From Bacteroidota bacterium (GTDB lineage: Bacteria > Bacteroidota > Ignavibacteria > Ignavibacteriales > Ignavibacteriaceae), in contig JAKALM010000001.1 in assembly GCA_021824145.1 (NCBI GenBank), forward strand, positions 496,001 through 560,000: a DNA stretch of 64,000 nt, read 5' to 3'. The notes below the pieces were generated by a model. It saw only the letters and a list, made by a program, of their open reading frames with translations, was not told the DNA's origin and did no database searches. This document shows, piece after piece, positions 1 through 64,000 of this stretch. The translations under genes were made by a program, and so were the position numbers. Each line of letters begins with the position of its first letter. Position 1 is the first letter of the stretch.

Positions 1-1
1 A

Positions 2-3000
2 AATGAAATTTCAAAAACAGATTCTGCAAATAATATTTTACTGCTTGATAGAAACAACACCGCACCTGATTTCCCAAACATTAAGAAGAGAAATATATTT
101 CTGTATAACGAATTTCACTATGAAGCAGACTCAGCCTACTTACAGGATATATGTGACGAAGAAAATGGAGAGCTTTTTATAAGTACATATTATACTTCAC
201 CGACAAAAACTCACTCTGTTTTAATGCTTCACGATTTTACTCCAGAAATTATGCAATGGGATCTTACCATACCGGAATGGCAAAGTAAAATTAAGGCGAT
301 TTTGAAGGCCAATTCATACTTGTCGGTTTCGGAATCTACAAAAAAAGATTTCAGCAAGATTTATAAAAGTCAACTAAATCGAGAAATCTATGTTGTTCCA
401 AATGCAGTCTCAGAAAATTTTAAAGTAAAGACAGAAGAAGAAATACTAAGATTCAAAAAGAAGTATGGTATAACCAAACCGTATTTTATAATAACTGGAT
501 ATAGAGGAAAATATAAAAACACTATTCAATTCTTTAAGGCGTTCAGTCAATTAAAAAATAAAGAGAAATATGAAATTTTAATGACTGGAGGAGTACCACA
601 AATTGAAAATGAATTTATTCCTTATCTTAACAAAATTAAATATCAGGTGGTTTATTTAAGTGATGATGATTTAGCCACGGCTTACAGCGGTGCAGTGGCT
701 CTTGTTTATCCCTCCAAATATGAAGGCTTCGGATTGCCTGTGCTTGAGGCAATGAGCAGCGGTTGCCCGGTTATTACATGCAGAAATTCTTCTTTACCTG
801 AAGTTGCCGGAGATGCCGCTTTATATATAAGGGAAGACGATGTTAACTCCATGAAGCAAGCTTTGCTGAATATACATAATAATAGTTTAAGAGAAAGCTT
901 GATTAAAAAGGGAATTGAAAACGCTAAAAAGTTTTCTTGGACCCAAAGCAAGGATATACTTACCAACGCATTAAATAAAATTATTGAATCACTCAAAAAT
1001 GTACCGCTAAATTTTTCCCAACCGCTCGATGACCTGAATAAGCTATTTTATACAATATTAAAAGACGGAAAGCTCGGTAATGCATTTACGGAATTGCAAA
1101 CACAGCTTATTGCAGGTTCGAATGGAGATGTAGAAAAATTAAAAACTGCTGAAGAAACACTAACTATTTTTGACGATACTTTCTTTAAGCGATCATTGAA
1201 GTCAATTATTGTTGCAGATACAAATGACCCTTATTATTGTTATATAATGGGCTTTAACTATTATGAACATGGTTTATTGAAAGAAGCGTTCGAAGCTTAT
1301 TTGAAAGCAATTAATCTAGGTTTGACGCACTGGAGAATTGGTTATCTTGTTTCCCTAGTTGCGCTAGATCTAAATAATATACAATTTGCCAGAGATATGC
1401 TTGGTAAGGTGCTGGAAGCTAAGGTTGATTATAAAGAAGCAAAAATTCTTTTAGATAAAATAGAGAAACCGGATCGGGATAATTGTTCTTTTCGCGTTTC
1501 AGCAATCGTTTCAACTTATAATTCCGAAAAATTTATTCGGGGATGTCTGGATGATTTGATTAATCAAACCTTGTATAAAAAAGGTGAACTGGAAATTGTA
1601 GTAGTTAATTCAGGTTCACAACAAAACGAAGAGGAGATTGTAAAAGAGTTCCAGCTGAATTATTCAAACATAAAATATGTCAAAACTAAAAACAGAGAAA
1701 CGGTCTACAAGGCATGGAACAGAGGAATTAAAGAAGCTTCGGGCAAATATATTACCAATGCCAATACGGATGACAGGCATAAAGAAGATGCACTTGAAAT
1801 TCTTGCATCTGCACTTGACGAGAATAAGAATATTTCGTTGGTATATGCGGATTCTAAAGTAACTAACCAGGAGAATGGTAAGTTTGATGATGCAGCTATA
1901 ACTGGATTTCTATTATGGCCTGAATTTGATCCGCTTAATTTATTTAAAATTTGTTATGTCGGTCCCCAGCCGATGTGGAAGAAATCTCTTCATCTTAAAT
2001 ACGGATTTTTTGACGAGAATTATAAATCCGCAGGCGACTATGAATTTTGGTTACGTATAGTTAACAAGGAAAAGTTTCTACATGTAAATAAAATACTTGG
2101 TTTGTATTTACTCTCCATGACAAGCGTTGAACATACCAACCAGAAAATATCGTTTGAAGAATCGGAAAGAGCGAGGCAAAAATATTGGAATGGCGGCACG
2201 AAAAGACCCGCTCCTTCGGGTGCTTATTTAAATTTCTACAAATGTTCCGAGAGTTTACCGGTAGATCCGGTGTTCTCAGTAATTATCCCTACCTGCAACA
2301 GAGCCGGCTATTTGAGGAATGCTGTTAAAAGTTTAAGCGAGCAGACATTTAAAAATTTTGAAATTATTGTCATAAACGATGGACAAGAAGATGTGATTTC
2401 CATTTTAACCGAGTTTAATGACAAAATTAAATATCAATATTTGCAGCACCTTATAAATAGGGAACGTTCGGCCAGCAGGAACGACGGCATCAAAATAGCT
2501 AAGGGAAAATATATAACTTTTCTTGATGACGATGATATTTATTATCCTGAACATTTATCTGTTTTGTTTGAGTCTCTCAATGAAGAAGTTAAAGTTGTAT
2601 ATACAGATGCTAATCGCGTGGTATATGAAAAATCTTCTGATGGTTATAAACTGGTTGATAAATTCGTCCCATATTCCATTGATTACAGCCGCAACAAACT
2701 TTTAATCGGAAACCTTGCGCCAATAAATTGTTTTGCCGTTGAAAAGGAACTTGCATTTAAGTCCGGGCTCTTCAACGAAAAATTAAGTGTGCTTGAAGAT
2801 TGGGATTTCCTGCTCCGGGTTTCTTCTTTACATGATTTTGTTCACGTGAAAAAAACCACTTCGGAAGTATGCTGGCGCAATGATGGAACAACAACCTCAT
2901 CAAGCCGTGGAAATGAATTTGCAGAAGTGCGCAATACAATTTATATGCGCTATAACGATGAAATAAATCATATACCTGATAGGAATGAAATAGTCAAAGA

Positions 3001-4204
3001 GTTTAATGAAATTTGGAAGAATGATTCTAACTATCATGGGCCGGAAGTATCTATTATAGTAGTAACCTATAATCAATCTGAATACACAAAAGAATTTCTT
3101 GAATCAATTAAGCATTACTCCAATACAGAATATGAAATTATAATAGTTGATAATGCAAGCGAAGACTCTACTGTAAATATGATTAACCAACAAATTGCTT
3201 CCGGAATGAAAATTAAAATTATTTCTAATTCGGAAAATATGGGTTTTCCAAAAGCGGTTAATCAGGGTATAAAGGAAGCACATGGCAAATATATCGTTCT
3301 TGCAAATAATGATATTTTGGTTACAGAAGGGTGGCTTGAAAGAATGATTGAGATAGCCGCGGCTGATGAAAAAGTAGGCTTAGTAGGTCCAATCTCCAAT
3401 TCTGTTAGCTGGTATCAACTTGATAAAGATGCAAAATACACTACTCAAGCAGAAATGTACGAATATGCTTATTTGGTAAAAGAAAAAAACAAAGGAGAAA
3501 TAATCGAATTCCCCAGGCTAGCCTTTTTATGTACTTTGATTAAAAGGGAGGTTGTAGAGAAACTTGGAGGATTAGACGAAAGATTTTCGCCCGGCAATTT
3601 TGAAGACGATGATTATTGTTTAAGAGCTCAAATGGCAGGTTATAAAGCAGTAATTGCAAAAGATGTGTTTATTCACCATTTCGGCTCACTAAGTTTTATG
3701 TCCGAAGGAAAAGAAAAATATTTGCAGAGACTTGAAACAAATAAAAAAATATTTATAGAAAAGTGGGGTGTCGATCCTGAAGAAATTTGGCTGCATAACA
3801 AACAGTTTAACCAAAGAAGTATTGAGTATCCATTGGATAACGATTATCCAACTGAATTGGTGAAACGTGCGAATGTTTGTATTAAGGATAAAGAATATTC
3901 CCTAGCGCTTTCTTATTTAGAAAAAGTCTTTAAAGAAACTATTGAAAATGGAAGCGCTTCAGTTAAGCAAAGTATGCCTACTTTATATGAACTGGCGGCA
4001 AAAATATATGTGGCACAAAATGATTATGAAAAAGCCGAAAAATATTTTAAGGAAGAACTTAAACTTGACCCTAACTCTGTAAGGGCTTATAGGAGCTTAG
4101 GAGATTTATATACATCAATGGGTAAAAGTGAAGAAGCTACAAAAATGTACGAAAAATCCGATAATATAATCACTGAAAATATTGAAATATCAGCGCGAAC
4201 TTGA
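2..4204 (+). CDS. Multidomain glycosyltransferase (GT4 + three GT2) with TPRs, 5' truncated
   Basis: The reading frame is open from base 2, so the gene starts left of the window; the first internal ATG (224) lies inside the GT4 fold and is not the start. About 1400 residues are visible. In order: a GT4 glycosyltransferase (to about base 1000; EGFGLPVLEAMSSGCPVI motif near 720-775), a TPR-like helical linker, then three GT2 domains starting near 1495, 2270 and 3045. Their metal-site motifs read NTDD, LDDDD and NND. TPRs close the protein (about 3860-4180). It probably adds several sugars to a protein or polysaccharide in the cytoplasm. The next gene follows after 31 bases. The acceptor is unknown; the flagellin gene nearby makes flagellin glycosylation possible (inference). 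Confidence 0.88.
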   Translation, partial: NEISKTDSANNILLLDRNNTAPDFPNIKKRNIFLYNEFHYEADSAYLQDICDEENGELFISTYYTSPTKTHSVLMLHDFTPEIMQWDLTIPEWQSKIKAILKANSYLSVSESTKKDFSKIYKSQLNREIYVVPNAVSENFKVKTEEEILRFKKKYGITKPYFIITGYRGKYKNTIQFFKAFSQLKNKEKYEILMTGGVPQIENEFIPYLNKIKYQVVYLSDDDLATAYSGAVALVYPSKYEGFGLPVLEAMSSGCPVITCRNSSLPEVAGDAALYIREDDVNSMKQALLNIHNNSLRESLIKKGIENAKKFSWTQSKDILTNALNKIIESLKNVPLNFSQPLDDLNKLFYTILKDGKLGNAFTELQTQLIAGSNGDVEKLKTAEETLTIFDDTFFKRSLKSIIVADTNDPYYCYIMGFNYYEHGLLKEAFEAYLKAINLGLTHWRIGYLVSLVALDLNNIQFARDMLGKVLEAKVDYKEAKILLDKIEKPDRDNCSFRVSAIVSTYNSEKFIRGCLDDLINQTLYKKGELEIVVVNSGSQQNEEEIVKEFQLNYSNIKYVKTKNRETVYKAWNRGIKEASGKYITNANTDDRHKEDALEILASALDENKNISLVYADSKVTNQENGKFDDAAITGFLLWPEFDPLNLFKICYVGPQPMWKKSLHLKYGFFDENYKSAGDYEFWLRIVNKEKFLHVNKILGLYLLSMTSVEHTNQKISFEESERARQKYWNGGTKRPAPSGAYLNFYKCSESLPVDPVFSVIIPTCNRAGYLRNAVKSLSEQTFKNFEIIVINDGQEDVISILTEFNDKIKYQYLQHLINRERSASRNDGIKIAKGKYITFLDDDDIYYPEHLSVLFESLNEEVKVVYTDANRVVYEKSSDGYKLVDKFVPYSIDYSRNKLLIGNLAPINCFAVEKELAFKSGLFNEKLSVLEDWDFLLRVSSLHDFVHVKKTTSEVCWRNDGTTTSSSRGNEFAEVRNTIYMRYNDEINHIPDRNEIVKEFNEIWKNDSNYHGPEVSIIVVTYNQSEYTKEFLESIKHYSNTEYEIIIVDNASEDSTVNMINQQIASGMKIKIISNSENMGFPKAVNQGIKEAHGKYIVLANNDILVTEGWLERMIEIAAADEKVGLVGPISNSVSWYQLDKDAKYTTQAEMYEYAYLVKEKNKGEIIEFPRLAFLCTLIKREVVEKLGGLDERFSPGNFEDDDYCLRAQMAGYKAVIAKDVFIHHFGSLSFMSEGKEKYLQRLETNKKIFIEKWGVDPEEIWLHNKQFNQRSIEYPLDNDYPTELVKRANVCIKDKEYSLALSYLEKVFKETIENGSASVKQSMPTLYELAAKIYVAQNDYEKAEKYFKEELKLDPNSVRAYRSLGDLYTSMGKSEEATKMYEKSDNIITENIEISART

Positions 4205-4235
4205 TAAGTTTTATAAATTATAGAAAGGTAAAAAC

Positions 4236-5081
4236 ATGAATACTTTTAATGACTTATTCCTTCAAGGATTTAATAATTATTCTGAAGGAAATATAGAGTC
4301 AGCATTGGATAATTTGAATAATGCTGAAAGAAATTTTTTGTACTACGAAGATAATAAGTTCACCTTGGAGGATCTTTATATTCTAAGAGGTACGATAAGT
4401 CTTAGCCAGAATAGTCTTGAAAGCGCAAGAATAGATTTTGAAAAAGCTTTGAAGTCAAATCCAAATTCTTCAGAGGCTTGTCTTGGCCTTGGGCAATATT
4501 TCTTTGCAAAAGGGCAATATGAAAATTCAAAAACAATGTTCGAATGGGCTGTAAAAAATAATCCAGAACATCCTGCCGCGCAGAAAGCCCTTGCAAATGT
4601 AAATTCAAAGTTAAATTTGTCAGTGACTGATAGCTCATTAAATCCAAAATCTCAGCAGAGTGAAATCAACGCTAAGAAAGAACCGCTTGATGAAGCTTCA
4701 GAGCTTTTTGCTCAGAAAAATTATCAGCAGGCGTTACTAAAATTGTTTGAAACAAGAAAACAATACGAAGTAAATCTTGCAAGCGTAGAGAACTTTATAG
4801 CATTTAATTATCTTGAATTAAATGAAATTGATAAAACTAGAGAAGCTGCTGAACGCGCTTTGAAACTTAATCCTTTTTCTTCTCAAGCTTATGCAACATT
4901 GGGCGAGATTTATTATCGAGATAAGAATTATTCTGAAGCGAAAAAGATGTTTGAAATTGCTTTAAGGTTTAACTCTGCGAACAATTTTGCTAAGACTGGT
5001 TTAGAGTATACAGAACAGGCTTTAGGAACTTCACGCGGAAACGGCAAAGCACATAGTTATCAGTATTCAAATTCTTTTTAA
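4236..5081 (+). CDS. TPR repeat protein
   Basis: A 281-residue protein made almost entirely of tetratricopeptide repeats. Repeat cores are visible as pairs such as ARIDFEKALKSNPNSSEACLG, AKGQYENSKTMFEWAVKNNPEHP and YSEAKKMFEIALRFN. A low-complexity polar linker separates two TPR blocks near residues 130-150. It has no signal peptide and no catalytic motif. A GAAAGG ribosome site precedes the ATG. It lies between two TPR-glycosyltransferase fusions, 9 bases ahead of the next gene, so it is probably a scaffold or substrate-presenting partner of those enzymes (inference from position). Confidence 0.8.
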   Translation: MNTFNDLFLQGFNNYSEGNIESALDNLNNAERNFLYYEDNKFTLEDLYILRGTISLSQNSLESARIDFEKALKSNPNSSEACLGLGQYFFAKGQYENSKTMFEWAVKNNPEHPAAQKALANVNSKLNLSVTDSSLNPKSQQSEINAKKEPLDEASELFAQKNYQQALLKLFETRKQYEVNLASVENFIAFNYLELNEIDKTREAAERALKLNPFSSQAYATLGEIYYRDKNYSEAKKMFEIALRFNSANNFAKTGLEYTEQALGTSRGNGKAHSYQYSNSF

Positions 5082-5090
5082 AATGGAATA

Positions 5091-8000
5091 ATGGAAATTC
5101 AAGCTATTGATGCTTATACAAAGGCAGTTGAGTTTTTTGAGCGGAAAGATTTTTCTTCCGCTCATGATGTTTTATTGAGTATCATTAAAGATAATTCTCA
5201 AGACTTTGATGCATTCAACTTGCTTGGAATGATTAAGCAGAAGCAAGGAAATCTTAATGAAGCTGTTGAATATTTCCAAAAAGCAACATCGATTTTTGAG
5301 CCGAATCCTATTGCGCATTATAATTTAGGTTTGTGCTATCAGTCCTTAGAAAATTTAGAGCTTGCCAAGAAACATTTTGAAAGATCTTTGGTTTATTCCG
5401 GCTGCGATCTCAGGAGAAAGGGAGAAATAAAAGAGTCGGAAAAATACTTTGATAAAATTTCCGGCGACAAAAACTACAAAGCGATTTTATTTACCAACCT
5501 CGGCGTTGAAAGAATGGGGAAAGGATATTTGAAGGAGGCAGTCGAGTACTTTGATATTGCTTTAGAATTTTCTCAAGTGTATCCGGAAATTCATTACAAC
5601 AAATCTCATGCTTTACTTATTTCAGGTAACTTTAAAGAAGGCTGGAAAGAATATGAATGGAGAAAAAAGCGTAAGGATTATTATCCGCGCGAATTTTCAA
5701 AGCCTGAATTGAAACCGGGAATATCTGTTCAAGGTAAGAAAATTCTTGTCTTCGATGAGCAAGGTTTGGGTGATGCAATTCAATTTGTAAGATACTTACC
5801 AAAATTAAAAGAAGCCGGCGCTGAAATTATTCTTGAGTGCAATAAGCTGCTTGCACAAATATTTAAATGCATCCCGGACATTTCTTCCATTTTAGAGAGA
5901 AGAATTGACCACGAGCCGACAATTGAATATGATTATCAAATTCCGCTTTTAAGTTTGCCTTTATATTTTAATACAACACTTGAAACCATTTCTTTTGAAG
6001 CTCCATACATCTTTGCAGAAAAAGACCAAACAATTAAAATGTCGCAATTGATTGGAAGCAAGGATAAATTTAAAATTGGAATTGTGTGGGGAGGGAGTCC
6101 AACTCATACCGGTAATGGAAAAAGATCAATCCCCATTTCACTTTTCGAAAAGCTGTTATCTATCGAAAATGTTAAATTATTTTCTCTGCAAAAAGGTGCG
6201 CCTCTTAAGCAAACTGAAAACATTAATTTCCCGATTGTAATCTTAAATAAATATTTAACTGACTTTGCAGATACAGCGGCAGCGATTGAAAATATGGATT
6301 TGGTAGTTACAATCGATACTTCGGTTGCTCATCTTGCTGGAGCTATGGGTAAACCAGTCTGGCTGCTTTTACCATACTTCCCCGACTGGCGCTGGATGCT
6401 TAACCGGAATGATTCGCCTTGGTATCCAACAATGAAATTGTTTAGGCAGAAAGAGGAAGGTGATTGGAATGCGGTTTTTGATGAAGTCAGCACAGAGCTT
6501 AATTTTTTATTAAAAAATAAAAACTTCTTCAATCGTAAGAGCGAAGTAAAGAACAAAAAATTATTTCTTGGTTTATCCGGTTCAGGAGATTTTGGCTGGG
6601 GCACTGTAAATAAATATCTCAAACAAGAAGTGTCAAAAAGGATTGAAGTTTATAGCATTGAAGAAAATGGCATTCCTTCTCAAGAAGAATTGAAAGAGGT
6701 AAAAGTTTTTCAGCTTTTACGGGATTTAGATTTCAATCCTTTATTTGAAGTAAGTGGCAAAGAAAATTTCGGTTACACTGTATTTGAAAACGAGTTAAAT
6801 GAGTGTTCTTATATAAATTCAAAAAATTATAATAAAATAATTGCTGCTTCTAATTGGGGTCGGGATAAACTTCTTGAAGCGGGGATTAGTAATGCTGACT
6901 GCATCATTCAAGGTATAGATACTAAATTATTTTTCCCTGAAGAACAAAAGCGAAATGATAATTTATTTGTCATTTTCTCTGGTGGAAAGCTTGAGCTTCG
7001 CAAAGGACAGGATCTTGTTCTTAAAGCAATTTCAATTCTGCAAAAAAAATATAAAGATATTGTTTTAATTACAGCGTGGTATAATTTGTGGCTAGAGTCG
7101 GCAAGGCTCATGTCTCTTTCCAAGTACATAAAGTATGAAGAGCGGGGAAGTACATGGCAAGAATTTATGAACCACATTTACTTGATAAATGATGTTGATC
7201 CTTCAAAAGTAATTACTATGCCGCTTGTCCCAAACCAGAAGCTTCGCGAGCTTTATTTAAAATCTGATATCGGACTTTTCCCTAATCGCTGCGAAGGCGG
7301 AACTAATCTTGTCATGATGGAATATATGGCATGCGGTAAACCTGTAATAGCTTCATTTAATACAGGACATAAAGATGTGCTGACTGAATTTAATTCTCTT
7401 CCCCTGAAACAAATGAAGTCGTATAGAATTTTTAATGATGAACAAAAGCTGGTTTCTGATTGGGAAGAACCTAATCTTGATGAAATTATTTCCAAAATTG
7501 AGTATGCTTATAATCATCGCTATGAATTGAAGATAATAGGAAACGAAGCCGCAAAATCAATGATGAATTTTACCTGGGCTAAAACTGCTGAGAACTTGTT
7601 GAAAGTTATAGGCTTTAATGTTGATGATAGCGAAGCATCTAATTCTGTAGAAGCATTAGTAAGCGATGAACATAAATTAAAAAAGTTATCTGGACTGAAG
7701 CCGCAAGATTATTTAGCTCTGGCGGTTAATCTGAAAAAGTCTGGGAATATTGCAGATGCAGAAAAGTATTATCTAAAAGCAATTGAATTGAATCCGGAAT
7801 TCTGGGAGGCTTTCTATAATCTTGGGATTCTTTATCATGAAAACGGCAAAGTTAATTTAGCAGTTGACTGTTATAAAGAATCGATTCGGCTGAAACCCGA
7901 CTTTTATCTTTCACACAGTAACCTTGGAAGCGCATACCGTGAATTATCATTATTTAATTTAGCTTGCGAAAGCTACAAAAAATCTATTCAGCTTAATCCT

Positions 8001-9059
8001 TCTTATTCCGATGCTCATTATAACTTAGGTGTGGTAAATGGGTTTCTTTATAATTATGATGAAGCAATGAATTGTTACAACAACGCGATTACTGTTGATG
8101 CCAGCCATGTAAATGCACACTGGAATAAATCACTTCTGCTGCTAGCTTCTGGTAATTTTGATGAAGGATTTAGAGAATATGAATGGAGAATGAAAAGGAA
8201 GGAATTTTCTAAAAGAGATTTTAAGTGCCCCCAACTGAAGGATCAGAATATTTTTAATAAAAATGTTGTTGTTTATGCCGAACAAGGATTTGGTGACGCA
8301 ATTCAATTCGCTCGATATTTGCCTATGCTAAAGAACAAAGGATGTAATGTTACTTTGGCTTGTGACTCGCTATTACTTGATCTATTCAAATTTTTAAACG
8401 GAATTGATAAAATAGTTCTGGAAGAGGAAGCATTAAAAAATCAAAACGAATTTGACTTCAACATTTCACTCTTAAGCCTTCCATATTATTTTAAAACAAC
8501 TTTAGAGACAATCCCTTCTGCCGTGCCTTATATAAAAGTTTCAGATATCAAGATAAAAGAATGGAAAAAAATTCTTAAAAATGATGACAATTTTAAAATT
8601 GGATTAGTGTGGGGTGGAAATCCAAAACATGGTAAAGACGATAATAGGTCCATTCCTCTTGAAGATTTTTCAATTCTGTCTTCCTTAAAAGATGTAAAAC
8701 TTTTTAGTCTGCAAAAGGGTAAGCCCTTAAAGCAAATTGAAAATTGTAATTTCAACATTGAAAATCTTTCTGCAATTGGACAGAATTCTTTTGTTGATAC
8801 TGCGGCAATAATCGAAAACTTAGATCTTGTAATTTCAGTTGATACTTCTGTTGCTCATCTTGCCGGTGCTGTTGGAAAGCCGATATGGACGCTCCTTCAA
8901 TACGATTTTGATTGGAGATGGATGAAGGATCGAAACGATTCTCCATGGTATCCATCAATGAAATTATTTCGGCAAAAAGCTCCTGGCGATTGGAAGTCAG
9001 TAATTTATGATATAGTATTTCAACTTAACGAAATATTAAGCTGTAAAAACTTTGCTTAA
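5091..9059 (+). CDS. TPR-GT9-GT4-TPR-GT9 fusion glycosyltransferase
   Basis: A 1322-residue protein with an internal duplication. Residues about 1-200 are TPRs and 205-470 a heptosyltransferase-like (GT9) domain. Residues 490-860 form a GT4 domain with the motif EGGTNLVMMEYMACGKPVI. Residues 870-1040 are TPRs again and 1060-1320 a second GT9-like domain. The two GT9 copies share DTSVAHLAGA, DWRW, RNDSPWYP and MKLFRQK. TPR proteins with this C-terminal domain are widespread but poorly characterised. The protein should be cytoplasmic and transfer sugars; donor and acceptor cannot be told. It is likely cotranscribed with the two genes before it. Confidence 0.87.
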   Translation: MEIQAIDAYTKAVEFFERKDFSSAHDVLLSIIKDNSQDFDAFNLLGMIKQKQGNLNEAVEYFQKATSIFEPNPIAHYNLGLCYQSLENLELAKKHFERSLVYSGCDLRRKGEIKESEKYFDKISGDKNYKAILFTNLGVERMGKGYLKEAVEYFDIALEFSQVYPEIHYNKSHALLISGNFKEGWKEYEWRKKRKDYYPREFSKPELKPGISVQGKKILVFDEQGLGDAIQFVRYLPKLKEAGAEIILECNKLLAQIFKCIPDISSILERRIDHEPTIEYDYQIPLLSLPLYFNTTLETISFEAPYIFAEKDQTIKMSQLIGSKDKFKIGIVWGGSPTHTGNGKRSIPISLFEKLLSIENVKLFSLQKGAPLKQTENINFPIVILNKYLTDFADTAAAIENMDLVVTIDTSVAHLAGAMGKPVWLLLPYFPDWRWMLNRNDSPWYPTMKLFRQKEEGDWNAVFDEVSTELNFLLKNKNFFNRKSEVKNKKLFLGLSGSGDFGWGTVNKYLKQEVSKRIEVYSIEENGIPSQEELKEVKVFQLLRDLDFNPLFEVSGKENFGYTVFENELNECSYINSKNYNKIIAASNWGRDKLLEAGISNADCIIQGIDTKLFFPEEQKRNDNLFVIFSGGKLELRKGQDLVLKAISILQKKYKDIVLITAWYNLWLESARLMSLSKYIKYEERGSTWQEFMNHIYLINDVDPSKVITMPLVPNQKLRELYLKSDIGLFPNRCEGGTNLVMMEYMACGKPVIASFNTGHKDVLTEFNSLPLKQMKSYRIFNDEQKLVSDWEEPNLDEIISKIEYAYNHRYELKIIGNEAAKSMMNFTWAKTAENLLKVIGFNVDDSEASNSVEALVSDEHKLKKLSGLKPQDYLALAVNLKKSGNIADAEKYYLKAIELNPEFWEAFYNLGILYHENGKVNLAVDCYKESIRLKPDFYLSHSNLGSAYRELSLFNLACESYKKSIQLNPSYSDAHYNLGVVNGFLYNYDEAMNCYNNAITVDASHVNAHWNKSLLLLASGNFDEGFREYEWRMKRKEFSKRDFKCPQLKDQNIFNKNVVVYAEQGFGDAIQFARYLPMLKNKGCNVTLACDSLLLDLFKFLNGIDKIVLEEEALKNQNEFDFNISLLSLPYYFKTTLETIPSAVPYIKVSDIKIKEWKKILKNDDNFKIGLVWGGNPKHGKDDNRSIPLEDFSILSSLKDVKLFSLQKGKPLKQIENCNFNIENLSAIGQNSFVDTAAIIENLDLVISVDTSVAHLAGAVGKPIWTLLQYDFDWRWMKDRNDSPWYPSMKLFRQKAPGDWKSVIYDIVFQLNEILSCKNFA

Positions 9060-9079
9060 TAAGTTATGTTATGCATAAG

Positions 9080-9163
9080 TCATGCTGAGCTTGACTCAGC
9101 ATTTAAAAACATATCAAAAATGAGATTCCGAAACGAATGTAGATCCCGAATCAAGTCTGGGAT
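9080..9163. repeat. Paired intergenic palindromes (REP-like)
   Basis: In the 200-base gap between two glycosyltransferase genes there are two inverted repeats. The first is an 8-bp stem ATGCTGAG/CTCAGCAT (9082-9089 and 9095-9102) with a 5-base loop. The second has a 5-bp ATCCC/GGGAT stem (9143-9147 and 9159-9163). The wording (TCATGCTGA...TCAGCAT, then GATCCCGAA...GGGATGGCA) resembles dispersed REP-like intergenic repeats common in Bacteroidota-type genomes. Only one copy is in this window, so repetitiveness is recalled rather than seen. Confidence 0.45.
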
Positions 9164-9259
9164 GGCATGGTTTGGAATAACAAACGAGTATTCTCTTAAT
9201 TTATGAAAACGAAAGTTAATTGTTTTGAATTTTACATTTTTAATTTTGAATTATAGAGC

Positions 9260-10765
9260 ATGATTTCTTTAAGCATGATAGTAAAAAACGAAGAAAAACA
9301 TTTGCGCGGCTGCCTTGAATCCGTAAAAGGTGTTGTTGACGAAATAATTTTAGTTGATACAGGCTCTACTGACGGCACAATTAAAATTGCAGAAGAATTT
9401 GGAGCAAAGATTTTTCACTTCAATTGGATAAATGATTTTGCTGCGGCAAGAAATTTCTCATTATCAAATTGCAAAGGCGACTGGATCCTATATTTGGACG
9501 CTGATGAAAGACTTTCAGAAAAATCTATTGCAGAATTAAAACGTTTGACGGCAATTAAGAAAAAAGCAGCATACTATTGTCAAGTCCGCAGCATTGATGA
9601 CAAAAATGATAGGCCGTCTTTAATGTCCTATGTGCGATTATTTGTCAGTGATAATAAAATTAATTTTGAAGGTGCTGTTCACGAACAGATTGAAAACTCA
9701 CTAAGGCAAAATAAATTCGAAATAAAGAATTCAAATATTGAAATCCTGCATATCGGTTACAATCTGGATAAAGATGGTTTGCAATCAAAGGCAAAAAGAA
9801 ATTTAGAGATTTTACTGAAAGAATTTGAAAAGAAAAAGAATTCATATTACGCTTTTCAATTAGGTCAGACATATGGAATTCTAAATGATAAAATTTCAGC
9901 AATAAAATATTTTAAAATAGCGCTTGAGGATTCGTTGCTAAGTCATGAATATAAATCGACTGCTTATCGTTATATAGCAATTGATCATGCAGAAAAGCAA
10001 GAATGGAATGATGCGTTAGAAAATATTACAAACAGTATTCGTAATGATGATCAGCAGCCTTTAGCATTGCTTACCGCAGCCAAAATTTTTGTTAAGCTGA
10101 AAAATTTTGCTAATGCAGAAGAAATGTGCATGAAGGCGTTTGAAGTTAATTCGAAGCTGCTAAAAAACGGAATAGCTTCAAGTCAGACAATTTTCTTAAA
10201 CCAAAAAGATTTTTTAATAAATGCTCTTGGCATAGCAATTCAGTCTGAAAATACTAAGATGTTTAATTACTTTTATGAAAGGCTCAAATTATCAGACCTA
10301 AAACAAAGAAGTGAAGATTTAGAAATTGAACTTAGATTATATGATGTCTTATTAAACAAAAAAAGTATAGAACAAAATGAGTCGGATCTGTTTATACAAA
10401 TTATAAATCAAAATAATTTAGACCTTATTCTTGCAATGTTAGATAAATATGAAGTTGTTAATAATAAAATTATTTTATTGGAAAAATTAAGTGAAAAACT
10501 TCCGGACAACTCAATAATACTTAATAAGCTTGGCTTAGTTCTCGCATCAATTAAAGAATTTACTAAAGCTGAAATCTATTTGGAACAATCAGTAAAAATA
10601 AATCCAAATGATCCATCTGCATTTTTTTATTTAATTTCTGTTTATCTTCAAGAAAATAAAATCAATAGTATAATTAGTTTAATTGAGGCTGCTGAAAGTA
10701 AATTTTCAAATATGAATTTTGTATTAGATAAGCTGAAGCTTATAAAACAGAAGTTGAATCTTTAG
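9260..10765 (+). CDS. GT2 glycosyltransferase with C-terminal TPRs
   Basis: 501 residues. The N-terminal 230 form a GT2 domain of the type often annotated as TPR-domain glycosyltransferase: SMIVKNEEKHLRGCLESV, VDTGSTDGT, AAARNFSL and the metal site D80-A-D82. The remainder is TPR-like, with clear repeats near residues 190-290 and 410-480. Some relatives of this family (SunS-like) glycosylate peptides, so a protein acceptor is plausible. A 200-base gap with palindromes separates it from the gene before. It is the last gene before the flagellin region, which makes it a candidate flagellin glycosyltransferase (inference). Confidence 0.87.
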   Translation: MISLSMIVKNEEKHLRGCLESVKGVVDEIILVDTGSTDGTIKIAEEFGAKIFHFNWINDFAAARNFSLSNCKGDWILYLDADERLSEKSIAELKRLTAIKKKAAYYCQVRSIDDKNDRPSLMSYVRLFVSDNKINFEGAVHEQIENSLRQNKFEIKNSNIEILHIGYNLDKDGLQSKAKRNLEILLKEFEKKKNSYYAFQLGQTYGILNDKISAIKYFKIALEDSLLSHEYKSTAYRYIAIDHAEKQEWNDALENITNSIRNDDQQPLALLTAAKIFVKLKNFANAEEMCMKAFEVNSKLLKNGIASSQTIFLNQKDFLINALGIAIQSENTKMFNYFYERLKLSDLKQRSEDLEIELRLYDVLLNKKSIEQNESDLFIQIINQNNLDLILAMLDKYEVVNNKIILLEKLSEKLPDNSIILNKLGLVLASIKEFTKAEIYLEQSVKINPNDPSAFFYLISVYLQENKINSIISLIEAAESKFSNMNFVLDKLKLIKQKLNL

Positions 10766-11219
10766 TGTGAAAAAATCTGCTCTTAATTTTAGTTTTTATC
10801 CAACCTGAGATATTATATTTCTGAATATACTCTGAATATACTCTGATTATACTATGAATGTACTCTGATTATACTATGAATGTACTCTAAATAGAGTTTA
10901 ACATACCTGTCTTACTAAAAAGCCAAGTTTTGTCTAAATAATAATAAGGCTTCTTAAACTTTCACTTCACTTCTGCGCAATAAGTCCTATCTCAATTTTA
11001 ATTGCAGTACTTAGTTAAGTCTCTTGGATGCTGTTAAAGCAATCATAGATGGTTAACTAATCCAAATCAATTAATCATTGATGCCTTTTCTGTCGAAGGT
11101 TATAATTATTAACAGACGTTACAAATGGCAAAAACATTATTATGTGTATCTAAAGTTATTAAATCAAACCGAATTACTATTAGTTAGATCGCTGATGAAA
11201 ATAATTAATTACAAAGGGC
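10766..11219. other. 454-base non-coding region upstream of the flagellin promoter
   Basis: No convincing gene is present. It holds an 11-bp tandem repeat (10818-10894) that ends in the palindrome ACTCTA-AA-TAGAGT (10884-10897). The rest is AT-rich with no clear terminator behind the glycosyltransferase gene. A 65-codon open frame at 11078-11275 is rejected because it runs through the flagellin promoter and lacks a ribosome site. Confidence 0.6.
10818..10894. repeat. Seven tandem 11-bp direct repeats
   Basis: Seven consecutive 11-base units occur with consensus ACTCTGAWTAT: TTTCTGAATAT, ACTCTGAATAT, ACTCTGATTAT, ACTATGAATGT, ACTCTGATTAT, ACTATGAATGT and ACTCTAAATAG. The fourth and sixth are identical, as are the third and fifth, giving a perfect 22-base duplication (10840-10861 and 10862-10883). 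The period is close to one DNA helical turn, so the units would present the same face to a bound protein. The array sits about 330 bases upstream of the flagellin sigma-28 element. Confidence 0.85.
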
Positions 11220-11246
11220 TAAACTTTTTTATTCAATCACCGATAA
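11220..11246 (+). promoter_or_regulatory. Sigma-28 (FliA) promoter of fliC
   Basis: TAAACTTT (starting 11220) and ACCGATAA (11239-11246) are separated exactly as in the sigma-28 consensus TAAAGTTT-N11-GCCGATAA. Transcription would start near 11253, giving a leader of about 95 bases. fliA and flgM are both in this window. Confidence 0.88.
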
Positions 11247-11303
11247 TGATGTTGAGATGCAGATCTCATAAATAATTAACAAGTAAGCATAAGGCTTACA
11301 TAC

Positions 11304-11342
11304 CGGGAAAGGATTCCCGATAACTTAAAATTACACGGAGGT
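11304..11342 (+). promoter_or_regulatory. Candidate CsrA-binding leader of fliC
   Basis: A 6-bp hairpin (11304-11309 with 11314-11319) carries the tetraloop AGGA at 11310-11313. Downstream, ACACGGAGGT at 11333-11342 includes the Shine-Dalgarno site and matches the CsrA consensus ACANGGANGT at every fixed position. The two GGA motifs are 26 bases apart, a spacing one CsrA dimer could bridge. The design resembles the Bacillus subtilis hag leader. No csrA or fliW gene is in the window, so the regulator is inferred. Confidence 0.6.
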
Positions 11343-11347
11343 TTTTT

Positions 11348-12169
11348 ATGGCTTTCACAGTTAACTCAAACTTAGGCGCAATGGATGCCTACAATGCTTT
11401 GGCTCAAACCCAACAGCAAACCCAAACAGCTCAATTACAGCTCGCTTCTCAAAAACGTATTAACTCAGTATCAGATGATACATCTGGATATCGTGTTAGT
11501 AAAGAGCTGCAAGCTAAAATTGGATTAATGAATTCTGCTGTTACAAATATTGACTCTGCAAAGAGTTTGCTTTCAACTGCAGAATCTGCTTTATCCAGCG
11601 TTAATGATCTTATAATTCAGATCCAAGGTAAAGTATCTCAAGCAAGTGACCCTACAAAGAACTTGTCATCTCTTGCTAACGATATCAATTCTCTAGGAAA
11701 TGAAATAAGTGCTATTTTTGCTAATACTGTATTTGACAGTACTGCATTGTTAAGCGGCAGCACCGTTCCTAGTGGCGCTAATTTTGTGTTCCAGACAGGT
11801 GTCACTGCAACTGGTACTGAAATGACAACAATTAATTTTGGTACTTTAAGCACACTTAGCCTTGCTTCTATTTCAGGTTCTGGCGCAACTTCTTCTAACA
11901 TTACTTCAATTAATGTTTCCGGCTTGCAGACAGCAGTTCAAAATGCATTAGGAACTATTGGTAACTTTACCCAGAGATTGAATGTTAAAGAAGATTATCT
12001 TAACTCGGCGATCTCCAATGCACAGTCAACTGTAGATAGATTAACCGGCGCAGATGTTGCGAAAGAACAACTTTCATCAACACAGGGTCAAATTGCTCAG
12101 CAGATTTCAACAACTATGCTTTCACAATTGAACTCTGCACCTCAACAACTTTTAAGATTATTCCAATAA
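11348..12169 (+). CDS. fliC: Flagellin
   Basis: A 273-residue filament subunit. The conserved N-terminal D0/D1 helices are clear (VNSNLGAMDAYNAL, RINSVSDDTSGYRVSKELQAKI). So is the C-terminal pair (ERLxVKEDYLNSAISN-like segment, AKEQLSSTQGQIAQQ, ending LLRLFQ). The middle, about residues 140-190, is short and rich in Ser, Thr and Gly, so D2/D3 domains are nearly absent; the Ser/Thr could be sites for O-glycosylation (inference). GGAGG lies 5 bases before the ATG. The gene has its own sigma-28 promoter and a terminator directly after it, so it is mainly a single-gene transcript. Confidence 0.97.
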   Translation: MAFTVNSNLGAMDAYNALAQTQQQTQTAQLQLASQKRINSVSDDTSGYRVSKELQAKIGLMNSAVTNIDSAKSLLSTAESALSSVNDLIIQIQGKVSQASDPTKNLSSLANDINSLGNEISAIFANTVFDSTALLSGSTVPSGANFVFQTGVTATGTEMTTINFGTLSTLSLASISGSGATSSNITSINVSGLQTAVQNALGTIGNFTQRLNVKEDYLNSAISNAQSTVDRLTGADVAKEQLSSTQGQIAQQISTTMLSQLNSAPQQLLRLFQ

Positions 12170-12186
12170 TAGAAATCTTAACAATT

Positions 12187-12222
12187 CTTATCCCCGGCAA
12201 AAAACCGGGGATAAGATTTTTT
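12187..12222 (+). terminator. Rho-independent terminator after fliC
   Basis: An 11-bp perfect stem (CTTATCCCCGG, 12187-12197, pairs with 12205-12215) with a 7-base A-rich loop is followed by ATTTTTT. It would uncouple strong fliC transcription from fliS and fliD. Confidence 0.92.
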
Positions 12223-12232
12223 ATTGAAGGTT

Positions 12233-12580
12233 ATGAGTAACATGTACAGCACAAAATACAATAACAATAAAAGCAAATTAAATCCTTATCTTGTAAAAGA
12301 GATAATGGAAGCAACTCCCCAGCAGCTTTTAATAAAAATTTATGATTTTGCAATTACAAGCTGCCAAAAGCATGATCTTTATAAAACAAACGCTGCATTG
12401 CAGCAGTTAATTAGTGCACTTAGATTCGATACGGATGAAGTTAGAAAAGTTTCTATTGGATTTCTAAAATTATATCAATATTGCCAGGATCAGATGAGAA
12501 AGAAAAATTACAGTATGGTACTTGAAATATTAACGGAATTAAGAAAGTCCTGGCTGGAAGCTTTTAGTAAGTTAGGATAA
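12233..12580 (+). CDS. fliS: Flagellar export chaperone FliS
   Basis: About 115 residues, the usual FliS size. The family signature is near the N-terminus: NPYLVKEIMEATPQQLLIKIYDFAITSC, followed by an all-helical body with LRFD. FliS binds the disordered C-terminus of flagellin and keeps it monomeric until export. The start is uncertain: a TTG at 12224, ATG at 12233 and ATG at 12242 are in frame. GAAGG (12226-12230) sits too close to 12233 and suits 12242 somewhat better. It lies between the fliC terminator and fliD, 4 bases ahead of fliD. Confidence 0.9.
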   Translation: MSNMYSTKYNNNKSKLNPYLVKEIMEATPQQLLIKIYDFAITSCQKHDLYKTNAALQQLISALRFDTDEVRKVSIGFLKLYQYCQDQMRKKNYSMVLEILTELRKSWLEAFSKLG

Positions 12581-12584
12581 AATT

Positions 12585-14411
12585 ATGGCAACTACTACAA
12601 GCTCAGTATCTTCAACACCTTCAAATTCAATCAGCAGTCAAATTGATGCTTTAGTAGCTTCCTATACCCAGCAAGAAACCAATCAACTAGTTGTACCTCT
12701 TCAGAATAATCAAAAGAATTACCAAAATCTTTCCGACGCATACGATACATTATCTACAAAGCTTACTACTTTGCAAGGCACCGTAAATTCCATGCAGCAG
12801 ACTGGAACAAGTTCTGTTTTTGAAGATAAAACAACAACTTCATCAAACAGTAATTTTGTAACTGCAACAGCTACCGGTGCCGCATCGGCAAGCGGTTACC
12901 AAATAAGAGTTAGCCAGCTTGCAAAAAGCGATGTTGTTGTTTCTCAAGACCAAACAACTTCAACTGCAAATGCTATTACTGGAACTCATACTTTTGATAT
13001 AGCAGGCGGAGGAGGTACTGCCGGACAGTTGATAAGCCATGTATCGGTAACTTTTGGCGCCAGCGAAACTAATCAAACAGCAATGCAGAAAATTGCTAGC
13101 GCTATAAATTCAAGCCAGGCGGTTGTTACATCATCTGCTAAAACTGATGCCGCGGTTCCAGCTGGAGGTGCATCTACTTCTTTTACTATTAATCTTAATG
13201 GAACTACTACTACAATACCGGTTACAAATGTCAGCTCATATGGAGCAATGATGGATAATATTGTAACTCAAATTACTACTTTAGTTCCAGGTTTAACAGT
13301 ACAGAAACTTACAAATACACCAAGTGCTGGACAAGATCAACTTCAGATAAAGGTTAATAATCCAACAAATTATATTACGATTACTCCTCCTACTAGTGGA
13401 TATGATCCTGTTACAGATTTAGGGATTGGCGTTACAAATCTGGTTGCTGCTTCCGGAATTGTTAATGCATCTGTTTTTTCTCCTACTAGCACAACTTCTC
13501 AATTATCTTTAACAGCTACAAAAACTGGTTTAGACTATCGTGTGGAAAATTTAACCGATACTAATGGCGGCACTGCTTTGGCTTCAGTTGGACTAAATTT
13601 AGGATCAACTCGCCCTACTTTCAGTCAATCAACTTCTCCAAATACACCTGGGTTTATTTATCCGGACACCACAACAACTGGTAATCAACTAAATTCTGTG
13701 TTTACTTTTAATGGGCTTTCAATTCAAAGAAATTCCAACAGTGTAAGCGACCTTGCTACCGGAGTCACTTTTAATTTGAACGCAGTACAGCAGACGACTG
13801 ATCCAACTGCAACAATTACAGTACAACCTGATGTTACTACAATTACATCTACAATCCAAAGTTTTATTACTCAGTTTAATGATGTTTATACTAATATAAA
13901 GAATAACAGCATCAGCAGTGAAAGTGAACGTGGAGTTTTTGTCGGGGATGCAAATGCAAGCACACTACTTCAAACGTTTTCTTCATTAACATATTCTCAA
14001 ATACCAGGTTTACCATTAGGTAATTTAAGTTATCTAGCTCAGATTGGAATTTCATTTGATACAACAAACGGATTATCCATATCAGATAATAATGAATTAA
14101 AAAATCAGCTTACAGCTAATCCTGATCAAGTTGGGGCTTTATTTAATTCTTCGAGTGGTATTGCAACAAGAATTTATAATGAAATAACTCCTTATCTTGG
14201 GGCCGGCGGTTATTTGGCAAAAGGTAAAGCAATATTTCAAACTGATATACAAAGTTTACAAGATAGAATTACTAATGAAAAAGCCCAAATTGATAAAGAA
14301 GGTCAGACTTTAAGAGATCAATATGTGCAGCTTCAAGTGGCTATGTCTCAGCTTTCCTCCACTTATGCAATGTTTGGAGTAGGAAACACATCAAATAATT
14401 TATTTGGTTAA
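12585..14411 (+). CDS. fliD: Flagellar filament cap protein FliD
   Basis: 608 residues, at the long end for the family. The N-terminal FliD domain is clear (SISSQIDALVASYTQQETNQL, residues 16-36, then a coiled coil). The C-terminal FliD_C domain covers about residues 370-600 (VFTFNGLSIQRNSNSVSDLATGV; LGAGGYLAKGKAIFQTDIQSLQDRI). The Ser/Thr-rich middle forms the outer cap domains. FliD sits at the tip of the filament and folds flagellin as it emerges. It is translated 4 bases after fliS with an AGGA ribosome site. Confidence 0.95.
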   Translation: MATTTSSVSSTPSNSISSQIDALVASYTQQETNQLVVPLQNNQKNYQNLSDAYDTLSTKLTTLQGTVNSMQQTGTSSVFEDKTTTSSNSNFVTATATGAASASGYQIRVSQLAKSDVVVSQDQTTSTANAITGTHTFDIAGGGGTAGQLISHVSVTFGASETNQTAMQKIASAINSSQAVVTSSAKTDAAVPAGGASTSFTINLNGTTTTIPVTNVSSYGAMMDNIVTQITTLVPGLTVQKLTNTPSAGQDQLQIKVNNPTNYITITPPTSGYDPVTDLGIGVTNLVAASGIVNASVFSPTSTTSQLSLTATKTGLDYRVENLTDTNGGTALASVGLNLGSTRPTFSQSTSPNTPGFIYPDTTTTGNQLNSVFTFNGLSIQRNSNSVSDLATGVTFNLNAVQQTTDPTATITVQPDVTTITSTIQSFITQFNDVYTNIKNNSISSESERGVFVGDANASTLLQTFSSLTYSQIPGLPLGNLSYLAQIGISFDTTNGLSISDNNELKNQLTANPDQVGALFNSSSGIATRIYNEITPYLGAGGYLAKGKAIFQTDIQSLQDRITNEKAQIDKEGQTLRDQYVQLQVAMSQLSSTYAMFGVGNTSNNLFG

Positions 14412-14418
14412 TTAGATT

Positions 14419-14745
14419 ATGCTGGCTAAAGAAATTGAAAATATTAAAAATCTACTTAAAGATATAATTTCCGATTTGAATTTAATTAATAATGGAGATT
14501 TTCAGTCAAATTTTGATAATGCTAAAGAAAAAATGCAATTATTCAATGAAATGAAAGAAAAATTGGAATTAGAGTATCCCATTGAAGATTTGAGAAATTA
14601 TGAACATGAATTGATGATTCTCACTAAACAAATTAGTAAAACATACGATAATATAATTGAAGTAAAAAAGAGACAACTTAAAGAAGTTGTTTTTAAGATT
14701 AAGCTTCTTCAAAATAGAAAAAAATTGATTAACTATAGCAGGTAA
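14419..14745 (+). CDS. Small coiled-coil protein, possible FliT/FlgN-type chaperone
   Basis: 108 residues, highly charged and predicted all-helical, with no signal peptide or membrane segment. Sequence similarity to FliT is not obvious by eye. Size, helical character and position directly after fliS and fliD (7-base gap) are those of FliT, the FliD export chaperone. It could instead be a FlgN-like chaperone or an unrelated helical protein. flgM follows 6 bases later, which places it in the late-gene export/regulation set. Confidence 0.5.
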   Translation: MLAKEIENIKNLLKDIISDLNLINNGDFQSNFDNAKEKMQLFNEMKEKLELEYPIEDLRNYEHELMILTKQISKTYDNIIEVKKRQLKEVVFKIKLLQNRKKLINYSR

Positions 14746-14751
14746 CTAGAA

Positions 14752-15015
14752 ATGGATATTAAACCCCTTTCTAATAATATATATTTTCCAAAAGAATTAC
14801 CGCAAAACGGTAAGGATCAACAAAAACAACAGAATTATAAAATACAGGATAAATTGGAGCTTTCGCAAGAAGTTCAGAATATGAAAAATCCAAACTTACA
14901 AGATACAAAACTTGCAAAAATCTCAGAGAAGATTAAAAATAATTATTATAATTCTGATGAGGTAATTAATAAAGTAGCAGATAAAATTTATAACGAAATC
15001 TCAAAGTCAAAATAG
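14752..15015 (+). CDS. flgM: Anti-sigma-28 factor FlgM
   Basis: 87 residues with the FlgM pattern. A disordered, Gln- and Asn-rich N-terminus is followed by DKLELSQEVQ (residues about 34-43). The C-terminal sigma-binding helices read LAKISEKIKNNYYNSDEVINKVADKIYNEI, matching the family layout IK-x-I-x-x-G-x-Y-x-V-D-x-x-x-V-A. FlgM holds FliA inactive until the hook is complete and is then exported. It ends the fliS-fliD operon, and a large palindrome follows at 15067-15106. Confidence 0.82.
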   Translation: MDIKPLSNNIYFPKELPQNGKDQQKQQNYKIQDKLELSQEVQNMKNPNLQDTKLAKISEKIKNNYYNSDEVINKVADKIYNEISKSK

Positions 15016-15066
15016 ATAAAAATTCTATTTTATTGTAACTCTCTTCGAATTCAATTCTATAATAAT

Positions 15067-15106
15067 TAAATTTTAATTAGCAAAGATGGTTGCTAATTAA
15101 AATTTA
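15067..15106. terminator. 16-bp palindrome, likely terminator after flgM
   Basis: Perfect inverted repeat 15067-15082 / 15091-15106 (TAAATTTTAATTAGCA arm) with an 8-base loop, followed by TATTTTTATAAT. The stem is AT-rich, so it is weaker than the fliC terminator. Confidence 0.65.
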
Positions 15107-15166
15107 TATTTTTATAATTCACTCCGAAAAAAAAAATTTCAACATCAGAGGTCCATTTCTGTAAAA

Positions 15167-15898
15167 ATGTCTACTGTTGACGATAAAGTGCAAGATAATA
15201 AGCTTCAGATTATTGGGAAATTAACTGCAAGCCTAATTCACGAAATACGGAATCCGCTTTCGGCAATAAAATTAAATCTTGACTATTTATCAATGATAGA
15301 GCAAGAACTTCCAAAAGAAGTAAACGAATCGGTGGATGTTTGTAAAGATGCACTTTTAAGAATTCAGTATTTGATTGATAATATGTTTACGTTTACTAAA
15401 CGTAATGTTAAAGGCGATCAGAAATGTTCTTTAAATGAAATAACAAAAAATGCCGTTGGAATGATGAAAGCAAATGCAGATCGGCGTTATGTAAATATTC
15501 AATTGGATTTAGATGAAAAACTTCCGTTTGGATATTTTGATAAAAGTAAGCTGTTGCAGGTTTTTCTCAATTTAATTACAAATGCTATTGAATCGTGCAA
15601 TGATAGGGGCGAAATAAAAATTAGAACGTATTTTGAAATTCCCGATTATATTATTTGGGAAATTGAAGATAACGGCGTGGGTATTGGCGAAGAAGATAAA
15701 GAAAAAATATTTCAAGATTTTTATACAAGTAAAGAAAAAGGAACTGGGCTTGGTTTAAGCGTCTGCAAAATGCTTTTAAAGGATTATCAAGCAGATTTAA
15801 ACTTTGAAAGCGAATTAGGGAAAGGCACTAGGTTCTTCATAAAATTTAATTCAAACCTTATGGATGTTAATGATGAAATTCAAAATATTAATAATTGA
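15167..15898 (+). CDS. Sensor histidine kinase (FlgS/NtrB-like)
   Basis: 243 residues and no membrane segment, so it is a cytoplasmic kinase. The HisKA box is at the very N-terminus with phospho-acceptor His25 in ASLIHEIRNPLSAIK. The HATPase domain shows an N box (NLITNAIESC), G1 (EDNGVGIG) and G2 (GTGLGLSVCKML). There is almost no sensor domain, as in cytosolic FlgS kinases that read the state of the flagellar export gate. Its stop codon overlaps the start of the sigma-54 activator, so the two are translationally coupled and form one two-component pair. The name FlgS is by analogy and context. Confidence 0.88.
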   Translation: MSTVDDKVQDNKLQIIGKLTASLIHEIRNPLSAIKLNLDYLSMIEQELPKEVNESVDVCKDALLRIQYLIDNMFTFTKRNVKGDQKCSLNEITKNAVGMMKANADRRYVNIQLDLDEKLPFGYFDKSKLLQVFLNLITNAIESCNDRGEIKIRTYFEIPDYIIWEIEDNGVGIGEEDKEKIFQDFYTSKEKGTGLGLSVCKMLLKDYQADLNFESELGKGTRFFIKFNSNLMDVNDEIQNINN

Positions 15899-17264
15899 TG
15901 ACGACCATCTGGTTTGTATTTCTTTAAAAAAACTTTTAATGAAGCTTGATTATGATGTTGAAATATGCATGGATGGCAAAGATGCTTTTGATACTGTAGA
16001 ACGATATGAACCCGATATTATTCTTCTTGATATTTACCTTACAACTCACAACGGCCTTGAATTATTAAAACAATTTCAAAAGAAATTTTTTCATATTCCT
16101 GTAATAATGATTACTGGATATTCAGATGTTAAAATTGCGGTTACTGCAATTAAATCTGGCGCATTCGATTTTTTACTTAAACCAATAGATGTTGATCAGC
16201 TGCAAATGGTTCTAAAAAAAGCGCTGGAAAATTTAACATTGAAGGCTGAAGTTCAAAAACTTAGCCAGATTATTCTTCAAGATGAATTGCCGAAAGAATT
16301 TTTTGGGAAGAGCAATAAAATATTGAGATTGCTTTCTTCAGTTGAGAAATTAGCAAAAAGTTCAGACACTACAGTTTTAATTGAAGGAGAAAGCGGAACT
16401 GGTAAAGAAATTTTTGCAAGGTTTATCCATCAAAGCAGCCCGAGAAAGAGCGGCCCATTTATTCAAATAAACTGTTCTGCAATTCCGAAAGAGTTGGCTG
16501 AAAGTGAATTATTCGGCCATGAAAAAGGTGCGTTTACCGGTGCGCTGCAAAAAACTAAATTAGGGAAATTTGAGCTCGCAAACGGAGGTACAATTCTTTT
16601 AGATGAAATTGGCGAGTTGTCGTTAGATCTTCAAGTAAAATTATTAAGAGTTTTGCAGGAAAGAAAATTTTATCGATTAGGCGGTGAGAAAGAAATTTCT
16701 ATTGATGTTAGAGTTTTAGCTGCTACAAATAAAAATTTGGAAGAAGAAGTTAAAAAAGGAAATTTTAGAGAGGATCTTTATTATAGATTAAATGTAGCGA
16801 AAGTTTATGTACCGCCTTTGCGCGAAAGGAAAGAAGATATACCAATTCTTGTTCTAAGGTTTTTAAATGAATTTGCTTCCAAGTTTAATAAGCAGATTAG
16901 GGGAATTGACAAAAGTGCTCTCGATATTCTTGTTTCCTATCAATGGAAAGGAAATATTCGAGAATTAAGAAATGTTATGGAACGTGCAGCGTTATTGATT
17001 GAAGACGATGAACTTAAAGAACATCATTTAAATTTTCTTATTGATTCTTCTGCTCCTAAAGAAATTGAAGGTGACGATTTTGTTTTAAAAATTCCATTTA
17101 AAGGCGTTAAAATTGACTTAGTTTTAAGAGCTCTAATTCAACAAACTCTTAAAATTACGAAAGGCAATCAGGTTAAAGCTGCAAAAATTTTGGGCTTATC
17201 ACGTTCAAAGCTAAGATACCGAATGGAACAACTTGGAATTGAAGTAACAAAAAATATTAAGTGA
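15864..17264 (+). CDS. NtrC-family sigma-54-dependent response regulator (FlgR-like)
   Basis: 466 residues. The receiver has acceptor Asp56 in ILLDIYL and a KP motif. The AAA+ domain shows Walker A GESGTGKE, the sigma-54 contact loop GAFTGA, and DEIGEL Walker B. A Fis-type helix-turn-helix sits at the C-terminus ([20 protein letters not shown]). It hydrolyses ATP to open sigma-54 promoters. Sigma-54-type elements precede flgB and fliL in this window, so it is the likely flagellar master activator. In-frame ATGs at 15864, 15870 and 15873 all overlap the kinase gene. It ends 1 base from the convergent minus-strand kinase gene. Confidence 0.93.
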
Positions 17265-17265
17265 A

Positions 17266-19485
17266 TTATTTTACTGCGCCTGGAATAGTAAGAATAAACT
17301 CGCTTCCTTTCCATTTTTCACTGTTCACTTTTATATCCACATTATTTATTTCTGCATATTTTTTAACAAGTGCTAACCCTAAACCGGTTCCTTCAAAGTG
17401 CCGATTTATACCAGTTTCTTCTTGTGAAAAAGGATTAAAAAGAAACGGAAGATATTCTGAAGAAATTCCAATTCCAGTATCGCTAATTTTTACGCAAAGT
17501 GAATTAGGCCTATCGTTAAAAACTTCAACTTTAATTTCTCCTTCGTGAGTATATTTAATTGCATTATCAATTAGATTTAAAAACATTTGACCTAAAGAAT
17601 AATGATCGCCATAAATGAAAGTATTTAAAGCCTGCTTTTGATATTTAAGCGATAAGTTTTTCATTTTTGCGCGCGAATGGAATTCAAAAATTAAATCTTC
17701 TAACAAATCATTATGAATATCAAATTCTTTGAAGTCTGTTTCAAAATTACCAGTTTGAATTCTTGAGAGATTTAAGATCAATTCAATAGATCTGATCAAA
17801 CGTTGAGAACTGGTATCTATCACATTAAAAGTTGATTCCATTCCAGGAGGAAGTTTTTCTTCGAATTCTTCTTTAAGCAGAGATGTATAAGTTAAAATAT
17901 TATTAAGTGGAGTTCGAATTTCATGGGACATTTGCGCTAAAAATTCTGTTTTTAATCTATCTGATTTTTCAGCTTCCTCTTTAGCTTTAATTAATTGGGT
18001 TTCTTGATTTTTTTTATCTGTTATATCTTGTAAAATAATTAGATAATGTTCAATCTTATTTTCTTCAACAATAATTGGAGAAATATTTGCCGATTCCCAA
18101 AAGATCTTTCCATCTTTTCTTTTATATTGGAATTCACCATTCCACTCCTTACCTGAAGAAATTGTTTCCCAAATTATTTTTTTTTCTTCAGAAGATAATT
18201 CCTTAGCATCTAAAACATTGGCTCGCTTCTCGATAATTTGCTCGGGAGTGAAACCGCTTGCTTTAACAAATTTAGAATTTGAATATTCAATATTCCCGTC
18301 TTTACTCATTATTACTACTGCTACTGGGCTTTGCTGAATAGCTCGAGATAATTTAAAAATTTCTTCTTCTGCTTTTTTACGTTTGTCTATATCGCTTACA
18401 AAGCCTTCAAAATAAAGAGTATTGCCTGCAGGGTCCTTTATAGTATGTGCATTCAATTGAATCCAAATTGGTTCGCCATTTTTCTTTTTCCACTTCAATT
18501 CAATATCTGCTGCTTTCCCCAATGGCTCATATTCATTTATAAGCATTTCTCTTTCGCTAGGATCGAAATAAATATCTTTAGCAAGATTAAGTTCTAAAAT
18601 TTCTTCTGCTGATGAATAACCCAATAAATTTGCTAGTGCTAAATTAGCAGCTAAAAATTCACCACTTTTATTAGAACGATAAATACCAATCGGTGCAAAT
18701 TCAAAAATGTCTTTATATTTTTGTTCTGAATTTTTTAATGCTATTTGATCTTGTTTATGTTTTGTAATATCTCTGGCAATCCCTTGTATTGCAAATGGTT
18801 GGCCATTTTTAAAAATTAAGGAGCCATTAGTCTCAATATAAAGCTCATCTCCAAAACGATTTTGTATTTTATATTCTTGAACTCCACGTTGAGAATTATT
18901 TTCTTTTATTTCGTTAATTAATTTCTTGGCAATTGAAAACTGGTTTTGATCTAGGAAATTTTTAATATTAAGATTTTTTATTTCATCTTTGGAATATCCG
19001 AATAATTTTAATGCCGCATTATTAGCATCGATAAAGTTACCTTCGAAATCGTGTATATAAACAAGGTCAAGCGAATAATTAAATAATGCATTATATCTTG
19101 CTTCGCTTTCTCTAATTTTATTATCGGCATTAAATTTATTAATAACCATCTCAATTGTTTGGATCAATTTAAATTCATCTAAAGGTGTAAACAAAAAGAA
19201 TATTGAATCAACAAACTTTTTTTGAATTAATATTGATTCATTGGATGGATCGGCAATATAGATTTTAGGAATTCTAATATTATCTAAAATTTTATCTTCA
19301 TTTATACTTTCATTTATAAAATTCTTAATTATAAGTTCTGGTTCATTATCTTTTAAAACATCAATTATTCTATCACTCGAATTAATTATGTTGATTACAC
19401 TATAACCAATCTCTTCCAAAATTTTTTTTAGACGTGTTGCATCGCTACTATTATTTTCGATAATTAAAATTCTGTAGCTGTTCAT
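17266..19485 (-). CDS. PAS-domain histidine kinase with degenerate receiver domain
   Basis: 739 residues. Residues 1-120 align with a receiver domain but have lost the active site: Asn55 replaces the acceptor Asp, E10-N11 replaces the acidic pair, and FTP replaces KP. Three PAS/PAC domains follow (about 125-240, 250-370, 375-500). Then come HisKA (MSHEIRTPLNNIL) and HATPase (LIDNAIKY, DTGIGIS, GTGLGLALVKKY), which look active. No membrane segment is present. A GGAAAGG ribosome site precedes the ATG. It lies 97 bases after the similar kinase gene on the same strand, so one operon from the sigma-28 promoter at 22443-22417 is likely. Confidence 0.92.
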   Translation of the reverse strand: MNSYRILIIENNSSDATRLKKILEEIGYSVINIINSSDRIIDVLKDNEPELIIKNFINESINEDKILDNIRIPKIYIADPSNESILIQKKFVDSIFFLFTPLDEFKLIQTIEMVINKFNADNKIRESEARYNALFNYSLDLVYIHDFEGNFIDANNAALKLFGYSKDEIKNLNIKNFLDQNQFSIAKKLINEIKENNSQRGVQEYKIQNRFGDELYIETNGSLIFKNGQPFAIQGIARDITKHKQDQIALKNSEQKYKDIFEFAPIGIYRSNKSGEFLAANLALANLLGYSSAEEILELNLAKDIYFDPSEREMLINEYEPLGKAADIELKWKKKNGEPIWIQLNAHTIKDPAGNTLYFEGFVSDIDKRKKAEEEIFKLSRAIQQSPVAVVIMSKDGNIEYSNSKFVKASGFTPEQIIEKRANVLDAKELSSEEKKIIWETISSGKEWNGEFQYKRKDGKIFWESANISPIIVEENKIEHYLIILQDITDKKNQETQLIKAKEEAEKSDRLKTEFLAQMSHEIRTPLNNILTYTSLLKEEFEEKLPPGMESTFNVIDTSSQRLIRSIELILNLSRIQTGNFETDFKEFDIHNDLLEDLIFEFHSRAKMKNLSLKYQKQALNTFIYGDHYSLGQMFLNLIDNAIKYTHEGEIKVEVFNDRPNSLCVKISDTGIGISSEYLPFLFNPFSQEETGINRHFEGTGLGLALVKKYAEINNVDIKVNSEKWKGSEFILTIPGAVK

Positions 19486-19582
19486 TTATACCTTTCCAAC
19501 TATTTAGAATTGAATTTATGAATAGTTAAAATAAAAAATTTTTACCATTAATAATTTTATGATATTACTAACTTTTGAAGTG

Positions 19583-22324
19583 TTAATCTTCCGCAATGGG
19601 TAATGTGAACATAAAAGAAGAGCCTTCGCCTAATTTACTTTTTACCCAAATTTTGCCTCCTTGCCTTTCTATTAATTCTTTACAAATAACAAGCCCCAAG
19701 CCTGTGCCAGTTTCTTTTTCAGTTCCTAAAGTAGAGACCTGTGTGTCAACTCTAAATAATTTTTGTAAGTTGTCTTCCGAAATTCCAACCCCATTATCAG
19801 TTACTGTTACTTTAACAAATTCATTTTCTTTTTCTGATGAGATCTTAATCTCACCTCCTGGTCTTGTAAATTTTATTGCATTAGAAATTAAATTTTGTAA
19901 AGTGGATGTCAGTATATTAATATCAGATAATACAAATATGTTTTGGGTTGAAGTATTTATTAATTTGATATTTTTATTATCAGCATTTTGTTTTAATATA
20001 TTTATTATGTAAAGTATTTCTTCATAAAGCTCAATAGAAGTTGGGTTAATTTCTAATTTACCTCTTTGAATTCTTGACCACTGAAGCAGATTTTCAATTA
20101 GATTGAATAAGTTTTTAGCCGAGTTATATAAATTATTTATAAAAAGTTTTAATTCGTCTTCAGATAAATTTTCGTATTCTTCTTTAATAATATTTGATAT
20201 ACCAAGAAGTCCTTGAAACGGGCTGCGTAGATCGTGAGAGATTATAGAGAAGAATTTATCTTTTTCAGCATTTACTTCTTCCAATTCTTTTGAATATTTT
20301 TTTATTTCTTCTTCAGCTTCTTTTCGTTCAGTAACATCAAAACCTAAACCAATTAAACCAATTACATTTCCATTCTCATCTTTAAGCGGAACCTTTCTAG
20401 TTCCAATTGTAACATATTTACTATTTATTAAAACTTGTTCTTCTCTAATATAGAGGACATTTCCTGAATTAATAACTTTTAAGTCATCGGCATTATACTT
20501 TTCAGCAATATGAAGCGGTAACAATTCAAAATCTGTTTTGCCAATAATTTCTTCCTTAGCATAACCCATTGCATCACAGAATATTTTGTTTACAATTAAA
20601 TAGCGAAGATTTTTATCTTTAAAGAATGCCATTCCAGGCAAACTATCTAGAAGTGTATTCACTTCAAGTTGGTGCTTTCTTAATTCGTTTTCAATTAACT
20701 TTCTTTCAGTAATATCTCTAATGATAACTTGTATAGAAGATTCATTCTGAAAAATAATTGGGCTGGCAGAAACTTCAACACTAACTGTTGTTCCATCTAA
20801 TCTAAGAAATTTTTGTTCTTGTATGAGGACATTGCCGGCAGTTTTCAATTTGTGTTTATTGTGTACTCTAATGATATCAATTGAATCTGGATGCAGAAAA
20901 TTTGTAATAGATTTTTCAAGTATTTCTTCTCTTTTTGTCGTTCCGAATAAACGTAGGGAAGCTTCGTTTATGTATATTATTTTTCCTTTTGTATGAACAA
21001 TTACTGCGTCAGGTGAAAGTTCAACTAATTGTCGGTATCGTTTCTCACTTTCTATCAGAGCTTTTTCAATTTGTTTTCTTTCAGTAATATCGCGGGAAAT
21101 ATTGTGGAAGCCGATAATTTTATCATTCTCCATTATCAAAGTTGTATTTTGCCCATACCATTTTACTAAACCGCTTTTAGTATAAAATGGAAATTCGGTA
21201 TATGCAGACTGCATTTTAGATTTTAATTGTTTTATATAAAAGGCAGCTACCTTCTCTTTATATTCAGGAAGAATTAAATCCATGCAATTTAACTTCAGCA
21301 ATTCACTTGCAGAATATCCAGTATTTGTAATACCTGCATTGTTTACGTAAGTAAAATTTCCTTGAAGATCATTTGTGAAGATTATGTCGGTTGCATTTTC
21401 AATTACTTGGCGATATCTTTTTTCGGATTCAATTAAGTTTAATTCCGTTAACTTATTCTTTTCTTCAAGCTCAATATTTTGAACTGCTAAACTTATATCG
21501 GCGGCAATACTATTTAAGAAAGAAATTTCTTCTCGGTCATAATTTTTATTATTAATTAGAAATGAAATTATTCCAGATAATTTTCCTTCAGATTCTAATT
21601 TTATAAATAAAAAATCTTTTTCATTTATCTTATCAAAAAAAACATTTCCATTTTCATGATTTTTATTACCATTGTTAGAAAATATTTTTTTAACCCAGCT
21701 TTCCTTATTATAATTCTGTAATGAATCAATAATGGCAGGCAACTCCTTGGATAAATTAAATTCTGCATATTCTGATATTTGAGAAGAGTTATTGAAAACA
21801 GCTACCCACGAAGAGCTAAATATTTTAGATTCAGAAAAACATTTGCAAATTTTATCCAAGAGTACTTTGCGTTGCCTTTCTGCGGCAATTATTTTATCAA
21901 TTTTTCTTGCACATTTAAGCAAAGAATCGAGTCTGTGTTTTTTCTTCTCAATCTTGCTTTTATAAAGAGCCATTTCAATAGAAGCATAAAGCTCTTTATC
22001 GTTAAATGGCTTAATCAGGTAACCATACGGCTCAGAAAGTTTTGCATATTCCAAAAAATGTTTATTAAAATATGCTGTAAGGAAGATAATTGGTATAAGA
22101 TGTTCATGCCTAATTCTTTTTGCTGCTTCAGTTCCAGTCATCTCACTGTTAAGGACAATATCCATCAAGACTAAGTCAATATTATTTTCATTAACTTTTA
22201 CAATTGCCTCTTCTCCGGTAGAAACAATTGAATTTACTTCATATCCTTTGTCTTCTAGCGAAGATTTTATGAGTTCAGCTATTTCCGGCTCATCCTCTAC
22301 TATTAATATTTTAGAACTATTCAT
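19583..22324 (-). CDS. Receiver-GAF-PAS hybrid sensor histidine kinase
   Basis: 913 residues. The N-terminal receiver is intact (E10, D11, acceptor D55 in LVLMDIVL, IKP lysine). A GAF-like domain follows (about 150-290), then three PAS/PAC domains (about 295-430, 430-550, 550-670). HisKA reads ISHDLRSPFQGLLG, and the HATPase has LISNAIKF, DNGVGISE and GTGLGLVICKEL. It is cytoplasmic, with no membrane span. A receiver ahead of sensor domains suggests that its kinase output is tuned by another phosphorelay. It is the first gene of the minus-strand pair and has a strong sigma-28 element upstream, tying it to motility or taxis (inference). Confidence 0.93.
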   Translation of the reverse strand: MNSSKILIVEDEPEIAELIKSSLEDKGYEVNSIVSTGEEAIVKVNENNIDLVLMDIVLNSEMTGTEAAKRIRHEHLIPIIFLTAYFNKHFLEYAKLSEPYGYLIKPFNDKELYASIEMALYKSKIEKKKHRLDSLLKCARKIDKIIAAERQRKVLLDKICKCFSESKIFSSSWVAVFNNSSQISEYAEFNLSKELPAIIDSLQNYNKESWVKKIFSNNGNKNHENGNVFFDKINEKDFLFIKLESEGKLSGIISFLINNKNYDREEISFLNSIAADISLAVQNIELEEKNKLTELNLIESEKRYRQVIENATDIIFTNDLQGNFTYVNNAGITNTGYSASELLKLNCMDLILPEYKEKVAAFYIKQLKSKMQSAYTEFPFYTKSGLVKWYGQNTTLIMENDKIIGFHNISRDITERKQIEKALIESEKRYRQLVELSPDAVIVHTKGKIIYINEASLRLFGTTKREEILEKSITNFLHPDSIDIIRVHNKHKLKTAGNVLIQEQKFLRLDGTTVSVEVSASPIIFQNESSIQVIIRDITERKLIENELRKHQLEVNTLLDSLPGMAFFKDKNLRYLIVNKIFCDAMGYAKEEIIGKTDFELLPLHIAEKYNADDLKVINSGNVLYIREEQVLINSKYVTIGTRKVPLKDENGNVIGLIGLGFDVTERKEAEEEIKKYSKELEEVNAEKDKFFSIISHDLRSPFQGLLGISNIIKEEYENLSEDELKLFINNLYNSAKNLFNLIENLLQWSRIQRGKLEINPTSIELYEEILYIINILKQNADNKNIKLINTSTQNIFVLSDINILTSTLQNLISNAIKFTRPGGEIKISSEKENEFVKVTVTDNGVGISEDNLQKLFRVDTQVSTLGTEKETGTGLGLVICKELIERQGGKIWVKSKLGEGSSFMFTLPIAED

Positions 22325-22416
22325 TGTCCTATTTCTTCCCCGCTACTATACATGTAAAAAAAATGAGAAACGACATACATGATTTAAATTAAAGTAAATA
22401 CACTATATCATTATCA

Positions 22417-22443
22417 TTATCGAAAATAATTTTTAATAATTTA
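22417..22443 (-). promoter_or_regulatory. Sigma-28 promoter of the minus-strand kinase pair
   Basis: Read on the minus strand: TAAA (22443-22440), exactly 15 bases, then TTCGATAA (22424-22417). This matches TAAA-N15-NCCGATAA with one change. The leader would be about 85 bases. Confidence 0.78.
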
Positions 22444-22556
22444 ACTGCTTTAACTTTTTTAGCTAATTACTCCTTCCTTGCTAAATGCTTTTTATTGTTA
22501 ACATTGCAATTCTTTTTGAATAAAAAAATAAGTGAAAATCTTGTAAATAATTTGAC

Positions 22557-22583
22557 TAAAGAATGACAAAAATTTTTCGATAA
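22557..22583 (+). promoter_or_regulatory. Sigma-28 promoter of cheW
   Basis: TAAA (22557-22560), 15 bases, then TTCGATAA (22576-22583). It is the same wording as the divergent element and the HEAT/che element. The cheW start is 57 bases further on. Confidence 0.82.
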
Positions 22584-22639
22584 TACTGTTAGCTTGAAGT
22601 AAAAAATAATTCACTTTTGCAAAAGAAAAGGAAGATTAG

Positions 22640-23125
22640 ATGACAAATTTAGAGGAGCAAAAAAAAGAAACAACAGAACTTCTTCAGCTTGTAAGTTTTA
22701 CAATTGGCAGCGAAGAGTTCGGTGTTGATATTTTATTCGTACAAGAAATCAACCGAATGATTCAAATAACAAAAGTACCAAATGCACCATCTTTTGTTGA
22801 CGGAGTAATAAATCTTAGAGGACGAATTATTCCGGTAATTGACTTAAGAGCTAAGCTTGGATTCGACAGAAAAGAGCATGATAATAATACACGAATTATA
22901 GTTGTTGAAGTTTCAGGAAAAGTTGTTGGATTTATTGTTGATGCAGTAAAGGAAGTTTTAAGAATTCCCAAAAGCATTACAGAAGCACCTCCGGAATTAG
23001 TTGCCGGTGTTAATTCGGAATTTATTATGGCAGTGGGAAAGCTAGAAGATAGATTGATAACCTTAATTGATCTTGAAAAAATACTTTCTAACAACGAAAA
23101 ACAAACGCTGAGCGAAGTTGCTTAA
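22640..23125 (+). CDS. cheW: Chemotaxis coupling protein CheW
   Basis: 161 residues, typical length, consisting of one CheW (SH3-like) domain: LQLVSFTIGSEEFGVDILFVQEI, PNAPSFVDGVINLRGRIIPVIDLR, and VGFIVDAVKEVLRI. CheW links chemoreceptors to the CheA kinase at the cell pole. AAGGAAG precedes the ATG. It is transcribed alone from a sigma-28 promoter and is followed by a terminator. The MCP gene lies 700 bases downstream; the rest of the che operon begins at 26684. Confidence 0.96.
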   Translation: MTNLEEQKKETTELLQLVSFTIGSEEFGVDILFVQEINRMIQITKVPNAPSFVDGVINLRGRIIPVIDLRAKLGFDRKEHDNNTRIIVVEVSGKVVGFIVDAVKEVLRIPKSITEAPPELVAGVNSEFIMAVGKLEDRLITLIDLEKILSNNEKQTLSEVA

Positions 23126-23155
23126 GTTCTTAAGTTTTAATTAACTATAAATTTT

Positions 23156-23190
23156 AAACCCGGTTTTCATATCGGGTTTTATTTTTTATT
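23156..23190 (+). terminator. Rho-independent terminator after cheW
   Basis: The stem AAACCCG (23156-23162) pairs with CGGGTTT (23173-23179) around a 10-base loop and is followed by a T-rich tract ending near 23190. Confidence 0.85.
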
Positions 23191-23316
23191 TGCGATTAAA
23201 ATTTATTCATACCATTTAAAAACAATTAGAGTTTAAACTGGAATAATCAACAAGTTGATAAACAAAATAATTCAAAAAAAATGAAAAATCTTTTTTAATA
23301 ATTTTTATTAAAAGTA

Positions 23317-23343
23317 TTAACAAACGGAAAAAATTTCCGATAA
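23317..23343 (+). promoter_or_regulatory. Probable sigma-28 promoter of the TonB_C gene
   Basis: TTAA (23317-23320), 15 bases, then TCCGATAA (23336-23343). The -10 is close to the GCCGATAA consensus; the -35 is weaker than at the other sites. Confidence 0.6.
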
Positions 23344-23379
23344 TGAATTTAGCTATAACTAAGTTTTGAAGGATTGAAA

Positions 23380-23757
23380 ATGAATATGATAAAAATATTA
23401 CCATTTATGTTTTTATTTGTTGTTTTTACAACTATTTCTTACTCGCAAGAAGACCCTTACTTACCCTTTGCACAAGTTATGCCGGAGCCGGTTGGTGGGT
23501 TGGCAGCTATTTATAAACATATAGTTTACCCCGAAATTGCCCAAAAAGCTGGTATTGAAGGTAAGGTTTACGTTTTGGTTTATGTAAATGAAAAAGGCGG
23601 TGTAGACGATGTAAAAGTTTTAAAAGGAATTGGAGCCGGATGTAACGAGGCTGCTATCGATGGAATTAAGGCAGTTAAATTTACTCCCGGAAAAAATAAT
23701 GGTGCGCCAGTTAAAACAAAATTATCTTTATCAATAAATTTTAAAATTGGCAGTTGA
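23380..23757 (+). CDS. Secreted TonB C-terminal-domain protein
   Basis: 125 residues from the chosen ATG. GAAGGA lies 6 bases upstream of it; an in-frame TTG at 23374 abuts that site and is less likely. A signal peptide (ILPFMFLFVVFTTISYSQ) is followed by a full TonB_C fold: YPEIAQKAGIEGKVYVLVYVNEKG, VKVLKGIGAGCNEAAIDGIKAVKFTPGK. There is no membrane anchor and no Pro-rich spacer, so it is not a classical TonB and should be free in the periplasm. It sits between cheW and an MCP under a probable sigma-28 promoter, which suggests a motility-linked role not described for this domain (inference). Confidence 0.85.
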   Translation: MNMIKILPFMFLFVVFTTISYSQEDPYLPFAQVMPEPVGGLAAIYKHIVYPEIAQKAGIEGKVYVLVYVNEKGGVDDVKVLKGIGAGCNEAAIDGIKAVKFTPGKNNGAPVKTKLSLSINFKIGS

Positions 23758-23829
23758 CGCCAATTATTTTTATTGATTCTATTTAAAAAGTTGAAATAAT
23801 AATTCAAATAAATATTCGAATAAATCATA

Positions 23830-25923
23830 ATGGTGATTAAATTGAATTGGTTTGCAAATATAAAATTCGTAAGAAAAATTCAGGGTGGCTTTACCCTTTT
23901 TGCTATAGTTAGTACAGTGATTATAGTTTTTAGCTTTCTGCAATTGAATAAGATGCTGAAAGTGAAAGATCAAATTTTTAATGATTATGTGAAGCCACAA
24001 GAACAGGTAAATAATGTTTACTCTAATTTTCAGCGCACGCAGTTTTTGATGATGCAGTTTTCTATGCCTTCGTTTGCATCAAAGTTTAATGATGATGCAA
24101 ATGAATATAACCAGCTTAAAAAATTGATTGATACCGACATAGACTCACTTATGAAAACAAATGTGGACGCAAAAATAAAAAAAGACATTGCCGATGTTAA
24201 ATCAATCTGGGGAGATTACAAGAGCATGGTTGCTGATGCAATAATGAGCGCTTCGGTTACACATACATATGACATGGCTTCAGATATTGCAACATCTTCT
24301 GGCGAAGAAGTAGGAGTTAAGCTATTAAAGAAATTTAAAGACGTACATGATAAATTAGTAATTAAAGGCGATGAATTAGATGCAAATGTAAATAGCTCGG
24401 TAACTAGTTCAATTGCGTTCCAAGGAATTGGTGCACTTATCGGAACAGTACTTTACTTACTTAGTGTTTTCTTGCTTGCACCTGCAATTTCTAAACCTAT
24501 TAATAAATTAAAAAATATTGTTAAGGAATTTGCTTTAGGAGATTACAATATTGATATAAATTATAACAATAAGGATGAGGTGGGAGAATTAGCCCACCTG
24601 CTTAAAGATTTGCAGAAAGCTCAAAAGGAAAAAATATCCGCTGCAGAACAAATTGCATCCGGAATAATTAATAAAGTTGATTTGGCTTCCGACAAAGATG
24701 CCTTGGCAATTGCTTTTAATAAAGAAGCAGATACAATTAAAGCACTTCTTGAAGAAGCAGACGTGTTGATAAAAGCTAATCAGGACGGCAATCTAAATCT
24801 GCGCGGTGATTCCTCAAAGTTTGAAGGTGAATGGAGCAAATTGATTGAAGGAATGAATTCCATTCTTGATGCTGTTGTTGCGCCAATAAATGAGTCTGCA
24901 AAAGTTCTTAAAGTTATGGCAAATGGTGATTTCACAGTAAAAGTTAAAGGTAATTACAAAGGTGATCATCAACTAATAAAAAATAATATTAATACTGTTA
25001 ACGAGTCATTGTCTGAAGCATTAAGCAAAGTTAGTGAAGCAGTTTTAGCAACAGCCAGCGCATCAAATCAAATTTCTGCAAGCGTTGAAGAAATGGCTGC
25101 CGGCGCAGGTGAACAAACGCAGCAAACTTCTGAAGTTGCACGTTCAATTGAGCAAATGACAAAGACAATTTTGGATAATACAAAAAATGCATCAATTGCT
25201 GCAGAAACTGCTAAAAGCTCTGGTGATAAAGCAAGAAAAGGCGGAAATGTTGTTGAAGATACAATAAAAGGTATGTTAAGAATTGCTGAAGTTGTAAAAA
25301 AATCTGCTGAAACAGTTGAAGCGTTAGGAAAAAGCAGTGATGCAATTGGTGAGATAATTCAAGTAATTGATGATATTGCAGATCAGACTAATTTGCTTGC
25401 TTTAAATGCAGCAATTGAAGCAGCAAGAGCTGGTGAACAAGGCCGTGGTTTTGCTGTTGTTGCCGATGAAGTAAGAAAACTTGCTGAAAGAACAACTAAA
25501 GCAACAAAAGAAATAGCCGGAATGATAAAACAAATTCAAAAAGTTACAACTGAAGCTGTTGATTCGATGAAACAAGGTAAAATAGAAGTGGACAAAGGAA
25601 AAAGTTTAGCGGATAATGCAGGCGAAGTATTAAGGGAAATTATTGCAGAAGCGGAAAAAGTAACTGATGTTGCGGCTCTTGTTGCGGCTGCCAGCGAAGA
25701 ACAATCTGCAGCAGCAGAGCAAATTAGCAAAAATATAGAGTCTATCAGTGCAGTAACTCAGGAAAGTGCTTCCGGTGCTCAGCAAATAGCCAAATCGGCG
25801 GAAGATCTTAATAATCTTACGCAAAGATTAGAAACATTGATCGGGCATTTTCAAATTGAAAAGACTGAGAATAGCCACGGCGGCAACGGCAAATCCAATG
25901 CTTACATAGAAAATTATAATTAA
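23830..25923 (+). CDS. Methyl-accepting chemotaxis protein
   Basis: 697 residues. TM1 lies about residues 20-38. A periplasmic helical sensor region (about 40-192, four-helix-bundle type) follows, then TM2 (about 194-217), HAMP and a linker (218-400), and the cytoplasmic signalling domain (about 400-680). The hairpin tip is conserved ([38 protein letters not shown]). There is no C-terminal pentapeptide for CheR tethering. It senses a periplasmic ligand, which cannot be named, and controls CheA. It lies 72 bases after the TonB_C gene without a recognisable promoter between, so cotranscription is possible. Confidence 0.95.
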
Positions 25924-25994
25924 AGTTTTGGATAAGTTTTGTGTAAAGGTTGATAAATAAATTTATTAGAAGCAATTATAAAAATAACTTAGCT

Positions 25995-26020
25995 TAAATC
26001 TAAAAATATTTTCGCGATAA
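25995..26020 (+). promoter_or_regulatory. Probable sigma-28 promoter of the hemerythrin gene
   Basis: TAAA (25995-25998), 14 bases, then CGCGATAA (26013-26020). The spacer is one base shorter than at the other sites. Confidence 0.62.
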
Positions 26021-26049
26021 AAATTAAATTATTATTCAGAGAGGGAATT

Positions 26050-26445
26050 ATGGCTCTATTTACTTGGTCAGATGAATACAGTGTAAATGTAAGTGGATTT
26101 GACACTCAACATAAAAAGTTGGTAGATCTTATTAATGAGTTACACAGTGCAATGAAAGAAGGGAAAAGCAAAGAGGTATTAGGCAAAATAATAGGCGAAC
26201 TAATATCATATACCAAATTTCATTTTTCGGCAGAAGAGACTTTGATGGTTCAAGCAAAGTACCCTGGTTTAGCAAAGCATAAAGAAGAACATGAAGCTTT
26301 TACTAAAAAAGTATTAGAGTTTGAAGAAAAGTTTCAACGAGGGTCTGTCGTCCTTTCTCAAGAGATAATTCTTTTTCTAAAGGACTGGTTAATAAATCAC
26401 ATTCAAGGAACTGATAAAAAATACAGTCCATTTCTGGCAAAATAA
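26050..26445 (+). CDS. Bacteriohemerythrin
   Basis: 131 residues, the normal size for a single-domain hemerythrin. All seven di-iron ligands can be placed: His21, His58, Glu62 (HxxxE), His77, His81 (HxxxH), His117 and Asp122 (HxxxxD). Such proteins bind O2 reversibly and serve in oxygen sensing, storage or delivery. GAGGG precedes the ATG. It lies between the MCP gene and the che operon with its own probable sigma-28 element, so a role in aerotaxis or in protecting motile cells from oxygen is plausible (inference). Confidence 0.95.
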   Translation: MALFTWSDEYSVNVSGFDTQHKKLVDLINELHSAMKEGKSKEVLGKIIGELISYTKFHFSAEETLMVQAKYPGLAKHKEEHEAFTKKVLEFEEKFQRGSVVLSQEIILFLKDWLINHIQGTDKKYSPFLAK

Positions 26446-26588
26446 TTTTTCGTAAAATTCTGTACAGCATTTTGCAACTGGTTAATATTCATCAATTCTT
26501 CCGGATATATTTTAAATATATAGGGGAATCATTATCGGCATTGATATTGTTCAGCAAAATGTAATAAAGTCACATAAAATATCTGTGT

Positions 26589-26615
26589 TAAATAAAATAA
26601 AGAAAATTTCGATAA
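26589..26615 (+). promoter_or_regulatory. Sigma-28 promoter of the HEAT/che operon
   Basis: TAAA (26589-26592), exactly 15 bases, then TTCGATAA (26608-26615). It probably drives the whole run from 26684 to 33596. Confidence 0.82.
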
Positions 26616-26683
26616 TTATTTAAGTACGAAGTTCATCTATGATTATAAATTATAAATCCCTTTATTGAATAAAGGCAAAACAT

Positions 26684-28096
26684 ATGACAATGATAGAAAA
26701 TTTGCACGGTGATGTCTTAGAAAAGTTAAGATTAGGCAGCCCTGCAGATAAATGTTCTGCAATTGAATCTTTGATGAATGAATCCCTGGAAACTGAAACA
26801 CTTGAATATATCTGTTCGCTTGTAGAAGACAAAGATAAAGGTGTTAGGAATTCAGTTGATATTATGCTTTCAATGAATCCTAGCCAAAAAATTCCGGAAT
26901 TATTAGTTAAGTACGTCTCATCCCAAAGTATATCAACAAGAAATTTAGCCGGTGAAATTTTATTAAAGATAGGAGACAAAGCAATTGACGCTATGATAAA
27001 CTATCTTGAACGGGGAAATGACGATGACAAGAAATTTATTATTGATATACTTGGCTTGATTGGAAATCCGGTTGCAGCACCAACTATTTTAAAAGTGATA
27101 ACAGAAAGTGAAAACGATAATGTAATTCTTGCTTGTATAGAAGCGCTTGGCAACTTAAAATATTTGGATGCATTAGAAACGTTATTTCAATTTTATGAAA
27201 AAAATGAATTTTATAAACCAACAATAATTGAGTCGCTTGGTAAAATTGGTTCAAAAAAATCTTTAGATTTTATAACCTTAAAATATAATGACGAAGATGA
27301 TTTGATAAGATTTTCAATAATTGAAAGTTTAGGACTAATTGGTGATGAAGAATCGTTTTTCTTTTTGTTATCCGAATTAAGCAGAACAACTGGTCCAATT
27401 ATTTGGCCAATAATAAATTCAATATATGAATTAAAAGAGAAATTTAATTTTGATGTTCCTTATGATGAAGGAACCAAAGCAGCGCTTCTTCAAACAATAT
27501 ATCAAGCTGAACCGAAATATAGAAAAGCTGCAGTATATTTAATTATAGCATTTGATGATGAAGAAATTTATTCTACATGTTTAAGAGTTTATGGGGAAGA
27601 TTATGATCTTGATGAAATAATCAAAAACAAGATGTTTGAAAAACCATTAGCATTGTTATCAATCATTCCTATAATTATTAATCAGTCAAGCGGAAATATT
27701 AGAAATCTTTTAGAATTGACAAAAGAGACGATAGAAATTTATCCAGCCATATTAAAAGAATCGTTGCAAAATCTACAGCGAAGGGATTTGGCTGATGCAA
27801 TATCAAAATGTTTGGATGACCCAGATGAAGAAGTAAGGAAATATGCTTCCGAACTATTGTTTTTAATTGATGAAAACATTGCAGTTTTGTTCCTTGATAA
27901 GATGTTAGAAGACGATAATATTTGGAACAAACTAAAGCTACTTGAAATTTTAAGTAATGTAAAATTAAGTCAAATTGAACCGGCTCTGATTAAGATGACA
28001 AACGATCCTGAAGAGATGATTAGTGAAAGAGCAAAAATAATCTTATCTCAAAACCAGGATTTCCAGTTTGAAACGAAAAACGAAAATAATTTATGA
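26684..28096 (+). CDS. HEAT-repeat protein of the chemotaxis operon
   Basis: 470 residues built of HEAT repeats, roughly ten, seen as the recurring pattern of helix pairs with IxALGxIGxxxAxxxL (for example LIGNPVAAPTILKVI, IEALGNLKYLDALETLF, IESLGKIGSKKSLDFI, DPDEEVRKYASELLF). No signal peptide, membrane span or enzymatic motif is visible. Its last codons overlap the cheR start (ATGA), so it is translationally coupled to CheR and is the first gene of the che operon. Its function is unknown; a scaffold or adaptor for the methylation or receptor complex is the natural guess. Confidence 0.85.
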   Translation: MTMIENLHGDVLEKLRLGSPADKCSAIESLMNESLETETLEYICSLVEDKDKGVRNSVDIMLSMNPSQKIPELLVKYVSSQSISTRNLAGEILLKIGDKAIDAMINYLERGNDDDKKFIIDILGLIGNPVAAPTILKVITESENDNVILACIEALGNLKYLDALETLFQFYEKNEFYKPTIIESLGKIGSKKSLDFITLKYNDEDDLIRFSIIESLGLIGDEESFFFLLSELSRTTGPIIWPIINSIYELKEKFNFDVPYDEGTKAALLQTIYQAEPKYRKAAVYLIIAFDDEEIYSTCLRVYGEDYDLDEIIKNKMFEKPLALLSIIPIIINQSSGNIRNLLELTKETIEIYPAILKESLQNLQRRDLADAISKCLDDPDEEVRKYASELLFLIDENIAVLFLDKMLEDDNIWNKLKLLEILSNVKLSQIEPALIKMTNDPEEMISERAKIILSQNQDFQFETKNENNL

Positions 28097-28989
28097 CTCA
28101 ATTACCCAATACAGTTTTATCGCAGGTAAGTCCTTTTCCGGGCAAAGGTTTAAATAATTTAGTTCTTTCAAATTCTGCTTTTGAAAACTTCAGAAAATAT
28201 ATTTATGATAGCTGCGGGATTTACTTCCAGGATAATAAAAAATATCTGCTGGAAAGCAGGCTGATGAAACGAATTAATTTTTTGGGCATGAATTCTTATG
28301 ATGAATATTTTGATTTTCTAAGATTTAATTCCGGCAATAAAGAAGAGATAAAATATTTGTATGAAGCGATAACTATTAATGAAACTTTTTTTTTCAGAAA
28401 TCAGCCGCAGCTTGATGCTCTCGTAACAAATGTAATTCCTGGAATAATCGCTTCTAAAGGAAGATCGAATAATAAAATTAGAATCTGGAGTGCAGCATCA
28501 TCTTCTGGTGAAGAAGCTTATTCAATTGCAATTATAATTTCGGATCTAATTAAGCCAAAATATCCTTCACTTGATTTTGAAATAATTGGAACAGATATAA
28601 ATAATGCAGTGGTTGAAACAGCTAAAACGGGCATATACAGAGAATATTCAATTAGAAATACGCCTGGATATTATTTGAAAAAATATTTTAAACAAAGTGG
28701 AAGTGCATTTGAAGTAAATTCTGAAATTAAAAAATATGTTTCATTTAAAATTTTGAACTTATACGATGACGCAAGCATGCGAATGATGACGAACTTTGAT
28801 ATAATTTTTTGTGCAAATGTTCTTATCTATTTTGATACAAAATCGAAAATAAAAGTTGTGTCTAATTTATATAATTCACTTAATAATTCCGGTTACCTTT
28901 TTATAGGTTACGCGGAAACTTTGCATATGATTTCAAAAGCTTTTACAGTGGTAAGTTTTCCCAAAACTGTCGGTTACAAGAAGGAGTAA
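28093..28989 (+). CDS. cheR: Chemoreceptor methyltransferase CheR
   Basis: 298 residues. The N-terminal all-helical CheR_N domain (about 25-85) is followed by the SAM-dependent methyltransferase fold. The AdoMet site reads IRIWSAASSSGEEAYSIAI, then IIGTDINNAVVETAKTGIY and FDIIFCANVLIYFD. It methylates glutamates of chemoreceptors for adaptation. The substrate MCP in this window lacks a C-terminal docking pentapeptide. The start codon overlaps the stop of the HEAT gene; the receiver gene follows 9 bases later. Confidence 0.96.
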   Translation: MTQLPNTVLSQVSPFPGKGLNNLVLSNSAFENFRKYIYDSCGIYFQDNKKYLLESRLMKRINFLGMNSYDEYFDFLRFNSGNKEEIKYLYEAITINETFFFRNQPQLDALVTNVIPGIIASKGRSNNKIRIWSAASSSGEEAYSIAIIISDLIKPKYPSLDFEIIGTDINNAVVETAKTGIYREYSIRNTPGYYLKKYFKQSGSAFEVNSEIKKYVSFKILNLYDDASMRMMTNFDIIFCANVLIYFDTKSKIKVVSNLYNSLNNSGYLFIGYAETLHMISKAFTVVSFPKTVGYKKE

Positions 28990-28998
28990 AATACAAAA

Positions 28999-29364
28999 AT
29001 GAATAAAGTAATTCTTGTGGCAGATGATTCACCTTCTATAAGAAAGTTTGTTTCATTTGCACTAACAATGAAAGGATATAAAATTATTCCAGTTTCTGAC
29101 GGAATGGAAGCGTTGGAAAAATTACCCAAAGAAAAGGTGAATTTGGTAATTACGGATTTGAATATGCCGAACCTTGACGGCTTCGAGCTAATCAAAGCTA
29201 TTCGCGGAAATGAAGATCTTAAAGAAATACCAATTATTATTCTTTCATCTTTAGCTGGCAGCGAAGAAGTTCAGAAAGGTATGGAATATGGAGCCAATTC
29301 ATATCTCATTAAACCTTTCGATCCCAAAAGAATTGCTTATGAAGTTTCAAAATATTTAAACTGA
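28999..29364 (+). CDS. Single-domain response regulator (CheY-like, first of two)
   Basis: 121 residues, receiver only. The active site is complete: D9-D10, acceptor D53 in VITDLNMPNLDG, and K105 in LIKPFDP. It is more like PilH/PleD-type receivers than the neighbour at 29375. With no output domain it must act by binding a partner or as a phosphate sink. The downstream gene is 10 bases away. It may compete with the main CheY for CheA phosphoryl groups (inference). Confidence 0.92.
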   Translation: MNKVILVADDSPSIRKFVSFALTMKGYKIIPVSDGMEALEKLPKEKVNLVITDLNMPNLDGFELIKAIRGNEDLKEIPIIILSSLAGSEEVQKGMEYGANSYLIKPFDPKRIAYEVSKYLN

Positions 29365-29374
29365 GGAAGATAAT

Positions 29375-29752
29375 ATGTCATTAAAATTTCTAGTGGTTGA
29401 TGATTCCGTAACAATGCGGAGAATAGTAATAAATTCATTAAAAAACCTTGGCTATGATAATTTTGTTGAGGCGGGAGATGGTAAAGAAGCTTTAGATAAA
29501 TTATCTGCCGATGAAGCAATAAATTTTGTAATTACCGATTGGAATATGCCTAATGTTTCTGGTCTTGAATTAGTCAAAACCATTCGCGGAGATTCGAAAT
29601 TATCAAAGCTTTCTATTTTAATGGTAACAACAAGAGGAGTAAAAGAAGACATAATAGAAGCTCTTAATGCAAAAGTTAACAATTATATTGTTAAACCATT
29701 TACTCCACAAGTTCTAAAAGAAAAAATAGATCAAATATTAAATGCAGCTTAA
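29375..29752 (+). CDS. cheY: Chemotaxis response regulator CheY
   Basis: 125 residues with canonical CheY features: VVDDSVTMRRI at the N-terminus, acceptor D55 in VITDWNMPNVSG, and K107 in VKPFTP. Phospho-CheY binds FliM at the motor to change rotation. The FliM of this window has the matching N-terminal docking peptide. GAGGA precedes the ATG, and cheZ follows 12 bases later. Of the two receivers here, this one has the better claim to be motor CheY. Confidence 0.95.
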   Translation: MSLKFLVVDDSVTMRRIVINSLKNLGYDNFVEAGDGKEALDKLSADEAINFVITDWNMPNVSGLELVKTIRGDSKLSKLSILMVTTRGVKEDIIEALNAKVNNYIVKPFTPQVLKEKIDQILNAA

Positions 29753-29764
29753 GGATTATATCTT

Positions 29765-30523
29765 ATGAAACAAGTTACAACAATGACTGATCTCTTTGAA
29801 AGACTGAACGATTTAAAAGTCGTTTTCCGGTATGGTCAAAAGTTAATTCCAATCATTCAAAGCCTAATAGACTTTATGAAAGAGACTGTACCGCTGCTAG
29901 AAGATATAAATACTTCAATTGCCGATAGTACAAGTAAAATTCCAAAAGCTAAAGATCAGATAAGCAATGTTTCTAGCGCTACTGAACTGGCAACAACAGA
30001 AATTCTCGATATAATTGATTCAATTTCACTCGATATGGATAAAATTGAAAAATCGGTAATAGATTTTCAATCCAAAGATGAAGAGAGAAAGAAAATTTGG
30101 AATAAATTAAAAGAAATAGTTTCAAATAATTCTGAAGCTTTAGAACTTATGATTCAATTGGAATTATTAAATCAATATAATCCTGTTGTTCCAGAAATGC
30201 TTGATACATTTAAGAGAATAAAAAACGGAGTTTACAGCATTACACTTTCTCTACAGGTTCAGGATATTACTTCACAGCAGCTTGCAGCTGTTAATCATTT
30301 GATCGAATCAGTTAGAACAAGACTTTCTTCGCTAATAATTCATTTAGATGAAACTGAAATTAAAGATTTAAGCGAAATGAAAATTGACGTTCCGGAAGGT
30401 TCTACATTTGATCCCGATGCAATTTATACTAAGTCTTCCGAAAAACAAGATGTAGCAGATATTTTAGTAAATAATATTAATAACAAAGCAACACAAGACG
30501 AAATAGATAAACTATTTTCATAA
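29765..30523 (+). CDS. cheZ: CheY-P phosphatase CheZ
   Basis: 252 residues, helical. The CheZ catalytic segment LQVQDITSQQLAAVNHLI contains D167 and Q171 in the D-x-x-x-Q arrangement of the family. The extreme C-terminus (TQDEIDKLFS) resembles the CheY-binding tail of CheZ and the FliM N-terminus. It speeds dephosphorylation of CheY-P and so ends the signal. The N-terminal half is more divergent than in gammaproteobacteria. It lies between cheY and cheA, 2 bases ahead of cheA. Confidence 0.88.
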   Translation: MKQVTTMTDLFERLNDLKVVFRYGQKLIPIIQSLIDFMKETVPLLEDINTSIADSTSKIPKAKDQISNVSSATELATTEILDIIDSISLDMDKIEKSVIDFQSKDEERKKIWNKLKEIVSNNSEALELMIQLELLNQYNPVVPEMLDTFKRIKNGVYSITLSLQVQDITSQQLAAVNHLIESVRTRLSSLIIHLDETEIKDLSEMKIDVPEGSTFDPDAIYTKSSEKQDVADILVNNINNKATQDEIDKLFS

Positions 30524-30525
30524 AG

Positions 30526-32280
30526 ATGGAAAACGAAAACACATATACAATGTTAAACGATCCCGAAATGAAGGAGATTGTTGACAGCTTTATAGTTGAG
30601 ACAAAAGAAATTCTTGAAAAACTTGATCTCAATTTAATAGAGCTAGAAAATCGCCCCGACGATGCAGAATTACTTAACGAAATCTTTCGTTCGTTTCATA
30701 CTATCAAAGGAACATCTGGTTTTATCGGACTGGATAAACTTACAAAAGTTACTCATCGATGCGAAGATATATTGAACAAACTGCGTAAAGGTGAAGCTTT
30801 GCTTAGTACAGATTTAATGGACGGAATTTTAGCTTCTTATGATAAAATAAAAGAACTTTTAGTTTCGATTGAAACTGAATTGTGCGAGAATGTCTCGGTT
30901 GATGAAACTGTGGAAATGCTGAATAAACTAATTGATAAATTAGAAAATAAAAATTCGAATGAAGATTCAACTGATAAAAATGTTCCCGAAATTGCAGACG
31001 AGAAACAAAAAGAAATTGCGAATGAAAATGTTTCAGTTGCTGCAGAAAAAAAACCAGAAGATAAAGATGTAACTAAAAACATTGTAAATAAAAAAAGCGA
31101 TAATACAATTAGAGTTGATGTTGAAAGGCTTGATGAATTATTAAATATTGCTTCCGAACTTGTTCTTGGGAGAAACCGGCTGGCTCAAGTAAATTCGGAA
31201 ATTGCTCTTGAATATGAAGGTACAAAAATTTCCCGCGACCTTTCCGATGCAGCTAAACAAATCGATTTAATGACAAATGAGCTTCAGCTTGTTGTAATGA
31301 AAACAAGAATGGTGAAGATTGGAAAAGTTTTTAATCGCTACCCCAGATTAGTCCGAGACCTTGCTAGAGAAACTCAAAAGGAAGTAAATCTAATAATTAG
31401 AGGCGAAGACACCGAATTAGATAAAACCTTAATTGAAGAAATCAACGATCCATTGGTTCACTTAATTCGTAATTCTGTAGACCATGGAATCGAATCTCCA
31501 GATGTTAGAAAGCAAATCGGAAAAGAATCTGCCGGCACAATTATATTATCTGCTGAACAAGAAGGCAACCAAATTGTAATTTCAATTGAAGATGATGGTA
31601 AAGGTATTGATCCAGAGTTTATAAAAGAGAAAGCTGTATCAAAAGGATTAATTACAAAAGAAAAAGCAAAAGAATTATCAAAACAAGAAGCTTATAATTT
31701 GATTTTCTTACCTGGATTTTCAACTGCAGAAAAAGTAACAAATGTTTCGGGTAGAGGTGTAGGCCTTGATGTTGTTAAAACTAATGTTGCAAAACTTCGT
31801 GGAATAATTAATATTGAATCAGTTGTTGGCAAAGGAACAAAATTTATTGTGAAGCTTCCGCTAACGCTTGCAATTATTCCGGGAATGATTGTAAAAGTAA
31901 ATTCTGAAACAGTAGTGATTCCTCTGAACTCAGTAATCGAAGCATTAAGAGTTCAAGCCGAAGATATTCATACAATTAACGGACACGAAGCTATTAGAAG
32001 AATGGACAGCGTTATTCCTTTAGTTGGAATAGAAAATCTTCTTTATGATAAAACAAAAGAAGACAAAAAAATTTGGCAATATGTTGTTATCGTAGGATTA
32101 GCAGAAAAACGATATGGAATAAAAGTAGATGAACTTTGCGGCCAAAAAGAAGTTGTAATTAAATCATTAGGCAGCTATTTAGGAAACATTCATGGAATAG
32201 CCGGATCGACTATAATGGGCGATGGCACAGTTGTAATGATTTTAGATATAAGTGAATTAATAAATAAAATTTCAGAGTAA
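30526..32280 (+). CDS. cheA: Chemotaxis histidine kinase CheA
   Basis: 584 residues. P1 (HPt) has the phospho-acceptor His58 in FRSFHTIKGTSGF. A charged, low-complexity linker (about 140-185) follows instead of a recognisable P2 CheY-binding domain. P3 dimerisation reads DVERLDELLNIASELVLGRNRL. P4 has LIRNSVDHGIE and DDGKGID plus GRGVGLDVVKTNV. P5 is CheW-like to the C-terminus. It phosphorylates CheY and CheB in receptor arrays. Lack of P2 makes it shorter than the roughly 650-residue E. coli enzyme. Confidence 0.97.
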   Translation: MENENTYTMLNDPEMKEIVDSFIVETKEILEKLDLNLIELENRPDDAELLNEIFRSFHTIKGTSGFIGLDKLTKVTHRCEDILNKLRKGEALLSTDLMDGILASYDKIKELLVSIETELCENVSVDETVEMLNKLIDKLENKNSNEDSTDKNVPEIADEKQKEIANENVSVAAEKKPEDKDVTKNIVNKKSDNTIRVDVERLDELLNIASELVLGRNRLAQVNSEIALEYEGTKISRDLSDAAKQIDLMTNELQLVVMKTRMVKIGKVFNRYPRLVRDLARETQKEVNLIIRGEDTELDKTLIEEINDPLVHLIRNSVDHGIESPDVRKQIGKESAGTIILSAEQEGNQIVISIEDDGKGIDPEFIKEKAVSKGLITKEKAKELSKQEAYNLIFLPGFSTAEKVTNVSGRGVGLDVVKTNVAKLRGIINIESVVGKGTKFIVKLPLTLAIIPGMIVKVNSETVVIPLNSVIEALRVQAEDIHTINGHEAIRRMDSVIPLVGIENLLYDKTKEDKKIWQYVVIVGLAEKRYGIKVDELCGQKEVVIKSLGSYLGNIHGIAGSTIMGDGTVVMILDISELINKISE

Positions 32281-32281
32281 A

Positions 32282-33352
32282 TTGGGTAATAAAATATCAG
32301 CTGTAGTTATTGATGATTCCGCTTTTATGCGCAAATCAATTTCGATTATGCTCGAAAGTGATCCCGACATTAAAGTTATTGGCCAAGCAAAAGATGGAGA
32401 AGAAGGTTATAATCTTGTAAAATCTTTACGTCCAGATATTGTTACGCTGGATATTGAAATGCCGAAGATGGACGGTTTAACAGCATTGAAAAAAATAATG
32501 AAAGATTGTCCTACTTCGGTTTTGATGGTTAGTTCTTTGACTACTGAAGGCGCGGAAGTGACTTTAAAAGCATTGGAATATGGTGCTGTTGATTTCATTC
32601 CGAAGGAACTATCTTACATCAATGTAAATATTATTAAGATAAAAGATGAGCTCATCAATAAAATAAAAGAAATTGTTAAACAGAGGGTTTTAAGAGACAG
32701 ATTAAACAGAATTCAAAAATTAAATTCTAGTTTTTCTACAACGCCAGTAAAACATGAAACCTCTCAATCTCTTCCTAAAATGGGATATGAATCAATTGCA
32801 TTGGGTATTTCGACCGGTGGACCATTTTCTTTGCAAAAAGTAATTCCAAAACTGAGCAAAAAAATTAATATTCCAATTTTTATTGTTCAGCATATGCCGC
32901 CAAAATTTACTAAATCTTTAGCTGAAAGATTAAATGGGTTAAGCGAATTAGAAGTTAAAGAAGCAGAAGATGGTGAGAAGGTGCGAAACGGTGTTGTTTA
33001 TATTGCTCCTGGCGGTTTCCATATGACAGTTACAAAAAAAATGAGTGGAATTGCAACGATTCAAATATCAAAAGAACCATCAACTACTTTGCATCGTCCT
33101 TCTGTTGATGTAATGATCGATTCTGTAGTAAATGTTTTTGGAAAATATACTTTAGGAATTATCATGACAGGAATGGGAAGAGATGGTTTAGAAGGAATTC
33201 AAAAATTAAAAGAGCTTGGCGGCTATTGTTTAGCACAAGATGAAAATAGCTGTGTGGTTTATGGAATGCCGAAAGCGATAGTAGATGCTGGCTACGCTGA
33301 TGTTATAGCATCTTTAGAATCTATACCAGAAATAATTAATAAGGCAGTTTAA
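32282..33352 (+). CDS. cheB: Chemoreceptor glutamate methylesterase CheB
   Basis: 356 residues with a receiver domain (D11-D12, acceptor D57 in TLDIEMPKMDG), a linker, and the methylesterase domain. The catalytic triad is visible: S177 in ISTGGP, His in VQHMPP and Asp in GMGRDGLEG. It demethylates and deamidates receptors for adaptation. The start is a TTG one base after the cheA stop; no ATG is available before the first receiver strand, so translational coupling to cheA is likely. The 80-residue gene follows 1 base later. Confidence 0.96.
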   Translation: MGNKISAVVIDDSAFMRKSISIMLESDPDIKVIGQAKDGEEGYNLVKSLRPDIVTLDIEMPKMDGLTALKKIMKDCPTSVLMVSSLTTEGAEVTLKALEYGAVDFIPKELSYINVNIIKIKDELINKIKEIVKQRVLRDRLNRIQKLNSSFSTTPVKHETSQSLPKMGYESIALGISTGGPFSLQKVIPKLSKKINIPIFIVQHMPPKFTKSLAERLNGLSELEVKEAEDGEKVRNGVVYIAPGGFHMTVTKKMSGIATIQISKEPSTTLHRPSVDVMIDSVVNVFGKYTLGIIMTGMGRDGLEGIQKLKELGGYCLAQDENSCVVYGMPKAIVDAGYADVIASLESIPEIINKAV

Positions 33353-33353
33353 A

Positions 33354-33596
33354 ATGAAAGATAATTTTGAAGAACCGTTGTTTAGAGAATTTACTTACTC
33401 ACAAAGTGATAATAATAATTTTATAAAATCGAAAAAAACCGAATTAGTTGGTAAAGTAAAAGTAAGCGTTGAAGAGGAAAGCCACGACGGCGTAAAAATA
33501 ATTTTGAAAAAAGATTCTAACGATTCAATTAAAGAAATTAAATTTGTTTGTTCTTGTGGTCAAACAAAGTCAATCATTTTAGATTATTCTGATTAA
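33354..33596 (+). CDS. Small protein with a CSCG motif, unknown function
   Basis: 80 residues, charged and soluble, ending the che operon 1 base after cheB. The only distinctive feature is VCSCGQTK near the C-terminus: two cysteines with one residue between, possibly half of a zinc site made by a dimer. The middle (VKVSVEEESHDGVKIILKKDS) looks like beta strands. I do not recognise a family. Tight linkage to cheB argues that it is a real gene tied to chemotaxis. Confidence 0.65.
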   Translation: MKDNFEEPLFREFTYSQSDNNNFIKSKKTELVGKVKVSVEEESHDGVKIILKKDSNDSIKEIKFVCSCGQTKSIILDYSD

Positions 33597-33674
33597 TAAT
33601 TTACAACTGCACAAATATAGCCATCTTTAATAATCATCAATTAACTTCTTATTAAAACCTGCACTATTCTCAAA

Positions 33675-33689
33675 TGGCATTTATTTTGA
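33675..33689 (+). promoter_or_regulatory. Sigma-54-type promoter of the flgB operon
   Basis: TGGCAT-N5-TTGA, close to the sigma-54 consensus TGGCAC-N5-TTGC, with GG at -24 and GA in place of GC at -12. The same words recur before fliL. It lies 31 bases upstream of the flgB start. Confidence 0.72.
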
Positions 33690-33694
33690 ACTGA

Positions 33695-33714
33695 ACCTGT
33701 AAAAGAAAACAGGT
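33695..33714 (+). other. Hairpin just before the flgB start
   Basis: ACCTGT (33695-33700) pairs with ACAGGT (33709-33714) around an 8-base A-rich loop, 6 bases ahead of the ATG at 33721. The right arm holds the only Shine-Dalgarno-like bases (AGGT), so the hairpin could limit initiation. Confidence 0.4.
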
Positions 33715-33720
33715 AAGCAA

Positions 33721-34113
33721 ATGCCAATTTCTACAATAAAACTCTTAGAAGACTATTCAAGTTACTGCGCTGAGAAGAATAAAATCTTAAGCGAGAATAT
33801 TGCGAACATCGGTACAGAAAATTATCAGCGAAAAGATGTTGTATTTAAAAATATGCTTAATGATAATATGAATTCGATGCTGGTTACAAATGACAGCACT
33901 CATATTGGTTCTATACAGCCTAATAATAACGATGAAAAAAGTTATCAAATAATAACTGATAAAAGTAAAGACGATGTTTCTGGAATTAATAATGTAGATA
34001 TAGATAAAGAAATGTCGGAGCTTGCAGAAAATACTTTGAACTTTCAGTTTGCTGCTAAGAAGATAAGTGATTATTACAAAAATCTTCAAAATGTTATAAA
34101 AGGCGGAGCTTAA
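33721..34113 (+). CDS. flgB: Flagellar basal-body rod protein FlgB
   Basis: 130 residues, normal size. The N-terminal rod/hook helix is recognisable (LLEDYSSYCAEKNKILSENIANIGTENYQRKDV), though with Gly in place of the usual NAD/NVDT wording. The C-terminal helix ends in ELAENTLNFQFAAKKISDYYKNLQNVIKG. FlgB forms the proximal rod. It is the first gene of the long basal-body operon and overlaps nothing; flgC starts 2 bases after it. Confidence 0.93.
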   Translation: MPISTIKLLEDYSSYCAEKNKILSENIANIGTENYQRKDVVFKNMLNDNMNSMLVTNDSTHIGSIQPNNNDEKSYQIITDKSKDDVSGINNVDIDKEMSELAENTLNFQFAAKKISDYYKNLQNVIKGGA

Positions 34114-34115
34114 GC

Positions 34116-34616
34116 ATGAAAATTAATTCTAACTTTCCTGGTTTTGATATTAGCGCTAAAGGTTTGAGCATTCAGCGAAAGAGAATGAACCTTATAGCCG
34201 AAAATATTGCTAATGCAGATGTTACAAAAACAGCAGACGGACAACCGTACCAACGAAAATATTTACAAATTGTAGCTTCACCCAATCAATTTGCGAATAA
34301 TCTTTCAACCGAGCAAAGCACTTTACAGATGAATGTTTCAGAACCAGGGCACATCCAATCTCCGGAGATGGTTTCATTTCAATCTGGAGGAACTGGAAAT
34401 GATTTATCTGTAAAAGAAGTAACCGACCAAAAACCTGGCGATATAGTTTATGATCCATCTAATCCCGATGCAAATGCAAATGGATATATTGAAGAATCAA
34501 ATGTAAATATTGTAACTGAGATGGTTGATATGATTTCAGCATCAAGAAGTTATGAAGCAAATTTAACTGCCCTTAATTCTTCAAAACAAATGGTTAAAGA
34601 TTCACTGGAGATTTAA
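34116..34616 (+). CDS. flgC: Flagellar basal-body rod protein FlgC
   Basis: 166 residues. The N-terminal motif (DISAKGLSIQRKRMNLIAENIANADVTKTADGQPYQRK) and the C-terminal motif (NGYIEESNVNIVTEMVDMISASRSYEANLTALNSSKQM) are those of rod proteins, and the length suits FlgC. It builds the rod next to FlgB. Its stop codon abuts the next start (TAAATG), so the 88-residue gene is tightly coupled to it. Confidence 0.96.
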   Translation: MKINSNFPGFDISAKGLSIQRKRMNLIAENIANADVTKTADGQPYQRKYLQIVASPNQFANNLSTEQSTLQMNVSEPGHIQSPEMVSFQSGGTGNDLSVKEVTDQKPGDIVYDPSNPDANANGYIEESNVNIVTEMVDMISASRSYEANLTALNSSKQMVKDSLEI

Positions 34617-34883
34617 ATGAGAATTGATACTAATAGCGTAGGTAACTATACACAAGCTAATGTTAGAAACATTGAAAGAAAACCAAAACTAAATGATGTT
34701 GATGCAAACGTACAAGCAAAAAATACTTTGCCTTCAAATGCAAATTTATCGGTAGAAGAAAAAAATTTTTTTGCTAAGCTTTATCCACAAAGCAAATCAG
34801 AAGTTGCAGACTACCATTTTTATGAAAAAAACGGGAAACTTTCCGGAGTAAAAATTGGTTCTTTAATTGATATGCGAGGTTAA
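34617..34883 (+). CDS. Conserved-position small protein between flgC and fliE
   Basis: 88 residues with no signal peptide and no membrane span. The N-terminal half is polar and probably disordered; the C-terminal half (LSVEEKNFFAKLYPQSKSEVADYHFYEKNGKLSGVKIGSLIDMRG) looks folded. I do not recognise a family. It starts directly on the flgC stop and ends 2 bases before fliE, which makes it very likely a translated gene of basal-body assembly. Chaperone, rod accessory or regulatory roles are all open. Confidence 0.72.
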   Translation: MRIDTNSVGNYTQANVRNIERKPKLNDVDANVQAKNTLPSNANLSVEEKNFFAKLYPQSKSEVADYHFYEKNGKLSGVKIGSLIDMRG

Positions 34884-34885
34884 TA

Positions 34886-35176
34886 ATGAATGTAGGTGCA
34901 ATAAATAATATAATAAAAGATTTACCAGATATAAGTAATGTTCAAAAATCAAAAGAAGGAAATTTTGGTGAAGTTCTATCTGATTTCATTGGGCAGGTAA
35001 ATCAAAGCCAACTTGATGCGAACAAAAAAACAGAAGAATATATTCAAGGCGGCAACATACAAATTCAGGATGTAATGATTGCAGGTGAAAAAGCACAAAC
35101 AAGTTTGCAGCTATTGATGGAAATTAGAAATAAAGCTGTAGATATGTACAAAACATTAACTAACATTCCAGTTTAA
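34886..35176 (+). CDS. fliE: Flagellar hook-basal body protein FliE
   Basis: 96 residues, the usual FliE length. The C-terminal signature is visible: SQLDANKKTEEYIQGGNIQIQDVMIAGEKAQTSLQLLMEIRNKAVDMYKTLTNIPV. FliE joins the MS ring to the rod and is among the first exported components. It lies 5 bases before fliF, the order seen in most flagellar operons. Confidence 0.94.
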   Translation: MNVGAINNIIKDLPDISNVQKSKEGNFGEVLSDFIGQVNQSQLDANKKTEEYIQGGNIQIQDVMIAGEKAQTSLQLLMEIRNKAVDMYKTLTNIPV

Positions 35177-35181
35177 TTACA

Positions 35182-36777
35182 ATGAAAGATAATCCTTTAA
35201 GTTCGGTCTTAAACATTTTTAATAAACTAACACTTCAGCAGAAAATGGTTATTGGCGGAGCTGTAAGCTTAACTGTACTTCTGCTTGGTGTACTTTTGGT
35301 TTTTCTAAACCAGCCAAATTATTCAACTCTCTTTTCTGGGCTTTCGCAAGAAGATGCTTCCAAAGTTATTGATCAACTGAACGCCCAAAAAATTCAATAT
35401 GAAATTACCGATAATGGAAAAACAATAAAAGTTCCAAAAGAAAAAGTTTATGAGGAAAGGATTGCTTTAGCTGGAAAAGGCATTCCAAGCTCCGGAATAG
35501 TTGGCTATGAAATTTTTGATAAGAACACAATGGGGATGTCTGACTTTATGCAAAAGCTTAATTATAAAAGAGCACTTGAAGGTGAACTTGCAAAAACAAT
35601 TATGGAAGTTGATGGAGTTGAAGGTGCAAGAGTTCATATTGTAATTCCTCAAAAATCTGTTTTTAAAGATGAACAGAAACCTCCAACGGCAGCAGTTGTT
35701 TTAAAACTTCGAGATAATTATTCTATTACTAAAGGGAATATAGCAGCAATAACAAATTTAGTTTCAAGCAGCGTGGAAGGTTTAACTCCAGGGAAGGTTA
35801 CTTTAATTGATACGCAGGGAAAATTACTTTCAAAAGATGAAGATAGTGACCCGCTTGCTGTTTCAAGTTCAAAACAGTATGAAATTAAAAGATCAATTGA
35901 AAATTACTTGGCTCAGAAAGCACAAGGAATGCTTGATAATGTTCTTGGTTACGGCAACGCAATGATTGAAGTAAATGCTGATTTGAATTTTGATCAAGTT
36001 GAAAAAACTATGGAATCATACGATCCAAATTCTCAAGTAGCGGTGAGTGAACAAAGCATTAAGACTGAAAATAATGGGAAAAATCTTGGAGACTCAACTG
36101 CTCAAGTTAGTCAAAACAACACAACTAATTATGAAATAAGTAAAACAATAGAAAAAGTTATTGCAGGTTCCGGAAATATAAAAAGATTAAGTGTAGCTGC
36201 AGTTATAAATGACATTCCTAAAGAAGTTAAACAAAATAATAAAGTTGAAACAACTTTTGAACCCAGGCCAAAAGATCAGATGAATAAGTTAGAAGAAATA
36301 ATAAAAAATGCAGTTGGAATAGATCCAACAAGAAACGATCAGTTCTCTATTGTTGATATTCCGTTTGAAACAAAAGAATTGGAAGATGAAAAAATTACTA
36401 CGCCTGGTGTAATGGATAACATGAATCAATATATTAATCCTTTTTTGATGATTGCAGCAGTTGCGGCTTCTTTATTCTTGCTTAAAGGGTTGATGAAACG
36501 ACTAAAGAATGAAAAAATTGTTATCGGAACTTTTAATAATGAAAATATTATGTTAGATAATTTTGCACAGCCGGAACTGGCCGCCGCAGCACCACCTTCA
36601 CAAATTGGAATGAGAATGAAAAAAAGTCTTTTACCAATTGGCGATTTGGAAGATGAAATTTCGGACGATGCAGTCAGAAAGAAAAACCAACAATTGAAAA
36701 TTTCAAATTATGTATCAAAAAACCCAATGGATGCCGCAAAATTAATTAATGCATGGCTACATGAAGATGAATTTTAA
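35182..36777 (+). CDS. fliF: Flagellar MS-ring protein FliF
   Basis: 531 residues. TM1 is near residues 20-45. The YscJ/FliF domain (LFSGLSQEDASKVIDQLNAQKIQYEITDNGKTIKVP; GDFMQKLNYKRALEGELAKTI-like segment; VEGARVHIVIPQKSVF) and FliF_C follow. TM2 is around residues 418-436, and a cytoplasmic tail ends in DAAKLINAWLHEDEF, the FliG-binding segment. It forms the inner-membrane ring on which rod, switch and export gate assemble. fliG starts 5 bases later. Confidence 0.97.
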   Translation: MKDNPLSSVLNIFNKLTLQQKMVIGGAVSLTVLLLGVLLVFLNQPNYSTLFSGLSQEDASKVIDQLNAQKIQYEITDNGKTIKVPKEKVYEERIALAGKGIPSSGIVGYEIFDKNTMGMSDFMQKLNYKRALEGELAKTIMEVDGVEGARVHIVIPQKSVFKDEQKPPTAAVVLKLRDNYSITKGNIAAITNLVSSSVEGLTPGKVTLIDTQGKLLSKDEDSDPLAVSSSKQYEIKRSIENYLAQKAQGMLDNVLGYGNAMIEVNADLNFDQVEKTMESYDPNSQVAVSEQSIKTENNGKNLGDSTAQVSQNNTTNYEISKTIEKVIAGSGNIKRLSVAAVINDIPKEVKQNNKVETTFEPRPKDQMNKLEEIIKNAVGIDPTRNDQFSIVDIPFETKELEDEKITTPGVMDNMNQYINPFLMIAAVAASLFLLKGLMKRLKNEKIVIGTFNNENIMLDNFAQPELAAAAPPSQIGMRMKKSLLPIGDLEDEISDDAVRKKNQQLKISNYVSKNPMDAAKLINAWLHEDEF

Positions 36778-36782
36778 GGCGA

Positions 36783-37808
36783 ATGATGCAAAAGGATTTA
36801 AAAACAGTTGATATAACAGGCGTTCAAAAAGCAGCTTTGTTAATGATTGCTTTGAATGTTGAAAACGCAGCAGAAGTATTTAAACATCTTGATGCAGGCG
36901 AGATTGAAATGATCTCGACAGAAATCTCCAAAGTTAAAAATATTCCTTCTCAAACTGTTGATGCTGTTATGGAAGAATTTTACAGCATGGTTACAGCAAG
37001 AGAATATGTTTTGGAAGGCGGCTTAGAATACGCACAGGCTGTATTAGAAAAATCTTTCGGTATAAATAGAGCTGTTGAGATTATTGAAAAAGTTAAAAAT
37101 CTAACTACACTCAGAGGTTTTGATGTATTGAAGAAAGCTGACTCTGCTCAGCTTGTAAGTTTTTTAAGTAAAGAACATCCACAAACAATTGCATTAATAC
37201 TTTCTCATCTTTCTCCAGATCAAACTGCTGCAGCTCTTAAAGAGTTAACAGAACCACTAAGAACTGATGTAGTTTTTAGAATTGCCACGTTAGGAAAAAT
37301 TTCTCCTCAAACTCTTAAACAGGTAGAAAAAGTTGTTGATGATATGGCAGGGTTTAGCATGAGCCAATCTTTAAGCAAAATTGGAGGGACTAAAAGTCTA
37401 GCTACAGTTCTAAACAGAACAAACATAAGCCTAAGTAAAGAAATTTTAACAGGGCTTGAACAAAAAGATCCTGAAGTTGCTGGAGAAGTTAAGCGTCTTA
37501 TGTTCCTTTTTGATGATATTGTAAATATTCAGGATAAAGATATTCAGAAAATATTAAGAGAAGTTGATAGGAAAGACTTAGCTTTATCACTAAAAATTGC
37601 TGATGAAAAACTTAGACAAAAAATATTTGCAAATATGTCTGAAAGAGCTGCCGATTTATTAAGAGAAGAACTTCAGTATATGGGAATGGTAAAACTTAAA
37701 GAAGTTGAAGCAGCACAAGCAAAAGTTATTGATATTGTAAAAGCTTTAGAAGAAAGCGGAGAAATTTCATTGAATATGAGAGCCGGATCGGACGAAATTT
37801 ATGTCTAG
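36783..37808 (+). CDS. fliG: Flagellar motor switch protein FliG
   Basis: 341 residues, normal length. The N-terminal domain (GVQKAALLMIALNVENAAEVFKHLDAGEIE), the middle EHPQTIALILSHLSPDQTAAAL motif and the C-terminal torque domain (DDIVNIQDKDIQKILREVDRKDLALSLK; MSERAADLLREELQYMG) are all present. It transmits torque between stator and rotor. Two ATGs are adjacent (36783 and 36786), and AAGG is better spaced for the second. The end overlaps fliH by 8 bases. Confidence 0.97.
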   Translation: MMQKDLKTVDITGVQKAALLMIALNVENAAEVFKHLDAGEIEMISTEISKVKNIPSQTVDAVMEEFYSMVTAREYVLEGGLEYAQAVLEKSFGINRAVEIIEKVKNLTTLRGFDVLKKADSAQLVSFLSKEHPQTIALILSHLSPDQTAAALKELTEPLRTDVVFRIATLGKISPQTLKQVEKVVDDMAGFSMSQSLSKIGGTKSLATVLNRTNISLSKEILTGLEQKDPEVAGEVKRLMFLFDDIVNIQDKDIQKILREVDRKDLALSLKIADEKLRQKIFANMSERAADLLREELQYMGMVKLKEVEAAQAKVIDIVKALEESGEISLNMRAGSDEIYV

Positions 37809-38424
37809 TGTTATTAAAGTAAACGCTAAATCAAAAAATATAAATATTTCAATGAAGAATATTGTTTCAAATTCGAATATTGAAACAGAAAAAGAAGAAG
37901 TTTTTTTTCAGCGTCAGCTTCAGCAATATTATGAAAAAGGCTTTGCTGATGGACAAAGATCGGCTAATGAAAAATTAGAAAAAGAATATTTGGATAAACT
38001 CTCAAATAAATATGAAGAAATAAGGAAAATAATTTCCGAATTCGACAACTCTTTAAATGAATACAGCAAAGAATTTGAAAAAATTGTTATTGATCTTTCA
38101 CTTGCCATATCCGAAAAAATAGTTCATAGGGAAATATCAAAAGAATCTATAATCAATGATACTTTGAAAGAATCAATAAGAAGGGTAATTGGTTCAAATA
38201 AAGTTGTTGTAAAACTTAATCCTTCAGATATGGAAAAAATAAACTCGGAAAGTAACAATATTTTAAGTGATGATTTAGCTTCGAAAATAAATTTTGAAAC
38301 AGATGAAAAGATTGAACCCGGTGGATGTTTTATTGAAACTGAAATCGGAAATGTTGATGCAAGAATTTCTTCACAATTTATTGAATTGAAAAAAAGTTTG
38401 GAAGTAAACATAGCTCACGATTAA
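37801..38424 (+). CDS. fliH: Flagellar export ATPase regulator FliH
   Basis: 207 residues. The order is an N-terminal polar region, a long charged coiled coil (FFQRQLQQYYEKGFADGQRSANEKLEKEY, about residues 35-90), and a C-terminal FliH/HrpE-type domain with GGCFIETEIGNVDARISSQFIELKKSL. It binds and restrains the ATPase FliI and docks it at FliN. It overlaps the fliG end and lies 2 bases ahead of fliI, so assignment is supported by both sequence and order. Confidence 0.92.
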   Translation: MSSVIKVNAKSKNINISMKNIVSNSNIETEKEEVFFQRQLQQYYEKGFADGQRSANEKLEKEYLDKLSNKYEEIRKIISEFDNSLNEYSKEFEKIVIDLSLAISEKIVHREISKESIINDTLKESIRRVIGSNKVVVKLNPSDMEKINSESNNILSDDLASKINFETDEKIEPGGCFIETEIGNVDARISSQFIELKKSLEVNIAHD

Positions 38425-38426
38425 CA

Positions 38427-39758
38427 ATGGATCTTAATTTAGCAATTACAAATAAATATAAACGAATAATCGACCGCACCGATTTAATAAAAGTTAATGG
38501 CAAAGTTTCAGACGTTATTGGTTTGGTGATTGTTTCTGTAGGCCCAAATGTTTCTTTAGGAGAAATTTGTATTGTAATTGATAGAGAAGGAAATGAAGTA
38601 TGCAAAGCGGAAGTCGTCGGATTTAAGGATGGTAAAGTACTTTCAATTGCTTTGGGTGAAGTTCATAATATTTCTCCATCATGCGAAATAATAGCATTAG
38701 GCAGAACATTTACTGTGGGCGTGGGGCCAGAACTTTTAGGTCGAGTGATTGATGGATTAGGAAATCCAATTGATGGTAAAGGAGAAATTTTTTGTTCAGC
38801 TTCAATGTCAATTTATAATACTTCTCCAAATCCGCTTGAGAGAAAAAGAATTGTTGATCCTTTACAAACGGGAGTAAGATCTATTGATGGATTGCTTACT
38901 GTTGGCAAAGGACAGCGAATAGGAATTTTTGCGGGCAGTGGAGTTGGTAAAAGTGTAACAATGGGTATGATTGCGCGCAATACAAATGCTGACGTTAATG
39001 TAATTACTTTAATTGGTGAAAGAGGAAGAGAAGTTAGGGAGTTTATTGAAAAAGATCTTGGTGAAGAAGGATTAAAAAAGTCTGTTGTAATAGTTGCAAC
39101 TAGCGATAAATCAGCATTAGTAAGAATGAAAGGTGCATTTATTGGAATAACGATTGCGGAATATTTTCGTGATCAAGGAATGGATGTGGTTTTGATGATG
39201 GACTCTGTTACACGATTCGCAATGGCTCAACGAGAAATTGGATTAACAATTGGTGAACCGCCAACAACAAAAGGTTACACTCCATCAGTATTTGCAATTC
39301 TTCCTAAATTACTTGAACGTGCGGGAAGCACTGAAAAAGGATCAATAACTGGATTCTATACAGTTTTGGTTGATGGAGATGATATGAATGAACCAATTGC
39401 CGACGCAGCTCGTTCAATTTTAGATGGCCATGTGGTACTTTCTAGAAAGCTTGCGAATAAAGGACAATTTCCAGCAGTTGATCCGCTGCAAAGTATAAGC
39501 CGTGTAATGCCGGATATAGTTTCTAAAGAGCATAAGAAAAGAGCAACTACATTTAATGAAATTCTTGCAACGTATAATGAAGCGGAAGATTTAATTAACA
39601 TTGGCGCATATGTTAAAGGAAGTAATCCGCAAATCGATCATGCACTATCAAAGATAAAATATCTTCGCTCTTTTCTTAAACAAGAAATGAACGAAGAAGC
39701 CGTGTTTGAACAAACGTTAGAGAGATTGAATCAAATAATTGAATTACCTATTGGATAG
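38427..39758 (+). CDS. fliI: Flagellar export ATPase FliI
   Basis: 443 residues. Walker A G170-SGVGKS, Walker B region VVLMMDSVTRFAMAQREIGL, and the F1-beta-like fold with GEPPTTKGYTPSVFAILPKLLERAG identify the type III export ATPase. It powers substrate unfolding and delivery at the export gate. It sits between fliH and fliJ with gaps of 2 and 3 bases. All motifs needed for catalysis are present. Confidence 0.98.
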   Translation: MDLNLAITNKYKRIIDRTDLIKVNGKVSDVIGLVIVSVGPNVSLGEICIVIDREGNEVCKAEVVGFKDGKVLSIALGEVHNISPSCEIIALGRTFTVGVGPELLGRVIDGLGNPIDGKGEIFCSASMSIYNTSPNPLERKRIVDPLQTGVRSIDGLLTVGKGQRIGIFAGSGVGKSVTMGMIARNTNADVNVITLIGERGREVREFIEKDLGEEGLKKSVVIVATSDKSALVRMKGAFIGITIAEYFRDQGMDVVLMMDSVTRFAMAQREIGLTIGEPPTTKGYTPSVFAILPKLLERAGSTEKGSITGFYTVLVDGDDMNEPIADAARSILDGHVVLSRKLANKGQFPAVDPLQSISRVMPDIVSKEHKKRATTFNEILATYNEAEDLINIGAYVKGSNPQIDHALSKIKYLRSFLKQEMNEEAVFEQTLERLNQIIELPIG

Positions 39759-39761
39759 TAG

Positions 39762-40199
39762 ATGGCAAAATTTGTTTACAAGTTTGAAACAATTAAGAAG
39801 ACAAAAGAAGCTCTTGAAAAAAAAGCTCAGAAAGAAGTTGCTTTAATTGATTTAGAAATTGCAAAGCTTATAGATGAATACAAACAAATTGAAGAAGAAG
39901 AATTGAATAGTAAAAAAAGCTGGGCAAAAAAGGATGTTTCAATTTCCGAAATTAAATTCAAAAAAAATTATGAGCTTCTATTAGCAAGAAAAAAATCAGA
40001 ACTTATGAATCAGTTGCAAAAATTAAAAGAGAAAAAAGATTTGAAGCTGAAGGAATTAATTGAAAAAAGTAAAGAACATAAAATCTTTGAAACACTTGAA
40101 GACACATATCACGAAAACTTTACTGCAGAGCAAAATAATATAGAATTAAAATTTATTGATGAGTTAGCTACTCAAAAATTTATAAGGCAAACTAAGTGA
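39762..40199 (+). CDS. fliJ: Flagellar export protein FliJ
   Basis: 145 residues, lysine- and glutamate-rich, predicted to be one long antiparallel coiled coil, which is the FliJ architecture (KFVYKFETIKKTKEALEKKAQKEVALIDLEIAKL). FliJ acts as the central stalk of the FliI ring and links it to FlhA. Primary sequence is weakly conserved in the family, so the call rests on shape and on position between fliI and the MotE-like gene. The next start (GTG) overlaps its TGA. Confidence 0.88.
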   Translation: MAKFVYKFETIKKTKEALEKKAQKEVALIDLEIAKLIDEYKQIEEEELNSKKSWAKKDVSISEIKFKKNYELLLARKKSELMNQLQKLKEKKDLKLKELIEKSKEHKIFETLEDTYHENFTAEQNNIELKFIDELATQKFIRQTK

Positions 40200-40813
40200 A
40201 AGCTAAGATTATTTATATTGTTGTCTTTTTAGCTGCCTTTTTATTAACAACAGGCGGAATAGTTTACTTAAATTCAGCATATAGAGATATTTTTAAATTT
40301 GATTTCACACCAGTACAATCAATACCAAATAAAAATAAAATGATTGATACTGCAAAGGTTTCAATAGCTGATATTAAAAACTATTTATTTAATGATTTTA
40401 AACAAGAAGTTTTAGACTCAATAAAAACAATTATTCCGCCTAAAACTAACGATACGGTTTTTACTAGTGCATATAGAGATTCGCTTTTGCTTGACAGTTT
40501 GCGATCTCTCCAAGCTGCGTTAAAATCAGCAGATAAAAAAATTACAATAGACAATAATACTTCCAAAGTTGCTTCTTCGCAGGTTATTGTTGCTGATGAA
40601 AAAACAAAACCAGACAGCATATATAATGTATGGAAAATTCAGACGGCAAAATTGTATGAATCGATGGACCCTCAAAAAGCTGCTAAAATAATTTCAAGTT
40701 ATTCCGATAATGTAGCAAGAGATATAATTTATTCAATGAAACAGAAAAAAGCGGCAGAAATTTTATCTGAATTAAATCCTGAAACAGCAAATAGAATAAC
40801 GAGAGCAAAATAA
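40196..40813 (+). CDS. motE: MotE-like protein (MgtE N-terminal-type domain)
   Basis: 205 residues. TM helix at residues 4-25 (IIYIVVFLAAFLLTTGGIVYL), then a long periplasmic polar region, then a C-terminal MgtE_N-like segment (YESMDPQKAAKIISSYSDNVARDIIYSMKQKKAAEILSELNPETANRI). This matches the MotE family, periplasmic chaperone-like partners of the stator protein MotC, and the similar genes found between fliJ and fliK in many bacteria. The start is GTG overlapping the fliJ stop. Whether it acts on a stator here cannot be told. Confidence 0.8.
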   Translation: MKAKIIYIVVFLAAFLLTTGGIVYLNSAYRDIFKFDFTPVQSIPNKNKMIDTAKVSIADIKNYLFNDFKQEVLDSIKTIIPPKTNDTVFTSAYRDSLLLDSLRSLQAALKSADKKITIDNNTSKVASSQVIVADEKTKPDSIYNVWKIQTAKLYESMDPQKAAKIISSYSDNVARDIIYSMKQKKAAEILSELNPETANRITRAK

Positions 40814-43183
40814 ATGCAGTTCAATCCATTATTTATTCAAACAATCGCACAAACAGATTCAGCAGCTGTTGTTAAACCGTCAAAGTTAACTAATTCTTCT
40901 TATCTGTTTTCAGATATCATTAGAATTATAAATGAAAATATGATTCAAAACTCTTCAGCACAGAAGAACATTAATACGAATATACTTTCTAGCGTTCAAA
41001 ATAGTGGAAACAAGAATAAGACTATTACTATTGAAAATTTAATTCCAGTTCAACAGAATTTAAATACACAAAATCAGAGTATTAAAACTGATGATTTGCA
41101 AACAATTAATATTGAAAATATTGATTTATCAAGTTTAGTTAAAAAACTATCTGTACTTTTAAATGCACTTGGAGTATCCGCTAAATCAATAAATTTACAA
41201 GCAAATAGAATTATTACAGATAACGAACTTCAAAATACTTCAGAATATCCTAGCGATGAATTGAACAATGAAAAAAATGGAAATCCAGCAAAAGAATTTA
41301 TAATTGATTTGACTGGAAAATTAAACTCGTTAAAAAACTCTGCCGATTCAGTTGAAACTGCGAATAAATTAATTTCTTCAAATCTTGAAGAAATATACTC
41401 ATTAATTCATAATCTTTTCTTCAATTCGAATTCAACTTTAGACAATAAGGCTAATACAAAATTTGATAAAGGGAATTATTTCGATGATAATACAGTAAAA
41501 AATAATTCTTCAAAAGATAATGAATCAAATGTTACGAGCGATTTAGAATCGGCTATACTTAATTTATTTCAAGGAACAAATAATGTCGAAATAAAATTGC
41601 CGAGCGCAGAATTTAAAATAAATGTCTCAAAGGAAATTGCAGCTGAAAATTCAAATAAAATAAGCGATAAGTCAATTTTAACAAAACCGAATTCACAAAC
41701 TAATAATGACAATAATAAAGCAAATAATTTTGATTTAAGTGAAGGTGGTGAGTTACAAAAGCAATTATTTAATTTAACTTCTAAGCAAGGCAATTCAACT
41801 TCAAATCATGGACAAGACGTACTTCAAAATAAAAATGCTGCTGAGATAAAATTATCAATTGCCTCTGTCAAAATAAATTTATCAAATGAATTAGCAGCCA
41901 ATGTTTCAACGAAACTTATTGAAAATACTCATTCACAGAATCCAGCCGTAACAAGTTCAAAAAATAATGAAACTGTTATTTTTTCTGCTTTTAGTGAAAA
42001 CAGTTCGCTGAGAAATCAACCGGCAGATACTATTCTAAATGTATCAAATAATTCTTCTGCTGACTTGAACGAACAAGATTTTATATCAAGCAAGGTTTCA
42101 AATTCAATTATAAATTTAGCCGAAAATTTAGGCTTACAACCAGTTTCCGCTAAGATGAATAATGATTTTTCAGTTCTTGGAAATTTGAAATCAAACCTGA
42201 TAGATAAGTCTGAATTGAAAACAGCAATATATAAAAATGAAGATACAACCTCTCTTCAAAATGAAATTTCAATCCAGAGCAAAGAAGATCTAAATTCTAA
42301 AATGCAATTTGGTGAAACAAATATTCAAAATGCAGTTCCTAAAAAATTAGATCAAAATTTATTAAAGGATGTTGAGAGCATAACAACTAATTCTAATCAA
42401 GAAGAAATTAAGAATTCAAATACTAGTATTGAAACTGATGAACAATTACCAAAACCAGCTGTAGATTTTTCAATTGGGAATAAAAATTCACAAACTAAAA
42501 ATGAAAATATACTTGTTCAGACAGCGGATAATTCACCAAAAATTCAAAATGATAATTCGCAAACAGTAAATAATTTTTTAGAGAAAGATCAGACACCGCA
42601 ACCAATAAATAGTAAATCAGAAACTTCAACAGATAATCATCAATCAAAAAATAATTTGGAATCGAATAAAAGCAATGATTTAGAATTATTTGTTAATCAA
42701 TTAAATAATGAAAAAAATAATTCTAACATTTCTGACATTAAAAATCTATCAGCTCCAAATCAGGCTTTTAATCAAGCAAAAACAATAAAAATATCTGATG
42801 TTGTTAATGAAATAACTAATATGGTTAAACAGGGAAGTGAAAAGAGCATTATACTAAATCTAAAACCTGAGAGCCTTGGAAGCATGAAAGTAACTGTTGA
42901 CGTATCAAAAAATACAGTTCATGCAAATGTTGAAGTGGATACGGAAGCAGTGAAATTAATCGTTCAAAATAACATTAATGATTTAAAACAATCACTTTCC
43001 TTAAATGGAATGCAATTAAATTCTTTTACAGTAAATGTTAGTGGGGGAGAGCAAAAATTCGGTAAAGCATTTAGTCAAAAGAAAAAATCAAGCTATCATT
43101 CATCGGAACAAAAAGTAGAAATTAATAATAGCTCATTTTCGTCTAAAAGTATGGGCTATAATACTTATGAGTATTTAATTTAG
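40814..43183 (+). CDS. fliK: Flagellar hook-length control protein FliK
   Basis: 789 residues, long for FliK. The N-terminal 650 residues are Asn-, Ser- and Lys-rich low-complexity sequence, the expected ruler region. The C-terminal Flg_hook domain (about 660-765) is clear: EKSIILNLKPESLGSMKVTVDVSKNTVHANVEVDTEAVKLIVQNNINDLKQSLSLNGMQL. FliK measures the hook and switches FlhB to late substrates; the long ruler would suit a long hook. It is positioned between motE and flgD, as in many operons. Confidence 0.93.
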   Translation: MQFNPLFIQTIAQTDSAAVVKPSKLTNSSYLFSDIIRIINENMIQNSSAQKNINTNILSSVQNSGNKNKTITIENLIPVQQNLNTQNQSIKTDDLQTINIENIDLSSLVKKLSVLLNALGVSAKSINLQANRIITDNELQNTSEYPSDELNNEKNGNPAKEFIIDLTGKLNSLKNSADSVETANKLISSNLEEIYSLIHNLFFNSNSTLDNKANTKFDKGNYFDDNTVKNNSSKDNESNVTSDLESAILNLFQGTNNVEIKLPSAEFKINVSKEIAAENSNKISDKSILTKPNSQTNNDNNKANNFDLSEGGELQKQLFNLTSKQGNSTSNHGQDVLQNKNAAEIKLSIASVKINLSNELAANVSTKLIENTHSQNPAVTSSKNNETVIFSAFSENSSLRNQPADTILNVSNNSSADLNEQDFISSKVSNSIINLAENLGLQPVSAKMNNDFSVLGNLKSNLIDKSELKTAIYKNEDTTSLQNEISIQSKEDLNSKMQFGETNIQNAVPKKLDQNLLKDVESITTNSNQEEIKNSNTSIETDEQLPKPAVDFSIGNKNSQTKNENILVQTADNSPKIQNDNSQTVNNFLEKDQTPQPINSKSETSTDNHQSKNNLESNKSNDLELFVNQLNNEKNNSNISDIKNLSAPNQAFNQAKTIKISDVVNEITNMVKQGSEKSIILNLKPESLGSMKVTVDVSKNTVHANVEVDTEAVKLIVQNNINDLKQSLSLNGMQLNSFTVNVSGGEQKFGKAFSQKKKSSYHSSEQKVEINNSSFSSKSMGYNTYEYLI

Positions 43184-43191
43184 GAGATTTT

Positions 43192-43884
43192 ATGGTAAAC
43201 GGAGTAACGAATGTAACAAATGGCCAATCAAGCACCGTCACTTCTAGCAGCGGAACAACAATGGGTAAAAATGATTTTATGAATCTACTAATCGCTCAAA
43301 TGAAAAATCAAGATCCAATGAGTCCGATGGATGGAACTCAGTTTGCTGCCCAGCTTGCTCAATTCAGTTCGTTGGAACAATTGCAAAATTTAAATGATAA
43401 CATGACAACAAGTATTAACGCCAACTACGCTTTAACACAATCAATCAACAATACACTCTCTTCAACATTAATCGGGAAAGAAGTTAAAATAGGCGGTGGA
43501 AATATTCAAAATAATGGACAAGGAAGCATTGAACTTGGTTATACACTTCCTGCTGATGCATCTTCTGTCTCAATTACAGTTACTGATTCAAATGGAAATG
43601 TTGTAAAAACATTAAATAATTTACCCACTTCATCCGGAGATAATAAACTTTCTTGGGATTTTTCCGATAATAATGGCAATACATTACCACAAGGTAAATA
43701 TACTTACACAGTGACAGCAAAAAGCATGAACGGAAGCGATATGACAGCAACACCATTTATTGAAGGAATAATTTCAGGAGTTCAATTCGGATCCAATGGA
43801 GCTAGTTTGGTTGTAAACAACTCTCAATATCAGCTTTCAGATGTGCTGGAGATAATTGATCCTAATTCTCAAGGAGGAAATTAA
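43192..43884 (+). CDS. flgD: Flagellar hook assembly (cap) protein FlgD
   Basis: 230 residues. The conserved N-terminus reads GKNDFMNLLIAQMKNQDPMSPMDGTQFAAQLAQFSSLEQL. A FlgD Ig-like/Tudor domain follows (LPADASSVSITVTDSNGNVVKTL; SWDFSDNNGNTLPQGKYTYTVTA). FlgD caps the growing hook and is discarded on completion. An AGGAG site precedes the ATG. The downstream gene starts 1 base after its stop. Confidence 0.96.
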   Translation: MVNGVTNVTNGQSSTVTSSSGTTMGKNDFMNLLIAQMKNQDPMSPMDGTQFAAQLAQFSSLEQLQNLNDNMTTSINANYALTQSINNTLSSTLIGKEVKIGGGNIQNNGQGSIELGYTLPADASSVSITVTDSNGNVVKTLNNLPTSSGDNKLSWDFSDNNGNTLPQGKYTYTVTAKSMNGSDMTATPFIEGIISGVQFGSNGASLVVNNSQYQLSDVLEIIDPNSQGGN

Positions 43885-43885
43885 A

Positions 43886-44260
43886 ATGACAGAAGTAAAT
43901 GGTATAAGTGTACCGTTTATTCCGATAACTCAAAATAGTGATTTCGGAAATGTCAAAGCGAAAAGCAGTACGGATAGTTTTAGTTCAATTTTTCAGGATG
44001 AACTGGATAAAGTAAAATTTTCAAATCATGCTTTGAAGAGATTAGAAAACAGAAATATCCAACTAAGCGACACAGAGATTAATAAAATTCAAGATGCGGT
44101 TCAAAAGGCTGAATCTAAAGGCTCGAAAGATTCTCTGGTGATGATGAATGATACTGCATTCATTGTAAATATTCCAAATCGTACAGTGGTGACTGCGCTG
44201 CCGGTTGGTGACAGCAACGAAAATATTTTTACGAATATTGACAGTGTGGTATTTGCGTAA
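43886..44260 (+). CDS. Flagellar operon protein, TIGR02530 type
   Basis: 124 residues from ATG 43886, which has AAGGAGG 8 bases upstream. A longer frame from TTG 43856 would run into flgD and is rejected. The family core is visible: FSNHALKRLENRNIQLSDTEINKIQDAVQKAESKGSKDSLVMMNDTAFIVNIPNRTVVTAL. The family is known only as a conserved flagellar-operon protein found between flgD and flgE, exactly the position here. No signal peptide is present. A small DNA- or protein-binding regulator of the hook stage is possible (inference). Confidence 0.88.
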   Translation: MTEVNGISVPFIPITQNSDFGNVKAKSSTDSFSSIFQDELDKVKFSNHALKRLENRNIQLSDTEINKIQDAVQKAESKGSKDSLVMMNDTAFIVNIPNRTVVTALPVGDSNENIFTNIDSVVFA

Positions 44261-44330
44261 ATAAAAAAGTTCAAGTGTAAGAGTAAGTTCAAGTAAAGTT
44301 AGAGTTTATAAATAATTAATTAAATAACAT

Positions 44331-44410
44331 AGAGCGGGACCTTTCGAGGGCGCTCTGAATCCGGCGGACTGATTGAAGCCGGGTTAAATTTCAGAAAAAA
44401 CCTAGGAGGT
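44331..44410 (+). promoter_or_regulatory. Structured 5' leader of flgE
   Basis: Two hairpins precede the flgE ribosome site. The first is AGAGCG/CGCTCT (44331-44336, 44351-44356) with an inner CCT/AGG stem capped by a TTCG tetraloop. The second is an 8-bp stem (44358-44365 with 44378-44385) whose 12-base loop begins GGA. The Shine-Dalgarno AGGAGGT (44404-44410) follows. I could not match it to a riboswitch class. The GGA motifs would suit CsrA (inference). No promoter was recognised in the gap. Confidence 0.6.
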
Positions 44411-44414
44411 TAAA

Positions 44415-46085
44415 ATGGCACTTCTTAATTCACTTTTCTCTGGCGTTTCAGGATTGCAAAACTTACAATCTATGATGGATGTTATTGGTAATAACATTGC
44501 AAATGTTGATACAATCGGCTTCAAAAGTTCTAGAGTTACTTTCAGCGATACATTCAATCAGCTAATAAAATCTGGTACAAGTCCAACAGAATCAACAGGT
44601 GGTACCAATAGTTTTCAAGTCGGTTTAGGAATGAAAATAAATTCAATCGACAGGAACTGGAACCAGGGAACTTTTCAAACTACCGGAATTTCAACTGACC
44701 TAGCTTTGCAAGGTCCGGGAATGTTTATTCTTAACAGTAACGGACAAAATTTTTATTCAAGAGCTGGTGCATTTATTTTTGATGCAAACGGTAAGCTTGT
44801 TGATCCGCAAAATGGTGCTGTTGTTCAAGGAAAAGTTGCAAACGGTTTAGGACAAATTCCACAAGGGACTACTACTCAAGATATCGTTGTAGATAAAAAC
44901 TTAAAGCTTCCGGCAATTAAAACACAGAATGTTTCTTGGGGAGGAAATTTACAAAGCAGCTCTCCTACAATTGCAACTAACACAGTAAATCTAACAGACA
45001 GCTTGGCTGGGACCACTCCATATAATGCCCCAGCATCTACAACAGACATACCTATCGTTGGCAAAGATGGTACAAATTATACATTAAAAGTATCTTATAC
45101 ACAGAGCAGTGGAACCTGGACACCAAGTTACACAGTTTATGATTCTAAAGGAGTTGCCTTAACAACTCAACCCACAGCAACACCAGCTCTTAGTGCATTA
45201 ACTTTTAATTCTACAGGCAACTGTACGAATTCGCCAGTAACTATAGCAAGCGCCGACAATAATATTTCTTTCAGTTTAGATTTTTCTAAAATTACTTTGG
45301 CAGCTTCGTCAACAAATTCTACAAGCATACCTGCAATTGTTAATCAGGGCAATACCGAAGCTCCTGTTAATGGTTCTGTAAGCATTTATGATTCGTTAGG
45401 TAATGCACATACTTTAAGTGTACAATTTGATCATGCTTATGGCAGTACTTGGAATTGGAAAGTATCAGTTCCTTCAACAGACGGTGGAACTTTTACTGGT
45501 GCTACTAGCGGAACAGTAACTTTCGATCCAAATGGACAGATTCAATCAATTACACAAGGAGGAGTTACAGTACCAGGAATCCCGCCAATTCCACAGATAA
45601 CTTATAACCCTGGCAACGGTGCAGAAGCGCAGCCAATTAATTTGAATTTCGGTTCTGGTACTGCAGGTATTACACAAACATCACTGTCATCTCAAGTTGC
45701 TGCATTAAAACAGGATGGTTCTGCTTCGGCAACTCTTACAAATTTGAACATTGATCAATATGGCAATGTAGTTGGAGTTTTCTCTAATGGTAATTCGAGA
45801 ACATTAGCACAAGTAATGATAGCCACATTTACAAACCCGAATGCACTTGTAAGCGCTGGAAGTAATATGTATTCAGTAGCTGCGAATTCTGGAGACCCAT
45901 TAATAAATGCACCGGGAGAATCTTCAGCAACAACAATTCAATCCGGAGCTTTAGAACAATCAAATGTAGACCTATCGCAGGAATTTACAAACATGATAGT
46001 TTCACAAAGAGGTTTTGAAGCTAATGCAAAAGTTGTAACTACTTCAGATCAGCTTCTTCAAGATATTACGAATTTAGTTAGATAA
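44415..46085 (+). CDS. flgE: Flagellar hook protein FlgE
   Basis: 556 residues. The N-terminal motif LFSGVSGLQNLQSMMDVIGNNIANVDTIGFKSSRVTFSDTF and the C-terminal motif IQSGALEQSNVDLSQEFTNMIVSQRGFEANAKVVTTSDQLLQDI are diagnostic. The middle is enlarged (Ser/Thr-rich domains) relative to the 402-residue Salmonella hook protein. It polymerises into the hook outside the cell. It has its own structured leader, a strong ribosome site, and a terminator directly after it, which suggests separate tuning of hook-protein amount. Confidence 0.97.
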   Translation: MALLNSLFSGVSGLQNLQSMMDVIGNNIANVDTIGFKSSRVTFSDTFNQLIKSGTSPTESTGGTNSFQVGLGMKINSIDRNWNQGTFQTTGISTDLALQGPGMFILNSNGQNFYSRAGAFIFDANGKLVDPQNGAVVQGKVANGLGQIPQGTTTQDIVVDKNLKLPAIKTQNVSWGGNLQSSSPTIATNTVNLTDSLAGTTPYNAPASTTDIPIVGKDGTNYTLKVSYTQSSGTWTPSYTVYDSKGVALTTQPTATPALSALTFNSTGNCTNSPVTIASADNNISFSLDFSKITLAASSTNSTSIPAIVNQGNTEAPVNGSVSIYDSLGNAHTLSVQFDHAYGSTWNWKVSVPSTDGGTFTGATSGTVTFDPNGQIQSITQGGVTVPGIPPIPQITYNPGNGAEAQPINLNFGSGTAGITQTSLSSQVAALKQDGSASATLTNLNIDQYGNVVGVFSNGNSRTLAQVMIATFTNPNALVSAGSNMYSVAANSGDPLINAPGESSATTIQSGALEQSNVDLSQEFTNMIVSQRGFEANAKVVTTSDQLLQDITNLVR

Positions 46086-46105
46086 CGCGCATAAACCCCT
46101 CACAT

Positions 46106-46139
46106 AAAAAGGAGTATCGATAAGCGGATACTCCTTTTT
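46106..46139 (+). terminator. Rho-independent terminator after flgE
   Basis: The stem GGAGTATC/GATACTCC (46111-46118, 46127-46134), extended by five A-T pairs to 46106 and 46139, has an 8-base loop and a T tract. It ends the flgB-flgE operon. Confidence 0.93.
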
Positions 46140-46223
46140 CCTCAAAATTCAACCAAGTGTAGAATAATAACCAAAATTGTTCTTCTATTTCTCAGTGTTT
46201 TATTCATTTGATAAAAAACTACT

Positions 46224-46238
46224 TGGCATATCAATTGA
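46224..46238 (+). promoter_or_regulatory. Sigma-54-type promoter of the fliL operon
   Basis: TGGCAT-N5-TTGA, the same words and spacing as before flgB, 28 bases upstream of the fliL start and just after the flgE terminator. Confidence 0.75.
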
Positions 46239-46265
46239 GAAATATTCAAAAAAAAAAAAATTATT

Positions 46266-46817
46266 ATGGCATTACCAGAAGAAAAACTAGAAGACATAAA
46301 ACCAGAAGATATAGCACCTAGACCTGGAAAATCATCTGTAAATATGAAAATTTTGATCTTTGGACTTCCAATTTTCATTATTCAACTTATTGTAGTTTAT
46401 TTTGTTACTGCAAACATTTTGATTAAAAGGCTAGAGACCAAACCACAACCTACTACGAATAATAGTGCTGCCATGCAAGTAAGCCAATCAGGAAATGGTC
46501 AGCCAATTGAATATGGAAAATATATTTATTCAATTGACGATATAATTGTTAACCCAGCAGATACAGATGGAAAAAGACTTTTGTTGACTTCTGTCGGAAT
46601 AGATTTAGGCAAACTTGAAATGGAAAATGATTTAAAGAGCCGCGAACCAATGGTAAAGGATGTAATTATTTCTACGCTTGCAAGTAAGAATATTGATCAA
46701 TTAGACAATACTGCATACAGAGATACTTTGAAGATGCAAATTGCAAGCGGTTTAAAAAAACTTATTCCTAGCGTAACTATTAACAACGTTTACTTCAGTA
46801 AATATATATTGCAATAA
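46266..46817 (+). CDS. fliL: Flagellar basal body-associated protein FliL
   Basis: 183 residues. A short cytoplasmic N-terminus is followed by one TM helix (residues about 28-52, ILIFGLPIFIIQLIVVYFV). The periplasmic FliL domain follows (IYSIDDIIVNPADTDGKRLLLTSVGIDL; REPMVKDVIISTLASKNIDQLD; LKKLIPSVTINNVYFSKYILQ). FliL rings surround the stator and support torque. It is the first gene of the switch/export operon, and fliM starts 2 bases after it. Confidence 0.93.
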   Translation: MALPEEKLEDIKPEDIAPRPGKSSVNMKILIFGLPIFIIQLIVVYFVTANILIKRLETKPQPTTNNSAAMQVSQSGNGQPIEYGKYIYSIDDIIVNPADTDGKRLLLTSVGIDLGKLEMENDLKSREPMVKDVIISTLASKNIDQLDNTAYRDTLKMQIASGLKKLIPSVTINNVYFSKYILQ

Positions 46818-46819
46818 TT

Positions 46820-47806
46820 ATGGCAGAAGTATTATCACAGCAGGAAATAGATCAGCTTCTTAATAAGGTAAAGAGCGGTGAAGAAACGCCAGCCGCTCAA
46901 AACACTGAAAAGGAAGCTATACTCTTCGATTTTCGCCTGCCAAACAGGATTTCGAAAAATCAACTTAGAACCATAAGAAATATTAATGAAAACTTTGCAG
47001 AAAGTTTTAGTGCATTTCTTGTTACAAAACTTCAATCAATAATAAATATAAATGTAACTTCAATAGATCAAATATATTATTCTGAATATATTCTTTCAGT
47101 ATCAAATCCCGCTTGTCTATTTACTTTTGAAATTCGGAATACGGATATAAAGGGAATTCTTGAACTTAGTATGGACCTTTCGCTAGCTTTAGTCGATAAG
47201 CTGCTTGGAGGAAATGGAATAGGTACTAAACAAGCAAATATAATTACTCCAATCGAACAAAAGGTAATTGGCGTAATCGCTGAAAGAATAATGATTGATT
47301 TAAGAAAAGCTTGGCAAATAGTAGATGATTTGGATTTCAAGGTAGAAAGATTTGAATCTGATATAGACTTTGCACAAATAACTTCTCAAAGTGAATCTGT
47401 ATTGCTTATTTCTTTCGAAATTACTATTGCTGAAAAGACATATATGATGAATCTTTGTTTTGCAACTTTTGCATTTGATAAGATTCTATCAAAATTATCC
47501 TCACAAAAATTTTCATCAATTAGACCAGCAAAAAATAATGGTACAAGCACAAGTGAGATCATATCAAATCATTTATATAAAACATTTTTACCAGTTACTG
47601 TAGAATTCGGATCGGCGAAAATTTCAGTTCAAAATTTATTCGATCTTGAAATAGGAGATATTATAAAACTTGATACAACAATAAGTGATGAACATACAGT
47701 AAAAATTGGAAATAAAACAATGTTTAAGGGTAGGGCTGGTGTTGTAAATAGGCACAAAGCAATAAAAATTACTAGAAAAGTTGAACAAAATAATAAAATA
47801 GAATAA
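46820..47806 (+). CDS. fliM: Flagellar motor switch protein FliM
   Basis: 328 residues. The N-terminal CheY-binding peptide (LSQQEIDQLLNKV) is present. The CheC-like middle domain and a C-terminal SpoA domain (VTVEFGSAKISVQNLFDLEIGDIIKLD) follow. It forms the C ring and receives CheY-P. The peptide resembles the C-terminal tail of the CheZ in this window, as expected if both bind the same CheY surface. fliN follows 9 bases later. Confidence 0.96.
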   Translation: MAEVLSQQEIDQLLNKVKSGEETPAAQNTEKEAILFDFRLPNRISKNQLRTIRNINENFAESFSAFLVTKLQSIININVTSIDQIYYSEYILSVSNPACLFTFEIRNTDIKGILELSMDLSLALVDKLLGGNGIGTKQANIITPIEQKVIGVIAERIMIDLRKAWQIVDDLDFKVERFESDIDFAQITSQSESVLLISFEITIAEKTYMMNLCFATFAFDKILSKLSSQKFSSIRPAKNNGTSTSEIISNHLYKTFLPVTVEFGSAKISVQNLFDLEIGDIIKLDTTISDEHTVKIGNKTMFKGRAGVVNRHKAIKITRKVEQNNKIE

Positions 47807-47815
47807 GGAAATATT

Positions 47816-48241
47816 ATGGCAGATAATATTGGCAACGAAGACCTTAATTCAAATGAAGGCGTGAAAAATTCGGAAAATGTTTTTTCGAATTCGGATAACT
47901 TGAAGAACGAAAATAAAGTTCGTGCAAGCGTTGCAGAATTCGATGAATTTGACGATTCGAAGATAAAAGGAAACGGTTCGAGTGATAAGCTTAATTTCCT
48001 TAAAGATCTTCAGCTTAATGTATATATTGAGCTTGGAAGAACTCAAATGCAGATAAAAGAAATTCTTGAACTAGAAAGAGGCTATGTAATTGAGCTTGAT
48101 AAACTTGCCAGTGAACCGGTAGATATTTATGTGAATAATAAAAAAATTGCTGAAGGAGAAGTTGTTGTAATTGATAAACATTTCGGAATTAGAATTACAA
48201 ATCTAAGCGAAGCAAACAACAGGCTGAAGGGAGTTTATTAA
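47816..48241 (+). CDS. fliN: Flagellar motor switch protein FliN
   Basis: 141 residues. A charged, Asn-rich N-terminal extension (about 55 residues) is followed by the SpoA domain: LKDLQLNVYIELGRTQMQIKEILELERGYVIELDKLASEPVDIYVNNKKIAEGEVVVIDKHFGIRI. It forms the base of the C ring and docks FliH. AAGGAA precedes the ATG. Its last base is the first base of the fliO ATG (TAATG overlap), so the two are coupled. Confidence 0.96.
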   Translation: MADNIGNEDLNSNEGVKNSENVFSNSDNLKNENKVRASVAEFDEFDDSKIKGNGSSDKLNFLKDLQLNVYIELGRTQMQIKEILELERGYVIELDKLASEPVDIYVNNKKIAEGEVVVIDKHFGIRITNLSEANNRLKGVY

Positions 48242-48582
48242 TGTCGTTCCTTGATATTGTAAAAGCTTTACTGCCGCTTGTTGTAATTGTTGGATTATTA
48301 TATGGGGTTTTATTGTTTATCAAAAAATATGGAGTTTCTTTTAAGGGAAATAAAGCCGGTTCGGTAAGTATAAATGTGTTAAGCTCTCAGATGATTATGC
48401 CAAAAAGATTTATTTCTGTTGTAAGAGTTGAAGATAAAATCCTTGTTCTTGGTGTTAGTGAAAATTCAATTACACTTTTGAAAGAACTTGAATACGAAGA
48501 TGATTTAGAAAATCCATACACACCTGTTGAATCTAAAAATGGATTTGTTGATTTATTGAAAAAGAATCTTGGTTTACGATGA
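48241..48582 (+). CDS. fliO: Flagellar export protein FliO
   Basis: 113 residues. One N-terminal TM helix (residues 7-27, IVKALLPLVVIVGLLYGVLLFI) is followed by a small cytoplasmic beta domain (SINVLSSQMIMPKRFISVVRVEDKILVLGVSENSITLLKEL), the FliO/FliZ layout. FliO assists assembly of the FliP ring in the export gate. It overlaps fliN and fliP at its ends, the canonical fliNOPQR order. Confidence 0.9.
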   Translation: MSFLDIVKALLPLVVIVGLLYGVLLFIKKYGVSFKGNKAGSVSINVLSSQMIMPKRFISVVRVEDKILVLGVSENSITLLKELEYEDDLENPYTPVESKNGFVDLLKKNLGLR

Positions 48583-49349
48583 AAAGAAAGATAAGCGTTT
48601 TATTTCTTTTTATTTTGCTTACATGTGCATCGGTATCATTCGGGCAGCAAGCCGGGGGGCAATCTGGTACACTGGCTCTTCCTAAAATTGGAATTAATGT
48701 AGGAACTTCAAGTAATCCTGGTGATATTTCTGTAACTCTTCAATTGCTGTTGTTGTTAACGGTTCTTTCCTTAGCGCCGTCAATAATGATTATGACAACT
48801 GCATATTTAAGAATAATTATTGTTTTTCATTTCTTAAAAACCGCTCTTGGTACTCCAGAAATGCCTCCAAGCCAATTAATTGCCGGCGTTGCATTGTTCT
48901 TAACTTTTTTTATAATGGCGCCAACTTGGAGCAAAGTAAACGATGTAGCTTTAAAGCCGTTAATGCACGGACAAATATCCGCTGAAGATGCATACGATAA
49001 AGGTATACAGCCAGTGCGGGAATTCATGTTTAAAAATGTTCGTAATGAAGATTTAGAATTATTTTTAGGATTAGCAAATTTAAACCGCCCAAATGATAAA
49101 ACAGATGTCCCTACTTATGTTTTGATTCCTGCATTTGTTCTAAGTGAATTAAGAGCCGGATTTATAATCGGTTTCTTTTTATTTATCCCATTCTTGATGA
49201 TAGACATGATTGTTTCTAGTATCTTAATGTCTATGGGTATGATGATGCTTCCGCCAACTTTAGTTTCCATACCATTTAAAATATTACTTTTCATTTTGAT
49301 AGACGGCTGGCATTTGATAGTCGGATCGTTAGTAAGGAGCTTTTCTTAA
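48579..49349 (+). CDS. fliP: Flagellar export gate protein FliP
   Basis: 256 residues with a cleavable signal peptide (KISVLFLFILLTCASVSFGQ), which is typical of FliP. Diagnostic segments are ITMTTAYLRIIIVFHFLKTALGTP-like and LIPAFVLSELRAGFIIGFFLFIPFLMIDMIVSSILMSMGMMMLPP. Five FliP subunits form the core of the type III export channel. The start overlaps the fliO end; fliQ starts directly after its stop. Confidence 0.97.
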   Translation: MKRKISVLFLFILLTCASVSFGQQAGGQSGTLALPKIGINVGTSSNPGDISVTLQLLLLLTVLSLAPSIMIMTTAYLRIIIVFHFLKTALGTPEMPPSQLIAGVALFLTFFIMAPTWSKVNDVALKPLMHGQISAEDAYDKGIQPVREFMFKNVRNEDLELFLGLANLNRPNDKTDVPTYVLIPAFVLSELRAGFIIGFFLFIPFLMIDMIVSSILMSMGMMMLPPTLVSIPFKILLFILIDGWHLIVGSLVRSFS

Positions 49350-49619
49350 ATGACTGAAGAATTAGTTATAGAACTTTTAAAAGAAGTTTTTTATACAACG
49401 TTTATCATTTTGCTGCCAGTACTTGGAGTTTCATTAGTTGTTGGAATTGTTGTTTCAATTTTTCAAGCAGCAACATCGATTCAAGAATCTACTTTAACAT
49501 TCGTTCCAAAAATTCTAGTTACAGCAATAACCATAATTTTACTTTTGCCATGGATGATTGATAAAGTAATTTCATTTGCAACTAAAATATTAACAATGTT
49601 TAGCACAGTAATAAAATGA
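49350..49619 (+). CDS. fliQ: Flagellar export gate protein FliQ
   Basis: 89 residues, two TM helices, with the family pattern (LLKEVFYTTFIILLPVLGVSLVVGIVVSIFQAATSIQESTLTFVPKILVTAITIILLLPWM). It forms part of the export channel with FliP and FliR. Its stop overlaps the fliR start (ATGA). Confidence 0.97.
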   Translation: MTEELVIELLKEVFYTTFIILLPVLGVSLVVGIVVSIFQAATSIQESTLTFVPKILVTAITIILLLPWMIDKVISFATKILTMFSTVIK

Positions 49620-50392
49620 TAAACATTCCGATTGCGGATTTTATTATTGGCGTGCTTATATTCATGAGAATATTTGCTGCTTTTATTTCTTCACCAATTT
49701 ATGGGGATAAATCAGTTCCGGTAATTGCAAGAATATTTTTATCACTTGTGCTTTCTTATATAGTTTTTCTAACAATCGATAAATCCCAAATTGTTGTTGA
49801 ATTTAATTTACCATGGCTCTTTACAAATGCTGTTAAAGAAATAATAACAGGATTGATTATGGGTTTCATGTTAAATTTTGTTTTTCATGGAATAAGTTAT
49901 GCCGGAATGCTTATTGGGTTTAATATGGGACTTTCAATGGCGAATGTTTTAAATCCAATGGATGGCTCAAATGGAAATGTAATTGGGCAATTTATTTATT
50001 TTACTTCTCTTCTAATTTTTTTGCTGATTAATGGCCACTATTATATTATCAGCGGGCTTGTTTATTCTTTTAAAATTATTCGCCTTGGCAAATTTACAAT
50101 AACCGAACCGGTTTCAAATTTAATAATAAAATACGCTGGAACTGTTTTTATAATTGCAGTAAAAATAGCCTCGCCAATTATGGTTTCATTTTTTCTTGTT
50201 CATATTGCAGAAGGCATTCTTGCAAGAGTACTTCCGCAAATGCAAATTTTATTTGTTTCGCAGCCTTTGATAATTGGAATTGGTTTTATTCTTTTAGCTT
50301 CCTTATCCCCAATTTATTTTTATGTAATAAAATATTTACTGAAAGGATATGAGGATAATCTTGTTTCATTAATTAAAGCGATGGGGCAGTAG
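49616..50392 (+). CDS. fliR: Flagellar export gate protein FliR
   Basis: 258 residues with about six hydrophobic segments. Family landmarks are RIFAAFISSPIYGDKSVPVIARIFLSLVLSYI, EIITGLIMGFMLNFVFHGISYAGMLIGFNMGLSMANVLNP and LPQMQILFVSQPLIIGIG. One FliR closes the FliP5-Q4-R1 gate. It is coupled to fliQ and lies 1 base before flhB. Confidence 0.96.
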   Translation: MINIPIADFIIGVLIFMRIFAAFISSPIYGDKSVPVIARIFLSLVLSYIVFLTIDKSQIVVEFNLPWLFTNAVKEIITGLIMGFMLNFVFHGISYAGMLIGFNMGLSMANVLNPMDGSNGNVIGQFIYFTSLLIFLLINGHYYIISGLVYSFKIIRLGKFTITEPVSNLIIKYAGTVFIIAVKIASPIMVSFFLVHIAEGILARVLPQMQILFVSQPLIIGIGFILLASLSPIYFYVIKYLLKGYEDNLVSLIKAMGQ

Positions 50393-50393
50393 T

Positions 50394-51479
50394 ATGGCTG
50401 ATGTTGATGAACAAGAACGGTCGGAACAGCCTACTCAAAAGCGCCTAAATGAAGGGCGCGAAAAAGGACAAGTTGCTAAAAGTATTGAGATAAATTCATT
50501 TGCAATCTTTACAACCGGTTTGCTGATGGTTTATATTACACAAAAGTATTTAAGCAGCCAACTTTCGGAATATTCAATTCATATTTTTAATTCGATTGAC
50601 ATTCTAAAAATTAATAAAGATCTGCTTCAGAATTATGCAAAAGAAGGATTATACTTCTACCTAATTACTCTTGCACCAATTTTAGGTGCAATATTTTTAA
50701 TCGCATTAATAACCGGATTTGCTCAAGTAGGTTTTAAATTTTCAATGAAACCTTTAATGCCGGATATTAAAAAATTCAATCCTTTTAACGGAATTAAAAA
50801 AGTATTTATCTCTCAAAGATCAATTGTTGAGGTTTTAAAATCTTTGATTAAACTTTTAATTATAGGAGGATTTACTTACAGCATACTTTCAGATTTAGTT
50901 TTAAATTCAACAAAACTTGCAGAGTTAACAATACCGGAAATTGTTAGCTACATGGTAGATGCTGCCTATAATCTGCTTTGGAAAATAGCGCTTGTTTATG
51001 CAGCTATTGCTGCAATTGATTTTGGTTATCAGAAATATAAATTCAAAAAAGATATGATGATGACCAAACAGGAAGTAAAAGAAGAAAATAAACAAAGTGA
51101 AGGTGATCCATTAATCAAACAAAGAATTAAAAAAGCTCAGTTTCAAGCTGCAAAAAGCAGAATGATGAAAAACGTTCCGAAGGCAGACGTGATTATTACA
51201 AACCCAACACACTTTGCTGTAGCTTTAAAATATGATATGACTAAAGACGCTGCGCCAAAAGTTTTAGCAAAAGGTGTTGATGAACTTGCTCAAAGAATTA
51301 AAGCAATTGCTGCTGAACATGGAATTCCAATTCATGAAGATAGACAGCTTGCAAGAGCAATTTATAAAATCTGCAACATCGGAGATGAAATTCCATCTCA
51401 ATTGTTTAAGGCAGTGGCACAAGTTTTGGCATATGTTTATCAATTAAAAAACAGAAAAAAGAAAAATCCAATTGTATAA
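50394..51479 (+). CDS. flhB: Export switch protein FlhB
   Basis: 361 residues. The N-terminus carries the typical EQERSEQPTQKRLNEGREKGQVAKS. Four TM helices and a cytoplasmic domain follow, with the autocleavage site N270-P271-T-H intact (ITNPTHFAVALKYD). Cleavage and FliK together switch export from hook to filament proteins. It ends just before flhA (adjacent codons), the usual flhB-flhA order. Confidence 0.97.
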   Translation: MADVDEQERSEQPTQKRLNEGREKGQVAKSIEINSFAIFTTGLLMVYITQKYLSSQLSEYSIHIFNSIDILKINKDLLQNYAKEGLYFYLITLAPILGAIFLIALITGFAQVGFKFSMKPLMPDIKKFNPFNGIKKVFISQRSIVEVLKSLIKLLIIGGFTYSILSDLVLNSTKLAELTIPEIVSYMVDAAYNLLWKIALVYAAIAAIDFGYQKYKFKKDMMMTKQEVKEENKQSEGDPLIKQRIKKAQFQAAKSRMMKNVPKADVIITNPTHFAVALKYDMTKDAAPKVLAKGVDELAQRIKAIAAEHGIPIHEDRQLARAIYKICNIGDEIPSQLFKAVAQVLAYVYQLKNRKKKNPIV

Positions 51480-53528
51480 ATGAAAAGTTTAGGTAAAAAT
51501 ACAGATATCATTTTAGCATTTGGTCTCATCTTTATGCTGGGATTAATGTTAATTCCTCTTCCGCCGGCATTGTTGGATTTCCTTCTTGCTCTAAATATAT
51601 CAATGTCGGTTTTGATATTAATCGTTTCCTTATACATTCAATCTCCTTTAGATATTTCTGTTTTTCCAGGATTATTATTAGTGTTAACACTTTTCCGACT
51701 TTCATTAAATATAAATTCTACAAGATTAATTCTTCTTGATGGTTATGCCGGAAAAGTAATAGAAACTTTTGGAAATTTTGTTGTTGGCGGAAATTATGTG
51801 GTTGGATTTATAATTTTTATCATTCTGGTTATCATTCAGTTTATTGTTATCATCAAAGGTTCTGGAAGAATTTCCGAAGTTGCTGCAAGATTTACTTTGG
51901 ATGCAATGCCTGGTAAGCAAATGGCTATTGATGCAGATTTAAATACTGGTTTGATCAACGAATCTGAAGCAAAATTAAGAAGAGAAAACATTGCTCGGGA
52001 AGCAGAGTTTTACGGTGCAATGGATGGTGCAAGCAAGTTTGTTAAAGGAGATGCGATTGCCGGACTTTTGATTAATGCAATTAACATTGTTGGCGGTTTT
52101 ATAATTGGCGTTGCGGGTAAAGGAATGTCTTTTACAGATGCACTTCAGAATTATACAATATTAACCATTGGTGATGGACTCGTTTCGCAAATTCCTGCAT
52201 TGCTTATTGCAACTGCAGCAGGCTTAGTTGTAACAAGAAGTTCCTCTGGAACTTCTCTCGATTTGCAGATGAGGAAGCAGCTCCTATCCAATCCAAGAGT
52301 ACTTGGAACAGTAGCTGGTGCCATCTCTCTATTTGCATTTATTCCAGGGATGCCGTTTTTACCATTTATTATAATTGGAATTATTATTGGAACTAGCGCA
52401 TATTTTTCAAGCAAGAAAAAAGTTGAAGCCAAGAAAGGAACCGAAGCGCAAGAAGTTGAAGCCGTTCCAGTTGAAGAAAAAGTTGAACAATATCTTCAAG
52501 TTGATCCAGTTGAAATTGAAATTGGTTATGGATTAATAAGTTTAGTAGACGAAAAACAAGGCGGAAATTTATTTCAGAAAATTTCTTCTACACGAAAATA
52601 TATTGCTTTAGAATACGGAGTTTTAATTCCGCCAGTAAGAGTAAGAGATAATCTTCAACTAGAATCGAACGAATATATTATTAAAATTAAAGGAAACGTT
52701 GTTGCTGCTTATGAAATTTATACAGACAGATTTTTAGCAATGAATCCAGGAAGTATAAATGATCAGTTAAATGGAATTCCAACAAAAGATCCTGCATTTA
52801 ATTTAACAAGCTATTGGATTGGTCGTGAAGAAAAAGACAAAGCCGAACTTCTTGGCTACACTGTTGTGGACAGTATTTCAGTTTTATCAACTCATCTACA
52901 GGAAACTTTGAAGAGGAATTTTGATAAAATACTTACAAGGCAAGCTGTAAAACAATTATTAGAAAATTTGAAAAAAGAGTATCCGGCAGTTGTTGAAGAT
53001 ATCAGTGCAGATTCACTTTCGCTTGGAACAATTCAGAAAGTGCTGCAGAATTTATTAAAAGAATTAATTCCGATAAAAGACCTTGTTCAGATTTTAGAAG
53101 CTTTAATCGATTATTCTAAAGTTACAAAAAATGTTGATGTATTAACTGAATATGTCAGACATTCAATGGGCGATACAATTGCAAATCTTTATAAAGATAG
53201 TAACGGAGTAATTCACGCTGTATCGTTGGGTGATGAAATGGAATCTTTCATTACAAAAGCTTTGCAGAATCAAAAAGAAGCAGTACAGACACTTGGACTT
53301 AGCCCCACAATTTTAAAAGAACTTAATAGAATTTTGAATGATCATATAGAAAAATTCAGAATACTTGGTTATATACCAATCGTAATTACTTCTGCAACTA
53401 TTAGGCCTTATTTCTATAGGTTAATTAATTCAACATTTCCGGATTTAGTAGTGCTTTCTTATTCAGAGCTTCCTTCACATATCGAAATTGAGTTCATTGA
53501 TAAACTTGAGGTTGTAAATGCAAATTAA
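51480..53528 (+). CDS. flhA: Flagellar export gate protein FlhA
   Basis: 682 residues. The N-terminal membrane half (about 1-310) has the FHIPEP signature region (GSGRISEVAARFTLDAMPGKQMAIDADLNTGLI). The C-terminal cytoplasmic half (about 345-682) forms the nonameric docking ring for chaperone-substrate complexes. It couples proton flow to export. Its last 11 bases overlap flhF. Confidence 0.98.
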   Translation: MKSLGKNTDIILAFGLIFMLGLMLIPLPPALLDFLLALNISMSVLILIVSLYIQSPLDISVFPGLLLVLTLFRLSLNINSTRLILLDGYAGKVIETFGNFVVGGNYVVGFIIFIILVIIQFIVIIKGSGRISEVAARFTLDAMPGKQMAIDADLNTGLINESEAKLRRENIAREAEFYGAMDGASKFVKGDAIAGLLINAINIVGGFIIGVAGKGMSFTDALQNYTILTIGDGLVSQIPALLIATAAGLVVTRSSSGTSLDLQMRKQLLSNPRVLGTVAGAISLFAFIPGMPFLPFIIIGIIIGTSAYFSSKKKVEAKKGTEAQEVEAVPVEEKVEQYLQVDPVEIEIGYGLISLVDEKQGGNLFQKISSTRKYIALEYGVLIPPVRVRDNLQLESNEYIIKIKGNVVAAYEIYTDRFLAMNPGSINDQLNGIPTKDPAFNLTSYWIGREEKDKAELLGYTVVDSISVLSTHLQETLKRNFDKILTRQAVKQLLENLKKEYPAVVEDISADSLSLGTIQKVLQNLLKELIPIKDLVQILEALIDYSKVTKNVDVLTEYVRHSMGDTIANLYKDSNGVIHAVSLGDEMESFITKALQNQKEAVQTLGLSPTILKELNRILNDHIEKFRILGYIPIVITSATIRPYFYRLINSTFPDLVVLSYSELPSHIEIEFIDKLEVVNAN

Positions 53529-54651
53529 AAAATTCGTAGCACCTACTCTAAAACAAGCTTCCATGCAGATGAAAATGGAAATGGGCGGCGAAGCTGTTAT
53601 TTTGGGGACTCGTGTTATATATGGCGATAGTAAAACCGGCAGCAAACGGATGTTTGAAATTACAGCCGGTATTGAAGAAGAAAATATTTTTGAAACAGCC
53701 GAAGTTGATTTGAAAAAAAAATCTTTAGGAAGCAAAAAAAATTATTCCAGCGAACTGCAAAAATTATCTGATAAAATTTTTATCAATCCAATCCATGAAA
53801 AAGATAGAGTTAAACCTAAATCTGATTTATTAAATCCCTCCTTAAACAAAAACACAAATTCAGATATTGAAAAAGAACTAAAAGAAATTTTAGATACACT
53901 TTTCGTCCGTGAAGTTCAAAAACCAATTATTTCTACAATTTTATCTCAACTGAAGCAATATAAAAGTTACCTTCATCCTTCAAATATTGATAGTTATGTT
54001 ATTTCAAGTATTGCCTCTATGATTCCAACTTATCATTTTGAGGTTAATGCTAAAAAGAAAGCTAAAACTGTTGCATTGGTTGGGCCAACGGGAGTTGGAA
54101 AAACCACATGTATAGCAAAACTAGCAGTAATCTCAAAAATACTGCACAACCTTGACGTTGGATTAATTTCCATTGACACTTACAGGCTTGGTGCAATAGA
54201 TCAATTAAGAATTTTTTCGGAAATCAGCAATATTGATATGCTTGTTGCTTATGAACCTGCGGATATGCCGAAGTTGATTAATTCATTTAAGAAAAAAGAT
54301 ATAATTTTTATTGATACTGCAGGCAGAAGCCAAAATAATACAGAACAGTTAAAGCAAATGAAAGAATTTTTAACCGCTGCTAATGCTTCTGAAACATACC
54401 TTGTGTTAAGTTCAACAGGTACAACAAAGAATATGCTTGATGTTTCTGAAAAATTTAAATTGTTTGATTATGACTCTGTTATCTTTACAAAAATTGATGA
54501 AGCCGCAGCGTTTGGAAATATTTTAAATGTGGTTTCCAAATATGATGTCCCAATTTCATTTTTATCTAACGGCCAGGTTATTCCAGATGATATTCTTTCT
54601 GCCGATCCAGAGTTTATTGCAAATATGATTTACACAGGAAAATTTAACTAA
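53518..54651 (+). CDS. flhF: Flagellar GTPase FlhF
   Basis: 377 residues. A basic N-terminal region (KKFVAPTLKQASMQMKMEMGGEAVILGTRVI) is followed by a helical N domain and an SRP-type GTPase (G1 G189-PTGVGKT, DTYRLGAIDQLRIFSEI, DTAGRS). The G4 motif reads TKIDEAAAFGNI. FlhF fixes where flagella form, usually the pole. Overlap with flhA and with flhG (ATG on its last base) shows one transcript. Presence of both FlhF and FlhG suggests polar or number-controlled flagella. Confidence 0.96.
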   Translation: MQIKKFVAPTLKQASMQMKMEMGGEAVILGTRVIYGDSKTGSKRMFEITAGIEEENIFETAEVDLKKKSLGSKKNYSSELQKLSDKIFINPIHEKDRVKPKSDLLNPSLNKNTNSDIEKELKEILDTLFVREVQKPIISTILSQLKQYKSYLHPSNIDSYVISSIASMIPTYHFEVNAKKKAKTVALVGPTGVGKTTCIAKLAVISKILHNLDVGLISIDTYRLGAIDQLRIFSEISNIDMLVAYEPADMPKLINSFKKKDIIFIDTAGRSQNNTEQLKQMKEFLTAANASETYLVLSSTGTTKNMLDVSEKFKLFDYDSVIFTKIDEAAAFGNILNVVSKYDVPISFLSNGQVIPDDILSADPEFIANMIYTGKFN

Positions 54652-55478
54652 TGTTTGGCCAAGCAGAACGTGTTATAGAATTAAAAAGACTTAAATCCGA
54701 ATCAGACATTAATTCGGACGTAAAAACCTTTGCATTCACTTCAGGAAAAGGCGGAACAGGAAAAACATTTCTTTCGTTAAATATTGGCTATGCACTTTCA
54801 TTGCACTTTAAAGTCTTAATCATTGATTTGGACCCAAATCTTTCTAACGCTAATATTATGATTAATGAAATTCCTAAAAAAACGATTTACAATTTTTATT
54901 CTGGGCAAAATTTGTTAGAAGAGTTGATAACCGAATACACTCCAAATTTACATTTCATATTTGGCGATTCTGGAAAACTAGAGTATGGAAAGAAGAGATA
55001 TGGATCGACGGATCAGTTATTTAATCAGATAAAAAAACTTCAGCATAAATATGATTTTATCTTATTTGATACTGGCTCTGGAGCAGGTGATGAAATAATT
55101 TCCATTCTAAAAAAATCTGACGTTAATATAATTGTTACTTCACCAGAACCAACAGCTGTAATGGATGCATATGTTATGATTAAACTGTTAAATGGAAATA
55201 ATTATTCAGGTAAAAAAGCAATCCTTATAAATAAGTGCTCTGATGAAGAGGAAGGACAGACAACTTTTAAAAATCTTGAATTAGCCGTGAGCCATTTTTT
55301 AAATGAAAAATTATTTCTGCTTGGAATGATTAATTCCGATAAGTCGGTTACACAATCGATTATTGCTCAAAATTTATTGCTAAAAAATTCACCATCATCA
55401 AATGCGGCAAAACAAATTTTCAAAATTTCAGATCAAATTAATGAATTCGCCCATGTGGCTAATATTCTCCAAATCTAA
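54651..55478 (+). CDS. flhG: MinD-like ATPase FlhG (FleN)
   Basis: 275 residues. The deviant Walker A is S31-GKGGTGKT, with FALxxGYAL-like helices after it. DLDPNLSNANIM and FDTGSGAGDEI are the Walker A' and B regions of the MinD/ParA class. FlhG stimulates FlhF GTPase and limits flagellum number; in some bacteria it also acts on the flagellar master regulator. The N-terminal 20 residues carry an LKRLKSE stretch that may be the FlhF-contact helix (inference). It ends the fliL operon. Confidence 0.94.
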   Translation: MFGQAERVIELKRLKSESDINSDVKTFAFTSGKGGTGKTFLSLNIGYALSLHFKVLIIDLDPNLSNANIMINEIPKKTIYNFYSGQNLLEELITEYTPNLHFIFGDSGKLEYGKKRYGSTDQLFNQIKKLQHKYDFILFDTGSGAGDEIISILKKSDVNIIVTSPEPTAVMDAYVMIKLLNGNNYSGKKAILINKCSDEEEGQTTFKNLELAVSHFLNEKLFLLGMINSDKSVTQSIIAQNLLLKNSPSSNAAKQIFKISDQINEFAHVANILQI

Positions 55479-55552
55479 TTTCCAATCATTTATTTTCCCT
55501 TTAAAAATCTTCAATTAACTAAATTATTCTTCAAGCAAGAATAGCATATCTC

Positions 55553-55567
55553 TGGTATAAAATTTGG
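55553..55567 (+). promoter_or_regulatory. Possible sigma-54-type promoter of the fliA operon
   Basis: TGGTAT-N5-TTGG, one of two changes away from the elements before flgB and fliL. GG is at -24, but GG replaces GC at -12. It lies 26 bases upstream of the preferred ATG at 55594. Confidence 0.48.
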
Positions 55568-55593
55568 GTTTCTACTTCAAACGAATAGTTATT

Positions 55594-55818
55594 ATGAATA
55601 AAATAATTTTACAATTTGGTTTATTAGTTTTTTGCCTGTCCGTCATTTTCTTCAGCCGGATGGGTATAGCAATTCAAGATGTACTATTCCGTTCGTTTTT
55701 GGTTTTTATTTCATTGACTGTAATGTTGAGCGTAGTGGTAATTATTTTTATTAAAGCAGTCAACAAAGTGTCAATGGAAAAAAACAAAGAATTAATTGGT
55801 AACAACAATAGGAAGTAA
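55594..55818 (+). CDS. Small two-helix membrane protein
   Basis: 74 residues from ATG 55594. A longer frame from TTG 55564 overlaps the candidate promoter and is less likely. It has two hydrophobic segments (about residues 3-22 and 29-54, SFLVFISLTVMLSVVVIIFIKAV) and a short basic tail. I recognise no family. It lies 5 bases ahead of fliA and is probably cotranscribed with it. There is no obvious Shine-Dalgarno site. Confidence 0.6.
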   Translation: MNKIILQFGLLVFCLSVIFFSRMGIAIQDVLFRSFLVFISLTVMLSVVVIIFIKAVNKVSMEKNKELIGNNNRK

Positions 55819-55823
55819 TTATC

Positions 55824-56450
55824 ATGAACAACGCAACTTTGTGGGCAGAATTTAAGTCATCGCCAACGGCAAGTCTTAAGAAACAAATTATTCTGACTTA
55901 CATAAAATTGGTACACTACGTTATTCACAATTCCAAATTTATAAATTTAGATATTCTTGATGATAGAGATTACTTCCAGTTTGGAGTTGAAGGTTTAAGT
56001 GAAGCAATAGATCGCTTCGATCCGCAATATGGAACAAAGTTTGAGACTTACGCAATACAAAGAATTCGCGGAAAAATTATAGATGAATTAAGAAAACTTC
56101 AAATAAAACCGAGACCAATTGTTGCTGATAAAACGAAAGCTGTTTATTCAAATGTCTCGCTTAACAGTCCAGTTGATGATGAAGACGGTTATCTTCTTTA
56201 TGAAGTAATACCGGATGATAATGAAATTCCGGACGAGACAGCTGAAAAAAATGAAGCTAAAGAACTATTAGTAAAAGCCATAAAAAACCTTGACGAACGG
56301 GATAGACTAATTATCACCTTATATTATTTTGAAAATTTAAATTACAAAGAAATAGCAAAGCTGTTGAATATAACTGTTTCCAGAGTTTCGCAAGTGCATT
56401 CAAGAATAATCGAAATGCTCAAATCAAAATTGGCTTATATAAATGAATAA
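55824..56450 (+). CDS. fliA: Flagellar sigma factor FliA (sigma-28)
   Basis: 208 residues, slightly short for the family. Region 2 is clear (RDYFQFGVEGLSEAIDRFDPQYGTKFETYAIQRIRGKIIDELRK), then region 3, then region 4 with the helix-turn-helix (LDERDRLIITLYYFENLNYKEIAKLLNITVSRVSQVHSRIIEML). It directs RNA polymerase to the TAAA-N15-CGATAA elements listed in this annotation and is held by FlgM (14752-15015). The end overlaps the first HDOD gene. Confidence 0.95.
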   Translation: MNNATLWAEFKSSPTASLKKQIILTYIKLVHYVIHNSKFINLDILDDRDYFQFGVEGLSEAIDRFDPQYGTKFETYAIQRIRGKIIDELRKLQIKPRPIVADKTKAVYSNVSLNSPVDDEDGYLLYEVIPDDNEIPDETAEKNEAKELLVKAIKNLDERDRLIITLYYFENLNYKEIAKLLNITVSRVSQVHSRIIEMLKSKLAYINE

Positions 56451-57321
56451 TATTATTGCCGACGGCTTACCAGAGAAAAAAATTTATTTAAGATTGCTTT
56501 CAAGCATAAGGAATCTTCCATCAATGCCAGTTGTTATGCTTGAAGTATCTAAGTTACTAAGCAATCCAATGACAAGCGCTTCGGATCTTGGAAAAGTTAT
56601 AAGTATGGATCAAGGGCTTGTTGCTAAAATTCTTACCGTTGCCAACTCACCTTTATATGGAATTCCCCGGAGAGTATCTACCATTGAATTTGCAATAGTC
56701 ATTTTAGGCTTTGATCATATAAAAAATATTGTTATGGCACTTTCAATGATTGAAGCATTTAAAAAACATGACGGTAAAAATTGGGACAATGCAGCTTACT
56801 GGGTTCATTCATTGATGACAGCAAGTGCAGCAAAAAGAATTGCTGATGAACTTGGCTATCAAAAATCTGGTGAAGTTTTTACTGCTGGTTTACTTCATGA
56901 CTTAGGCATTTCAATAATACAAAGATATTTTAATGAAGAATTTAATGCTGTATGCGATTTAGTCGATTCTCAACAGATGAGATATTTGGCAGCAGAAGAA
57001 CAAACACTTGGATTAACTCATCAAGAAATAGGACGGTTATTATCAAATCGCTGGAACTTGCCTGAAACTCTTGGAGAAACAATTGCAAATCACCATCATC
57101 CTTCTAAAGTAGAAGGAAATAAAATATTAGCTTCAATTGTTCATTTAGCTGATTACATGACTCAGAAATTAGGAATAGGCTGTTTTTATTGGGACGATAA
57201 TATAGAATTAGATATAAGTATAATTAATACCTTAAGATTTGGCGATGAAAATAATTTGAACAAATTTATTGATAGGCATGCCGATCTTTTTAAAAGTCAA
57301 CTTGAATCAATAACGTTATAA
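56443..57321 (+). CDS. HDOD-domain protein (first of tandem pair)
   Basis: 292 residues, one HDOD domain through about residue 215: LPSMPVVMLEVSKLLSNPMTSASDLGKVISMDQGLVAKILTVANSPLYGIPRRVSTIEFAIVILG, then GEVFTAGLLHDLGISIIQRYF and LANHHHPS. HDOD proteins resemble HD phosphohydrolases but usually lack full metal ligands and act in signalling; HLHDLG-like and NHHHP parts are retained here. Its start overlaps the fliA stop. It is a close paralogue of the next gene. Confidence 0.92.
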   Translation: MNNIIADGLPEKKIYLRLLSSIRNLPSMPVVMLEVSKLLSNPMTSASDLGKVISMDQGLVAKILTVANSPLYGIPRRVSTIEFAIVILGFDHIKNIVMALSMIEAFKKHDGKNWDNAAYWVHSLMTASAAKRIADELGYQKSGEVFTAGLLHDLGISIIQRYFNEEFNAVCDLVDSQQMRYLAAEEQTLGLTHQEIGRLLSNRWNLPETLGETIANHHHPSKVEGNKILASIVHLADYMTQKLGIGCFYWDDNIELDISIINTLRFGDENNLNKFIDRHADLFKSQLESITL

Positions 57322-57328
57322 TAAGATT

Positions 57329-58213
57329 ATGTTAGAATTAGCATCAGAACAGCAGCAAAAGAGAGAAAAGACAGAACTGGTTTTATCCAATGTTTATAAT
57401 CTTCCGCCAATTCCTAAAGCAATGAAAGAAGCAATGGATTTATTAAACAATCCATCTACAAGCGCTACATCTTTAGCCAGTATTATTTCCAAAGATCAAG
57501 GTTTAGTTACAAAAATTTTAACTATTGCAAACTCACCTTTATATGGATTGCAGAGAAAAGTAACTTCTATAGATTTTGCAGTGATGGTTCTTGGTTTTAC
57601 CCAACTTAGAAATATAATTTCTGTCCTTACCATGGTTGAATCGTTTAAGAATAAAACTGATAAACATCTTGACCAAAAAGAATTTTGGCTTCATTCTTAT
57701 TTAACCGGATGCGCTGCAAAGAAAATAGCAGAAGATTTTGATTTTCCGAACAGCGGTGAAGCATTTATTGTTGGCTTTCTGCATGATATGGGTGTTTCAA
57801 TAATTCACAAATATTTCCACACAAATTTTATTGAAATTCATAAAATGGCAACTGAGAAAGGGATTTCTTTTTCAGAGGCAGAAGCAGAAAAGCTTGGATT
57901 AAACCATCAACAAATTGGAAATTTTCTTGCTGAAAAATGGAACTTCCCAGAAATTCTTTGTGATGCAATTCTTTATCATCATAATCCAAGTGCATCAAAT
58001 TTAAACAAAACTTTACCAGCAATTATTCATTTAGCAGATTATATGACTCATGCGCTTCAGATCGGTCATTCATATTGGGATAAGGATTTAACACTAGATG
58101 AGTCAACATTAGAAGTTTTAAGATTTCGTAATCATGAAGAAGCTGATAGCTTCATAAAAAGTTATGAAGAATTATTTATGCATCAAGCCAATGCAGTAAG
58201 GTATTTAAGTTGA
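57329..58213 (+). CDS. HDOD-domain protein (second of tandem pair)
   Basis: 294 residues, aligned end to end with the preceding gene (LPPIPKAMKEAMDLLNNPSTSATSLASIISKDQGLVTKILTIANSPLYGLQRKVTSIDFAVMVLG; GFLHDMGVSIIHKYF; LYHHNPS), so it arose by tandem duplication. A short extra N-terminal segment precedes the domain. Proteins of this type regulate motility or c-di-GMP pathways in several bacteria. The stop overlaps the TTG start of the kinase-like gene. Confidence 0.92.
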   Translation: MLELASEQQQKREKTELVLSNVYNLPPIPKAMKEAMDLLNNPSTSATSLASIISKDQGLVTKILTIANSPLYGLQRKVTSIDFAVMVLGFTQLRNIISVLTMVESFKNKTDKHLDQKEFWLHSYLTGCAAKKIAEDFDFPNSGEAFIVGFLHDMGVSIIHKYFHTNFIEIHKMATEKGISFSEAEAEKLGLNHQQIGNFLAEKWNFPEILCDAILYHHNPSASNLNKTLPAIIHLADYMTHALQIGHSYWDKDLTLDESTLEVLRFRNHEEADSFIKSYEELFMHQANAVRYLS

Positions 58214-59517
58214 AAGTAATAAAGCAAAATACATTGGCTTACGAATCGTTTCATAAGTCGCTTCCATTTTTAACTAAAACCAACAGCGTTGGTGGAAGTA
58301 ATAGATTTATTAATCTAAACTCGAATGAATTTATAGACGATAAAAAATATTCAAAAATCTTCAAACAGATTTTAGAATTTGAAAAAAGATCAAATGAACT
58401 GCAAACTGCCGAGCAAGTATTCCGTCAGTTTGAAATATTATTAAAATGTTTTATCCCGGTAAAAGAAATTAATCTTTTCACGTTTGATGAAAAGTTTAAA
58501 ACATTTTCTTCGTTAACTCAAAATATTTCTGAACGCACCAGGTATTTTACTAATTCGATTATATCAAAAGGAATTCTTGAAGAAATACTAAATTCAGGGA
58601 AACCAAAAATTGTTATGGATTCTTTTGTGAATAATATAGATGGTTCAAGGCTGTATTATTTGCTATTCCCAATTCATGATGAAAATCGAAATGCAAAAAT
58701 TCTTTCAGTCTCAACACCAAAGGCAGATCTTGACGACAGTTCGATGGAGCTTTCTTTAATTCATGCCAGCTTTTTAATTATGCTAACAAGAATTGATCTT
58801 TTAAGAAAAGATCAAGAGTTAAAAAAAGTTTATAATGAACTTCAAGCATATCAATCCAAACTTGCAAATGATTATAAACTTTCTGCAATTGGCGAGCTTA
58901 CATCTGGTATAGTTGAAGAGATTTTATCACCTCTGCAAATTATTTCAAGCACTACAGAATTTTTACGTGGAGAAGAAAAATATTTTGATGAAGAAGCATT
59001 GGATAATATAATTCTTCAGGTAAAAAAAGTTAAATCAATTATAAACAATTTAGTAAAATTTGCAGATACCAACGATGTTCATTACAAAGATCAGCCAATA
59101 AACATAAATGAGTTAATAAACGAATTTTACAATCTTACTATTTCATCTTTAAAGAATGATAATTATGAGTGCATCCTTGATTTAGAAGATAATCTTCCGG
59201 CAATTTTGACGCAGCCAAATTATATAAACCAGCTTATGACAAACGTCTATTCTCTTATGCGAGCTAGTGCCAGCGTTGGTGGGGGGATTTTTATTCAATC
59301 CAAGTATCGGGATGAAAAAGTAATAGTTAGATTTTTAACAACTGATTTCCTTGAGCATTTAAAAAATGAAAATATCAAGCAAACAAAAGACACAAACCTC
59401 AGAATTATTAATAACATAATGGTTAAACACGAAGGTGAATTATTTTTTGATTCGGATAAAACTAAAGGCACGGTTATAATCCTTTCATTTCCAATAAAAA
59501 GGAAGATAGGTAAATGA
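58210..59517 (+). CDS. Degenerate histidine kinase-like protein (pseudokinase)
   Basis: 435 residues. A GAF-like N-terminal half (about 40-200) is followed by a coiled coil and a HisKA-like segment GELTSGIVEEILSPLQII in which Glu236 stands where the phospho-acceptor His should be. The HATPase-like region lacks the N-box Asn (QLMTNVYSLMRASA) and the DxGxG motif, though the final strand KGTVIILSFPIKR remains. It is therefore unlikely to bind ATP or phosphorylate. The frame is intact and coupled to its neighbours, so it is a maintained gene, not a pseudogene. The start is TTG overlapping the HDOD stop. Confidence 0.85.
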   Translation: MKVIKQNTLAYESFHKSLPFLTKTNSVGGSNRFINLNSNEFIDDKKYSKIFKQILEFEKRSNELQTAEQVFRQFEILLKCFIPVKEINLFTFDEKFKTFSSLTQNISERTRYFTNSIISKGILEEILNSGKPKIVMDSFVNNIDGSRLYYLLFPIHDENRNAKILSVSTPKADLDDSSMELSLIHASFLIMLTRIDLLRKDQELKKVYNELQAYQSKLANDYKLSAIGELTSGIVEEILSPLQIISSTTEFLRGEEKYFDEEALDNIILQVKKVKSIINNLVKFADTNDVHYKDQPININELINEFYNLTISSLKNDNYECILDLEDNLPAILTQPNYINQLMTNVYSLMRASASVGGGIFIQSKYRDEKVIVRFLTTDFLEHLKNENIKQTKDTNLRIINNIMVKHEGELFFDSDKTKGTVIILSFPIKRKIGK

Positions 59518-60176
59518 AAATCAATTTTACATTTATTTTTTTAATGCTGATAACGATTTTTACTTTTGCTCAAAACAAAGATGGAATAATTCCGCCACAA
59601 TCAACTGAGAACGACTCATCAAAGATTAGTTCTAGCGGTAGTTTTACCGATAGTGTTAACATAAGCCAAATGGTTTTAGCACAAATTCAAGCGGCACAGA
59701 AGAAACAAACTGAAGAGAATAACCAGCCAGCATTAAAGCAAACCGCAGTTGTTCCTAAAACTCAGCAGAGTTCACCCGCAAATTTATTTAATGAATGGAC
59801 TAAATCTTTGTCAATTTCAGAAGATACCATGACCAAGATTATAATTTTTGCATCAGCTTCATTGTTTGCTATAATATTTATTTCATTTAGAAGAATGAGA
59901 ATGGGGCATAAGAATTCAGATATAAAAAATCTAAAGAGCGGAATAAAATTAATGCGTGAAGAAAAAGTATTATGGAAAAAAGATAATAAACTTTCCAATC
60001 TTAGGACAAAACTTTCTGAAAGTCCGTCGGCATATCAATTATCTAATGAATCAATTTCCAGAAATGCGCGTGAGATGAAAATAGCAAAGGAAGAAATTTA
60101 TTTGGCAGCAAGAATTAGATCACATGAATTAAATCAAGCAAGCGGCGGAAGTGCATCTAAAAAAAGAATGAGATAA
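59514..60176 (+). CDS. Membrane protein of the flgF operon, unknown function
   Basis: 220 residues. A signal peptide (INFTFIFLMLITIFTFAQ), a polar Gln/Ser-rich periplasmic part (20-100), one TM helix (about 106-125, TKIIIFASASLFAIIFISF) and a basic cytoplasmic tail (126-220). The layout is that of a bitopic membrane protein somewhat like FliO, but fliO is already present at 48241. I do not recognise a family. It overlaps the pseudokinase end and precedes flgF, so a basal-body or export role is plausible. Confidence 0.7.
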   Translation: MKINFTFIFLMLITIFTFAQNKDGIIPPQSTENDSSKISSSGSFTDSVNISQMVLAQIQAAQKKQTEENNQPALKQTAVVPKTQQSSPANLFNEWTKSLSISEDTMTKIIIFASASLFAIIFISFRRMRMGHKNSDIKNLKSGIKLMREEKVLWKKDNKLSNLRTKLSESPSAYQLSNESISRNAREMKIAKEEIYLAARIRSHELNQASGGSASKKRMR

Positions 60177-60200
60177 TAAATAAAAAATTTTTGGTGAAAT

Positions 60201-60908
60201 ATGATTAAAGGAATTTATACAGCAGCAAGAGGATTAGACGCAAGGATGAAAAACCTTGATATAGTTGCAAACAACTTAGCTAATATTAACACAACTGGTT
60301 ATAAAAGAGAAATTCCTTTTTCAGAAATTATGAATCAAGCTGGAAGCATTCAGGTTAGGCAAATGACTGATTACCGGCCTGGCGACTTAGTTCAAACTTC
60401 TAATCCATTAGATATGGCTATTTCTGGTAATGCATTTTTTGTAGTGCAATCTGATAATGGACCGGTTTTAACGCGTAATGGTAATTTCCAAATTTCTCAG
60501 GAAGGTTTTTTAGTTGATCAATCTGGAAATAAAGTACTAGGGAAAAATGGTGCAATTAATATTGATAAATTTACTCTGAATAAAAGTGCTACTGTTACAA
60601 TTTCAAAAAACGGCGAAATAAAATCGGGTAATATTGTTATAGATAATTTGTTAATTGCAAGGCCGGAAGATCCACAAGCAGCAGATAGATTAAACGGAGA
60701 AGATTTTTCAACACAAAACTCCGGCTTCCAAGTTGCACCGGAAAATGAATATGAAGTAAAACAAGGTTATTTGGAAGAATCAAACGTGAATCCGATTAAA
60801 GAAATGGAAGCAATGATTCAAATTAATAATGAATATGATTCTGCACATAAAATGATCAACTATTTGGATAAATCACTTGATGAAGCTAACCAAATAGGAA
60901 AAGTTTAA
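60201..60908 (+). CDS. flgF: Flagellar basal-body rod protein FlgF
   Basis: 235 residues. The rod motif is near the N-terminus (IYTAARGLDARMKNLDIVANNLANINTTGYKREIPFSEIM). LDMAISGNAFFVVQSDNGPVLTRNGNFQI and the C-terminal GYLEESNVNPIKEMEAMIQINNEYDSAHKMI follow. Length and position directly ahead of flgG identify it as FlgF, a proximal rod component. TTGGTG lies ahead of the ATG as a weak ribosome site. Confidence 0.94.
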   Translation: MIKGIYTAARGLDARMKNLDIVANNLANINTTGYKREIPFSEIMNQAGSIQVRQMTDYRPGDLVQTSNPLDMAISGNAFFVVQSDNGPVLTRNGNFQISQEGFLVDQSGNKVLGKNGAINIDKFTLNKSATVTISKNGEIKSGNIVIDNLLIARPEDPQAADRLNGEDFSTQNSGFQVAPENEYEVKQGYLEESNVNPIKEMEAMIQINNEYDSAHKMINYLDKSLDEANQIGKV

Positions 60909-60973
60909 TTAATGTTTGATAAGCATGTTGATGATTAAAAAAACATGCAAGAAAGTATGAAAGGAAAAATAAT

Positions 60974-61771
60974 ATGCCAACAAGAGCATTAAGAACAGCA
61001 GCCTCTGGAATGTATGCACAAGAGTTGAACATTGAAGTTATTTCGAACAACATTGCAAACATTAATACCACAGCATTTAAAAAGAATAAGGCTGAATTTC
61101 AGGATTTAATGTATCAGCAGGTTAATGTGAGTCCGGTGAATTCATCGCAGTCTAATTCTGGTGTTCCATCTACAACACTTCAAATTGGAAATGGTGTTGA
61201 ACCTGCATCAACAGAAAAAATATTTAACCAAGGTGATATTACACAGACAAATAACCAATTAGACCTTGCAATTCAAGGAGATGGATTTTTCCAGGTAAAA
61301 AAGCCGGATGGAACTTATGCTTATACACGAGATGGTTCCTTCAAAGTTGATTCGCAAGGTAAAATTGTAACTAGCGGTGGATATGAACTTGATCCGAGTA
61401 TAACTTTAGATCAAAACACACTTGGAGTTTCAATTGGCAAGGATGGCTCAGTTACAGCGCAAAAAGTTGGCGGAGGTTCTTCGGTAATTGGCAATATTGA
61501 ACTTGTAAGATTTATGAACCCAGGAGGTTTGCAAGCATTGGGAGACAATTTATATGGTCAGACTGATGCCTCAGGTACACCGATAATTGGAACGCCAGGA
61601 CAAAATGGTTTTGGTTCTGTAAACCAAGGTTATCTCGAATCTTCTAATGTAGATATTGTTCAGGAAATGATTGCTATGATAACAGCTCAACGTGCATATG
61701 AAATTAATTCTAAGACAGTTCAAACTGTTGAACAAATGATGCAGATGGCAAACAATCTTAAAAATGGTTAA
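60974..61771 (+). CDS. flgG: Flagellar distal rod protein FlgG
   Basis: 265 residues, the standard FlgG length. ALRTAASGMYAQELNIEVISNNIANINTTAFKKNKAEFQDLMYQ is followed by LDLAIQGDGFFQVKKPDGTYAYTRDGSFKVDSQGKIVTSGGYEL and GYLESSNVDIVQEMIAMITAQRAYEINSKTVQTVEQMMQ. It builds the distal rod. A 7-bp hairpin (60923-60929 with 60942-60948) lies in the 65-base gap after flgF; AAAGGA precedes the ATG. Confidence 0.97.
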   Translation: MPTRALRTAASGMYAQELNIEVISNNIANINTTAFKKNKAEFQDLMYQQVNVSPVNSSQSNSGVPSTTLQIGNGVEPASTEKIFNQGDITQTNNQLDLAIQGDGFFQVKKPDGTYAYTRDGSFKVDSQGKIVTSGGYELDPSITLDQNTLGVSIGKDGSVTAQKVGGGSSVIGNIELVRFMNPGGLQALGDNLYGQTDASGTPIIGTPGQNGFGSVNQGYLESSNVDIVQEMIAMITAQRAYEINSKTVQTVEQMMQMANNLKNG

Positions 61772-61777
61772 TTGAAA

Positions 61778-62428
61778 ATGTTGTCAATCATATTTGCAAT
61801 ATTGACCTTTTTCTTTACACCGAATAATTCATTCAAAAATGAATTGGATGGTTATTTGAAAAAAAATCTCCCTCAATATGAAAGTATTGATTTCCAAATT
61901 CTTCAAATGCCAGAAGCTTATAAGAAAATCGAAATTATAAAAAATGTAGATTTTAATTTTAACGGCAACTTCGTCTATGTTCCAATAAAATTTACAGATA
62001 AAGATGGAAGAGTTTTAAGATCAATTCTCTCTGTAAAATTAAATCTATATCAAAAAGTGCTTACTTCAGTAAAAGCTATTGAAAGAAATGAAAGTTTAAC
62101 TGCTTCAGATTTTGTATTGAAAAAAATGGACGTGACAAAAATTTTTGGAACTCCATTAACATCTTTGAAGGATATTGAACTATACCGCTGTAAAACTTTT
62201 TTGAAACCAGGTGATGCAATAACTAATGAAAATATTGAGTTAAAACCAGTAATTAAGCCTGGTGATAGATTAGAAGCTGAATACAAATCTGGATCTGTTA
62301 CAATTACTTTTGAAGTATTTTCTCGTCAAGAAGGAATTCCAGGTGAAACAATTTCTGTAATCACTAAAGATAAAAAACTTTTTAAAGCAAAAGTTATCAA
62401 TTCTCAAGAAGTAAATATTATTGAGTGA
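61778..62428 (+). CDS. flgA: P-ring assembly chaperone FlgA
   Basis: 216 residues from ATG 61778; an in-frame TTG at 61772 directly after the flgG stop is the alternative, and neither has a clear ribosome site. A hydrophobic signal segment starts the protein. A C-terminal SAF domain (AIERNESLTASDFVLKKMDVTKI; LKPGDAITNENIELKPVIKPGDRLEAEYKSGSVTITFEVFSRQEG) is characteristic of FlgA. It helps FlgI polymerise in the periplasm. flgH follows 4 bases later. Confidence 0.9.
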   Translation: MLSIIFAILTFFFTPNNSFKNELDGYLKKNLPQYESIDFQILQMPEAYKKIEIIKNVDFNFNGNFVYVPIKFTDKDGRVLRSILSVKLNLYQKVLTSVKAIERNESLTASDFVLKKMDVTKIFGTPLTSLKDIELYRCKTFLKPGDAITNENIELKPVIKPGDRLEAEYKSGSVTITFEVFSRQEGIPGETISVITKDKKLFKAKVINSQEVNIIE

Positions 62429-62432
62429 AATT

Positions 62433-63005
62433 ATGAAAAGATTAATAGCTATTGGATTTTTAATAACCACAGTAAATTTATTCCCTCAGAACATGAGGCA
62501 GAATGCTTTCTCTTCATTATTCTCGGATCAAAAAGCAAGCAGCGTTGGTGATGCAATTACCATTGTTGTAATTGAATCATCTCAAGCTTCAAATAATGCC
62601 ACAACTACAACTGGAAGATCGAGCAGCTTAAGTCTATCCGGAAAAGCAGATTTGGGAAAAGTAAATCCACCAACTGCTAATGTAAGTTTAGGAACAACAA
62701 ATGATTTTAACGGATCCGGTTCAACTCAAACCCAAGGAATGGTGAGTACAAAAATTAGCGCTTTAGTAGATTCAGTTTTACCTAATGGCAATCTTCATAT
62801 TGAAGGCAGCAGAAAAATTACAATTAACGGTGAAGAGCAAACAGTTTTAATTAAAGGAATAGTTAGGCCGTCTGATATTGCAACTGATAATACAGTTTTT
62901 TCATATAACGTTTCTGAAGCTGAAATCGTATTCAAAGGAAATGGAATGATTAATAGTTCACAGTCGCCAGGGTGGTTAACAAAATTTTTACACTGGATTT
63001 TTTAG
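62433..63005 (+). CDS. flgH: Flagellar L-ring protein FlgH
   Basis: 190 residues from ATG 62433, with GAGTG upstream; a TTG at 62421 inside flgA is rejected. FlgH landmarks are clear: SLFSDQKASSVGDAITIVVIESSQASNNA and NGNLHIEGSRKITINGEEQTVLIKGIVRPSDI. The signal peptide (RLIAIGFLITTVNLFPQ) has no cysteine, so the lipoprotein anchor usual for FlgH is missing. It forms the outer-membrane L ring. A GGAGG site for flgI follows directly. Confidence 0.94.
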   Translation: MKRLIAIGFLITTVNLFPQNMRQNAFSSLFSDQKASSVGDAITIVVIESSQASNNATTTTGRSSSLSLSGKADLGKVNPPTANVSLGTTNDFNGSGSTQTQGMVSTKISALVDSVLPNGNLHIEGSRKITINGEEQTVLIKGIVRPSDIATDNTVFSYNVSEAEIVFKGNGMINSSQSPGWLTKFLHWIF

Positions 63006-63026
63006 GTATGCCGGAGGCTTTTTAAT

Positions 63027-64000
63027 ATGAAAAGAAAATCACTCTCCATATTGATGATAATTTTTATCAGTAATTTTTTATTTGCTCAAAGAATAAAAGA
63101 TATAGCATACATTACTGGTGAAGGCTCTGAGCAAATAATTGGATATGGTTTAGTAGTTGGTTTGGCAGGAACTGGAGATACACAGCGTTCAACATTTACA
63201 CTTCAGTCTGTTACAAGTATGTTAAAAAGATTTGGAATAACAGTTCCGACAGATAATCTCCAAACAAGGAATGTTGCAGCTGTAATGGTAACCGCAACAT
63301 TAAATGATTATTTAAAGCCTGGTGCAAAATTCGATGTAACCGTTTCATCAATGGGTGATGCTTCAAGTCTTGTTGGCGGAACTTTACTTATGACTCCGCT
63401 TTCAAGTATGACTGGAAAAGTTTATGGTTTTGCACAAGGTGCTCTTTCAGTGGGCGGATACGATATTAGAACTCCTTCTGGAAGTAGGATCGAAAAAAAT
63501 CATGCTTTAGCAGGCCGTGTTCCAATGGGTGGAATTTTACAGCTTCCTTTGGATATTGATAGTTTATCTCATAAAGAAATCAGCGTTTATTTAAGAGATC
63601 CAGACATAACAACTTCAAACAATGTTTCCAATGCAATCAATGCAAAATTTGGAAATAATATTGCATTAGCAAAAGATGCCGCTGAAGTGCAAATCAAAAT
63701 TCCTGCAGATAAGCAAAATAATATTGTAGGCTTTCTTGCAGATTTAGAAAGCATAAATGTTCAAACGGATGAAGCAGCAAAAGTTGTTCTTGATGAAAGA
63801 TCGGGAACTGTAGTGGCGGGAAATAATGTTAAGATTTTACCGGCATCAATCACTCATGGCAATTTAAATATTACAATAAGATCTTATCCAATTATTTCAC
63901 AACCTGGTCCATTTTCAAATGGGACTACTCAAGTTTTCAATAATGTTGTTCCTTATGTTTCTCAAGATTCTACAAACACAATTGCAATTCAAGGTGCGTC
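63027..64000 (+). CDS. flgI: Flagellar P-ring protein FlgI, 3' truncated
   Basis: The frame opens at ATG 63027, with CCGGAGG 9 bases upstream, and runs off the window without a stop; about 324 residues are visible of a usual 360-370. A signal peptide (SILMIIFISNFLFAQ) precedes the family start RIKDIAYITGEGSEQIIGYGLVVGLAGTGD. SMLKRFGI, VTVSSMGDASSLVGGTLLMTPL and RVPMGGIL also match FlgI. It builds the P ring around the rod in the peptidoglycan layer. Confidence 0.96.
   Translation, partial: MKRKSLSILMIIFISNFLFAQRIKDIAYITGEGSEQIIGYGLVVGLAGTGDTQRSTFTLQSVTSMLKRFGITVPTDNLQTRNVAAVMVTATLNDYLKPGAKFDVTVSSMGDASSLVGGTLLMTPLSSMTGKVYGFAQGALSVGGYDIRTPSGSRIEKNHALAGRVPMGGILQLPLDIDSLSHKEISVYLRDPDITTSNNVSNAINAKFGNNIALAKDAAEVQIKIPADKQNNIVGFLADLESINVQTDEAAKVVLDERSGTVVAGNNVKILPASITHGNLNITIRSYPIISQPGPFSNGTTQVFNNVVPYVSQDSTNTIAIQGA

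Follow-up and report, generated by a model that had tools for sequence, protein, structure and literature searches.

The leader of the flagellin gene at this locus raises the question of whether flagellin translation is controlled by CsrA and its antagonist FliW in a lineage far removed from those where such control is known. The original prediction read the leader as a two-site CsrA target resembling that of Bacillus hag, in a low-GC, outer-membrane-bearing lineage that proves to be the order Ignavibacteriales. This reading is supported by the presence of csrA and fliW and by conservation of both the hairpin loop and the downstream site, and we are highly confident that the leader is a two-site CsrA target in a FliW-CsrA flagellin checkpoint like those of B. 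subtilis hag and C. jejuni flaA. The putative sites, their conservation and covariation, the linked single csrA and fliW genes, and the shared distribution of leader, csrA, fliW and flagellin are demonstrated in the sequences of this genome and its relatives.

Within the window (the whole 64,000-nucleotide stretch analysed here), the gene that would be regulated encodes a flagellin of 273 aa (11348..12169, plus strand, ATG at 11348; Pfam Flagellin_N and Flagellin_C), and is followed on its 3' side by the genes for the flagellin chaperone FliS (12224..12580, plus strand; FliS at 28.2 bits, cut-off 26.7) and the filament cap FliD (12585..14411, plus strand; FliD_N and FliD_C). A pattern scan placed a sigma-28-type promoter element, TAAA-N16-CCGATAAT, at 11220..11247 on the plus strand, so that the transcript probably starts at about 11253 with a 16-nt hairpin, giving a leader of roughly 95 nt. 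This hairpin (TGAGAT-GCAG-ATCTCA, 11253..11268), the likely 5' end of the transcript, is followed by a second one (GTAAGC-ATAAG-GCTTAC, 11283..11299) whose loop ATAAG lacks GGA, and then by the putative upstream CsrA site, the hairpin CGGGAA-AGGA-TTCCCG (11304..11319; loop 11310-11313, GGA 11311-11313), all three being predicted by folding of the plus strand. The putative downstream site, ACACGGAGGT (11333..11342, plus strand), overlaps the ribosome-binding site. The original prediction thus located the AGGA tetraloop to the base, downstream of the sigma-28 element, and was equally right in placing 26 bases further on a ribosome site that fits the CsrA consensus. A CsrA dimer held on a loop GGA can bridge to a Shine-Dalgarno (SD) site 10-63 nt away (PMC7652899), and the 26 nt from GGA to GGA in this leader fall within that range. 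The leader region folds far better than its shuffled versions (z = -4.5 against 200 shuffles), shuffling the window leader yields a GGA-loop hairpin (loop of 4-6 nt, stem of 5 bp or more) in 3.3% of cases, and Rfam gave no match above threshold for either the window or the leader.

The genome carries exactly one csrA (83 bits, E = 5e-23) and one fliW, adjacent to one another and some 58 kb from flagellin, about 5.5 kb outside the window on its right-hand side. They lie in the order flgN - flgK - flgL - MotA-like - MotB-like - fliW - csrA - response regulator (flgN named by Pfam, and flgK, flgL, the MotA-like and MotB-like genes and the response regulator by reading of the sequences), in keeping with the expectation that they would be found near flgK/flgL. 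Both proteins have matches among the solved structures of FliW and CsrA, 5dmb with its FliW-bound CsrA among them, and structure alignments show that CsrA retains L4 and R44, which are critical for RNA binding. At 85 aa versus 61 in E. coli, it is extended at the C terminus, a feature that FliW uses elsewhere, and its similarity to the FliW-bound CsrA chain 5dmb_D extends to residue 66. Position 55, a residue that matters for antagonism by FliW in B. subtilis, carries T in place of N. A search with Rfam for a CsrB-like antagonist sRNA gave no match within the window.

To follow the leader through its relatives, here the order Ignavibacteriales (Ignavibacteriaceae, Melioribacteraceae, Stygiobacter, Ignavibacterium and Melioribacter), we collected 73 non-redundant leaders on the sole criterion that a flagellin homologue be preceded by a sigma-28 -10 element; all carry CGATA[AG]T at the equivalent position, this being the element by which they were picked. 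A GGA within a loop of 4-6 nt on at least 5 perfect pairs is present in 59 of the 73 (2.6% in shuffles), in 57 together with ACANGGANGT, and GGA is the commonest hairpin-loop triplet of all 64. About one fifth of the leaders miss the strict hairpin criterion; in several of these the hairpin is shorter, bulged or an alternative one, and one of them, L021, carries a different RNA element. The spacing between GGA motifs is mostly 22-43 nt. For covariation we aligned 53 leaders, and since 20 of the 73 (long or bulged hairpins, near duplicates) were omitted, the figures describe the main leader type: all six stem pairs show changes on both sides, there are 94 double-change cells versus 27 in shuffles, none of 500 shuffles reaches the observed covariation, and 93.7% of cells are paired in the aligned stems versus at most 45% when the stems are slid. 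The loop GGA is invariant in this alignment, as the original prediction would have it.

The consensus loop is a hexaloop, C[ANGGAN]G, also written C[AAGGAW]G, and as such agrees both with CANGGANG, a hexaloop of high affinity (PMC4894983), and with RUACARGGAUGU, the consensus from SELEX (PMC7652899), the ANGGA hexaloop being a known high-affinity CsrA loop (PMC4894983). The window hairpin is closed by an A-U pair, the relatives' consensus by C-G. SELEX ligands mostly have four or fewer pairs (PMC7652899), and the affinity of CsrA for the window hairpin may differ because its A-U-closed stem is 6 bp long and G+C-rich.

The other two hairpins of the window leader have different histories. Relatives show an excess of 5'-end hairpins like that at 11253-11268 (TTGAGA...TCTCA): 35 of 73 leaders form a stem of 5 bp or more no further than 30 nt from the -10 element, versus 15% of shuffles. 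This hairpin possibly protects the transcript. The hairpin at 11283-11299 had no counterpart in the relatives' leaders that were inspected; it looks like a GGA hairpin that lost its GGA, and one relative (L034) has two GGA hairpins, one after the other.

The downstream site is kept even more widely, ACANGGANGT being present in 70 of the 73 sigma-28 flagellin leaders. Taken by itself ACANGGANGT is weak evidence, with 2 matches in the 64 kb versus 0.75 expected. Among 69 gene starts in the window and adjoining DNA only flagellin matches at least 7 of the 8 fixed positions, and GGAGG lies upstream of just two of 69 (window and L004), flagellin and flgE, a hint that this lineage makes little use of Shine-Dalgarno sequences. 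In the relatives' loci ACANGGANGT precedes the start of none of 164 non-flagellin genes (the lone exception in the neighbouring-gene listing was a flagellin missed by the filter) and GGAGG precedes about 4 of the 164, a scarcity that makes the strong ribosome site of flagellin itself unusual in the lineage. In many relatives the SD site forms a small hexaloop hairpin (flank pairing 127 versus 63 expected, reached by none of 2000 shuffles); in the window the stem around it amounts to two pairs. ACA before NGGAGGT is kept in flagellin leaders, and A precedes GGAGG in 18 of the 70 flagellin leaders versus 22 of 27 flgE leaders (flgE read by eye; Fisher p = 7e-7), from which we conclude that the flagellin site is more than a strong SD. 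Neither the existence of a csrA homologue nor the conservation of loop and ACANGGAGGT in relatives, on which the original prediction depended, is in doubt: ACANGGAGGT and the hairpin loop are kept, with strong covariation of the stem.

The distribution of the genes parallels that of the leader. csrA and fliW occur in the same 40 of 59 relatives and are always neighbours; all 37 relatives with a clear flagellin have both genes, 19 of the 59 have neither flagellin nor csrA, 2 of the 59 (draft genomes) have csrA and fliW without a detected flagellin, and one (G032) has both genes and a marginal flagellin match. Across the 245 genomes of the class, fliW was counted in 83 and csrA in 84, and a covariance model of the leader was positive in 59. 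csrA is present in 55 of these 59 versus 29 of the 186 leader-negative genomes (p = 2e-28, a value that overstates independence because the genomes are related). With FlgK of this genome as query, there was no match in the four leader-positive genomes without csrA (the query is possibly too remote for the distant ones), and these four likely reflect gene loss or assembly gaps rather than counter-examples.

In its own genome the window leader is the best match to the model at 51.7 bits, with the next at 29.2, or 22 bits lower. Class matches of 34-50 bits were flagellins in about 14 of 20 inspected, the rest being mixed and unconvincing, and outside the Ignavibacteriales the stronger matches that were inspected were again flagellins, without flagellin being asked for. 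A wider CsrA regulon drawn from the second-tier matches in the genome (at most 29 bits, model R1) was not supported. Those matches include an ftsZ-like leader (L114), whose predicted fold has no GGA hairpin, and the flgE leader, which matches the model through its SD and A-rich flanks only. In another family, a gene encoding a secreted-protein-like non-flagellin (L187; G097:C27:3750-3830, minus strand) has an upstream GGA hairpin (GGGCAGGGATCGCCC) and a CCGATAAC element, and is a possible additional CsrA target.

The flgE leader has a structure of its own. Directly before flgE (44415-46085; FlgE_D2) lies a conserved two-hairpin RNA (44330-44414) recognized by covariation and by its covariance model. 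Hairpin 1 is GAGCG-GGA-CCT...AGG-A-CGCTC (consensus GAGCGGGACCT..AGGRCGCTC), hairpin 2 is GATYCGGC-YGACYGACTGAN-GCCGRATC (RNA consensus GAUYCGGC-YGACYGACUGAN-GCCGRAUC), and both are followed by a strong SD, AACCTNAGGAGGTT. DNA similarity to this leader extends to 30 of the 59 relatives, 9 of 16 pairs change on both sides with none of 500 shuffles reaching the covariation (RNAalifold structure), and among the 245 class genomes the model finds the RNA in 46. In the relatives read, and in two divergent families checked, it precedes flgE. It has no Rfam counterpart. It is a candidate new cis-regulatory RNA and may be a newer find than the flagellin leader. A few genomes have a second copy: in G242 it lies upstream of flagellin, and in L021 (1400-1500; relative G049) a flgE-type RNA directly before flagellin takes the position of the usual GGA hairpin, which suggests that flagellar genes share a trans-acting factor.

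Several other explanations of the flagellin leader were considered. That it simply gives a highly abundant protein a strong SD, with mRNA protection by 5' hairpins and no part for CsrA, would agree with the enrichment of 5'-end hairpins and with the rarity of GGAGG at gene starts of the lineage, given which GGAGGT could serve to raise the expression of an abundant protein; yet it leaves unexplained the GGA that never varies in the loop of a covarying hairpin, the kept ACA, the free base before GGAGG compared with the AGGAGG preference of flgE, and the co-occurrence with csrA and fliW, and we regard it as very improbable. Still less credible is recognition of the hairpin by some other RNA-binding protein or sRNA, with a coincidental resemblance to CsrA sites. 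The unrelated conserved RNA of flgE shows that other RNAs exist in flagellar leaders of the class, whereas the flagellin loop and SD site both fit the CsrA consensus and accompany the presence of csrA.

A closer variant accepts that CsrA binds the leader and places its main effect in mRNA stability or in titration of CsrA rather than in blocking the ribosome. Precedents exist, as the C. jejuni flaA leader also titrates CsrA (PMC4894983) and B. subtilis CsrA also reduces hag transcript levels (PMC6529632). However, almost every leader has its second site on the ribosome-binding site, and for titration there is no comparably strong leader elsewhere in the genome (as judged by a model tuned to flagellin leaders), making this variant unlikely in our view.

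We therefore favor the FliW-CsrA checkpoint with translational block, whose working here would follow B. subtilis and C. jejuni, where FliW takes off CsrA and flagellin takes off FliW (PMC7652899, PMC4894983, PMC6529632). The hairpin at 11304-11319 would anchor one CsrA dimer through its GGA loop, the dimer's second RNA-binding face would reach ACACGGAGGT 26 nt downstream, and the bridging protein would cover the ribosome-binding site and keep flagellin from being translated. FliW, the product of the gene immediately upstream of csrA, would remove CsrA from the leader. Since unexported flagellin would bind FliW, its build-up in the cytoplasm would shut off its own translation, and export through the finished hook would turn translation on again. 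Flagellin synthesis thus very probably stops when flagellin export stalls, as in Bacillus and Campylobacter. The further notion that CsrA control forms a second layer on FliA/FlgM has the sigma-28 element as its single basis at this locus. An 87-aa ORF at 14752-15015, 3' of fliD, is placed where an FlgM-like protein might be expected, and a search with it gave no family match that would identify FlgM.

More speculatively, and with considerable doubt on our part, CsrA in Ignavibacteria might be a dedicated flagellar gate and not a global regulator, with flagellin and flgE forming a small strong-SD set where GGAGG is otherwise scarce, the flagellin site held by CsrA and flgE carrying an undescribed structured RNA of its own, such that two RNA switches would time late flagellar assembly. 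Our literature search returned no description of CsrA in Ignavibacteria and a passing mention only of CsrA-FliW in Bacteroidetes, and in a survey of FliW distribution Bacteroidetes, Chlorobi and Ignavibacter are absent from the main text (PMC4682653). With covariation as evidence, the present data place a probable FliW-CsrA checkpoint on flagellin in a class that is related to Bacteroidota, consists mostly of uncultured bacteria and has, as far as we found, no report of regulation by CsrA; a covariance model and a concrete RNA are now at hand for testing. They also support the view that flagellin homeostasis is an ancient role of CsrA, perhaps its first one, since csrA in this order always accompanies fliW and the set of genomes carrying it is nearly that of the flagellated ones.

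Among known systems, the E. coli glgC leader shares the tethering of a CsrA dimer by a high-affinity hairpin-loop GGA site and its bridging to the SD (PMC7652899). It differs in that glgC is not a flagellin, and in that its CsrA antagonists are the CsrB/C sRNAs and not FliW. The likeness to Bacillus, drawn in the original prediction, is apt in gene order as well as site layout: in Bacillus fliW and csrA are adjacent and behind the flgK/flgL genes, as they are here. Unlike in B. subtilis, which belongs to a different phylum, two MotA/MotB-like genes here separate flgL from fliW, flagellin is about 58 kb off and CsrA residue 55 differs. As in B. subtilis hag, there are two CsrA sites (here predicted), one of them over the SD (PMC7652899). 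Of published systems, C. jejuni flaA comes nearest in detail. CsrA binding is proven there (here it is inferred from sequence), and the flaA leader carries two ANGGA hexaloops separated by 21 nt, of which the second lies on the ribosome site (PMC4894983). Its leader is 45 nt long with a spacing of 21 nt, compared with 26 nt in a leader of about 95 nt with an extra 5' hairpin here, and its fliW lies apart from csrA, whereas the two are adjacent here. Common to both are a sigma-28 gene, an upstream ANGGA hexaloop hairpin, an ANGGA on the ribosome site, conserved compensatory changes and FliW in the genome (PMC4894983).
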